Origin: Nitrosomonas sp.
Lineage (GTDB): Bacteria > Pseudomonadota > Gammaproteobacteria > Burkholderiales > Nitrosomonadaceae
Assembly: GCF_022842015.1 (NCBI RefSeq)
Contig: NZ_JALHQJ010000028.1
Coordinates: 1-39,168 of the forward strand
Length of the DNA: 39,168 nucleotides
Direction of reading: 5' to 3'
The notes under the pieces are model-generated. The model saw only the letters and a list, made by a program, of their open reading frames with translations. It was not told where the DNA came from and did no database searches. Numbering within the stretch: the stretch's first letter is position 1; each line of letters begins with the position of its first letter. Below are positions 1-39,168 of the stretch, one piece after another. The position numbers and the translations under genes were made by a program.

Positions 1-1068
1 ATTGATGAGGAATTACCATCCGGTCGCAGTGAATTTCAGCGCGATCGGGATCGCATCATCCATTCTGCAGCCTTTCGTCGGCTGGAATATAAAACCCAGG
101 TATTTGTTAACCATGAAGGGGATTTGTTTCGCACGCGCCTGACACATAGTCTGGAGGTTGCGCAAATTGGGCGTTCCATAGCAAGAAATTTAGGTTTGAA
201 CGAAGACCTGGTGGAAGCGATTACACTGGCGCACGATCTTGGGCATACGCCTTTTGGTCACGCGGGCCAGGATGCATTGAATGAGTGTATGCGCGATTAC
301 GGTGGTTTTGAGCATAACCTGCAATCCCTGCGGGTTGTTGATGTGCTTGAAGAGCGTTATGCGGCTTTTGATGGGCTTAACCTTTGCTACGAAACCCGGG
401 AGGGTATACTCAAGCATGTCTCCAAAAAAAATGCGCAGAAACTGGGCACTGTTGGCGAGCGTTTTTTGCAGCGAAGAAGGCCTTCATTGGAAGCACAGTT
501 GGCTAATTTTGCCGATGAAATTGCTTACAACAATCATGATGTGGATGATGGGCTACGTTCGGGGCTGATCACATTGGGGCAATTGGAAGGCGTGGCAATT
601 TTTTCGCAGCATCTAGAGCTAGTCAAAGAGAAACATCCAGCACTACCTGAACGCCGTATGGTCTATGAAACTGTGCGCGGCATGATCAATACGTTGGTGA
701 CTGATCTCATTCAGCAAAGCACGCGTAATATTAAAGAAGCAAAAGTTGATAGCTTGGCTGCCGTGCATATAGCGCCGCCACTCATCGGTTTTAGCCAGCA
801 AATAAAAAAACAGCAGCAGGAATTGAAGAAATTCTTGCTCGATAACCTTTACCGGCATTTTCGCGTGGTGCGTATGAGTGCCAAAGCTCACCATACCCTC
901 GAAAGGCTTTTTACAGCTTTTAGCTCGGAAATAAAATTACTACCTACGCAATATCAGAGAAAATTCGATCAAGAGGGATATCAGGCCATTGCTGATTATA
1001 TTGCCGGGATGACTGACCGGTATGCAATCAAAGAATATCAGCGTTTATTCGCTATTGTCGAAAACTAG
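1..1068 (+). CDS. dgt: dGTP triphosphohydrolase (dgt), 5' end outside window
   Basis: This is the C-terminal part of a deoxyguanosinetriphosphate triphosphohydrolase-like protein, which hydrolyses dGTP (or dNTPs) to the nucleoside and triphosphate in the cytoplasm. The reading frame is open from base 1 and ends with TAG at 1066-1068, so the true start lies upstream. The encoded product begins [20 protein letters not shown] and contains the HD-domain signatures [10 protein letters not shown] and [13 protein letters not shown], which supply the metal-binding His and Asp residues, and NNHDVDDGL further on. The N-terminal stretch [11 protein letters not shown] is typical of the family. An internal TTG at 124 is a possible but wrong start because homology continues upstream of it. 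Only a few N-terminal residues are probably missing. Confidence 0.93.
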
Positions 1069-1197
1069 GCTAATACCGATTGATTGATACGAAAGTCAGT
1101 TTATATGCAAGTCACCGGGTTCATTAATACTGGTTTGGCGATATACGTAATGGCCGTTCGCTGGTAATATTGTTGATTGGTATAGGTGAATCTTTAT

Positions 1198-1334
1198 CAG
1201 GCTGTTGAAAAACCATCTGCAATGTTGCTACTGCGTTAAAAACAGACTCCAAATGCTTATTGGTTCGGCATGAAATAATTTTTGTGCCCGTTTCGTCTGT
1301 GTCGACTTCCTCGGAAGCGTTTTTCAACAACCTG
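1198..1334. repeat. MITE-like inverted-repeat element, about 137 bp
   Basis: The 314-base gap between dgt and hemE holds a short element bounded by inverted repeats. The left arm (1198-1214) reads CAGGCTGTTGAAAAACC and the right arm (about 1318-1334) reads GTTTTTCAACAACCTG, complementary over about 15 bases with one mismatch. GGCTGTTGAAAAA-type ends resemble termini of several insertion sequence families, so this may be a transposase-less miniature element or an IS remnant. No clear target duplication is visible. A 68-codon minus-strand reading frame crosses it, but I see no reason to call it a gene. The rest of the gap (1069-1197) shows nothing recognisable. Confidence 0.45.
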
Positions 1335-1382
1335 TTAATGGAAATTGCCTGTTTAAAATAACAATAAGAGTTAGGCTTATTA

Positions 1383-2456
1383 ATGACAACACTAAAAAAT
1401 GATACGTTATTACGCGCATTGCTGAAGCAACCTGTTGAATATACGCCGGTTTGGTTAATGCGTCAGGCAGGCAGATATCTTGCAGAATATAATGCAACGC
1501 GCGCGCGCGCGGGGGATTTCCTTGCTTTATGCAAAAATCCCGGATTCGCAACGGAAGTAACCATGCAACCGCTTGCGCGTTTTCCGCTGGATGCGGCCAT
1601 ATTATTTTCAGATATTCTCACCATACCTGACGCCATGGGGTTGGGATTGTATTTTGCTCAGGGTGAAGGCCCGATGTTTGAGCGTCCGCTACGAGAGGAA
1701 AAGGAGATCCGTGCGTTAAAGGTCCCCGATCCAAACAAGGAATTGCGTTATGTGATGGATGCGGTGTCGGAGATCCGCAAAGCGTTGGATAATCGAGTTC
1801 CCTTGATTGGTTTTTCCGGCAGTCCGTTTACGCTGGCTTGCTACATGGTAGAAGGACGTGGTGGAACCGAGTTTCGTGAAATCAAGACGATGTTGTACCA
1901 GCGTCCTGAACTGCTACATCATATTCTGGATGTGAATGCAAAGGCCGTGACCGCTTATCTGAATGCGCAAATCGAATCGGGTGCGCAGATAGTCATGATT
2001 TTTGATACTTGGGGCGGGGCGCTTTCGCATGCGGCCTATCAGGAATTTTCCTTGCGCTATATGCAGCAGATTATCGCCGGATTAAAACGAGAGCATGATG
2101 GCATGCCCATTCCGAGGATTGTTTTCACCAAAGGTGGCGGTTTGTGGCTGGAAGCCATTGCTGATATTGGTTGTGATGCCGTTGGCTTGGATTGGACGAT
2201 CGACATCGGAGAAGCGCGTCGGCGGATTGGAGATAAAGTTGCTTTGCAGGGAAATCTTGATCCTTCGGTGTTGTTTGCATCACCAGAGGTCATTACTGCG
2301 GAAGTTGAAAAGATACTGCTTAGCTATGGTTCTGGAAGTGGCCATGTGTTTAATTTGGGACATGGTATTTCTCAATTTACCCCACCAGAAAATGCAGCAG
2401 CCTTGGTAGAAGCGGTACATACATTGAGTCGTAAATTTCACTTGGAGAGCGCTTAA
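1383..2456 (+). CDS. hemE: uroporphyrinogen decarboxylase
   Basis: HemE converts uroporphyrinogen III to coproporphyrinogen III by removing four acetate carboxyl groups, a cytoplasmic step of haem synthesis. The 357-residue length is normal for the family. Near the N-terminus the substrate-binding signature [13 protein letters not shown] is intact; the second signature region [16 protein letters not shown] and the late HVFNLGHGI motif are also present. The ATG at 1383 gives the family's usual N-terminus. Haem supply matters in an ammonia oxidiser because hydroxylamine oxidoreductase and its cytochromes are haem-rich; that link is background knowledge and not seen in the sequence. A response regulator starts 29 bases downstream on the same strand. 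Confidence 0.97.
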
Positions 2457-2485
2457 GTTGATCTGAGTCGTTTCTGGAAAAGATT

Positions 2486-3175
2486 ATGCATATTTTGATT
2501 ATTGAGGATGATTTAGCGATTGCGGCTAATCTTTATGATTTTCTGGAATCAAGAGGACACACTGCCGATGCCGCCGCGAATGGGGTTGCGGGGCTGCATT
2601 TAGCGGTGACGCAGCGATTTGATGCAATTTTGCTTGATTTGGGGTTGCCGAGTATGAATGGCATGACATTGTGCCGGAAGCTACGTCAGGAATCGCAGGT
2701 TGATACGCCTATTTTGATGCTGACCGCACGTGATACGCTAGAAGATAAACTGGCAGGTTTTGAACAGGGAGCAGATGACTATCTGATTAAACCATTTGCA
2801 TTAAAAGAAGTGGAGGCGCGTTTATTAGCGTTGCATAAAAGGCATCTCGGCAAAGTTGCGAATCGCACATTAGAATTCGAGAAGCTTATTTTTGACCCTA
2901 AAACATTGTCTATTCGCTTTGAGGATACAAATGTGAAGCTTCCGCCTAAGTGTATACGCTTGCTGGCGTTAATGATGAGCGAGCCAGGCAAGGTGTTCAG
3001 TCGCGAGGAGCTTGAATTAGAAGCTTGGAACGATGTCCAGGAAACCAGTGATACATTGCGCAGTCACATGCATATTTTACGGCGTGCTTTAACCAAGGCG
3101 GGTGGTTATGATCCAATCGAAACGGTTCATGGTCTTGGTTATTGCTTGACATCTCGTGCTCAGATTTCCAAGTGA
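2486..3175 (+). CDS. OmpR/PhoB-family response regulator
   Basis: This is a two-component response regulator of 229 residues with an N-terminal receiver domain (about 1-115) and a C-terminal winged-helix DNA-binding domain (about 130-225). The receiver has the acidic pair D8/D9, the phospho-acceptor D51 in LLDLGLPSMNG, T80 and K102 in IKPF. The effector domain shows SREELELEAW, the RSHMHILRRAL recognition region and the ETVHGLGYCL wing typical of OmpR-type regulators. It lies 29 bases after hemE and overlaps the kinase gene behind it by 20 bases, so the two regulatory genes are translationally coupled. The target is unknown; tandem CTTCAC repeats downstream of the kinase (4457-4480) are the obvious candidate sites. 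Confidence 0.93.
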   Translation: MHILIIEDDLAIAANLYDFLESRGHTADAAANGVAGLHLAVTQRFDAILLDLGLPSMNGMTLCRKLRQESQVDTPILMLTARDTLEDKLAGFEQGADDYLIKPFALKEVEARLLALHKRHLGKVANRTLEFEKLIFDPKTLSIRFEDTNVKLPPKCIRLLALMMSEPGKVFSREELELEAWNDVQETSDTLRSHMHILRRALTKAGGYDPIETVHGLGYCLTSRAQISK

Positions 3176-4430
3176 ACATAGCCTGCGCTATCGTGTTGCG
3201 GTAGCGCTATCAACATTTAGCATTTTTATTGTCGGTACGTTGTGCATTATTCTTTATTTTGTTTCTGATGATATTGAAGAGGCGCATATTGAACAAGTCA
3301 TTGAGATGGAAATGGACCATCTTGTTCAACGCTACCAAATCCACTCAGATTTCATTTCTCAGGTCGGTTCAAATCTTAAAAGCTATGTGATTCACGGCAT
3401 GGATGATGAACTACAGATCCCTACTTATTTGCGTGGATTTAGTTCGGGCTATCATCGCATTTACTATGGTCTTGAAAATTACCATATTCGTGTACGTGTG
3501 ATCGATGAAGTAAAATTTCTTGTTGCTTATCGAATTGCGCTGCATCAGCAGCGTTTGAGCAAACTTAGGCTGATTATCTTGATTTCATGGTTTATTGTTG
3601 TTGCCATTGCTTTTCTGGTTGGTTACTTGTTAGCTGGGGTGCTGGTTAAACAGGTCACTGATTTGGCGGAGAAGGTCAGTCAGTTGGCTACAGATAATGC
3701 TCAAACAGGATTGTTGGCGCAACCGGATATGGATGAGGAAGTTGCGCAACTCGCCCATGCATTGGATGATTATCAGAATCGAATTAAACGCATGTTGCAA
3801 CGCGAGCAGGAATTCACGGCCAATGTCAGTCATGAATTAAGAACGCCAATTACTACCATTCTTACCAGCTGTGAATTGTTGGTCGCAACGCCCGAATTAC
3901 CGACAAGAGCGAACTATCGGATAAAAATGATCGAGTCAGCTGCCACGCGCATGGGTGAGCAATTGCAAGCTTTATTGTTTTTGGCGCGTGAACAGGGGCT
4001 AGGAGTTACCGAGCCTGTTGCTGTGGCTGAATGTGTTTTTGATGCTGTTGAGCCGATATGTTCCGAAATGTACCGGAAGAAACTAAAATTTGAAGTGAAC
4101 ATTCATCCCTCGGTGACGCTTGTAGTCAATCGCCAGGCATTACATACCGCATTAATGAATCTGCTTCGAAATGCAGTGCAATACACCGAAAGCGGTTTTA
4201 TTCATGTTGAGTTTAAGGATCATCGATTATCCATTTCAGATTCGGGCATTGGAATAGAGCCCGCGTATTTGCCCTTACTCTATGAACGATTTTTTCGCGG
4301 CTCTGAACAAGGGGAAGGACTGGGCATCGGGCTCGCGATTGTTAAACGAATCTGTAATTACTATAGCTGGGGTATTGAGGTAGATAGTACGCCCGGCAAA
4401 GGCACCACGTTTCACATTATTTTTCCTTAA
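3156..4430 (+). CDS. membrane sensor histidine kinase
   Basis: This is the partner kinase of the preceding regulator, 424 residues with a GTG start at 3156 inside the end of the regulator gene. Two membrane helices (about 14-34 and 138-160) flank a periplasmic sensor region of about 100 residues with no domain I recognise. A HAMP linker follows, then the dimerisation/phospho-acceptor domain with H226 in VSHELRTPI, then the ATPase domain with the N-box NLLRNAVQYTESG, the DSGIGI box and GEGLGIGLAI. All catalytic boxes are intact. The arrangement hemE, regulator, kinase, spacer, sbtA suggests but does not prove a role in bicarbonate uptake control. No ligand can be inferred from the sensor domain. 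Confidence 0.92.
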   Translation: MLRFPSEHSLRYRVAVALSTFSIFIVGTLCIILYFVSDDIEEAHIEQVIEMEMDHLVQRYQIHSDFISQVGSNLKSYVIHGMDDELQIPTYLRGFSSGYHRIYYGLENYHIRVRVIDEVKFLVAYRIALHQQRLSKLRLIILISWFIVVAIAFLVGYLLAGVLVKQVTDLAEKVSQLATDNAQTGLLAQPDMDEEVAQLAHALDDYQNRIKRMLQREQEFTANVSHELRTPITTILTSCELLVATPELPTRANYRIKMIESAATRMGEQLQALLFLAREQGLGVTEPVAVAECVFDAVEPICSEMYRKKLKFEVNIHPSVTLVVNRQALHTALMNLLRNAVQYTESGFIHVEFKDHRLSISDSGIGIEPAYLPLLYERFFRGSEQGEGLGIGLAIVKRICNYYSWGIEVDSTPGKGTTFHIIFP

Positions 4431-4456
4431 TAATTGAAGAGATAGTCTTCGGTTTC

Positions 4457-4483
4457 CTTCACGATTTCTTCACATTTCTTGTG
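4457..4483 (+). promoter_or_regulatory. tandem CTTCAC repeats, candidate response-regulator site
   Basis: The stretch contains CTTCAC at 4457-4462, CTTCAC at 4468-4473 and a degenerate CTTGTG at 4478-4483, an 11- then 10-base period. Direct repeats with this period are how OmpR-family dimers usually bind. A related pair, CTTCAC-N5-CTTGTT, lies upstream of the DUF2798-like gene at 34632-34648. Binding by the neighbouring regulator is inference. Confidence 0.4.
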
Positions 4484-4499
4484 TTAACGTTTATGTGTG

Positions 4500-4640
4500 A
4501 AGAGCAATTCAGTCACGGGTTTTAAGATTTAACAAGAGTGTTTCTTATCGTCGTCTGCACCAACTAGGTGGTTACGTTTCGTAGAATCGCGGTTAATAAA
4601 TTGAAGCTCCCAAGAACCAAACGGCTCCTGGGATTTTTTT
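4500..4640 (+). ncRNA. candidate small RNA between the kinase gene and sbtA
   Basis: The 304-base gap between the kinase and sbtA has no credible reading frame but has the layout of a small RNA unit: tandem CTTCAC repeats at 4457-4483, about 140 bases, and a strong intrinsic terminator ending at 4640. A separate promoter-like sequence for sbtA lies after the terminator. The 5' end is only estimated from the repeat position. It could instead be the 3' untranslated region of the kinase transcript. I recognise no known RNA family in it. Confidence 0.3.
4608..4640 (+). terminator. intrinsic terminator upstream of sbtA
   Basis: TCCCAAGAACC (4608-4618) pairs with GGCTCCTGGGA (4623-4633) with two mismatches around an AAAC loop, and seven T residues follow (4634-4640). 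It ends transcription from the kinase operon or from a small RNA before sbtA. Confidence 0.75.
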
Positions 4641-4648
4641 ATGTGGAA

Positions 4649-4676
4649 TTTGCGGTGCTTTAAAAGATATTATAGT
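4649..4676 (+). promoter_or_regulatory. possible sigma70-type promoter of sbtA
   Basis: TTTGCG (4649-4654) and TATAGT (4671-4676) are separated by 16 bases, just after the terminator and 58 bases before the sbtA start. The -10 match is good and the -35 match is weak. This would give sbtAB its own transcript. Confidence 0.35.
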
Positions 4677-4734
4677 AAAAAGAGTTGTTTTTATAAACAA
4701 AAAATATGTCTAATCAATAAGTAGGGAGTATTGC

Positions 4735-5691
4735 ATGGCAACTATACAACCAGTAGTTTTGTTTTTCGTATTTGGGGTTTTGGCAGGTGTAATCAAGTCT
4801 GACCTGAAAATACCCGAAGCGTTATATAAGAGTTTGAGTCTGTTTTTGTTGATCGCCATTGGTTTTAAAGGCGGTGTGGCGATGTCCAAGTACGAAATCA
4901 TGGAGGTGCTGCCCATCGCAACCGCTATGGTTGTCTTATCGGCACTGATTCCATTGACGGCTTATCCAATATTGAGATTCATTGGTAAATTCACTCAAGC
5001 GGATGCGGGTGCAATCTCCGCGCATTACGGCTCGGTGAGTGCGGTCACGTTCGCCGTGGGGGTGGCTTTTCTGGCTGCGAAGGATGAGTATTCCGAAGGC
5101 TATATGGTGTTGATTATGGCGCTGATGGAAATACCGGCACTGGTGACCGGTACGATCCTGGCGCGTGCCGGTGCGGGCGGTGAGAAAACCCAATGGGGTA
5201 AATTGATGCACGAAATTCTGACCGGCACCAGTCTATTCCTATTAATAGCGGGCGTGATTATCGGTTATTACGCCGGGATGGTGAAACTTGTCGAACCTCT
5301 GGATAAGATGTTCATGGACTTATTCATGGGCGTGTTGGCTTTCTTCTTGTTGGAGATGGGGTTGCTGGCAGCATCAAGATTGAAAGCCGTTGTGGCAAAA
5401 GGTGTATTTATCATTTCATTTGGTATACTGTTCCCAATGATGGCAGGGTTATTTGGGGCTTACCTGGGTTGGCTGTTTGGTTTGTCAGAAGGCGGTACAA
5501 TGCTATTGGCGGTGTTGTATGCCAGTTGTTCTTATATCGCGGCGCCTGCAGCCATGCGCATTGCGGTTCCAGATGCGGATCCAGCAGTTTCAATCGGTGC
5601 TTCGCTGGGCGTGACATTTCCTTTTAATATATTTCTGGGTGTGCCTATTTACTGGGAGATGTCGCATTGGTTCCATACCATACCTGTTTAG
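4735..5691 (+). CDS. sbtA: sodium-dependent bicarbonate transporter SbtA
   Basis: SbtA imports bicarbonate with sodium across the inner membrane. The 318-residue protein is hydrophobic throughout, with about ten membrane segments and no cleavable signal peptide. Family hallmarks seen here include LLIAIGFKGGVAMS near residues 38-51, DAGAISAHYGSVSAVTFAVG in the middle of the protein, LEMGLLAASRL, and ASCSYIAAPAAMRIAVPDAD followed by GASLGVTFPFNIFLGVP near the C-terminus. The ATG at 4735 follows a good ribosome site (GGGAG). The PII-like gene sbtB starts 47 bases downstream, the usual partner arrangement. In an autotrophic ammonia oxidiser it would feed carbon fixation; no carboxysome or RuBisCO gene is in this window. 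Confidence 0.95.
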   Translation: MATIQPVVLFFVFGVLAGVIKSDLKIPEALYKSLSLFLLIAIGFKGGVAMSKYEIMEVLPIATAMVVLSALIPLTAYPILRFIGKFTQADAGAISAHYGSVSAVTFAVGVAFLAAKDEYSEGYMVLIMALMEIPALVTGTILARAGAGGEKTQWGKLMHEILTGTSLFLLIAGVIIGYYAGMVKLVEPLDKMFMDLFMGVLAFFLLEMGLLAASRLKAVVAKGVFIISFGILFPMMAGLFGAYLGWLFGLSEGGTMLLAVLYASCSYIAAPAAMRIAVPDADPAVSIGASLGVTFPFNIFLGVPIYWEMSHWFHTIPV

Positions 5692-5738
5692 AAGCTATTA
5701 ATTTTTGAATGATGATTGACCTTTCGGGAAGATAAATT

Positions 5739-6056
5739 ATGAATAATACAATCGCAATGAAACGTTTCGAGATAGTCGTCGGTATTGAAAAGCTCGAGGA
5801 ATTGGTGGAAATATTAGACGGGTCCGGAGTACGTGGCTACAGTCTTATTAAAAATGTCGGTGGGCTCGGATCGCGTGGTGTGCGAGACCCTGATGATGTT
5901 TTGTACGAACAAGAGAATGTGATGGTTGTTCTCGCCTGCAAAGACGATCAAGCACAAAAGGTGGTTTCCGGATTGAAGCCGGTGTTAAAAGGTTTCGGTG
6001 GAATGTGCTTGATTTCTGATTGTTTCTGGCTAGAAGGGCCGCCTATTTCTTACTGA
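5739..6056 (+). CDS. sbtB: PII-like regulator of SbtA
   Basis: SbtB is a small trimeric PII-like protein that binds adenine nucleotides and controls the transporter SbtA at the membrane. The 105-residue product has the ferredoxin-like PII pattern: KRFEIVVGIEKLEELVEILD at the start, the flexible T-loop region KNVGGLGSRGVRDPDDVLYE at about 39-58, and NVMVVLACKDDQAQKVVSGL. The C-terminus (GGMCLISDCFWLEGPPISY) has two cysteines but not the CGPxGC redox loop found in some cyanobacterial SbtB proteins. ATG at 5739 gives MNNTIAMKRFEI; the ATG at 5757 is an alternative. A strong hairpin follows at 6088-6131. Confidence 0.9.
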   Translation: MNNTIAMKRFEIVVGIEKLEELVEILDGSGVRGYSLIKNVGGLGSRGVRDPDDVLYEQENVMVVLACKDDQAQKVVSGLKPVLKGFGGMCLISDCFWLEGPPISY

Positions 6057-6087
6057 TTCGCAGTTTTTCGATAGATTCATTATAAGG

Positions 6088-6131
6088 ATGCTGTAATATG
6101 CACAAGTTGTTTTTTGTGCGTATTACAGCAT
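6088..6131 (+). terminator. strong hairpin after sbtB
   Basis: ATGCTGTAATATGCACAA (6088-6105) pairs with TTGTGCGTATTACAGCAT (6114-6131) over 18 bases with one G-T pair and an 8-base loop. Only a short TTT tail follows, so it is either a terminator of sbtAB or a 3' stabilising hairpin. Confidence 0.6.
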
Positions 6132-6215
6132 TTTACATCTACCGTAAAAGAAGGCTGATGCGGTTGATGTAATAATTATCGTCATCAAATATAGCTCGAC
6201 CGATCATCACTGTTC

Positions 6216-7010
6216 ATGCAAAAAAATACTCCTGTGTTGCTGCGCTTTATTCGCCTGACGCGCTTACTATTCCATGTTGCCTCAGGTTTATTGCAATCAC
6301 TAGTGTATTCCTATTTTCCTTTGTCCATTCAACACAAAATGATGCAACACTGGGCAAGTGGTTTATTGTCTATACTTGGAATCAGGCTGCAATGCCATGG
6401 AAGATTACCTACGGTGGAAATTCCATGTGTACTAATGGCGGCCAATCATGTTTCTTGGTTGGATGTTTGTATATTGATGGCGGCTTGTCCAACTCGCTTT
6501 GTGGCCAAGGCGGAAATCAACCGGTGGCCGATCTTAGGTCGAATGAGTAGAAATGTCGGTACGCTGTTTATCGAGCGTGCAAAACGCGCTGACACCATGC
6601 GCATCAATCAACAAATCAGTGAAGTAATGGAGAGGGGAGAGCGAGTTACCGTATTTCCTGAGGGCACGACATCGGACGGTACACAACTCAATCATTTTCA
6701 TGCCTCGTTACTCCAATCTGCGGTGATAACCGATGCATTGCTGTATCCTGTCGCCATTCGATATCGTAATAATACAGGCGAAATTTGCCAAGAAGCAGCA
6801 TACCTAGAGCCATCGCTGGTTCTGTCTTTGCAGCAAATACTAAGTCAGATAAGGATTGATGCAGAGCTGATTTTTAATTCGCCGATTTCGTGCGGCACGA
6901 AGAATCGCCGCGAATTGGCACGCTCATCAGAACAAGCAATTGCCGATGCCTTGTCGTTGCCTATTGTACACAAGGAAGCTGGAAAATTTTCCGGTCTTCG
7001 AGGCGGATAG
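6216..7010 (+). CDS. plsC: 1-acyl-sn-glycerol-3-phosphate acyltransferase (PlsC family)
   Basis: This protein belongs to the PlsC acyltransferase family that acylates lysophosphatidic acid to phosphatidic acid at the inner membrane. The 264-residue sequence contains the catalytic NHxxxxD block as NHVSWLD (near residue 79), RFVAKAEINRWP, the GTLFIERAKR block and the FPEGTTSDG block. A hydrophobic N-terminal segment (about 20-45) may anchor it. The 3' end runs 50 bases into the 3' end of apaH on the opposite strand, an unusual but possible convergent overlap. Exact acyl substrate cannot be told; lyso-ornithine lipid acyltransferases look similar. No strong ribosome site is visible before the ATG at 6216. 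Confidence 0.88.
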   Translation: MQKNTPVLLRFIRLTRLLFHVASGLLQSLVYSYFPLSIQHKMMQHWASGLLSILGIRLQCHGRLPTVEIPCVLMAANHVSWLDVCILMAACPTRFVAKAEINRWPILGRMSRNVGTLFIERAKRADTMRINQQISEVMERGERVTVFPEGTTSDGTQLNHFHASLLQSAVITDALLYPVAIRYRNNTGEICQEAAYLEPSLVLSLQQILSQIRIDAELIFNSPISCGTKNRRELARSSEQAIADALSLPIVHKEAGKFSGLRGG

Positions 7011-7764
7011 CAGTTAGTTGTCCGCCCCAAACGCAACCTGTATCCAATGCAATCAAATTGTCCGTCATGTGCAATCCTAGTGCTGACCAGTGACCACAAA
7101 TAATAGTGCTATCCTGACTGGCCCGATGGGGTACGTTAAACCATGGAAAATAGCCGGATGGAATGGATTGTAAATTTCCTTTATAGGTAAAATTCATTTT
7201 ACCTTCTAATGTGCATACGCGCATTCGTGTCATGGCGTTAATAATAACGCGCAAGCGCATATAATTCGTCCATTCTTCATGCCAGTAATCGGGTTCGTTG
7301 CCGTACATCGAGGAAAACAGTTCCTGTGAATTATTCTGTTGCAAGGCACTTTCTGCTTCACGAGCTAACTGCTGTGCTTGTGCAATTGACCAGGACGGCA
7401 ACAGGCCTGCATGTACCATGGCATATTGAGCTTCGGAATGAAATAATTTTTGGTGCCGCAACCAGTGCAGCAATTCTTCTCGATCAGGTGCGTCAAGAAT
7501 CGGCTGGATGGTGTCATTGCGATGTTTTTTCACTTTTCCTGCGGCAACCGTTAACAGGTGTAAATCGTGATTGCCCAATACCATCAGTATGGTGTCACCG
7601 GCTTGTTTAATATAACGCAATAATGGCAATGAATCAGGGCCGCGATTAACGATGTCTCCGACTAACCACAGTTTGTCTTGCGCGGGATCAAAACGGATCA
7701 GATCGATCAGCCGTTGGAAGTCGGAAAAACAGCCTTGTAAGTCGCCAATTGCATAGGTTGCCAT
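6961..7764 (-). CDS. apaH: bis(5'-nucleosyl)-tetraphosphatase, symmetrical
   Basis: ApaH splits diadenosine tetraphosphate into two ADP molecules and can remove Np4A-type caps from RNA. The 267-residue product has the metallophosphoesterase motifs in order: YAIGDLQGC near residue 4, LVGDIVNRGPDSL near 34, and LGNHDLHLL near 64, with CGHWSALGL late in the protein. It starts 7 bases after the dapB stop, so it is the third gene of a bamE-dapB-apaH operon on the minus strand. Its last 50 bases overlap the end of plsC, which is transcribed towards it. Confidence 0.96.
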   Translation of the reverse strand: MATYAIGDLQGCFSDFQRLIDLIRFDPAQDKLWLVGDIVNRGPDSLPLLRYIKQAGDTILMVLGNHDLHLLTVAAGKVKKHRNDTIQPILDAPDREELLHWLRHQKLFHSEAQYAMVHAGLLPSWSIAQAQQLAREAESALQQNNSQELFSSMYGNEPDYWHEEWTNYMRLRVIINAMTRMRVCTLEGKMNFTYKGNLQSIPSGYFPWFNVPHRASQDSTIICGHWSALGLHMTDNLIALDTGCVWGGQLTAIRLEDRKIFQLPCVQ

Positions 7765-7771
7765 GTGAGTA

Positions 7772-8602
<831 letters not shown>

Positions 8603-8633
8603 TTAATAATCAATAGCTAATTTTATCGAGTTA

Positions 8634-9032
8634 TTACTTTACCTCGTCATCCGACTTGGTATCATTATGAGCAGAGTTACTCTCGACTGGTTTGGTTTTT
8701 GTGGTTTCTTGCGAAAATTGCATATAATTTTCGATATTGACTAAAGTATCGTTTTCAAAAAAAAGGGTTAACCGTTTATGCTCGGACAAGTCACCTTTCT
8801 CCCGCATTAAATACACATAATCCCATCGATTGTCGCGGAAGGCATCAACGATCAGTGGAGAGCCCATGACAAAGAGTACTTGGGATTTGGTCATGCCTAG
8901 GGTTAGTGTTTCCAGCATTTCATCTGAAACAAGATTGCCTTGCTGAACATCAATTTTGTATAGAATATGAGGAAGGAGTGAGCATCCAGTAAATAAAAGA
9001 AAAATAAGCAATGCAGAAAATTTTACAGCCAT
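8634..9032 (-). CDS. bamE: outer membrane assembly lipoprotein BamE (SmpA/OmlA)
   Basis: BamE is a small lipoprotein of the BAM complex that inserts beta-barrel proteins into the outer membrane. The 132-residue product has a lipoprotein signal peptide with lipobox LFTGC (Cys16), then the compact domain with QGNLVSDEMLETLTLGMTKS, the family motif VLFVMGSPLI, and RWDYVYLM. The tail after about residue 110 is hydrophilic and not conserved in type. It is divergent from fur, with 75 bases between the two starts, the usual beta-proteobacterial arrangement, and heads the bamE-dapB-apaH operon. Confidence 0.94.
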   Translation of the reverse strand: MAVKFSALLIFLLFTGCSLLPHILYKIDVQQGNLVSDEMLETLTLGMTKSQVLFVMGSPLIVDAFRDNRWDYVYLMREKGDLSEHKRLTLFFENDTLVNIENYMQFSQETTKTKPVESNSAHNDTKSDDEVK

Positions 9033-9107
9033 TTTATGAATAGTATGTTTTCAAAGTGAACACAGCACTATATGATACAGTAAATAATTTTCCGGATAGA
9101 AATAACC

Positions 9108-9548
9108 ATGAGTAGTTCTGACAGTCTGAAAAGTATAGATCTTAAGAATATGGGTCTCAAAACTACGTTGCCAAGGCTCAAGATATTGAATTTATTTGAG
9201 CAAAGCAGTGTGCGGCATTTATCTGCTGAGGACGTTTATAAAGAGTTGCTCAATGAAGGTGAAGATATCGGATTGGCGACTGTATATCGTGTGCTCACGC
9301 AGTTTGAACAGGCCGGCCTACTTGAGCGACACCATTTTGAAAGCGGTAAAGCGGTATTTGAATTAAAGGGAGACGGTCATCATGATCACTTGGTCTGTCT
9401 ACAATGTGGGCGTGTAGAAGAGTTTTACGATTCGGAAATAGAAAAACGCCAAATAAACATAGCAAAAGAACGTGGATTTACCCTGCAGGAACATTCGCTA
9501 TCACTTTATGCCGACTGTATTAAACTCAATTGCCCATATAAAAAATAA
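9108..9548 (+). CDS. fur: ferric uptake regulator Fur
   Basis: Fur is the iron-responsive repressor of iron uptake and storage genes. The 146-residue product has the N-terminal winged helix ([29 protein letters not shown]) and the C-terminal metal/dimer domain with [16 protein letters not shown] and a second Cys pair in DCIKLNCPY, so both halves of a structural zinc site are present. The ATG at 9108 gives an N-terminus a few residues longer than many Fur proteins. It is divergent from bamE and is followed after two bases by a lytic transglycosylase, which may be co-transcribed. I did not find a clear Fur box in the 75-base divergent promoter. Confidence 0.95.
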
Positions 9549-9550
9549 CT

Positions 9551-10825
9551 ATGTCTGCGATTACCGCACAACCAAGCTTAATCAAATTCTTCTTGGCACA
9601 ACGTACGGCTTGTAAGAAATTCTGTTTAAGTATCGTCGTTGTGTTAGTAGGGTTGATTTCTTTGCCATCTGCTCATGCTGATATTGCCAGTTTCGGGGAT
9701 TGTATTTCCAGAATGAAGGTTTTGGCGAGATCCGAGGGCATTACAGATAGAACTGTCAATCAAGTTTTGGATAAGGTCAAGCACATACCTCGTGTGATCG
9801 AACTGGATCGGCGCCAGCCTGAATTTACGCAAACATTTGCTGGTTACTTTAGTACGCGCATCAGTGATGAACGTGTCCAACGTGGTCGAGCATTATTGAC
9901 ACAATACCGCACATTATTAGAAAGAATTCAATTAGAAACGGGTATTCCGGCGCAATATTTGATTTCATTCTGGGGATTGGAAACTAATTACGGTGGATAT
10001 TTTGGTGATTGGTCAGTAACCGATTCGTTGGCTACATTAGCTTGTGATCCGCGTCGAAGTACCTTTTTTACGCAGGAACTGCTCAATGCGATGCGAATTC
10101 TGGATGCAGGGGATGTTTCTCAGGAACGGATGATCGGTTCTTGGGCAGGTGCCATGGGTCATATGCAATTCATGCCCTCGACTTTCTTAAGCTATGCCAA
10201 AGACGTTGATGGCGATGGGCGTCGTGATTTATGGGGAAGTATTCCAGATGCTATGGGGTCTGCTGCAAATTTCTTGCGACAATTGGGCTGGACGCCTGGA
10301 CTGGATTGGGGGCAGGAAGTCCGGTTGCCATCATCTTTTGATTATGCGTTAGCTGGGCGCGATCATATGTTAAGTCTGGCAGAATGGGTGAGGTTAGGCG
10401 TTACCACAGCTTCTGGAGCGCCTATAGCACCGAGTGAGCAAAAATTTGCTTTGCTCGTGCCTTCCGGTCATCAGGGGCCGGCTTTTTTGGTTTCAAAGAA
10501 TTTTCACGTCATCATGCGTTGGAATCGTTCAGAGTTTTACGCATTGTCAGTTGGCCATTTGGCGGATCGTATTGCTGGTGCCGCTGCATTGCGTCGTATG
10601 CCTCCGGCTGATACAGATAAAATATCTCGCGAACAAGTACGCCAACTTCAGATGGACTTATTGACATTAGGCATTGATTCAGGTGAAGCCGATGGTATAT
10701 TGGGTTCAGCTACTCGCAAGGCAATCAGCCATTTTCAGCAGAGAACACAGCGTATCGCTGACGGGCATTTGGACATGGTTTTGTTAACTGCAATTCGTCA
10801 GGCGGCCAGTATGGCGTCTCGTTAG
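9551..10825 (+). CDS. MltB-family lytic murein transglycosylase with C-terminal peptidoglycan-binding domain
   Basis: This is a periplasmic lytic transglycosylase that cleaves glycan strands to anhydro-muropeptides. The 424-residue product has a signal peptide (hydrophobic core about residues 25-40, cleavage after SAHA near 43), a MltB-type SLT domain with the catalytic Glu in SFWGLETNYGGYFG, the structural SWAGAMGHMQFMPSTFLSYA and DVDGDGRRDLW motifs, and a C-terminal PG_binding_1 domain (about 355-420; LQMDLLTLGIDSGEADGILG). No lipobox is seen, so it is probably soluble or peripheral. The start at 9551 is two bases after the fur stop. AnmK in this window acts on anhydro-MurNAc derived from products of such enzymes. 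Confidence 0.93.
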   Translation: MSAITAQPSLIKFFLAQRTACKKFCLSIVVVLVGLISLPSAHADIASFGDCISRMKVLARSEGITDRTVNQVLDKVKHIPRVIELDRRQPEFTQTFAGYFSTRISDERVQRGRALLTQYRTLLERIQLETGIPAQYLISFWGLETNYGGYFGDWSVTDSLATLACDPRRSTFFTQELLNAMRILDAGDVSQERMIGSWAGAMGHMQFMPSTFLSYAKDVDGDGRRDLWGSIPDAMGSAANFLRQLGWTPGLDWGQEVRLPSSFDYALAGRDHMLSLAEWVRLGVTTASGAPIAPSEQKFALLVPSGHQGPAFLVSKNFHVIMRWNRSEFYALSVGHLADRIAGAAALRRMPPADTDKISREQVRQLQMDLLTLGIDSGEADGILGSATRKAISHFQQRTQRIADGHLDMVLLTAIRQAASMASR

Positions 10826-10853
10826 AAACCATTAAATAACGGTTATCTGGTTT

Positions 10854-11840
10854 CTAAGTCAGAAGATGTTTGATGGCTTCTTGTTCCGTAATTAATTCTT
10901 GATAGCTATGTTGCATTTTTGCTTGATCTGATTGATTTGTTTCCAAGTTCTCAACGATTGTATACTGACCGTTTTGGCAGGTGACAGGGAAGCTGTAGAT
11001 GATTCCGCTCGGGATGCCATAACATCCGTTCGAAGGTACGCCCATCGAGACCCAATCACCTTCTCGGGTACCAAAAATCCAACTTTGCATATGATTGATA
11101 ATAGCATTGGCTGCGCTAGCCGCGCTCGATTTGCCACGTCGCGCATCGATAATTGCTGCGCCGCGTTTTTGTACCACTGGGATAAAGTGATTTTCTATCC
11201 ATGCAGAATCGCTTATCAATGAGGAAACTTTGTCGTTTCCCACTATGGCGTGGCTTAGGTCAGGGAATTGTGTGTTCGAATGATTCCCCCAAACGATCAT
11301 TCGCTTAACATCTGATACAGGCACTCCAAGCTTAAGCGCAACCTGCGACAATGCACGATTGTGATCCAATCTTAGCATTGCAGAAAAATTTCCTGGATCA
11401 AGGTCGGGTGCATTTTTTAAAGCAATATAAGCATTCGTGTTGGCTGGATTGCCAACGACCAATACTTTAACATTGCGCTTGGCAGTTGCATTGAGTGCTT
11501 TTCCTTGTGCAATGAATATGGGACCGTTGGCTGCAAGAAGATCCTTGCGTTCCATATTTTCCCCACGCGGCCGCGCACCCACCAACAGGGCAATATCTAC
11601 ATTCTCGAAAGCAACCTCAGGATTGTCAGTGGTGATGATTCCCGCTAGTAGCGGAAAAGCGCAGTCGTATAATTCCATGACGATGCCATCAAAAAAAGGC
11701 TGCGCTTCAGTAATGTCATGTAATTGCAGAATAACCGGCTGATCTTTACCCAGCATGTCGCCGGCTGCAATGCGGAATAGCAGGCTATAACAAATCTGTC
11801 CGGTTGCGCCGGTGACAGCAATACGAATAGGCGATTTCAT
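10854..11840 (-). CDS. mdh: malate dehydrogenase
   Basis: Mdh oxidises malate to oxaloacetate with NAD in the TCA cycle. From the ATG at 11840 the product has 328 residues, the usual length for the beta-proteobacterial type, and starts [20 protein letters not shown]. The NAD-binding GATGQI motif, substrate-loop arginines in [15 protein letters not shown], the [10 protein letters not shown] motif, LDHNRALSQ and the catalytic His in VWGNHSNTQ are all present. A longer TTG-started form (11867) is possible, but the ATG has a better-placed GGA ribosome site. It is convergent with the transglycosylase gene, 28 bases away. Confidence 0.97.
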
Positions 11841-12151
11841 TTTTTCCAATCCTCGAGAAGCCACCAATAGACTGGAAAATTGGCGGTATATGGGGAATAG
11901 TAAGCAAATTATACTTGCAATCAGTGTCTGGCGAAAGAGCCAGCGTGTTTAATAATAAGGCATTTTGTTAGAACATTGATTGCAGATCAAAATGCTATTC
12001 ATGATGCCCGGCCCGGAAGTGCTGCTCGATGTTGAGGTTGCGTGGCCAAATGCATATCAACTTTTTATCCAATTAGGAATTTTTCAGGTATTCAGCAACC
12101 ATTCAGCTCTTATTTAATACAATTTGAAGAACAAACCCACAAGGTGGTCAC

Positions 12152-12562
12152 ATGAAAAGTTTTTATTCGAATTGTTTGATCATTATTTTGCTGAGTATCA
12201 TCTTAAATGATGTTGCTTGGGCTCGCGGAGGGCATCACGGCCATAGGCATCATCATCATGGGCATTTAAATTTCGGTATCAATATTGGTGGATACAATTC
12301 CGGTTTTTATGGGCCAGGATTCTATCAATTTCGTTCTTATGGTTATCCTGTTAATTCAATGTTTATGATGCCGCGTGCTAGGTATGTACCAAGGCCTGTG
12401 GCTTCGGTGATTCCACCCGTCTATGTTCAGCGTGAACAGCCTTCGGTCCAGCCACAAGCTAATTACTGGCACTATTGCCAGAGCCCGGCAGGTTACTATC
12501 CAAATATCGAAAGTTGTCCTGGTGGTTGGATACAAGTGGCCCCGCAATCAACAATGGAATAA
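12152..12562 (+). CDS. His-rich exported small protein, function unknown
   Basis: This 136-residue protein has a clear signal peptide (hydrophobic residues about 7-20, cleavage after AWA) and a mature N-terminus extremely rich in His and Gly (RGGHHGHRHHHHGH), followed by a Gly/Tyr/Phe-rich stretch and a proline-rich linker. The C-terminus YWHYCQSPAGYYPNIESCPG followed by GWIQV resembles a tail seen in many small secreted proteobacterial proteins of unknown role, with two cysteines that could bridge. The His cluster could bind copper, nickel or zinc, which would fit a location near a copper-enzyme gene, but that is inference. A ribosome site AAGGTGG precedes the ATG. A lipoprotein gene starts 16 bases after the stop, suggesting an operon. 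Confidence 0.8.
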   Translation: MKSFYSNCLIIILLSIILNDVAWARGGHHGHRHHHHGHLNFGINIGGYNSGFYGPGFYQFRSYGYPVNSMFMMPRARYVPRPVASVIPPVYVQREQPSVQPQANYWHYCQSPAGYYPNIESCPGGWIQVAPQSTME

Positions 12563-12578
12563 TGTAGAGAGGTTAAAT

Positions 12579-13124
12579 ATGTTAATACTGAGAAATTTGA
12601 TTGTCATTGTGATCGCCGGATTTCTGGTAGCGTGCGTTCATTTACCAACCGGGCCCAGCGTAATGGCGTTGCCAGGCTCTGGTAAAAACTTTGATCAGTT
12701 CCGGTCTGATGAATATGAATGCAAACAGTATGCGTATGAACAAGTCGAAGGTTATACGCCGCGAACCGCATCCCGGATGAGCGGTATTGAGAACGCAGCG
12801 CTGGGCAGTGGGCTCGGCGCTGCAGCGGGCGCTATTTTAGGGGGTGGTCATGGCGCAGCGATCGGAGCCGGAATCGGCCTTTTATTCGGCAGCGTGCTTG
12901 GATCAAGTAATGCGACAGCTTCAGGCTATGCTAGTCAACAGAGATATGACAATGGTTATGTGCAGTGTATGTATGCCAAAGGACACAGCGTTCCTGTCGA
13001 TGGTAGGGTCATGAATAGTCCATCAGGTAGAAACACTGTCAGCAGGGTAGCTGTGCCAGCAGCAGAAAATTTTGTTCCGCCACCACCACCGCCCGGTAGC
13101 CCGCCGCCTCCACCTCTACGTTAA
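12579..13124 (+). CDS. glycine-zipper lipoprotein
   Basis: From the ATG at 12579 (ribosome site GAGAGG) the product has 181 residues. It begins with a lipoprotein signal peptide ending in a lipobox, FLVACVHLP, with Cys16. The middle (about 66-105) is a glycine zipper, with ALGSGLGAAAGAILGGG and AAIGAGIGLLFGSVLG, predicted to form a membrane-associated helical hairpin. A YVQCMYAKGH motif follows, typical of YMGG-like Gly-zipper lipoproteins, and the tail is almost pure proline (PPPPPPGSPPPPP). It is probably an outer-membrane lipoprotein; the role is unknown. It follows the His-rich exported protein by 16 bases and converges with the AmoD/E-like gene. Confidence 0.85.
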   Translation: MLILRNLIVIVIAGFLVACVHLPTGPSVMALPGSGKNFDQFRSDEYECKQYAYEQVEGYTPRTASRMSGIENAALGSGLGAAAGAILGGGHGAAIGAGIGLLFGSVLGSSNATASGYASQQRYDNGYVQCMYAKGHSVPVDGRVMNSPSGRNTVSRVAVPAAENFVPPPPPPGSPPPPPLR

Positions 13125-13139
13125 TTCTTTTTCCATTTG

Positions 13140-13178
13140 TCAGCGGCTTGTGATCACTGAGTGATGCGCAAACCGCTG
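13140..13178. terminator. hairpin between convergent genes
   Basis: TCAGCGG (13140-13146) pairs with CCGCTGA (13172-13178), with further imperfect pairing inside (TTGTGATCAC against TGATGCGCAA). It lies between the lipoprotein stop and the AmoD/E-like stop and could serve both strands, but neither side has a good T tract. Confidence 0.4.
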
Positions 13179-13210
13179 ATACCTCCCTGAAAAAAAGTTG
13201 ATAACAGGTA

Positions 13211-13765
13211 TCACTGTTGCTTGATTTGACGCCGTTTTAGTAACTTATCTGTAAATAATGCAATCAATAGAAATGCGATGATATAGGGTATGGCAGTAAA
13301 GAAAGCTTCCTGATAATTTGTCATCTTTATCCGCAACGGATACTCATACTGCAAGGGGGGTATCCCTTCTCCTGTTACAAATAGGGTATATTGCCCTTCA
13401 TCCAAGTTAAATTCACCCTTGATGATCCCATCTGAATGATTATTCGAGTATAAAGTTGTTATGGTATCGCTTAATGCTTGGCCAGTACCTCTTACGATTT
13501 TAATAGCAATCGGCATGTCACGCAGCGCTTGATCGACGAGATCCAACACCCACAAGGTTTCACCTTCATTGGGAATTTCAGTGCAGTATTCTGCTTCCGG
13601 GTCATGTTGAGGTTGATAAGTACTCAGGTGCACCATGCTGCCAGAAATATTGCGCATGCAAATGTCTGATTCTAAGGATACTTTGCCGTGAGCGGCGGCT
13701 AAGCCCGAATAGAATGCTGCGGTGACTATGGCGATTGAAGTCCAAATTTTTATGATTTGTCTCAT
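13211..13765 (-). CDS. exported, membrane-anchored protein resembling AmoD/AmoE (PmoD) family
   Basis: This 184-residue protein has an N-terminal signal peptide (about 8-25, cleavage near AAAHG), a periplasmic domain of about 125 residues and one C-terminal membrane helix (about 156-172) followed by a basic cytoplasmic tail. That layout is the one described for the AmoD/AmoE and PmoD proteins encoded beside ammonia and methane monooxygenase, of which PmoD is a dimeric copper-binding cupredoxin. Possible metal or disulphide residues seen here are His26, C36, M37, M44, H46 and C61. It lies 146 bases downstream of amoC on the same strand, with a strong hairpin between them. Membership of the AmoD/E family rests on topology, context and partial recall of motifs. 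Confidence 0.6.
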   Translation of the reverse strand: MRQIIKIWTSIAIVTAAFYSGLAAAHGKVSLESDICMRNISGSMVHLSTYQPQHDPEAEYCTEIPNEGETLWVLDLVDQALRDMPIAIKIVRGTGQALSDTITTLYSNNHSDGIIKGEFNLDEGQYTLFVTGEGIPPLQYEYPLRIKMTNYQEAFFTAIPYIIAFLLIALFTDKLLKRRQIKQQ

Positions 13766-13854
13766 CCTATAAACTCCTACACTTATTGATCAATAATCTA
13801 TTTGAATTTTTTTGCCTTGTTTCGACGTGCTCCAAAAGGTTTCTCAGAAATCTG

Positions 13855-13892
13855 TTGTTTTCATGGTCAGTTGAAACTGACCATGAAAACAA
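13855..13892 (-). terminator. 38-base near-perfect hairpin between amoC and the AmoD/E-like gene
   Basis: TTGTTTTCATGGTCAGTT (13855-13872) is perfectly complementary to AACTGACCATGAAAACAA (13875-13892), leaving only two central bases unpaired. There is no T tract after it in the transcript direction. It may be a partial terminator, a 3' stabiliser of amoC mRNA or a processing site. Confidence 0.55.
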
Positions 13893-13911
13893 TTGCTGCA
13901 AATAAATAAGA

Positions 13912-14721
13912 CTAAGGAACGATACGATTGTTCAGAATATCTCTGCTTGCGTTGTTCCAGGTTACATCAGTCAGGTTAGAGTAACGGGTGATAATCTGTG
14001 CTGCAATACCACCTGAAAATAAACCTGCCCAGCCCAAAATCACAAATCCCCAATGCAAAGGCGCGCTAAACAGTTCTTCCATGAACCAGAATGCATGTCC
14101 CCATTCGTTCAATCCTACGTTTGGCAGAATCATCAATGGGCCTGCAATCGCCATGACCAACGGGAATGATGTGCCACGGCTATACAGTGGCAGACGGGTC
14201 ATCGCGTACAGGTATGACGCTACACCGCATACAATGTACATCGGGAATGAACCATAAAATACCACTACGTGACTTGGCGTAAAGCTCGTGTCACGTATAA
14301 TCACTTGGTGCCATGATGCATCTTGTTCGGTAAAGAAGCTGCCGCCCCAGTAAACACCAAACAAGTAAACACCCAGCCACATCATCCAGTAAAAATAACG
14401 TTTGATCTCTAGCTTGGTGTCCAGATTGTCCAGTTGCTCCTTGGTGTCACGGGTCTTCAGTATCCAGCCCCAGGTTACCAACGCAAACAAAGGCATCAGA
14501 GTCATGTGTACCCGCCACAGTCCCATCCATACCTTGTCAAATTCCGGTTCCATCGAGTCCATACCGTGTGAATATGCAAATGTCCTTTGGTACCATATCC
14601 AAAATATCGCTACCAGAAGCATCGTTAACATGCCTATCTTGTAATATTTTGAGTCATACCACAGCGACATGTCGTAGTTGGCGCTCGCTGCGCCGCTAGT
14701 TGTGCCATAGGTTGTTGCCAT
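13912..14721 (-). CDS. amoC: ammonia monooxygenase subunit C, isolated copy
   Basis: AmoC is a membrane subunit of ammonia monooxygenase, the copper enzyme that oxidises ammonia to hydroxylamine. From the ATG at 14721 (GGAGG site at good distance; a second ATG sits directly before it) the product has 269 residues, close to the usual 271. It has about six membrane helices. The metal ligands known from PmoC crystal structures are all present: D134, H138 and H151 ([13 protein letters not shown]) and N205, H209 and H223 (NEWGH, PLHWGF). No amoA or amoB is adjacent, so this is a singleton like amoC3 of Nitrosomonas europaea, which has been linked to stress recovery. A kinase/regulator pair is upstream on the same strand and an AmoD/E-like gene downstream. 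Confidence 0.96.
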
Positions 14722-14765
14722 CATTTCCTCCATTTGTTTGATCAATAAATATACGCAAGTAATGA

Positions 14766-14870
14766 TTTATAATTAATTACATACTTAATGTAATTGCATA
14801 AATAATCACTTTTTTACGCAAATAAGCATAGCGCATTGCTATTCATTTACAATGAGTGTATCCACTCATT
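14766..14870 (-). promoter_or_regulatory. amoC: amoC upstream region with two inverted repeats
   Basis: In the 260-base gap before amoC I see ATTACAT-N5-ATGTAAT (14776-14794), a 19-base inverted repeat, and AATGAGTG-N4-CACTCATT (14851-14870), an 8-base-arm repeat. A -10-like TATAAA lies on the minus strand at 14766-14771, about 45 bases before the start codon, so the first repeat would overlap the -35 zone. These are candidate operators. No sigma-E-type GGAACTT box was found. Confidence 0.4.
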
Positions 14871-14982
14871 TTGTGAGGATAGGGTGCTTATCAGTTTTTA
14901 ATGTTTTCGATTGGCAATTATTTGAAAACAAAAGTACTCAACATCGAATTAAATGATGAAGAAGTCGTAACTCAAGAAGGTT

Positions 14983-15657
14983 TCAATGTGATGAAGTGGG
15001 AGGATGATTAACGGGGGCCGGGTTTTCTGAATATTGCCCTTGTAATCGCAGCGCAAAGTTAATCAGACTATTAGGTCCGCTAAGATTGAGTTTTCGTGAA
15101 ATATTGACACGGTGATTCTCAATGGTTTTTTGACTTACAAACAGCTTTTGAGCAATTTGCGGGGTGGTGAATCCTGCAGAAATTTTTGTGAGTATTTTGC
15201 GCTCAGTTTTCGTGAGACTTGTTATTTTATCCAGTGCGGTTTCGATTAATTTGTCGCGCTCCCTCTGAGTATTCTGTGTTTTTGCTAATTTCTCAATTCT
15301 TGCATTGATGCTGTTAATTAATTCTTCTTTGGTGAATGGCTTGGAAAGATAATCATCCGCGCCCATGTTCATGCCCATGCGAGTATCGGAGCGGGTCGAT
15401 TTTGCTGTAAGGAAAATAAATGCAGAAGATGATAGTTGGGGTGCTTGTTTTAATCGGGCAAGCACGTCGAAGCCATCAATTCCAGGCAGCATGATATCGC
15501 AAATAATGATATCGGGAATAAACTCCAGCGCTGTTTTTATTCCATCTTCACCGGAAGGGGCGCTGATTACCCGATAGCCATAATGCCGAATAATTTCGGA
15601 GATATTCTCGCGCAACGATTTTTCGTCTTCGATGATAAGAATTAATGCGTTGTCCAT
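14983..15657 (-). CDS. response regulator, receiver plus LuxR-type HTH
   Basis: This 224-residue regulator has a receiver domain (about 1-125) with the acidic residues E10/D11, phospho-acceptor D54 in ICDIMLPGIDG, FLTAK and the conserved Lys in YLSKPF, a linker with coiled-coil character (about 125-150), and a LuxR/NarL-type helix-turn-helix (about 150-212; SLTKTERKILTKISAGFTTP and KTIENHRVNISRKL). It starts 9 bases after the PAS kinase stop, so the two form a pair. Its stop lies 261 bases upstream of amoC on the same strand. Control of amoC is a reasonable guess from position only. The C-terminal tail after residue 212 is short and Pro/Ser-rich. Confidence 0.92.
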   Translation of the reverse strand: MDNALILIIEDEKSLRENISEIIRHYGYRVISAPSGEDGIKTALEFIPDIIICDIMLPGIDGFDVLARLKQAPQLSSSAFIFLTAKSTRSDTRMGMNMGADDYLSKPFTKEELINSINARIEKLAKTQNTQRERDKLIETALDKITSLTKTERKILTKISAGFTTPQIAQKLFVSQKTIENHRVNISRKLNLSGPNSLINFALRLQGQYSENPAPVNHPPTSSH

Positions 15658-15666
15658 GGTTTCAGC

Positions 15667-17181
15667 TTATACCGGCAATCGGATTGTCACGGTACAACCG
15701 CTACCGACCTTGGTTTCGATATCGATATCTCCACCATGAAGTACGATAAGCTTCTTTGCAATCATGAGACCTAGACCGCTTCCAGGGAAAATTTTTGCAT
15801 TTGATGCCCGGAAAAACGATTGAAACAGGAATGGTTGATCCTTTTTCGGAATACCCATGCCATGATCCACGAGCTTTAAGAAAAAAGTATCATCCTGAAA
15901 GCTCACGCTTAGGTTAGGCGCTGGTTTTCCTTCTGAATATTTAAACGCATTTGATACAATATTGCGTAAAGCATTTCGTAACAGAATTTCATCCATATCG
16001 ATCATTCGATCGGATGCATTAAACCGGTAATCGAGTCTTCTCTGTTGTCCATTGGGTTCTACATTGGCTGCAACAAAAGCATCCATGAATTGTTTGAACG
16101 AAAGATTCTTTTTCGATAATTCTATTTTGCCTTCGTCAATTCGTCCGATATCTAAAATATTCTCCATTAGCTCGGTCATGCGAGTGGTTTCCTCAGCCAT
16201 GATAGCCTTATGTTTCTGGAACAGATCAATAAAGGCAGCGCTAAGCTGGGCTGATTCCATTTTTAGATCCAGCAAATCAATGCTGGAGCGAATAGTGGCA
16301 AGCGGCGTGCGGAATTGGTGTGAGGCAAGGTTAACAAATTGCGTTTTAAATCGATTGAGTTCGCGCTCTTTTTCCATCGCTTTTTGCAACCGTTGCTCTG
16401 CCATTTTTATCAGCGTGATGTCATTTTCTACTGCGACATAATTAATCAATTTTCCTTGGTCATCATATACTGCGGCGATATTTAGATAGAGCCAGATTTT
16501 TTCGCCACTTTTGGTGTAATTGAGGATTTCGCCGGAGAATGTGCCCGTGTTTCTCAACGACCGGGCGATTTCCTGGATGGTTGTGCTGGAGGTCTCAGGC
16601 CCTTGGAGAAAAGCTGCCGGATCAATCCCAATCACTTCCTCAGTGCTATATCCCAGAATTTTTTCAAAACTATGATTGATCCAAATAATTTTTCTCTCAG
16701 GATCAGTAATCATGACAATACCGTTGGTTTTTTCAGCGACATAGGCCATGCGCTGTAGCTCCAATTCATTCTTTTTTCTGGCAGTGATATTTTGTAACAC
16801 GCCATACAAGCCGATAATGTCTCCACCCGGATCGAGCATAGGATAGAGTGTCGTAGTGTGCCATTTAACTCTGCCATCCTGTATTTTCACCAGGAATTCC
16901 CCACTTTGCTCTTCCTTATGCGTTGTGACCTGGGTGATCAAAGCCAGCATTTTTTCTTTTTCAGATTCGGAATAGTAAGTGCCTCCAAGTAAATGAGAAC
17001 ACTCAAAATCTTTTCCGACTTCATAAAATTGATAAAGATATTCCGACCAGATTGTGAAATTTGTGGAGAACGTGTAACACCAGTCGCCTATTTCCGCAGC
17101 TTTACTGAGCAGGTGCAATCTTTTTTGCTGAAATTCAAACGAATCGAAAGATTTCAGGTTAAAGTCGGATCTGGAATTCAT
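15667..17181 (-). CDS. cytoplasmic PAS-domain sensor histidine kinase
   Basis: This 504-residue kinase has no membrane helix. A divergent PAS domain (about 28-135; the DGRVKWHTTTLYPMLDPGGD segment is typical of a PAS/PAC end) is followed by a clear PAS/PAC domain (about 145-265; ITDPERKIIWINHSFEKILG, GYSTEEVIG, GEKIWLYLNIAAVYD). Then come a short coiled coil, the HisKA domain with H288 in LASHQFRTPLATI, and the HATPase domain with NALRNIVSNAFKYSEG, VDHGMGI and GSGLGLMIAKKL. All catalytic boxes are intact. It is the partner of the LuxR-type regulator 9 bases downstream. The lack of a membrane domain suggests an internal signal such as redox state, oxygen or a metabolite. Confidence 0.92.
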   Translation of the reverse strand: MNSRSDFNLKSFDSFEFQQKRLHLLSKAAEIGDWCYTFSTNFTIWSEYLYQFYEVGKDFECSHLLGGTYYSESEKEKMLALITQVTTHKEEQSGEFLVKIQDGRVKWHTTTLYPMLDPGGDIIGLYGVLQNITARKKNELELQRMAYVAEKTNGIVMITDPERKIIWINHSFEKILGYSTEEVIGIDPAAFLQGPETSSTTIQEIARSLRNTGTFSGEILNYTKSGEKIWLYLNIAAVYDDQGKLINYVAVENDITLIKMAEQRLQKAMEKERELNRFKTQFVNLASHQFRTPLATIRSSIDLLDLKMESAQLSAAFIDLFQKHKAIMAEETTRMTELMENILDIGRIDEGKIELSKKNLSFKQFMDAFVAANVEPNGQQRRLDYRFNASDRMIDMDEILLRNALRNIVSNAFKYSEGKPAPNLSVSFQDDTFFLKLVDHGMGIPKKDQPFLFQSFFRASNAKIFPGSGLGLMIAKKLIVLHGGDIDIETKVGSGCTVTIRLPV

Positions 17182-17530
17182 GGCTTAGAAAGCAACTCAA
17201 GTTGGTTAATCATCAGGGTAGCGGAATGAATATCTGATACTGTCGGCAACGCAGTGCCAAAAATAACGTGCGCATGACTTACTCAGTCAGCAAGCCAGAG
17301 GTATCGGGTAAAAGATTACAATGATCAGCAGGATTTGGCAAAAAAAGTTTGTCAGAATCAGGGTGGGGATGTATAGGTAACGTATTGTAATACAGGTGGT
17401 TGTGCTGCAATGCAGATAGTATTAATAGCTTGTTAAACTGTAATTGCTTGAAGCGAATTCTTTTTCGCACTTATATTGCGTTCGGTGTTGAAGGATCAGT
17501 ATCCGCTGGATTACTCAATGGAGGATTGAC
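17182..17530. other. intergenic region, no gene seen
   Basis: This 349-base gap separates the minus-strand kinase from the plus-strand PhnB-like pseudogene. A TATATT at about 17472-17477 could be the -10 box of the decayed gene, and GGAGG at 17520-17524 is its ribosome site. I see no RNA gene, repeat or convincing reading frame in the rest. Confidence 0.5.
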
Positions 17531-17988
17531 ATGATTAACTCCGTAAAAAATACGATTTGCCTTTGGTATGACGGCGATGCTGAGGAAGCGGCGCGGCTTT
17601 ACGCCAATGCCTTCCCCGATCCGGCTGTCACCGCAGTGTGCCGCGCCCCAGGAGATTTTCCATCGGGAAAGCAGGGGGACGTGCTGACCGTCTGGTTTAC
17701 CGTCTTGGGGGTTCAATGTCTTGGGCTCAACGGCGGCCCTGCATTCAAGCACAGCGAAGCGTTTCATTTCAGGTTGCAACCGCTGACCAAGTCGAAACGG
17801 ATCGTTATTGGAACGCGATCATGGGTAATGGTGGACAGGAGAGCGCTTGCAGTTGGTGTAAGGACAAATGGGGATTGTCTTGGCAAATCACGCCAATCGC
17901 GCTTACGTAAGCGATATCGGACTCCGATCCCGCTGCCGCCGAGCGTGCGTTTAATGCGATGATGCAGATGTCAAAGATCGACATCGCG
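17531..17988 (+). pseudogene. PhnB-like (VOC superfamily) gene, frameshifted
   Basis: This is a broken copy of a PhnB/3-demethylubiquinone methyltransferase-like glyoxalase-fold protein. The first 78 codons read MINSVKNTICLWYDGDAEEA and on through LGLNGGPAFKHSEAF in one frame. The homologous reading then continues in another frame (FQVATADQVETDRYWNAI, CSWCKDKWGLSWQITPIALT), which means one base has been lost near 17765-17766. In the restored frame a TAA stop interrupts at 17908-17910, after which the family sequence DPAAAERAFNAMMQMSKIDI is still readable. The C-terminus is replaced by repeat sequence. The stretch is more GC-rich than its neighbours, suggesting acquired DNA in decay. Confidence 0.85.
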
Positions 17989-18004
17989 GTGTGGCTTAGT
18001 TCAG
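17986..18004. repeat. direct repeat copy A (pair with 20216-20234)
   Basis: GCGGTGTGGCTTAGTTCAG here and GCTGTGCGGCTTAGTTCAG at 20216-20234 match at 17 of 19 positions, with 12 identical bases at the end. The pair brackets the PEP-CTERM genes. Copy A sits exactly where the PhnB-like homology stops. Confidence 0.5.
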
Positions 18005-18050
18005 GTGTTCTCTAACAAAGCAAAAAACTTCAATAGGACAGACATGCAGG

Positions 18051-18303
18051 ATTCGTGATTCTGTACCTCGAGGTGTTTTATATTGGGATCAATATAGTTT
18101 GATCCCGATCAATATTCCACATAGCCGCAATTGGTATTCTGAGAATCGTTGAAACAAAAGGTTTGATTATCAATTATCCATTAAGGGTTCAATCATAAGG
18201 TCAGGTCGAGAAACAAGAAAATCATCGATGAATTAGGTATATATTTTGTTTTTTGAATTTGTGGTATGCGCATTGCCTACGCTGAATTCGTGATTCTGTA
18301 CCT
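18051..18303. repeat. 18-base exact direct repeat bracketing a non-coding block
   Basis: ATTCGTGATTCTGTACCT occurs at 18051-18068 and again, exactly, at 18286-18303. The 396-base non-coding region 17989-18384 therefore holds a block of about 217 bases between two repeat copies. Inside it GGGATCAA (18085-18092) and TTGATCCC (18099-18106) form a perfect 8-base inverted repeat with a 6-base loop, and GGTCAGGTCGAG (about 18200) echoes the flanking CCTGACC and ACCTCGA words. The block looks like mobile-element debris. It also forms the upstream region of the PEP-CTERM operon. Confidence 0.5.
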
Positions 18304-18384
18304 GACCCCGATTGTGTGTGACCTCGATTGTGCGATTGTGGAGTTCAACGTTGCGAAAAGTTATTTCATTTACAGGAGAAAGTC

Positions 18385-19203
18385 ATGAAAAAAGAATCTC
18401 TTTCAAAAAATAGGTTAGGTAAATGTTTGCCCCGAACTGTTTGTCGTGCAGGTGTCTTTGTGCTCGGATTTTGTATCATTGCTGATGCAGCAGCTTTTTT
18501 TGAATATGCTTCAATTGACTTCACAAAGGATACTCCGTCGGATCTTGGTATTCCTGATGCTTATCCAGAGGGGCTCGTAACTACGCCTCAAGGAGTACCT
18601 TTTAACATCGGACCAGTAGGCGGTAATGCAATTTGGTGTCCAGGAGGATGCGCAGGTTTCGGCGTGAATGACACATACAGCATGACGGCACCTGTTGGTC
18701 TAAGCGGACTCCACACCGTTTATACTTTGATGAACACTGTGTGGGAGGCTCCAGGACAGACATTAACCAAGGTCGAATTTAAGTTTGAGGGAATTACTAC
18801 TCCATATTTTGCCATGCTGACAGATGGTGACGATCTGCGTGACGGTTTGACTAGAAGCTCTATCAATGGAGTTAGCACGGTACCAGCGTTTCATATCCCT
18901 GTTGGAGTACACGGAGTTCCGTGGACTATTGATATGCAGGCCTTTTCCATTCCTGATTTTCTTTGGGATAACACACTGACCGATATAACTTTTATCACTG
19001 ATCGCACAGTCTTTCAACACGGAATATTCTTATGGGGGATTACGGCATCGACACTGGATCACGTGACACCAGGTGCAATCTCTTTGGTTCCAGAACCCGA
19101 AACCTATGCCATGTTATTAGCTGGTCTAGGGTTGATCGGATTCATGGCACGTCGCAGAAAGGGAACGACCATTTATTCTATAACAGGAGAGGTATCGTGT
19201 TAA
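18385..19203 (+). CDS. PEP-CTERM sorting-domain protein, function unknown
   Basis: This 272-residue exported protein has a basic N-terminus and a signal-peptide core (about 22-37, VFVLGFCIIADAAA), a mature region I do not recognise (rich in Gly, Thr and aromatic residues; one Cys pair in WCPGGCAG), and a C-terminal PEP-CTERM signal: VPEPETY, a hydrophobic helix MLLAGLGLIGFM and the basic cluster ARRRK. Such proteins are cut and anchored by an exosortase, usually with exopolysaccharide export; no exosortase gene is in this window. Oddly, 13 residues (GTTIYSITGEVSC) follow the basic cluster, whereas these signals usually end there. The start at 18385 has an AGGAG site. The end overlaps the next gene's GTG start. 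Confidence 0.85.
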   Translation: MKKESLSKNRLGKCLPRTVCRAGVFVLGFCIIADAAAFFEYASIDFTKDTPSDLGIPDAYPEGLVTTPQGVPFNIGPVGGNAIWCPGGCAGFGVNDTYSMTAPVGLSGLHTVYTLMNTVWEAPGQTLTKVEFKFEGITTPYFAMLTDGDDLRDGLTRSSINGVSTVPAFHIPVGVHGVPWTIDMQAFSIPDFLWDNTLTDITFITDRTVFQHGIFLWGITASTLDHVTPGAISLVPEPETYAMLLAGLGLIGFMARRRKGTTIYSITGEVSC

Positions 19204-19877
19204 TTCAAAGTACATGTTTAATAGAATACTCAAGTATTCATTCTGTAAAGCAGGGTTTCAGGAGACTTCGTACCAAAGCACTGATTTTGGGCGCCTCAAT
19301 GATAATGATGATTAACATTGGAAACGCAATCGCTGCACCCACAGAATGGAAGGTTTCCGAGGGAGGTAATGGCCATCTATATGAAGTTATCGTCCAACCC
19401 TCATTAGTGACATGGGATCAAGCACAATCCATCGCATTGAGTAAAGGGGGATATCTCGCAACGCTTACTTCCAAGGCGGAAAATGACTTTGTATTTGCTT
19501 TGGCTGCACCCGATGTAATACCGCAGGCTTGGATTCCGTGTGGTGCTTTTTGCAGTGACACCTGGGGGCCATGGTTGGGTGGTTTTCAACGTGCCGATTC
19601 TCCTGAGCCTGCCGGGGGCTGGCAATGGGTCAACAAAGATGGCGATTTTTCATACACGAATTGGGCGCCATTTGAGCCAAATGACGCGGACCCATTGGGT
19701 GAGGCATGGCTTCATTTTTTTGATAACAGTTCGTCATGGAATGATATTAATCAGAACACTTATCAGCTGCCGTCCCTCGTCGTTGAAATTTCCAGTCCTA
19801 TTCCTGAACCCATGACATATGCCTTATTCTTAGTGGGCTTGGGAATAATAACCTTACGTACACGGCGTATCAGTTAA
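19197..19877 (+). CDS. C-type-lectin-like PEP-CTERM protein
   Basis: The GTG start at 19197, with an AGGAGAGG ribosome site, overlaps the stop of the preceding gene (19201-19203), so the two are translationally coupled. The 226-residue product has an N-terminal export signal (hydrophobic about 28-45, ending NAIAA), a C-type lectin-like domain (about 55-200) and a PEP-CTERM tail (IPEPMTY, hydrophobic helix, RTRR). Lectin-fold marks are WDQAQSIALSKGGYLATLTS, GPWLGGFQ, WQWVNKDGDFSYTNWAPFEP, NDADP, and SSWNDIN near the end. It would be a surface or matrix protein that may bind carbohydrate. An upstream extension of the frame is open but lies inside the first gene. Confidence 0.87.
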   Translation: MLIQSTCLIEYSSIHSVKQGFRRLRTKALILGASMIMMINIGNAIAAPTEWKVSEGGNGHLYEVIVQPSLVTWDQAQSIALSKGGYLATLTSKAENDFVFALAAPDVIPQAWIPCGAFCSDTWGPWLGGFQRADSPEPAGGWQWVNKDGDFSYTNWAPFEPNDADPLGEAWLHFFDNSSSWNDINQNTYQLPSLVVEISSPIPEPMTYALFLVGLGIITLRTRRIS

Positions 19878-20320
19878 TATACAAACAAACGGTGTTTGGT
19901 TACGGATAAAGAATTAAGACCGATATTCAGTAGCACTGGAATGCAAGAGTGCGGTGTTGGTGTCCGACTTATGGAACAAGTGCCCAGCGAGCTTTACATG
20001 CTTGATGCTTCAGGGTGTGTGGTGTTCGGAGATCCGGGTTGCTATTCTCACTTTGGCTTCAAAGTCGAATCTTTGCTTATCCTGCCTGGTGTGCCGTCGG
20101 AGTATTTCCAGGCTATCGCGTTCGGCGGCGCAGCACCTTTTGGGACGGGATATCATACTTATGTACGAGTCTTTTGCAGTGCGGGCTTAACCATTTACTA
20201 AGCCAACTCAGTTCCGCTGTGCGGCTTAGTTCAGACAATATGTTTCCCTAGCAGCTTGAGATTTGATATCAATGAGCCGCATTGCCCTGAATAAAGCTGA
20301 GCAATGCGTCTTTCAGGCAA
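19878..20320. other. non-coding region with repeat debris
   Basis: This 443-base stretch after the second PEP-CTERM gene holds three overlapping short open frames, none convincing. CTAAGCC (20199-20205) and GGCTTAG (20223-20229) form an inverted repeat. Direct repeat copy B (GCTGTGCGGCTTAGTTCAG, 20216-20234) pairs with 17986-18004. CGCATTGC (20278-20285) and GCAATGCG (20301-20308) form an 8-base stem that may terminate rhlE transcription on the minus strand, although no T tract follows. Confidence 0.45.
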
Positions 20321-21700
20321 TTACTTAGAACGCGCAGCTTGGTAGCCGACTCTGTTGCCGTTACTATCGCCATTCCGGAAAGAATTCCCGCGATTGTCGG
20401 CGCCGATGGCGCGACCGCGTTGTCCGTTACGGTTTCTGCCGGATTCACCCGTTGCGCCGAAGCCAGGGCGGCTGTCATGACCGGCGAAAGGTGAGCGTTT
20501 GCGTCTTTGCGTAACGTTAGGCGTCGTGCCTCTGGGGCCGTTGCCTGAAGAGCGTGGTTTGATGCGTGGCTCAAGACCGGGGATAACATGCGATGCAATG
20601 CGTTGCCCGGTATAGCGTTCAATTTTTGTCAGGTTCATGTTGTCTTTCACCGAGGCGAATGAGACTGCTATACCTGCAGCGCCTGCGCGGCCTGTGCGGC
20701 CAATACGATGGACATAATCTTCGGCGAATTTGGGTAAGTCAAAATTGATGACATGCGTGATATCGGCGACGTCGATACCGCGGGCAGCGACATCGGTTGC
20801 GACCAGCACGCGCAAGCCGCCGTTGCGCAGGCGGGTCAATGTGCGGTTACGCTCGCGCTGATTCATATCGCCATGCAGTGCAGCAGCGGCATAGCCTTGC
20901 GCATACAAGTTGTCTGCCAGGGAGTCGGCATCGCGCTTGGTGGCGGTGAAAACAATGGCTTGTTTCAATGTCTCGTCGCGCAATACATGATTGAGCAGGC
21001 GGTTTTTGTGCGACATGTCGTCAGCGTAATGTAACCGCTGTTCGATATTGTCGAGCTTGGATTTAGGCGATGATACTTGAATGCGTTTCGGTGTTTTTAA
21101 TAATTTTGCGGCAACTCTGTCGATCGCGTTGTCCAGTGTGGCGGAGAACAGTAATGTTTGCCGGGTGGCCGGTGTGGCGGCTGCGATGGTTTCGACATCT
21201 TCAATGAAGCCCATGTCCAGCATGCGGTCGGCTTCGTCCAGTACCATCATTTGCAGGCGTTGGAAATCGATGCGTCCACGTTGAATATGATCAATCAATC
21301 GTCCGGGCGTGGCCACCAGAATATCAACCGGCTGTGACAACAATTTGTTCTGCAATGGATAGGGCATGCCACCCAGGATGCTCACCACGTTGATGCGCGG
21401 TAAATACTTGCCGTATTTTTTTGCAGCTTCTGATACTTGCAGTGCCAGTTCACGGGTCGGTGTCAGCACCAGAACGCGCGGTCCGCGGCTGCGGATTTGC
21501 GCCGGTGTTGCCAGCGCATGTAATGCCGGTAGCATGAATGCTGCGGTTTTGCCAGTTCCTGTTTGTGCAGAGGCCATAATATCGTGACCGGCAATTAATT
21601 CGGGTATGGCTTGTTGCTGAATCGGTGTTGGGGTGGTGTACCCCGCTTCTTGAATTGCTTTAAGTATTGAGGGGTTTAAATTTAATTCTTCAAAAGACAC
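20321..21700 (-). CDS. rhlE: DEAD-box ATP-dependent RNA helicase, RhlE type
   Basis: This RNA helicase of 459 residues unwinds short RNA duplexes in ribosome assembly or RNA decay. Motifs in order are the Q motif (GYTTPTPIQQQAIP), motif I AQTGTGKT, PTRELALQ, TPGRLIDH, DEADRMLDMGF, SAT, TDVAARGIDV and HRIGRTGRAG. The C-terminal tail after about residue 365 is basic, Gly/Arg/Asn-rich and disordered, as in RhlE proteins. ATG at 21700 gives the family N-terminus MSFEELNLNPSILKAIQEAG. It is transcribed alone; tyrS ends 288 bases upstream on the same strand. Confidence 0.93.
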   Translation of the reverse strand: MSFEELNLNPSILKAIQEAGYTTPTPIQQQAIPELIAGHDIMASAQTGTGKTAAFMLPALHALATPAQIRSRGPRVLVLTPTRELALQVSEAAKKYGKYLPRINVVSILGGMPYPLQNKLLSQPVDILVATPGRLIDHIQRGRIDFQRLQMMVLDEADRMLDMGFIEDVETIAAATPATRQTLLFSATLDNAIDRVAAKLLKTPKRIQVSSPKSKLDNIEQRLHYADDMSHKNRLLNHVLRDETLKQAIVFTATKRDADSLADNLYAQGYAAAALHGDMNQRERNRTLTRLRNGGLRVLVATDVAARGIDVADITHVINFDLPKFAEDYVHRIGRTGRAGAAGIAVSFASVKDNMNLTKIERYTGQRIASHVIPGLEPRIKPRSSGNGPRGTTPNVTQRRKRSPFAGHDSRPGFGATGESGRNRNGQRGRAIGADNRGNSFRNGDSNGNRVGYQAARSK

Positions 21701-21877
21701 GTTATTTTCCTAAAAAATACAGACAATGAAACACACAAGCATCATAATTTGCATGCCGCGAATGTGAATTGTGCGAAACCTTGTCAGCGCGTTAAAAAGC
21801 ATCGCCGCTAACCAAAGTTGTTGCACTTTTTCGGAAAAACTTGAAAAGTTGGAGAGGTCAGGAACGATGAAGCTATG

Positions 21878-21910
21878 CAAAGTTGATCAAAAAAACGCTG
21901 CTCAACTTTG
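21878..21910. repeat. inverted repeat in the rhlE upstream region
   Basis: CAAAGTTGA (21878-21886) and TCAACTTTG (21902-21910) are perfectly complementary with a 15-base loop, in the 288-base gap between tyrS and rhlE. It may be part of the rhlE 5' leader, where such leaders of cold-inducible helicases are often structured; that role is a guess. Confidence 0.35.
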
Positions 21911-21932
21911 AGCCGAGAAGTATACTGGATTC

Positions 21933-21976
21933 TGCCAGGCTCTGCAATTGTTTGTGCCAGGCTCTGCAATTGTTTG
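21933..21976. repeat. exact 22-base tandem duplication
   Basis: TGCCAGGCTCTGCAATTGTTTG occupies 21933-21954 and is repeated exactly at 21955-21976, twelve bases beyond the tyrS stop. It looks like a recent slippage or duplication event and could vary in copy number between strains. Confidence 0.8.
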
Positions 21977-21988
21977 CGATAATGTTTT

Positions 21989-23191
21989 TTATTGAATGAT
22001 GGCTTTGGCAAACTTTCGTTTTCCCACTTGTATCACAACAGATGTGCCACGCGTTATTTGGGTCGATTTGTCGGTCACTTTTTCGTTGTTCAATTTGACA
22101 GCGCCTTGTTCGATCATGCGCAGTGCTTCGCTGGTGCTGGCGGTTAATCCTGTCTGTTTTAATAATTGTACCAAAGGTATTTCGTTGCCCGATGCCTGGA
22201 TTATTTTTTCCGGAATATTTTCGGGCAAAGCGCCGTGTTTAAACCGTGCTTCAAAGTCGGCCAGCGCATCCTCAGCACTGCCCCGGTTGTGGAAGCGGGT
22301 AACGATTTCCTGTGCCAGCATTACTTTGATATCGCGCGGATTGCGGCCCGCCTCAACTTCCTCGCGCCATTTTTGAATGGTTTGCAAAGATTCAAAGGAC
22401 AGTAATTCCAGATAACGCCACATCAGTTGATCCGAAACTGACATTAACTTGCCGAAAATTTCGGCGGGACTTTCGGTGATGCCGACATAATTATTCAAAG
22501 ATTTGGACATTTTGTTAACGCCGTCTAGTCCTTCAAGTAACGGCATGGTAAGAATGCATTGTTGCGGTTGTCCGAAATGTTTTTGTAGTTCTCGTCCCAT
22601 TAATAAATTGAATTTTTGATCGGTTCCGCCCAATTCCAGATCTGCTTTGAGTGCGACAGAATCGAAACCCTGAATCAAGGGATATAAAAATTCATGAATG
22701 GCAATCGCTTGATTGTTACGGTAGCGTTTGTCGAAATCATCTCGTTCCAGCATTCGCGCAACGGTATGGGTTGCAGCCAGTTTAATCAGATCTGCGGCAT
22801 CCATTTTGCCCATCCAGATCGAATTAAACACCACTTCAGTGTGATCCGGGTTTAGAATTTTAAAGACCTGCTCGGTATAGGATTGCGCATTTTCTGCAAC
22901 TTGCTCCCGGGTGAGTGGCGGGCGGGTGCTGTTTTTCCCGCTGGGATCTCCAATCATGCCGGTGAAGTCGCCGATCAGAAACAAAATATGGTGCCCCATA
23001 TCCTGTAGTTGGCGCAGCTTGTTCAGTAAGACCGTATGGCCAAGATGTAGATCCGGTGCTGTTGGATCGAACCCGGCTTTAACGCGCAAAGGCTGGCCAG
23101 AATTTAGCTTGGTTTCCATCTCGGCTTCGACCAATAGCTCTTGACTGCCGCGTTTGATGATTTCAAGTTGAGATTTTATTGAGTTGTTCAC
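21989..23191 (-). CDS. tyrS: tyrosyl-tRNA synthetase
   Basis: TyrS charges tRNA-Tyr. The 400-residue product is of the bacterial TyrZ-like type: class I signature HLGHTVLL near residue 50, KMSKS near 230 ([14 protein letters not shown]), and a C-terminal S4 RNA-binding domain (about 335-400; [20 protein letters not shown]). The start is GTG at 23191; the homologous N-terminus supports it although no strong ribosome site is visible. It is divergent from the M23 peptidase gene with a 146-base promoter region between them. Confidence 0.96.
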
Positions 23192-23337
23192 GTTGGAGAT
23201 AAATTTGTAATTTTTATTGGTAAAATATTATTCCTAAATGCTTGCTTAGGTCATTTTTAGTCGTTTCTTAGTACACATTGACTATTTTCATGTTAGACTC
23301 GCGCCTGTCTTAGTTACATGACTGGAGGTACTTCATA

Positions 23338-24675
23338 GTGCTATATACGCCTATTAGCAGTAAACAAAGGATTCTAGCTCAAAAATCATCTAAACTAACA
23401 AAAAAATCAATTCGCTGGTTAGTGGCTCTATCCAGCATTCCACTATTTGGCATTGTCACTGCATTTGGAATCGCACCTAATTCTCCGTCATTTGGAGAAG
23501 TTCCCGTAGAAGAAATCGTTCTTGATCTTGATTTGTCCATTCCAGATGCGCTTGTCGAGGCGCAGTCCAATCAGTCCTTCTGGCGCCAGGAAAGTATTCG
23601 GCGCGGTGATACGATGGCCGCAATCTTGAACCGATTGGATGTCAGCAGCCAAGATTCTACCTATTTCCTTCAAGCGGCGCGCGATAGCCGTGCGATGCGG
23701 CAGCTTAGACCTGGTAAAACCGTTTATGCGCAAACAACTGCTGAAGGTGAATTGTTGTCGTTACGTTATTTCTTCGGTAATGAAGAGCTGTTTTTGATGG
23801 AAAAAACAGACGATGCATTCAAGATGACGGAACAGCCGATCGAAATGGATGCGCAGATTCACATGAAATCCGGCGTGATTAATAGTTCTTTGTTTGGCGC
23901 GACGGATAATGCCGGCATACCTAACAATATTGCCATGCAGCTGACTGAAATATTTGCATCAGAAATCGATTTTTATCGGGATTTACGTCAAGGAGACCGT
24001 TTTACCGTAGTTTATGAAACTTTTTCAAACAATGGTAGGCGTACTAGATCTGGACGAGTGCTGGCGGTTGAGTTTGTCAACAAAGGAAAATCTCATCAGG
24101 CGGTTTATTTCAAATCATACAATGGTTCAGATGGGTATTACACTCCCGAGGGTGAAAGTTTGCGCAAAGCATTCTTACTTTCTCCTCTTGCCTTTACACG
24201 CGTCAGTTCCGGCTTTACGAACAGGCGCTTTCATCCTGTACTTAAGCAGTGGCGTGCACATCGGGGTATTGATTATGCCGCTCCTACCGGCACTCCTGTA
24301 AAAGCCACGGCAAGTGGAATTGTTGCTTTTTCCGGCTCGCAACGTGGTTATGGCAATCTGGTTGTGCTCAAACATAACGGTAAATATGAAACGGCCTATG
24401 GTCACCTGTCCCGGTTTGCTTCCGGGTTAAGTAAAGGTAAGCGGGTAAACCAGGGAGACGTGATTGGTTATGTGGGCTCGACAGGTATGGCGACAGGACC
24501 GCATTTACATTATGAATTGCGTGTTGATGGCGTGCAGCGTGATCCTACTAAAGTTGTGTTGCCAACTGCAATACCGATAGCAAAACGCGATTTAAATACA
24601 TTCAAGAATGAGGCACAAGCTTTGCTGGCTCGTTTAAGCATCATGCGCGATATTCATCTCGCTGCGATAGAGTGA
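23338..24675 (+). CDS. M23-family murein endopeptidase
   Basis: This is a periplasmic zinc peptidase that cuts peptide cross-links in peptidoglycan, similar to MepM. The 445-residue product has an N-terminal membrane helix (about 26-45) acting as signal or anchor, a LysM/OapA-like region (about 80-160; RRGDTMAAILNRL), a second helper domain, and the C-terminal M23 domain (about 290-400). Zinc ligands are H308 and D312 (HRGIDYA) and H391 (GPHLHYELR), with TAYGHLSRF between. GTG at 23338 follows a strong GGAGG site. The gene lies between tyrS and anmK, an order common in beta-proteobacteria. A strong hairpin follows at 24693-24726. Confidence 0.92.
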   Translation: MLYTPISSKQRILAQKSSKLTKKSIRWLVALSSIPLFGIVTAFGIAPNSPSFGEVPVEEIVLDLDLSIPDALVEAQSNQSFWRQESIRRGDTMAAILNRLDVSSQDSTYFLQAARDSRAMRQLRPGKTVYAQTTAEGELLSLRYFFGNEELFLMEKTDDAFKMTEQPIEMDAQIHMKSGVINSSLFGATDNAGIPNNIAMQLTEIFASEIDFYRDLRQGDRFTVVYETFSNNGRRTRSGRVLAVEFVNKGKSHQAVYFKSYNGSDGYYTPEGESLRKAFLLSPLAFTRVSSGFTNRRFHPVLKQWRAHRGIDYAAPTGTPVKATASGIVAFSGSQRGYGNLVVLKHNGKYETAYGHLSRFASGLSKGKRVNQGDVIGYVGSTGMATGPHLHYELRVDGVQRDPTKVVLPTAIPIAKRDLNTFKNEAQALLARLSIMRDIHLAAIE

Positions 24676-24692
24676 TCTGCTGGATCTTATCG

Positions 24693-24726
24693 ATTGACGG
24701 TTTGTTTTTGCGAACAAATCGTCAAT
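24693..24726 (+). terminator. hairpin after the M23 peptidase gene
   Basis: ATTGACGGTTTGTT (24693-24706) pairs with AACAAATCGTCAAT (24713-24726) with one G-T pair and a 6-base loop. A short TT run follows. It probably separates the peptidase transcript from anmK. Confidence 0.6.
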
Positions 24727-24772
24727 TTATCAATTAAAATTACCTCCCACTGCACTCAATATACTCGAATAG

Positions 24773-25873
24773 TTGAAGTCCATTTACTACATAGGAATGA
24801 TGTCGGGCACCAGTCTGGATGGTGTGGACGTCGTGTTGGTGGATCTGCGGGAAACAACGCCGTTATTATTAGGAACTTTCTATAGTCCATATAGCAATGA
24901 TTTGCGTGAAGCACTGCTGTCGCTGCAACAATCGGGTTATGATGAACTCCATCGCGCGGCGATGCTTAGCAACCAGTTGTCATATCTATATGCGGAAGCA
25001 ATTACAGGTTTACTGGAAAGTGCTGACGTTTTTCCACAGCAGATCGTTGCCATTGGATGTCATGGGCAAACGGTTAGGCATTGCCCTGAGACAGAGAAAA
25101 GCTATACGATTCAGCTTGTCAATGCGGCTTTGTTAGCTGAATTAACAGGAATCGCCGTAGTCGCTGATTTTAGAAGTCGTGATATTGCTGCAGGCGGACA
25201 AGGTGCGCCGCTGGTACCTGCGTTTCACGAAGCTGTCTTTAAGAGTCCAAACTGCCATCGCGTAATCGTTAATATTGGTGGTATAGCTAATATCACAAAT
25301 CTTGAGCCTGGTCATTTTGTCACGGGATTTGATTGCGGGCCAGGTAATATATTAATGGATACTTGGTGCTTGCAGCATACCGAAAGAACTTATGATCATG
25401 GTGGGCAGTGGGCAGCAACTGGTCAGGTCGTTCCTGCTTTACTGAAAGCCTTATCGTCAGATCCCTTTTTTGCTCAAAAGCCACCTAAAAGTACAGGCAG
25501 GGATTTGTTTAATCTCCATTGGTTGGAAAAGAAGCTGCAGGGCAGAGAATCGCCAGAAGATGTTCAGGCAACGTTGTTGCAATTAACTGTCGTGTCAATT
25601 GCCGAATCCATCCATGCTCATTGTTTGGGCGCGGAGGAAGTTTATGTTTGTGGAGGAGGAGGACATAATTCTTTGCTGATGAGTCGGCTTACTGAGGTAA
25701 TACGCGGGGGAAAAGTGGCACTGACTGATCAATTAGGTATTGCGATCGATTGGGTAGAAGCTTTCGCATTTGCTTGGTTGGCACATCAGGCTATTTTGCG
25801 TAAAACAGGTAACCTGACAGCAGTGACTGGTGCGAAAGGAAGCAGAATTTTGGGGGTGGTTTACCCTGCGTGA
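24773..25873 (+). CDS. anmK: anhydro-N-acetylmuramic acid kinase
   Basis: AnmK phosphorylates and opens 1,6-anhydro-MurNAc to MurNAc-6-phosphate, recycling wall sugars released by lytic transglycosylases. The 366-residue product starts MKSIYYIGMMSGTSLDGVDV with the phosphate-binding MSGTSLDG motif, then GCHGQTVRH, VADFRSRDIAAGGQGAPLVP, NIGGIANITNL, DCGPGNILMDTW and CGGGGHNSLLM. The start is TTG at 24773, chosen because homology begins there; ATG at 24797 would cut into the motif region. The gene is followed convergently by erpA. Confidence 0.94.
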   Translation: MKSIYYIGMMSGTSLDGVDVVLVDLRETTPLLLGTFYSPYSNDLREALLSLQQSGYDELHRAAMLSNQLSYLYAEAITGLLESADVFPQQIVAIGCHGQTVRHCPETEKSYTIQLVNAALLAELTGIAVVADFRSRDIAAGGQGAPLVPAFHEAVFKSPNCHRVIVNIGGIANITNLEPGHFVTGFDCGPGNILMDTWCLQHTERTYDHGGQWAATGQVVPALLKALSSDPFFAQKPPKSTGRDLFNLHWLEKKLQGRESPEDVQATLLQLTVVSIAESIHAHCLGAEEVYVCGGGGHNSLLMSRLTEVIRGGKVALTDQLGIAIDWVEAFAFAWLAHQAILRKTGNLTAVTGAKGSRILGVVYPA

Positions 25874-25894
25874 AGTTTCTAATGTAGATACGTG

Positions 25895-26239
25895 TTATAC
25901 CGAAAATGATGATCCACAACCGCAAGTGCTGGTGGCGCCAGGGTTTTTAATGATGAACTGAGCGCCTTGTATATTTTCTTGATAATCGATTTCAGCACCG
26001 ATTAGATACTGAAAACTCATAGGATCAACCAGCAGTTTGACACCATTTCTTTCCATCACCGTATCATCTTCATTGATCAATTCGTCAAAAGTGAAGCCGT
26101 ACTGAAAGCCAGAGCAGCCGCCGCCACTGATAAAAACTCTAAGATTAAGATGGTTGTTGCCTTCTTCCTCTATGAGTTGCTTAACTTTCGAGGCTGCGTT
26201 CTCAGTAAAAGTAAGGGGGGTATTCAGTTCAGTGTTCAT
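25895..26239 (-). CDS. erpA: iron-sulfur cluster insertion protein ErpA
   Basis: ErpA is an A-type carrier that delivers iron-sulfur clusters to apo-proteins. The 114-residue product has the three conserved cysteines: one in [12 protein letters not shown] and two in the C-terminal CGCGSSF motif, plus the [15 protein letters not shown] start typical of the family. The length is normal. It lies convergent with anmK and 59 bases downstream of the bactofilin gene on the same strand. Confidence 0.95.
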
Positions 26240-26298
26240 ATTAATTTCTTTAAGCTGTCAAATTATGGATTGATGGCAAATACTATACAGTATATAAA

Positions 26299-26757
26299 TC
26301 AGGGCGCATCATTTTCAGTAGTAGTTGTTTGCTGATCGGTTGCTGGAGCTAATGTTATCATTTTCTCTGATTGCTGCGTACCCTCTATATCTCGCTTGTG
26401 CTTATGAATCATTTTTCCAGCAACAGAAGCGCCGAGCCGGATTTCTAAAGAACCATAATGGACATCGCCGAAAACTTCGGCTTTTTCTTGTAATTCCAGA
26501 TATCCTTGCGCGTCAATGGGGCCGGTTACAGTGCCGTTAATGACGACATTAGTGGCTTTTATATTACCTTTGATACTGCCTTCATTGCTGAGTACCAGTG
26601 TGCTGTTCTCGTCATCGGTTGCAAAGATGTTTCCAGTAATATGTCCATCGATTCGGAGGCCGCCGGTGAAATGAATATCACCCGAAATTTTCGTGTTTGC
26701 GCCAATCAAAGTATCAATATGATGATGCAGTTGGTTTTTCTTCTTTCTACCGAACAT
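26299..26757 (-). CDS. bactofilin
   Basis: Bactofilins polymerise without nucleotide into cytoskeletal filaments at the membrane and often scaffold peptidoglycan enzymes. The 152-residue product has a basic N-terminus (MFGRKKKNQ), the right-handed beta-helix core (about 20-115) with regularly spaced hydrophobic and glycine residues (IDTLIGANTKISGDIHFTGG, GLRIDGHITGNIFA, VINGTVTGPIDAQGYLEL), and a disordered C-terminal tail rich in Thr and Gln. A good AGGAGAG ribosome site precedes the ATG at 26757. It directly follows the DUF6776-like gene and is near wall-turnover genes. Confidence 0.93.
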   Translation of the reverse strand: MFGRKKKNQLHHHIDTLIGANTKISGDIHFTGGLRIDGHITGNIFATDDENSTLVLSNEGSIKGNIKATNVVINGTVTGPIDAQGYLELQEKAEVFGDVHYGSLEIRLGASVAGKMIHKHKRDIEGTQQSEKMITLAPATDQQTTTTENDAP

Positions 26758-26769
26758 CTTTTCTCTCCT

Positions 26770-27504
26770 TCACAATGTCGGTTGTATAGTTTCAGATAGT
26801 ATGGCTTTATTGTTACCATTTCTAAAGATTTCTACCTGAATATTCTCTACGATGGAATTCGGCGGTACTTTAAAAAGTTCTTCCATTCTATGGAAGAACT
26901 TAAAGATAACAGGAAAATCTAGTTGCTGATTTTTTTTTGTGAGTGGTATTACTTTACTCTGATCATTTTGTGTCAGCTTCACTGTGAATCTTAAGTTTCC
27001 CTTAAAATCATTCGGTCTTTCTCCACCTTGAATTAATGTCAGTGCATAGCGGTACTCGCCAGGTGTTTGTGTTTCTTTTAAACTAAATTGATAAATTGAA
27101 ATACCACTTTTTGTATTGCTGGCGATCAGATGCTGGAAAAATTCCAGCTGTTCTTTTAATTGATCGTTTTCGCCAGCAAGGGACTTGATTTCTTCAGTAA
27201 GATTCTGATTGGCTGTGCTGCTGATTTGTAATTGCTGAGCTAAATCACCAATCTGGGCGCATAATTTTTGTTTCTTGGTTTGCCTGCATATTCCAGGATC
27301 AAATAAGTATGCTAGTTTCTCTTCAATGGTATCTTCTTGCGTGTTGATCGATTGTCTGCCCATTTCGTACATAAACCAAGAAAGTAGCAGCAGTAATGAG
27401 CAGACAATCATAATGCTTATCAGACGTGATTGCCAAGATGAGCGTGGGCGTACCACGACACGCGGGGATAGAATTTTGGGTTTTCTCTGGAAAAACTTAT
27501 ACAC
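26770..27504 (-). CDS. DUF6776-like membrane protein, function unknown
   Basis: This 244-residue protein has a basic cytoplasmic N-terminus, one membrane helix (about 26-46, rich in Leu and Ile), a coiled-coil stretch (about 80-115, heptad-like LQISSTANQNLTEEIKSLAG) and a C-terminal beta-rich domain (about 125-240; ISIYQFSLKE, RYALTLIQGG, FKGNLRFTVKLTQ). I associate this layout with the DUF6776 family found next to bactofilin genes in beta-proteobacteria; the role is not known. It starts at GTG 27504 without a strong ribosome site and ends 12 bases before the bactofilin start, so the two form an operon and may work together. Confidence 0.78.
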   Translation of the reverse strand: MYKFFQRKPKILSPRVVVRPRSSWQSRLISIMIVCSLLLLLSWFMYEMGRQSINTQEDTIEEKLAYLFDPGICRQTKKQKLCAQIGDLAQQLQISSTANQNLTEEIKSLAGENDQLKEQLEFFQHLIASNTKSGISIYQFSLKETQTPGEYRYALTLIQGGERPNDFKGNLRFTVKLTQNDQSKVIPLTKKNQQLDFPVIFKFFHRMEELFKVPPNSIVENIQVEIFRNGNNKAILSETIQPTL

Positions 27505-27564
27505 CGGGTGCTCTACAGAATTCGACTCAATTTATCTGAATGTGATGCGGGAGAATTGTTGTTC

Positions 27565-28593
27565 TCAAGGTAATAGTGGCACCTGATTAATTCCCAGCGT
27601 TTCATGCAAGCCAAACATGATATTCATGTTTTGTATGGCTTGCCCTGCTGCGCCTTTAACCAAATTATCGGTTACCGATAGTACCACAACTGTATCACTA
27701 TTTTGCGGTTGATGTACGGCGATGCGGCAAATATTCGAACCACGTACAGAACGAGTTTCCGGGTGTTTCCCAGCAGGCAGTACATCAACAAAAATCTCGT
27801 TGTGGTAACGTTTCTCGTACAAGGCTTGCAAGTCGATTCGCCGGGTTAGTTTGGCGTACAGCGTAGCATGGATGCCGCGGATCATCGGTACTAGATGTGG
27901 AACAAATGTTAGGTTAACTGGTTTTTGAGCGATATTGGAAAGACCTTGTTTTATCTCGGGCAAATGTCGGTGCCCCGGCACGCCATAAGCCTTGAAATTA
28001 TCAGATGCCTCGGCGTGCAAGGTATGTACTTCTGCTTTGCGTCCCGCACCGGAAACGCCTGATTTGACATCGGCGATGAGGTGATTGATATCTATGACAC
28101 CGGCTTCTATCAGCGGCAAGAAACCAAGTTGTACAGCGGTTGGGTAGCAGCCGGGATTGGCTATAAGGCGCGCATTTTTTACCAGCTCACGGTTAATTTC
28201 TGGTAGGCCATATACCGCTTCAGCAACCAAAGCAGGGCAGGCATGTTGCATGCTGTACCATTTTTCCCATTCAGTAACATTCTTGATACGGAAGTCTGCC
28301 GCTAGGTCGATCACTCTAACGTCTGCCTTCAATAAGGATTCTGCTTGTTGCATGGCAATGCCATTAGGCGTAGCAAAAAATACTACATCGCATTTGTTGA
28401 GTTTTGCATCCGCCGGATCACTGAATTTAAGATCGATATGCCCTCGCAGGTTGGTAAATAAATCGGCGACATTTATGCCAGCTTCATTCCGTGAGGTAAT
28501 CGCTTTGATTTTCACTTTAGGGTGTAGTGTCAGTAACCGCAGTAATTCCACGCCGGTGTATCCTGTTCCACCAACTATACCGACATTAATCAT
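27565..28593 (-). CDS. argC: N-acetyl-gamma-glutamyl-phosphate reductase
   Basis: ArgC reduces N-acetyl-glutamyl phosphate to the semialdehyde in arginine synthesis. From ATG 28593 (AGGAG site five bases upstream) the product has 342 residues and starts [20 protein letters not shown]. The NADP-binding GGTGYTG motif, the catalytic Cys in [21 protein letters not shown], and the PGHRHLPEI histidines are present. It lies upstream of the DUF6776-like gene and downstream of rpsI on the same strand, separated from rpsI by a terminator. Confidence 0.96.
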
Positions 28594-28648
28594 TGTGACT
28601 CCTGTTATGTTTTGAGTAGACAATTTTGCTTTTTAACAAAATACAAAC

Positions 28649-28679
28649 AAAAAAGCCGCTCAATCGTGGCGGCTTTTTT
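28649..28679 (-). terminator. bidirectional-looking terminator after rpsI
   Basis: AAAAAAGCCGC (28649-28659) pairs with GCGGCTTTTTT (28669-28679), an 11-base perfect stem with A/T runs on both sides. In the minus direction it ends the rplM-rpsI transcript 21 bases after the rpsI stop. Confidence 0.88.
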
Positions 28680-28699
28680 GAAATCCTAATACGAAAAAA

Positions 28700-29092
28700 C
28701 TAACGTTTAGAGAATTGCTTGCGCCGCCGTGCCTTACGAAAGCCTACTTTCTTTCTCTCGACTTCACGTGCGTCACGGGTTACCAAACCTGCCTTGCTTA
28801 AAGTAGGTTTAAGCGTCGCATCGTAATCGATCAATGCACGGGTAATACCATGACGCACTGCGCCCGCTTGACCTGATTCTCCTCCACCATGAATATTGAC
28901 CATAATATCAAATGAATTAGCATTATCAGTTAATTCCAGAGGCTGCCTAGCAATCATGCGGCCTGTTTTTCGGGAGAAATAATCATCAATCGGTTTATTA
29001 TTAATGACAATTGCGCCTTTTCCCGGTTTGATAAAAACGCGTGCTACAGCACTTTTGCGTCGTCCGGTACCGTAATTATATTGAGTGGCCAT
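28700..29092 (-). CDS. rpsI: 30S ribosomal protein S9
   Basis: S9 is a small-subunit ribosomal protein whose C-terminal tail reaches the P-site tRNA. The 130-residue product has the usual [13 protein letters not shown] start, the [19 protein letters not shown] core and the invariant basic end with [13 protein letters not shown]. It follows rplM by three bases, the standard operon. Confidence 0.98.
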
Positions 29093-29095
29093 AGA

Positions 29096-29530
29096 TTAAG
29101 CTCTAACTTCAAGCGGTTTGGGTTGTTGAGCAGCATGCGGGTGAGTTTCTCCAGCATAAACTTTAAGTTTCTTTATCATTGCATATCCCAAGGGGCCTTT
29201 CGGCAGCATTCCTTTGACCGCTTTTTCAAGTGGGCGCGCTGGAAAGCGTGCGTGCATTTTGTTCAGAGGGGTTGCATAAATACCACCTGGGTAACCGGTA
29301 TGGCGATAGTAAATTTTATCTTCCAGTTTGTTACCGGTAACTCGCATTTTGTCAATATTGACAACGATAATGTAATCGCCGGTGTCAACATGCGGCGTAT
29401 AGATCGGTTTATGTTTGCCACGTAAGCGATGAGCAATCTGCGAAGCAAGGCGTCCCAGTACTTTATTGGTTGCGTCAATAACGAACCAGTCATGATTTAC
29501 TTCGTGTGGTTTGGCCGAAAATGTTTTCAC
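29096..29530 (-). CDS. rplM: 50S ribosomal protein L13
   Basis: L13 is a large-subunit ribosomal protein. The product contains [46 protein letters not shown] and [21 protein letters not shown] place the start at GTG 29530, which gives [11 protein letters not shown] (144 residues), the usual beta-proteobacterial N-terminus, with an AGGA ribosome site about ten bases upstream. A six-residue longer form from ATG 29548 is possible. It heads the rplM-rpsI operon; about 310 bases separate it from the divergent glnS, with no gene seen in between. Confidence 0.95.
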
Positions 29531-29842
29531 AAAAAACTTGTCCTGCATATTCAAAAAGAGGCGGGAATTCTAAGTCAGTCATCGACAAAAGTCAAATTTG
29601 GAAAGCTTTATTTTTACCGCGTCGCCATATTCTTGCTACGACCAAAAGTGGCAGGCCGCGTTTACTCAAGAATAGTGGATTTTGCGCTAATCGCCGCTAT
29701 AATCATACCTAGAAGAGAGATGACATTTGAATGAATAATTTTGAGTGAATTTCTGATCGCCTAAATGAGTAAGCAGCATTTTCCTACTATTTATTAAAAA
29801 TATGCCGAGAGATACGCTTTGAGAGAGAAATCTGAAACCAGT

Positions 29843-31525
29843 ATGCACGTTGAATCAGCGCCTTCCAATTTTATTCGTACTATCATAGAAGAAGATAACC
29901 GCTCCGGCAAATGGCATGGGCGCGTAGAGACACGCTTCCCGCCCGAACCCAACGGCTACTTGCACATTGGTCATGCCAAGAGCATTTGTTTGAATTTTGG
30001 TATTGCCCGTGATTATGGCGGCCTGTGTCACTTGCGCTTTGACGACACAAATCCAGAAAAGGAAGCTCAGGAGTATGTCGACTCAATTTGTGACAGTGTT
30101 TCCTGGTTGGGTTTTGATTGGGGGCGGCATCTCTATTATTCTTCGGATTATTTCAATCAGTTATATGAATTCGCCGAGTATTTGATCAATCGTGGAAAAG
30201 CTTATGTAGAAAGTCTTTCCGCTGATGAGATTCGCGAGTTGCGTGGCACATTGACGAATCCGGGTAGAAACAGCCCTTTTCGTGACCGCCCGATCGCGGA
30301 GAGTCTGGATTTGTTTCGACGGATGAAGGCCGGGGAATTTTCGGATGGCCAGTATGTGTTGAGAGCGAAAATCGATATGGCATCGCCCAACATCAATATG
30401 CGCGATCCGGTGATTTATCGCATTCGTCACGTACATCATCAACGCACTGGCAATCAATGGTGTATTTATCCGATGTATGACTATACGCACTGCGTTTCCG
30501 ACGCACTTGAAAGAATTACCCATTCATTGTGTACACTCGAATTTGAAGACCACCGGCCGCTCTATGACTGGGTGTTGGGTCAGCTAACTGATAAAGTGCC
30601 GTGTCATCCTCAGCAGATCGAATTTGCTCGCCTCAATTTGACCTATACAGTGATGAGCAAGCGCAAATTGATTGAACTGGTGGAAAGTAAGTTGGTTGAC
30701 GGTTGGGATGATCCTCGGTTAAGCACATTGGCCGGAGTGCGTCGTCGCGGATTTACGCCATGCGCTATTCGCTTGTTTGCTGAGCGTATTGGTGTCAGCA
30801 AGGCTGATTCCTGGATTGACATGGGCGTGCTGGAGGACTGTTTGCGCGAAGATCTGAATGAAAACGCGCCGCGTCGTATTGCCATCCTTAAGCCAGTCAG
30901 GCTGATTATTGATAATTACCCGGAGGATCAGCAAGAAGATTGTTTTGCGCCGAATCATCCGCAGAAACCGGAATGGGGGAAACGTACTATCCCTTTTTCT
31001 AAGATTTTGTATATTGAGCGTGATGATTTCATGGAAGTGCCGACCAAGGGCTATTTTCGCCTTGCACCTGGTGCCGAAGTACGATTACGCTATGCTTTTA
31101 TCGTCAAGTGCGTACAAGTGGATAAAAATGCACAGGGTGATATCGAAACCATTCATTGCACCTATGATCCTGACACTAAAAGTGGAACTCCTGGCGCAGA
31201 AAGTCGCAAAGTTAAAGGCAACATCCACTGGTTATCAATAAAACACGCACAGGCGGCAGAGATACGGCTTTATGATCGTTTGTTTACCGATCCATACCCT
31301 GATAGTGGCGACAAGGATTATAAAGCTTCATTGAATTCAAACTCGAAGCAAATCATTGCAGCGTATGTCGAGCCTTCGTTGTGTGAGGCGAAACCTGAAC
31401 AAAACTTTCAGTTCGAGCGTAATGGCTATTTCATTGCTGATCGAGTCGATATGAAGCCCGATAAGCCGGTGTTTAACCGTGCTGTGACTCTTCGCGATTC
31501 GTGGGGAAAGTTGGCTGGTGCGTGA
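29843..31525 (+). CDS. glnS: glutaminyl-tRNA synthetase
   Basis: GlnS charges tRNA-Gln directly with glutamine. From ATG 29843 the product has 560 residues, a normal length. The class I signature is in [15 protein letters not shown], the second is VMSKRKL, with [30 protein letters not shown] and [10 protein letters not shown] between, and the two-barrel anticodon-binding region follows (about 345-550). An in-frame TTG at 29819 with a GAGAGA sequence six bases before it is an alternative start that would add eight residues. It is convergent with gloB. Confidence 0.96.
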
Positions 31526-31615
31526 CTATTTTGCTGCATGAATACTACAAGTCAATAAATTAATCTGGGCATATGGGTACTCGATCCTTTTAGTATCGAT
31601 ATTAATTGCGACTGA

Positions 31616-32389
31616 CTAAAATTTATTTTTCCATTCGCGCAATACCGCGAAAATATCTACTGAGTTTTGTAATAGCTGCTGAGAATAATTTTGCACACTG
31701 TTAATAATCGGTTGATGTTCACAGCGCAGGAATGGATTAATTGTTTTTTCGAGTGCAAGCGTTGTCGGAATTGTTGGCATATTTTTGTGACGTAATGCTT
31801 CGGCAGTAATTGCAAATTTGTACAGTTTCTTATTTTTCGGATCAACAGCTTTGGCAAATTCTATATTTCCCAAAGTGTATTCATGAGCGCAGTAAATCAA
31901 GGTGGCGTCAGGTAACTGAGAGATTTTTTGTAGTGTTTGATAGAGTTGTGCTGCAGATCCTTCGAATATTCTTCCGCAGCCGCAAGAAAAAAGTGTATCA
32001 CCGCAGAAGATCATATCCCATGGATCTGACCCATAATAGGCAATATGCCCCCGAGTGTGTCCAGGCGTATCTAACACCGTGAGATTAAGTGATATGTCCG
32101 GTAGGTTTACGATATCATTTTGTTGCACAGGATTTGTTATGGCGGTGATCAATTCATTGCTTGGCCCGTATACGGGAATATCAAACCGCTGAATTAATCC
32201 CGCGATGCCCCCGGTATGATCGTTATGGTGATGAGTAATAAGAATCGCACAGAGTTGCAGTTTATTTAATTGCAAATATTCAATTACCGGGGTCGTGATA
32301 CCAGGATCAATAACAACTGCATAATTTTGATTATGGACTACCCATATGTAATTATCTTTAAACGCATGTACCGAATGTATATTAAGCAT
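31616..32389 (-). CDS. gloB: hydroxyacylglutathione hydrolase (glyoxalase II)
   Basis: GloB hydrolyses S-lactoylglutathione to lactate and glutathione, the second step of methylglyoxal detoxification. The 257-residue metallo-beta-lactamase-fold protein has the metal motif THHHNDHTGG near residue 53, TPGHTRGHIAY, FCGDTLFSCGCGRIFEG, and YCAHEYTLGNIEFA, which supply the two-metal site and substrate contacts. It is divergent from the methyltransferase gene, as in other beta-proteobacteria. Confidence 0.95.
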   Translation of the reverse strand: MLNIHSVHAFKDNYIWVVHNQNYAVVIDPGITTPVIEYLQLNKLQLCAILITHHHNDHTGGIAGLIQRFDIPVYGPSNELITAITNPVQQNDIVNLPDISLNLTVLDTPGHTRGHIAYYGSDPWDMIFCGDTLFSCGCGRIFEGSAAQLYQTLQKISQLPDATLIYCAHEYTLGNIEFAKAVDPKNKKLYKFAITAEALRHKNMPTIPTTLALEKTINPFLRCEHQPIINSVQNYSQQLLQNSVDIFAVLREWKNKF

Positions 32390-32482
32390 GAAAACTCCAT
32401 TTAAAGAAGTTGGCGCGATGAAAAGTGTTAATTGATGTCAGTAAATAGTGTAAATTCTGATATCGAGTAAGTGTTACGGTTC

Positions 32483-33259
32483 ATGATGATTGCGCAAAAT
32501 ATCCAGCAATGGTTTGAGTCCTCTCTTGGTCAATATTTGATTGAACATGAGCGCCGCTATTTTGATCAGGTCGTGGCGAATATCTTTGGTTACAACGCAA
32601 CGCAGATAGGTTGGCCGCAGTTTGATTTTTTACGTTTGAATCGAATGCCTTTACGTTTCTCTATAGGGCTTGAACATGAGATTTCGTTACGAGCTCAGCC
32701 AGGTTTTCTTCCAATTCAGACAAACAGCATGGATCTTGTTATTCTGCCACATACGCTTGAGTTTAATGCAAATCCTCATCAGATTTTAAGAGAAGTTCAT
32801 CGAACTCTAATACCCGAAGGCCATCTTGTTATTTCAGGTTTTAATCCCTTCAGTCTATGGGGGAGTTGCCATCATTTAAAATCAATGCAAGGAGAATTTC
32901 CGTGGAATGGAGATTTTATTGCACTATCACGACTTAAAGATTGGTTGAAATTGTTGGATTTTGAAATGGCTGGTGGCCGACTTTGTTGCTATGTGCCACC
33001 ATTTAAACAAGAAAAATGGCGCCGACGGTTTAGTTTTATGGAGGCAGCAGGGGATCGCTGGTGGCCAATTTCGGGGGGTGTATATTTCTTGCATGCCATT
33101 AAACACACGCATGGGATGCGAATTATCAAACCTAACTGGAAAAATAGTTTAGAGGCCAAGAAAAAAATGGTACCGATTGCTCGGGAAATCATCAAAGCCT
33201 CTAAGGAAGAGCGATCATCAAGCAATCCAAAGCAGATTGACGATTTAAATAAATCATGA
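32483..33259 (+). CDS. SAM-dependent methyltransferase family protein
   Basis: This 258-residue cytoplasmic protein has a class I methyltransferase-like layout. The usual GxGxG motif is missing or degenerate, but the segments [20 protein letters not shown] and [20 protein letters not shown] match the methyltransferase-11 pattern after motif I. Homologues sit between gloB and rnhA in many beta-proteobacteria; the substrate is not known. I use ATG 32483; GTG 32471 in the same frame is an alternative. Its stop overlaps the rnhA start (ATGA), so the two are coupled. The C-terminal 40 residues are basic and low in conservation. Confidence 0.85.
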
Positions 33260-33726
33260 TCGAAAATGATTTTAAAGTTGTTGAGATATATACGGATGGT
33301 GCTTGCAAAGGAAACCCAGGTATTGGAGGGTGGGGAGCTTTGCTGCGATACGGCGATCATGAACGGGAAATTTTTGGAGGAGAGAAATTTACCACCAATA
33401 ATCGTATGGAGCTACTCGCTGCAATCCGCGCTTTAGAATCCTTAAAGCGTTCTTGTCAAGTACATTTACATACCGATTCACAATATCTGCAAAAAGGTAT
33501 CAGCGAATGGCTTGATTCATGGAAGGCGCGCAATTGGCGCACCGCGGGTAAAAAGCCGGTTAAAAACGAGGATCTCTGGAAGCTGTTGGATCAATTAACC
33601 CAACAGCATAAGATCGAATGGTGTTGGGTGCGAGGGCATTCCGGGCATATTGATAACGAGCGCGCTGATCAACTGGCTAACCAAGGTGTTGAAATGATAA
33701 TTGCTGAAGAACTGCAAAAATGCTAG
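33256..33726 (+). CDS. rnhA: ribonuclease HI
   Basis: RNase HI cleaves RNA in RNA-DNA hybrids. The 156-residue product has the catalytic acidic residues in the expected places: [12 protein letters not shown] (Asp), [14 protein letters not shown] (Glu), LHTDSQYL (Asp) and [15 protein letters not shown] (His and Asp). The start at 33256 overlaps the methyltransferase stop and dnaQ follows 10 bases later; rnhA next to dnaQ is a classic arrangement. Confidence 0.97.
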
Positions 33727-33736
33727 GGGCAGGGAT

Positions 33737-34474
33737 ATGCGTCAAATTGTGCTAGATACTGAAACGACAGGCCTGGAATACAAGTTGGGGCATCGCATTG
33801 TTGAGATCGCGGCCGTTGAGTTATGTAATAGGCAATTTACTGGCAGTCATTTCCACTACTATCTTAATCCAGGACGAGAGAGTGATGAAGGTGCTTTGCA
33901 AGTTCATGGTTTAACAATGGGCTTTCTTCAAGATAAACCAAAATTTCATGAGGTTTCCAAGGAATTCTTGAGTTTTATTAGTGAAGCTGAGCTAATTATC
34001 CATAATGCTCCGTTTGATGTTGGGTTTATCAATCATGAGTTAGGTTTAAGCAATTTAAAAACACTTGATAGCTATTGCCCGTTAATAATGGATACGCTAA
34101 AACTAGCAAAGGAGCTTCATCCTGGTAAGCGCAATAACCTTGATGCTTTGTGTGAACGATATAATATTGACAATTCAAAACGTAAGCTGCATGGTGCATT
34201 ACTAGACGCTGAATTGCTGGCGGAGGTTTATCTTGCGATGACTCGTGGGCAAGAAAGCTTGCTGATTGAATTGGAATATGTTGAAGCTGTGCAGCATTCG
34301 CTGACGGATCTGGACAGTTCTAATTTAAGAGTTATTGCGGCGACCGCTGAAGAAAATGCGCAACATCGCGAGATACTAGAAGAAATTGCACGAGCAAGTA
34401 ACAATAAGTGCTTGTGGAATAATCTTGAAACAACAGATGCACTTGATGAGGAATTAAGTAGAGTGAACAATTAA
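33737..34474 (+). CDS. dnaQ: DNA polymerase III epsilon subunit (proofreading exonuclease)
   Basis: DnaQ is the 3'-5' proofreading exonuclease of the replicative polymerase. From ATG 33737 (GGGGCAGGG upstream) the product has 245 residues. The DEDDh motifs are present: Exo I VLDTETTGLE, Exo II IHNAPFDVGFINHEL, and Exo III HGALLDAELLAEVYL with its catalytic His. The C-terminal part (about 185-245) is the polymerase-binding tail. It lies 10 bases after rnhA and probably shares its transcript. Confidence 0.96.
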   Translation: MRQIVLDTETTGLEYKLGHRIVEIAAVELCNRQFTGSHFHYYLNPGRESDEGALQVHGLTMGFLQDKPKFHEVSKEFLSFISEAELIIHNAPFDVGFINHELGLSNLKTLDSYCPLIMDTLKLAKELHPGKRNNLDALCERYNIDNSKRKLHGALLDAELLAEVYLAMTRGQESLLIELEYVEAVQHSLTDLDSSNLRVIAATAEENAQHREILEEIARASNNKCLWNNLETTDALDEELSRVNN

Positions 34475-34631
34475 TGAGCTATTGTGATTATTTTCCTGGT
34501 AAGTGATTACATGTCAAGAGGTACAAAACCATTTCAGCAATACTGAAAATTTGACTCTGGTCATTTACGTATAAGGGTCCAGAGCTCTATCACTTAAAAT
34601 GCACTAGTAATCTCAGAAAATTTGAGAATTT

Positions 34632-34648
34632 CTTCACATAAGCTTGTT
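34632..34648 (+). promoter_or_regulatory. CTTCAC-N5-CTTGTT direct repeat upstream of the DUF2798-like gene
   Basis: CTTCAC (34632-34637) and CTTGTT (34643-34648) are 11 bases apart, 46 bases before the next start codon. The word and spacing resemble the repeats at 4457-4483 beside the first two-component pair. Shared control is inference. Confidence 0.3.
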
Positions 34649-34693
34649 TACAATGGCGAGTGAGCAACTTCAGGTTAAGAAAGCAAAGTTAGT

Positions 34694-34915
34694 ATGAAGC
34701 ATAAACTATTAGCGCATTGCATTTATTCTTTGATGATGTCTGCCACCATGACTGGGTGTGTATCTGCAATTGTTACGGTCGTTAATCTTGGCTTTTCCGG
34801 TGCCTTTATCGAACCCTGGCTTTATTCGTGGAGTATTGCATTTCCAGTGGGTTTTGTTTTGCTGCTATTCGTGTCGCCGTACTTTAAACGCATTGTGGAA
34901 GCATTCATATATTAA
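34694..34915 (+). CDS. DUF2798-like small membrane protein
   Basis: This 73-residue protein has two membrane helices (about 10-30 and 44-62) joined by a short loop (FSGAFIEPWLYSWSIAFPVG), matching the DUF2798 pattern of tiny two-helix inner membrane proteins of unknown role. The N-terminus is basic and the C-terminus ends FKRIVEAFIY. It stands alone, with a possible regulatory direct repeat upstream at 34632-34648 and an aldehyde dehydrogenase gene 82 bases downstream. Confidence 0.8.
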   Translation: MKHKLLAHCIYSLMMSATMTGCVSAIVTVVNLGFSGAFIEPWLYSWSIAFPVGFVLLLFVSPYFKRIVEAFIY

Positions 34916-34997
34916 TGATTAACGTAGAGCAAACAATAGAAAAAACATGTTTGTCAGCGGGATTATTATTTTAAGTTACTCCATAAGGTTTTTTCTA

Positions 34998-36362
34998 ATG
35001 TCTATGCAATCCATTAATCCGGCCACAGGCCAAATCATACAATCGTTTCCAACTTGGCGGGCCGATGAAATTGATGTGGTGCTGAGCCAAGTGGAATTTG
35101 CGCAGACCGGATGGGCGGAGCTTGGTTTTGCGCAACGATCGAGTTTGATGCGCAATCTTGCACAGCTCTTCCGTCAGCGTAGCGAGGAATATGCCAATCT
35201 GATTACCGAAGAAATGGGTAAATTGCTCAAGGAAGCTAAGGCGGAGATAGAAAAATGCGCGCTAGGTTGTGAGCATTACGCTAATCAAGCTGAATCCTAT
35301 CTATGCGACGAGATCATTGCCTCCGATGCCAGCCGCAGTTTGGTGGTTTACCAGCCCTTGGGTACTGTGCTTTGCATCATGCCGTGGAATTTTCCATTTT
35401 GGCAATTGATCCGCGCTGCGGCACCGGCGATGATGGCAGGTAATGTCGTAGTGCTTAAACATGCATCAAATGTACCGCGCTGTGCACTGGCGCTGGAAGA
35501 TGCATTTCGTCAAGCCGGTTTTCCGGAACATGCCTTCCGCACGTTGATGATTAGCTCGGAACAAGTACAAAGAGTCATTGCCGACCGACGCATTGCTGCC
35601 GTTACCTTGACGGGCAGTAGCGCTGCAGGACGCAAAGTCGCAGCAATTGCTGGACAGCACTTGAAAAAGTGCGTACTCGAATTAGGCGGTTCAGATCCCT
35701 TTATTGTGCTGGATGATGCTGATATCGAATCAACTGCCAAGCAAGCCCTTGTGGCGCGTTTGCAAAATATGGGGCAGAGTTGCATTGCCGCCAAGCGTTT
35801 TATTCTCATCGATACGATTGCCGATGTTTTTGTCGCGCAATTGAAAATGCTTTTCAGCCAGCTACAAATTGGCGATCCAAAAAGTGAAATTACCAGTATT
35901 GCGCCGATGGCGCGTGAAGACTTGCGCGCCGAGCTGCATGCACAAGTTAAACGAAGTCTGACATCCGGTGCTAAGCTTGTATTCGGCGGCAATGTTATCG
36001 GTGTGCAAGGCGCATACTACGCGCCGACAATACTGGATTACGTGCAGCCTGGCATGGCGGCGTTTGATGAAGAATTGTTTGGTCCGGTCGCGGCAATCGT
36101 ACGCGTGAAGAATGCGGAGGAAGCGATCGAATTAGCCAATCGGACGCAATTTGGTCTTGGCGGCAGCGTATGGACGCGCGATACGACACGCGGTGAAGCG
36201 CTGGCGCGGCAGATTCATGCCGGCTCTACTTTCGTCAACGGTATCGTAAAAAGCGATTCGCGCCTACCATTTGGAGGTATTAAGGAATCCGGTTACGGAC
36301 GGGAATTGTCGTATCACGGCATTCGCGAATTTGTGAATATTAAAACGCTGTGGATCAAGTGA
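34998..36362 (+). CDS. NAD(P)-dependent aldehyde dehydrogenase, succinate-semialdehyde type
   Basis: From ATG 34998 this 454-residue enzyme oxidises an aldehyde to its acid. It starts MSMQSINPATGQIIQSFPTW, like the shorter succinate-semialdehyde dehydrogenase branch. Motifs are the cofactor segment PWNFPFWQLIRAAAPAMMAG, VTLTGSSAAGRKVAA, the catalytic Glu in VLELGGSDPF, the catalytic Cys in MGQSCIAAKRF, and FDEELFGPVA. The usual serine/threonine after FG and the PFGG end are present. A start at 34947 would add 17 residues but has no support. The exact substrate is not certain. It is convergent with the SLT transglycosylase gene, 17 bases away. Confidence 0.9.
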   Translation: MSMQSINPATGQIIQSFPTWRADEIDVVLSQVEFAQTGWAELGFAQRSSLMRNLAQLFRQRSEEYANLITEEMGKLLKEAKAEIEKCALGCEHYANQAESYLCDEIIASDASRSLVVYQPLGTVLCIMPWNFPFWQLIRAAAPAMMAGNVVVLKHASNVPRCALALEDAFRQAGFPEHAFRTLMISSEQVQRVIADRRIAAVTLTGSSAAGRKVAAIAGQHLKKCVLELGGSDPFIVLDDADIESTAKQALVARLQNMGQSCIAAKRFILIDTIADVFVAQLKMLFSQLQIGDPKSEITSIAPMAREDLRAELHAQVKRSLTSGAKLVFGGNVIGVQGAYYAPTILDYVQPGMAAFDEELFGPVAAIVRVKNAEEAIELANRTQFGLGGSVWTRDTTRGEALARQIHAGSTFVNGIVKSDSRLPFGGIKESGYGRELSYHGIREFVNIKTLWIK

Positions 36363-36379
36363 CAGTTACTGCTGAACGA

Positions 36380-37492
36380 TTACAATCCAGTATGTAATCC
36401 CGGTATGCCAATGCGTTGGATATAAATAGCATTATTGCTTTCTTCGTAAGCGAGTAATTTACCCTCTTTATGCCAGAGGCGAAATGCCAGTGAATAAGAT
36501 AGTACTCGGATCGGATAATCGCGCGGCAGGGTTTGCAGATAGGGCTGTATCGTGGTGAAATCGGTCGCGCCATATTGTTGCATGATAAAACGTAAACCTC
36601 CGTTAGCGGGTCCGATGTTGTAGGCCAACAATCCCAGAAAGAGATCGCCTTTCATTTCAGCCAAGTAATGTTTAAATGTGGCTGCGGCGACAAAAGCATT
36701 ATGACGAGAATCCTCCAAAGCGATTTTTTCTGAGCCAAGCCGTTTGCGTGCCTGCGCCATAACTGCTTCCGGGACGCGGGTGATTTGGAACAATCCTTTA
36801 CCACCGTCGCTGCTGTCTCGCGGGATGAAAGATGATTCTGTTGCTGCAATGCCGTGTAGTAGATTGACATCCATATTAAAAGAACGGGCGGCATCTTCGA
36901 TCGCCTGTCGATATTCCTGTGAGCGATTAACCATTTTTTGCAGCTGCGTGACATCATGCCGCCGGTAAGCTGCGTAGACCTGATGCGCGATCGTCACGCG
37001 TCCAGCCTCTTCTTTGCCGCCTACCAAGGTGCGGAAATTACCATAAGCTAGTGTGAATTGATCGTGTGTGACAAGCCAGGTAATCAGCAACGCCATTGTC
37101 AAGGATAATGCCGGAGCCAGAAGTTCCGAATGCAGTTGCAACCATTTTCTCAGCCTCCACCAGCCAACCAGAAATAGGCTTACGGCTAATATCAAACCCA
37201 GTACGCCGGTAGCAAACGGTAGCAAGTTGATAAAAAAACGGGTGCCTGAGAACCGACTGGCGGAATAACCGAGGAGCATGATAATGGCGCAAAATGCTGC
37301 AATGCCCAAACCAAAAGTTTCAATGCCAGTCAGCAATATTTTCCGCCGGAGCCCGCTGGGCTGAATTCTTCTGGCTCGTTTCCTCGGCTTATTGGTAGCA
37401 TTGGCATTGCGCACAACATTAGTGCGTTTGCTTCTTTGCTTCGGCTTGATGTCATCGGCTTCGGGATTGTTAGGGGGATTTGTTTTATCCAT
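36380..37492 (-). CDS. membrane-bound SLT-type lytic transglycosylase
   Basis: This 370-residue protein has a long basic, disordered N-terminus (1-50), three hydrophobic segments (about 53-75, 86-110 and 125-145) and a C-terminal SLT domain (about 195-350). The catalytic Glu is in HGIAATESSFIPRDSSDGG, followed by KGLFQIT, HNAFVAAATFKHYLAEM and the AYNIGPANG motif. Most lytic transglycosylases are soluble or lipid-anchored; several membrane helices before the domain are less usual. It would act on peptidoglycan at the outer face of the inner membrane. The start at 37492 is divergent from the porin gene. Confidence 0.86.
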   Translation of the reverse strand: MDKTNPPNNPEADDIKPKQRSKRTNVVRNANATNKPRKRARRIQPSGLRRKILLTGIETFGLGIAAFCAIIMLLGYSASRFSGTRFFINLLPFATGVLGLILAVSLFLVGWWRLRKWLQLHSELLAPALSLTMALLITWLVTHDQFTLAYGNFRTLVGGKEEAGRVTIAHQVYAAYRRHDVTQLQKMVNRSQEYRQAIEDAARSFNMDVNLLHGIAATESSFIPRDSSDGGKGLFQITRVPEAVMAQARKRLGSEKIALEDSRHNAFVAAATFKHYLAEMKGDLFLGLLAYNIGPANGGLRFIMQQYGATDFTTIQPYLQTLPRDYPIRVLSYSLAFRLWHKEGKLLAYEESNNAIYIQRIGIPGLHTGL

Positions 37493-37672
37493 TGAAATAA
37501 GATCTAAGCGATTGGGTCAATGGTGATTAACCGATGATGTATTTTATGCATATTTAATTTTGCTAATGGTTTTACTGAGCGAAGAATAAGGGTTTCCCCG
37601 GTATCCGGTATTGTCTTGGTTACGTTAAGGTGCGTTCCTGTCATTTTACTTTGAGTTATTACGATCAGGAAC

Positions 37673-38911
37673 ATGAGCGAGGAAAAAATGCATAATGCAG
37701 GAGAAAATAGAAACACAAGAGTATATGCGGCAATTCGAGTTCTGTTGATTGTTTTGTTGAGCATCGGCAATGTGCATGCCGCTAGCCTGCCAAATTTGCT
37801 TAAACAGAACGGTCTGGAACTGGGCGGTTGGATCAACGGTGGCGCGACTTATAATGCTAACAATCCTTCCGATGGCTTCAATGGGGCGGTTACTTTTGCT
37901 GATCGCGCCAATCGGTTTCAGTTGAATCAGCTTAATATATTTTTACAACGTAATGTCGAATCGGAAGGCACAAAGTGGGACCTCGGTGGTCGTTTCGATT
38001 TTCTGTTTGGTACTGACGCTATTTATACGCAGGCGTTTGGCATCTCCGCATTCGATGAGAACACCGGCGAACCCTCGAACCGGGGAAACTGGGATCTTAA
38101 TTTGTGCTGCAATTCGACGCGCACTTACGGAATTGCTTTGCCGCAAGCCTATTTGGAAGCTTATGTGCCAATGGGCCGTGGTCTCAACATCAAAGTTGGA
38201 CATTTTTATACACCGTTGGGCTATGAAACCGTTCCTGCACCAGATAACTTTTTTTATACTCGCGGGTACATTCTGAACAGCGGCGAACCATTCACGCATA
38301 CCGGATTGCTAGGTACTCACACCATCAATCAGAATTGGCAAATTCAAGGCGGTGCAACTACGGGTAGCGCAACTGGTGGTTGGGATGGGGGGTTTGATAA
38401 GCAACTCAATAGCTGGGGCGGAATAGCCAATATCATGTGGAGCAGTGACGACAGAAGAACTGCGGGACAACTTGGCGGTACCTATGGGCAAACAGCGGTC
38501 AATGAGCCTTGGATGATGTATAGCGTCGTCCTGCAACATCGACTCACGCCGAAAGCCCATATGGTATTGCATCATACTCATGGTTGGGCTAGCAATATCA
38601 ATCTGCCCGGAGGAATTCAGAATGCAGCATGGTATAGCATTAATACACATATGACCTACGATCTTTTACGTGACTTGTCGGTCGGCATTCGCGTGGAACG
38701 CTTTCACGATCGCAACGGTTGGCGGGTTTTTTCGCCTTACCGTATATTGTCCGCGTTAAATAACAAAGGCGTCAGTTATGCAGGTAACATTCCTTTCGTC
38801 AGCGCACCTGCGGACTATTACGCAGTTACATTGGGCATGAACTGGAAGCCGATAAAGCGGTGGAGTAGAGGTTGGTCGCCTATCCGCAATATCAATATTC
38901 GGAAAAACTGA
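37673..38911 (+). CDS. outer-membrane beta-barrel porin (OmpL-like), probably cut short by an IS
   Basis: This exported protein has a signal peptide (about 20-36, cleavage after NVHA) and a mature chain of alternating polar and hydrophobic strands rich in Gly, Asn and aromatic residues, e.g. LELGGWINGGATYN and LNIKVGHFYTPLGYETVPAP, matching the OmpL-like beta-barrel porin-2 family. The product stops at 412 residues with NIRKN, in a strand that in this family normally continues to a C-terminal aromatic residue. The TGA stop (38909-38911) lies at the edge of an IS3-type element, so the gene looks truncated by insertion. ATG 37673 is used; ATG 37688 is an alternative. Confidence 0.8.
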   Translation: MSEEKMHNAGENRNTRVYAAIRVLLIVLLSIGNVHAASLPNLLKQNGLELGGWINGGATYNANNPSDGFNGAVTFADRANRFQLNQLNIFLQRNVESEGTKWDLGGRFDFLFGTDAIYTQAFGISAFDENTGEPSNRGNWDLNLCCNSTRTYGIALPQAYLEAYVPMGRGLNIKVGHFYTPLGYETVPAPDNFFYTRGYILNSGEPFTHTGLLGTHTINQNWQIQGGATTGSATGGWDGGFDKQLNSWGGIANIMWSSDDRRTAGQLGGTYGQTAVNEPWMMYSVVLQHRLTPKAHMVLHHTHGWASNINLPGGIQNAAWYSINTHMTYDLLRDLSVGIRVERFHDRNGWRVFSPYRILSALNNKGVSYAGNIPFVSAPADYYAVTLGMNWKPIKRWSRGWSPIRNINIRKN

Positions 38912-39168
38912 TATGTGCTGTCAAAAATGGAGTCCATGTGTTTAAGCAGCGATTAGATTTGCATAGTATTGCTGCGTAAATTGTGCTGGTGACAAATAGC
39001 CCAGCCTTTTTTGTTTTCTCTGCCGGTTATAGAATATTTCTATATATTCGGTAATCTCCTGAATGGCTTGTTGTCGTGTTTTGAATCTTCTATGCTGCAC
39101 CAGCTCGGTTTTAAGTATCCCCCAGAAGCTTTCCATCGGTGCATTATCATAGCAATCACCCTTACGAC
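38909..39168 (-). mobile_element. IS3-family insertion sequence, partial at window edge
   Basis: A transposase gene end and a non-coding terminus are present; the rest lies beyond base 39168. The terminal repeat probably begins at TGATATGTGCTGTCAAAAAT or a few bases inside it, with the TG start typical of the IS3 family. The other end and the target duplication cannot be seen. Confidence 0.75.
38942..39168 (-). CDS. IS3-family transposase OrfB, C-terminal part
   Basis: The minus-strand frame is open from the window edge to a stop at 38942-38944. It reads RKGDCYDNAPMESFWGILKT, then ELVQHRRFKTRQQAIQEI, EYIEIFYNRQRKQKRLGYLS and PAQFTQQYYANL. This is the end of the rve integrase domain of IS3-type transposases, including the last catalytic Glu in MESFWG. 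The catalytic Asp residues and the OrfA part are outside the window. The transposase reads towards the porin gene. Confidence 0.93.
   Translation of the reverse strand, partial: RKGDCYDNAPMESFWGILKTELVQHRRFKTRQQAIQEITEYIEIFYNRQRKQKRLGYLSPAQFTQQYYANLIAA

Follow-up and report, generated by a model that had tools for sequence, protein, structure and literature searches.

The lone amoC of Nitrosomonas europaea, amoC3, which Berube and Stahl are said to have described in 2012, reportedly encodes a divergent subunit involved in stress recovery and is also said to be linked to sigma-E. The lone amoC studied here, from a window of Nitrosomonas sp. DNA (the whole stretch analysed, 39,168 nucleotides), resembles amoC3 in standing without amoAB and in having its own promoter, but its protein is the same as the assembly's other copy and its promoter carries a palindrome and no sigma-E box; in this genome the sigma-E-like copy is a second lone amoC, on contig C31. 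Lone amoC–amoE pairs have been reported from N. ureae (ATY38_06315-10; PMC4940428), AL212 (NAL212_2818 and 2819; PMC5118430) and strain PY1 (PMC10472526), and as excerpts of these papers present them, the lone amoC adjoins an amoE-like gene, as in the window. In an excerpt of PMC5118430, the Is79 amoE row holds two operon copies, the amoE2 of the module not among them, and part of PMC6189053 places PmoD-type genes near some lone pmoC genes. The term "two-component" is absent from the main texts of PMC4940428, PMC5118430 and PMC10472526, and our literature search found no mention of a kinase, regulator or palindrome for amoC–amoE pairs and no description of a regulator or operator for any Nitrosomonas amo gene. 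The pairs are known; this analysis adds a putative link to a kinase–regulator pair and a candidate palindromic operator.

Gene content of the locus

The first-pass annotation had described a minus-strand series of histidine kinase (HK), response regulator (RR), amoC and an exported gene of AmoD/E layout, and all four genes were found where it had placed them: HK at 15667–17181 (504 aa), RR at 14983–15657 (224 aa), the lone amoC at 13912–14721 (269 aa) and amoE2 at 13211–13765. HK and RR are 9 bases apart, and the RR–amoC gap is 261 bases when amoC is taken to start at the ATG at 14721 (MATTYG), which is conserved, unlike the TTG start of the open reading frame at 14745. Searches by tblastn with AmoA and AmoB detected neither in the window, as annotated. 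No amoA match was present in the 130-contig assembly either, but control genomes likewise lacked one, so that absence from the assembly is not established; the operon repeats have probably dropped out. The lone amoC beside HK–RR and amoE2 is thereby confirmed.

The kinase matched profiles for PAS_9, HisKA and HATPase_c domains, with phospho-acceptor H288 and intact N- and G-boxes, and hydropathy gave no membrane-spanning stretch. It carries the motif FLQGPET and no cysteine; we take this motif to be as in LOV domains, which carry the cysteine missing here. The RR has a receiver domain, with phospho-acceptor D54 assigned by position, and a GerE/LuxR-type helix-turn-helix, and all two-component signature residues (HisKA phospho-His, HATPase boxes, receiver Asp, helix-turn-helix) are present across the pair. 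It resembles NarL/FixJ/LuxR-type regulators in this architecture and in having a palindromic site at an activator position, but its best NCBIfam score (101.6 bits) falls under the cut-off of 242, so it belongs to no named subfamily. A scan of the genome contigs returned three Nitrosomonas loci and 77 remote matches, most of them to the receiver domain alone.

The lone AmoC passed PF04896 and NF041641 (388.4 bits against a cut-off of 319), and the six metal-ligand positions that had been called intact (D134, H138, H151 and N205, H209, H223) are all kept; the latter three we take, by pMMO, to be the second ligand set. The former three correspond to D136, H140 and H153 in NeAmoC numbering (PMC7584546), and the ligand stretches are identical in the solved AMO structure 9leg. 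The protein is 100% identical to the only other AmoC of the assembly over the shared 269 residues and is thus a non-divergent subunit, which leaves the earlier suggestion of subunit exchange with no protein basis here (269/269); repair or extra dosage are possible roles.

The amoE2 product begins like a signal peptide (by eye and hydropathy), carries a Cx7MxH...C motif from C36 and ends in one hydrophobic helix, features shared with PmoD/AmoE (PDB 6cpd, as partly described in PMC6189053; phmmer E 8e-10). In a tree restricted to stop-free hits of at least 140 residues, AmoE2 formed its own non-operon clade, branching with operon AmoE rather than AmoD, so the "AmoD/E-like" partner proved AmoE-type and not AmoD. 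An exported, "copper-chaperone-like" partner had also been proposed: the AmoE-type periplasmic assignment stands and the chaperone role is unproven, because relatives of AmoE2 form a CuA site according to part of PMC6189053. Our best reading is a predicted CuA-type periplasmic protein. Its gene is intact in six genomes without RR (G007, G098, G058, G060, G065 and G073) that have lost the module amoC or keep only a remnant of it, so amoE2 also has a role outside the module.

A conserved palindrome upstream of amoC

Of 125 Nitrosomonadaceae genomes, 37 have an RR orthologue, every one of them in a single genus, and HK orthologues likewise occur in 37; the two were adjacent in all 36 genomes that had both. 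RR was followed directly by amoC in 22/37 genomes and after two inserted genes in 2/37, lay at a contig end in 9/37, and stood with HK away from amoC in four (G016, G081, G005 and G092), so the genes are mostly kept together with 4/37 clear exceptions. Loss of this linkage in related genomes had been named as a refutation of the first-pass proposal, and the comparison shows it only in those four. These genome counts are not independent, since RR and the site described next share ancestry.

Upstream of amoC we detected a 20-bp palindrome with the consensus AATGAGTGGATCCACTCATT, which in the window reads AATGAGTGGATACACTCATT on the minus strand (14851–14870), one base off consensus; 0/100 shuffles of the window contained it by chance. 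It was present with 0–5 mismatches in all 25 visible module amoC upstreams, 115–135 bp before the ATG; in G016, G005, G092 and G022 the site could not be sought because the contig does not reach upstream of the amoE2-linked amoC. Another 30 amoC upstreams, 21 from operons and nine from non-module lone copies (a tenth lone one being too short), were compared, and all had at least eight mismatches. A −10-like hexamer, TATGCT in the window (14825–14830, minus strand), follows the palindrome by 20 bp in 22 module upstreams and by 21 bp in one; G081 has a weak TACCCT, and the automated hexamer call was wrong for L094 (spacer 16) and blank for L173. At this site in the window, promoter calling gave no pair of sigma-70 consensus elements, and the spacing would centre the palindrome near −42.5. 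Symmetric changes occur among genomes (AATGAATGGATCCATTCATT, AATGAGGGGATCCCCTCATT). An RNA hairpin or terminator was rejected, given the lack of a T run, symmetry that mostly spans the central bases and the near-fixed spacing to the hexamer.

The palindrome follows amoC rather than RR. In G081, HK–RR lie on one contig and a perfect palindrome with amoC–amoE2 on another, and in G099 and G100 two genes separate RR from amoC and the palindrome stays beside amoC. None was found upstream of the HK–RR genes in the window or in the 263 bp between RR and the contig end in G022. Together with the conserved order, this gives good support to the proposal that the lone amoC has a two-component system dedicated to it, the part of the first-pass interpretation that held; its chaperone is unproven, and its subunit exchange has no protein basis here.

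Proposed regulation of the module and competing explanations

We judge, at a probability of about 0.75 and from sequence, that the locus is a self-contained regulated module in which RR would activate amoC–amoE2, giving a dedicated supply of AmoC and a CuA-type protein. The cytosolic PAS kinase would phosphorylate the LuxR-type RR, whose dimers would bind the palindrome near −42.5. RNA polymerase would thereby be brought to a promoter with a −10 but without a good −35, switching on amoC and then the downstream amoE2. The output would be extra AmoC, of the same or nearly the same sequence as the subunit of the catalytic enzyme, and a specialised CuA-type periplasmic protein, and their supply would depend neither on the amoCAB operons nor on the second lone amoC with its sigma-E-type promoter. 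Gene content and order, conservation of the site, its near-fixed spacing, its symmetric changes and its absence together with RR are the observations from which we infer RR binding, RR as an activator and co-transcription of amoE2. The benefit may lie in the repair, assembly or copper loading of AMO.

It is improbable that some other dimeric regulator from elsewhere in the genome, such as a metal or redox sensor, instead uses the palindrome as its operator, with HK–RR a mere neighbour with other targets. The four genomes with HK–RR apart from amoC would fit this, but at ≤3 mismatches the palindrome stood before amoC in 0/48 genus genomes without RR, whereas it lay after RR or before the module amoC in 32/37 with RR (30 including G002 and G084, with five mismatches, plus G081 and, at a contig end, G093). 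RR-negative G066 keeps amoC–amoE2 and lacks the palindrome; co-loss of HK, RR and amoC may be a simple deletion of neighbours. A 20-bp site near −42.5 also suits a LuxR-type helix-turn-helix. The genus scan (85 genomes, ≤3 mismatches; position in G097 relative to amoC judged by distance) gave matches in 38, comprising 32 with RR and six without, and the only other recurrent place was upstream of ftsH, in eight genomes including RR-negative G008; a different regulator of amoC would thus leave RR with no evident target. Among the 30 of 84 ftsH upstreams read (that of G072 being runs of N), weaker forms occurred in five RR-negative genomes (G060, G064, G065, G098 and G055), and the RR-positive G094, G024, G078 and G079 had none, so we make no claim for ftsH as an RR target; this look-alike in genomes without RR favours the different regulator, as another factor might read such sequences. 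Recognition-helix changes are suggestive only as to pairing: V to T in G024, G078 and G079 accompanies a symmetric A change in the site and represents one clade, and V to M (G002, G084 and G006) does not separate cleanly with site changes.

Repression, with an RR dimer holding amoC off until a signal comes, seems quite improbable: a site overlapping −35 can also occlude polymerase, but LuxR/NarL-type dimers near −42.5 usually activate, and the lack of a called sigma-70 consensus promoter fits an activator. We regard as very improbable that the module is a decaying relic without its own function, kept alike by gene conversion. Its amoC DNA is 97.3–99.9% alike to the other copies in the same genome, falling to 92% when the operon copies of G059 and G087 are compared, only amoC remnants persist in G060, G058 and G098, and one TAG interrupts the kinase frame of G078; against this, key residues of kinase and regulator are kept, seven aligned kinases are 76–89% identical to that of the window, and the palindrome is conserved while neighbouring intergenic bases are not.

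Within the activated module that we favour, a candidate regulator with roughly a single good site in each genome offers an entry point to control of AMO supply, and the palindrome with HK–RR is a ready target for studying regulation of an environmentally important enzyme. Since amoC copies are almost the same within a genome, coding-sequence reads can hardly track the lone one, and the leader region or amoE2 must report the module promoter. It is doubtful, though conceivable, that the PAS kinase senses how ammonia oxidation is proceeding, through redox, damage or copper, and calls for fresh AmoC and AmoE2, allowing membrane AMO to be rebuilt or supplied with metal again while bypassing the amoCAB operons; if so, the logic would resemble the resupply of D1 when photosystem II is repaired, and with the sigma-E copy there would be three separately regulated supply lines of nearly identical AmoC.

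The sigma-E-like promoter of the second lone amoC

The absence of a sigma-E box had been noted previously, and this is right for the window, which has no exact match to a sigma-E-type promoter, but not for the genome, where the box sits before the other lone amoC. The best score in the window was 10.4, upstream of the palindrome (1/200 shuffles as high), and the exact-match promoters before the other lone copy, six in all, scored 23.9–25.1; the genome's own second lone amoC on C31 has such a sigma-E-like promoter. The window amoC thus shows neither the sigma-E promoter nor the divergent protein of the amoC3 type. We do not claim a switch of the retained amoC–amoE2 to sigma-E upon loss of the pair, as G066, G076 and the second copy of G007 score low and G068, whose second copy scores 16.4 (0/200 shuffles), has RR.

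Gene content and order of the module

The source genome spans 3.06 Mb in 130 contigs, of which the window is C28. On its minus strand it encodes a PAS histidine kinase (HK, 15667-17181; PAS, HisKA and HATPase domains), a LuxR-type response regulator (RR, 14983-15657; receiver and GerE domains), a lone amoC with an AmoC domain, and a non-operon AmoE-type cupredoxin gene, amoE2 (13211-13765). The ATG at 14721 is conserved as the amoC start, unlike an upstream TTG; with it, the 261-base RR-amoC gap reported in the first-pass annotation is borne out, and all metal-ligand residues of AmoC are retained, as stated there. Searches of Pfam and NCBIfam returned no match to the amoE2 product, which matches the PmoD structure 6cpd and carries a Cx7MxH...C motif. 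According to PMC6189053, this motif is an AmoE feature, and PmoD requires its Cys, Met and His to form the CuA site. In a 62-row protein tree, all 45 non-operon members formed one group (99/95), adjoined by ten operon AmoE rows (the nearest from G042) and distant from seven AmoD rows. The former label "AmoD/E-like" thus keeps its AmoE half, by motif and tree, and loses its AmoD half. Elsewhere in the window are a 3-dmu-9_3-mt domain protein (17531-17962) that covers only 2-78 of 116 profile positions and is possibly truncated, and two adjacent exported proteins (18328-19877), the first with a PEP-CTERM motif and the second similar by eye.

RR orthologues were detected at a strict cut-off in 37 of 125 Nitrosomonadaceae genomes, confined to one of four genera, and HK orthologues also in 37, with 36 common to both sets; G055 holds only an HK fragment, and the G005 contig begins just before RR. 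Conserved order, which the first-pass annotation suggested looking for, was seen in relatives: amoC directly follows RR in 22/37 genomes, its ATG 169-358 bp past the RR stop, and in two (G099, G100) it follows lipid-kinase-like and phosphoesterase genes. Nine contigs end 97-386 bp past RR, as expected with amoC being a repeated gene, and other genes follow RR in four genomes (G016, G081, G005, G092). All four genes share a contig in 13 genomes without insertion, including G063 (kinase cut by the contig start) and G078 (kinase frame, L095:5244-7157, broken by a single TAG), and in two with insertion. The G072 scaffold contains runs of N, and its amoC is divided between two places. A paralogous kinase/regulator pair in G087 (L104:6467-8842; RR 52-55%, HK 48%) has no amo genes visible within 15 kb.

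A palindrome before the module amoC

Alignment of 24 module upstreams revealed one shared block, AATGAGTGGATCCACTCATT, with a -10-like TATTCT downstream of it. With G081 added, the palindrome was present in 25/25 visible upstreams (0-5 mismatches). It is also visible in six of the nine contigs that end after RR. The spacer to the hexamer is 20 bp in 22/25 and 21 bp in L093, a tally for which the automated pattern call was unreliable at L094; G081 has TACCCT at the -10 place with the usual spacer. Several species are altered on both halves with symmetry retained, and others on one side. The window copy (14851-14870) has one mismatch, with 0 matches in 100 shuffles. No palindrome within 7 mismatches was found among 30 operon and other lone amoC upstreams, a set omitting the tenth lone upstream, L109, as too short.

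Across the 85 genomes of the genus (out of 125 in the family), matches at ≤3 mismatches occurred in 38, of which 32 have RR and six do not. The palindrome follows RR in 28 of the 32. In G081 it stays with amoC, away from the HK-RR pair; in G093 it sits where a contig ends, next to a divergent gene for a kinase resembling the one in G081; and G016 and G022 have only the ftsH look-alike. RR-negative matches were located elsewhere in the genome in G051, G055, G004, G086 and G008, and in G097 about 0.9 Mb from the only amoC among the matches listed. A diverged yet near-symmetric palindrome follows RR in G002 and G084. In both G081 and G093, the gene divergent from the relocated palindrome (L173:5362-6843, L174:3236-4792) encodes a PAS histidine kinase different from HK. 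The look-alike AATGAATGGATCCCCTCAGT is found upstream of ftsH, at a distance of ~135-155 bp, in eight genomes (L175-L181, L183), with one variant in G020; RR-negative G008 is among the eight.

In the simplest model, phosphorylated RR would activate the amoC promoter from a class II position, -42.5, the activator geometry of LuxR. HK lacks a membrane-spanning stretch (highest 19-residue hydropathy 1.3), which makes a cytosolic signal probable. Kinase length ranges from 504 to 770 aa (cut or split kinases excluded), with extra PAS domains in some genomes, so different species may respond to different inputs.

Two lone amoC genes of Nitrosomonas sp. Is79 have been published (PMC3764937, PMC4940428, PMC5118430), and lone amoC and amoC-amoE pairs are already in the literature. 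In the accessible full text, which includes these papers together with PMC10472526, PMC6189053, PMC7584546, PMC5960693 and PMC6967387 and excludes most subscription papers, neither was found linked to a two-component system or an operator. In N. europaea RNA-seq (PMC6967387), paralogous AMO operon genes are indistinguishable and the lone amoC is separately reportable, up 1.9-fold under oxygen limitation (not significant).

Loss of the pair and persistence of amoE2

Seventeen RR-negative genomes of the genus hold amoE2 at its search cut-off, a survey to which total losses are invisible, and 11 have it as an intact frame. Among these, module amoC is a remnant in G060, G058 and G098, gone in G065, G007 and G073, cut internally in G041, G049 and G050, and retained without the palindrome in G066; a transposase-looking gene precedes amoE2 in G062. 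Among the other six, the amoE2 loci of G055, G004 and G014 are situated at contig ends; in G008, amoE2 itself is split over two frames and amoC is truncated where the contig stops; amoC is broken in G018; and G076 keeps a divergent amoC-amoE2 pair intact without the palindrome. At the syntenic G007 locus (L064:9712-14460), HK-RR-amoC is missing and a 911-aa ORF, resembling a P-type ATPase by eye, adjoins amoE2 with other genes.

In the AmoE2 tree, G060, G058, G065, G066 and G062 nest beside RR-positive genomes with good support (G007 more weakly), so repeated loss of the HK-RR pair is probable, judging from a protein tree rather than a species tree. Deletion of neighbouring genes is enough by itself to explain joint loss, and survival of amoE2 without the pair points to a further role for this gene.

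The second lone amoC

Seven complete or nearly complete genomes (G020, G006, G059, G087, G078, G099, G100) each carry three amoCAB operons, the module amoC and one further lone amoC. The second lone amoC of the source genome (contig C31, L063:4147-5080) has a sigma-E-like promoter ~113 bp before its ATG. This element, GGAACTTT-N15-TGTCTA, which we take to be of sigma-E type, precedes the non-module lone amoC in 6/8 genomes (the source genome and these seven), with a near-match in G087 and no clear match in G006. Elsewhere in 172 loci, its only exact occurrence was in L002, the same place as L063. Operon amoC upstreams score ≤10.4 on the sigma-E-type model and lack the palindrome. In the eight genomes, DNA identity between module amoC and same-genome copies is 97.3-99.9%, except in G059 and G087 (92% to operon copies), and between module copies from different genomes it is 83-96%. 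The AmoC protein is therefore kept alike, and promoter and partner are what differ. A further amoC-amoE2-like pair (L191:4845-6311) lies on a possibly extrachromosomal 78.6-kb second contig of G068 (C2), with a sigma-E-like element scoring 16.4 (0/200 shuffles).
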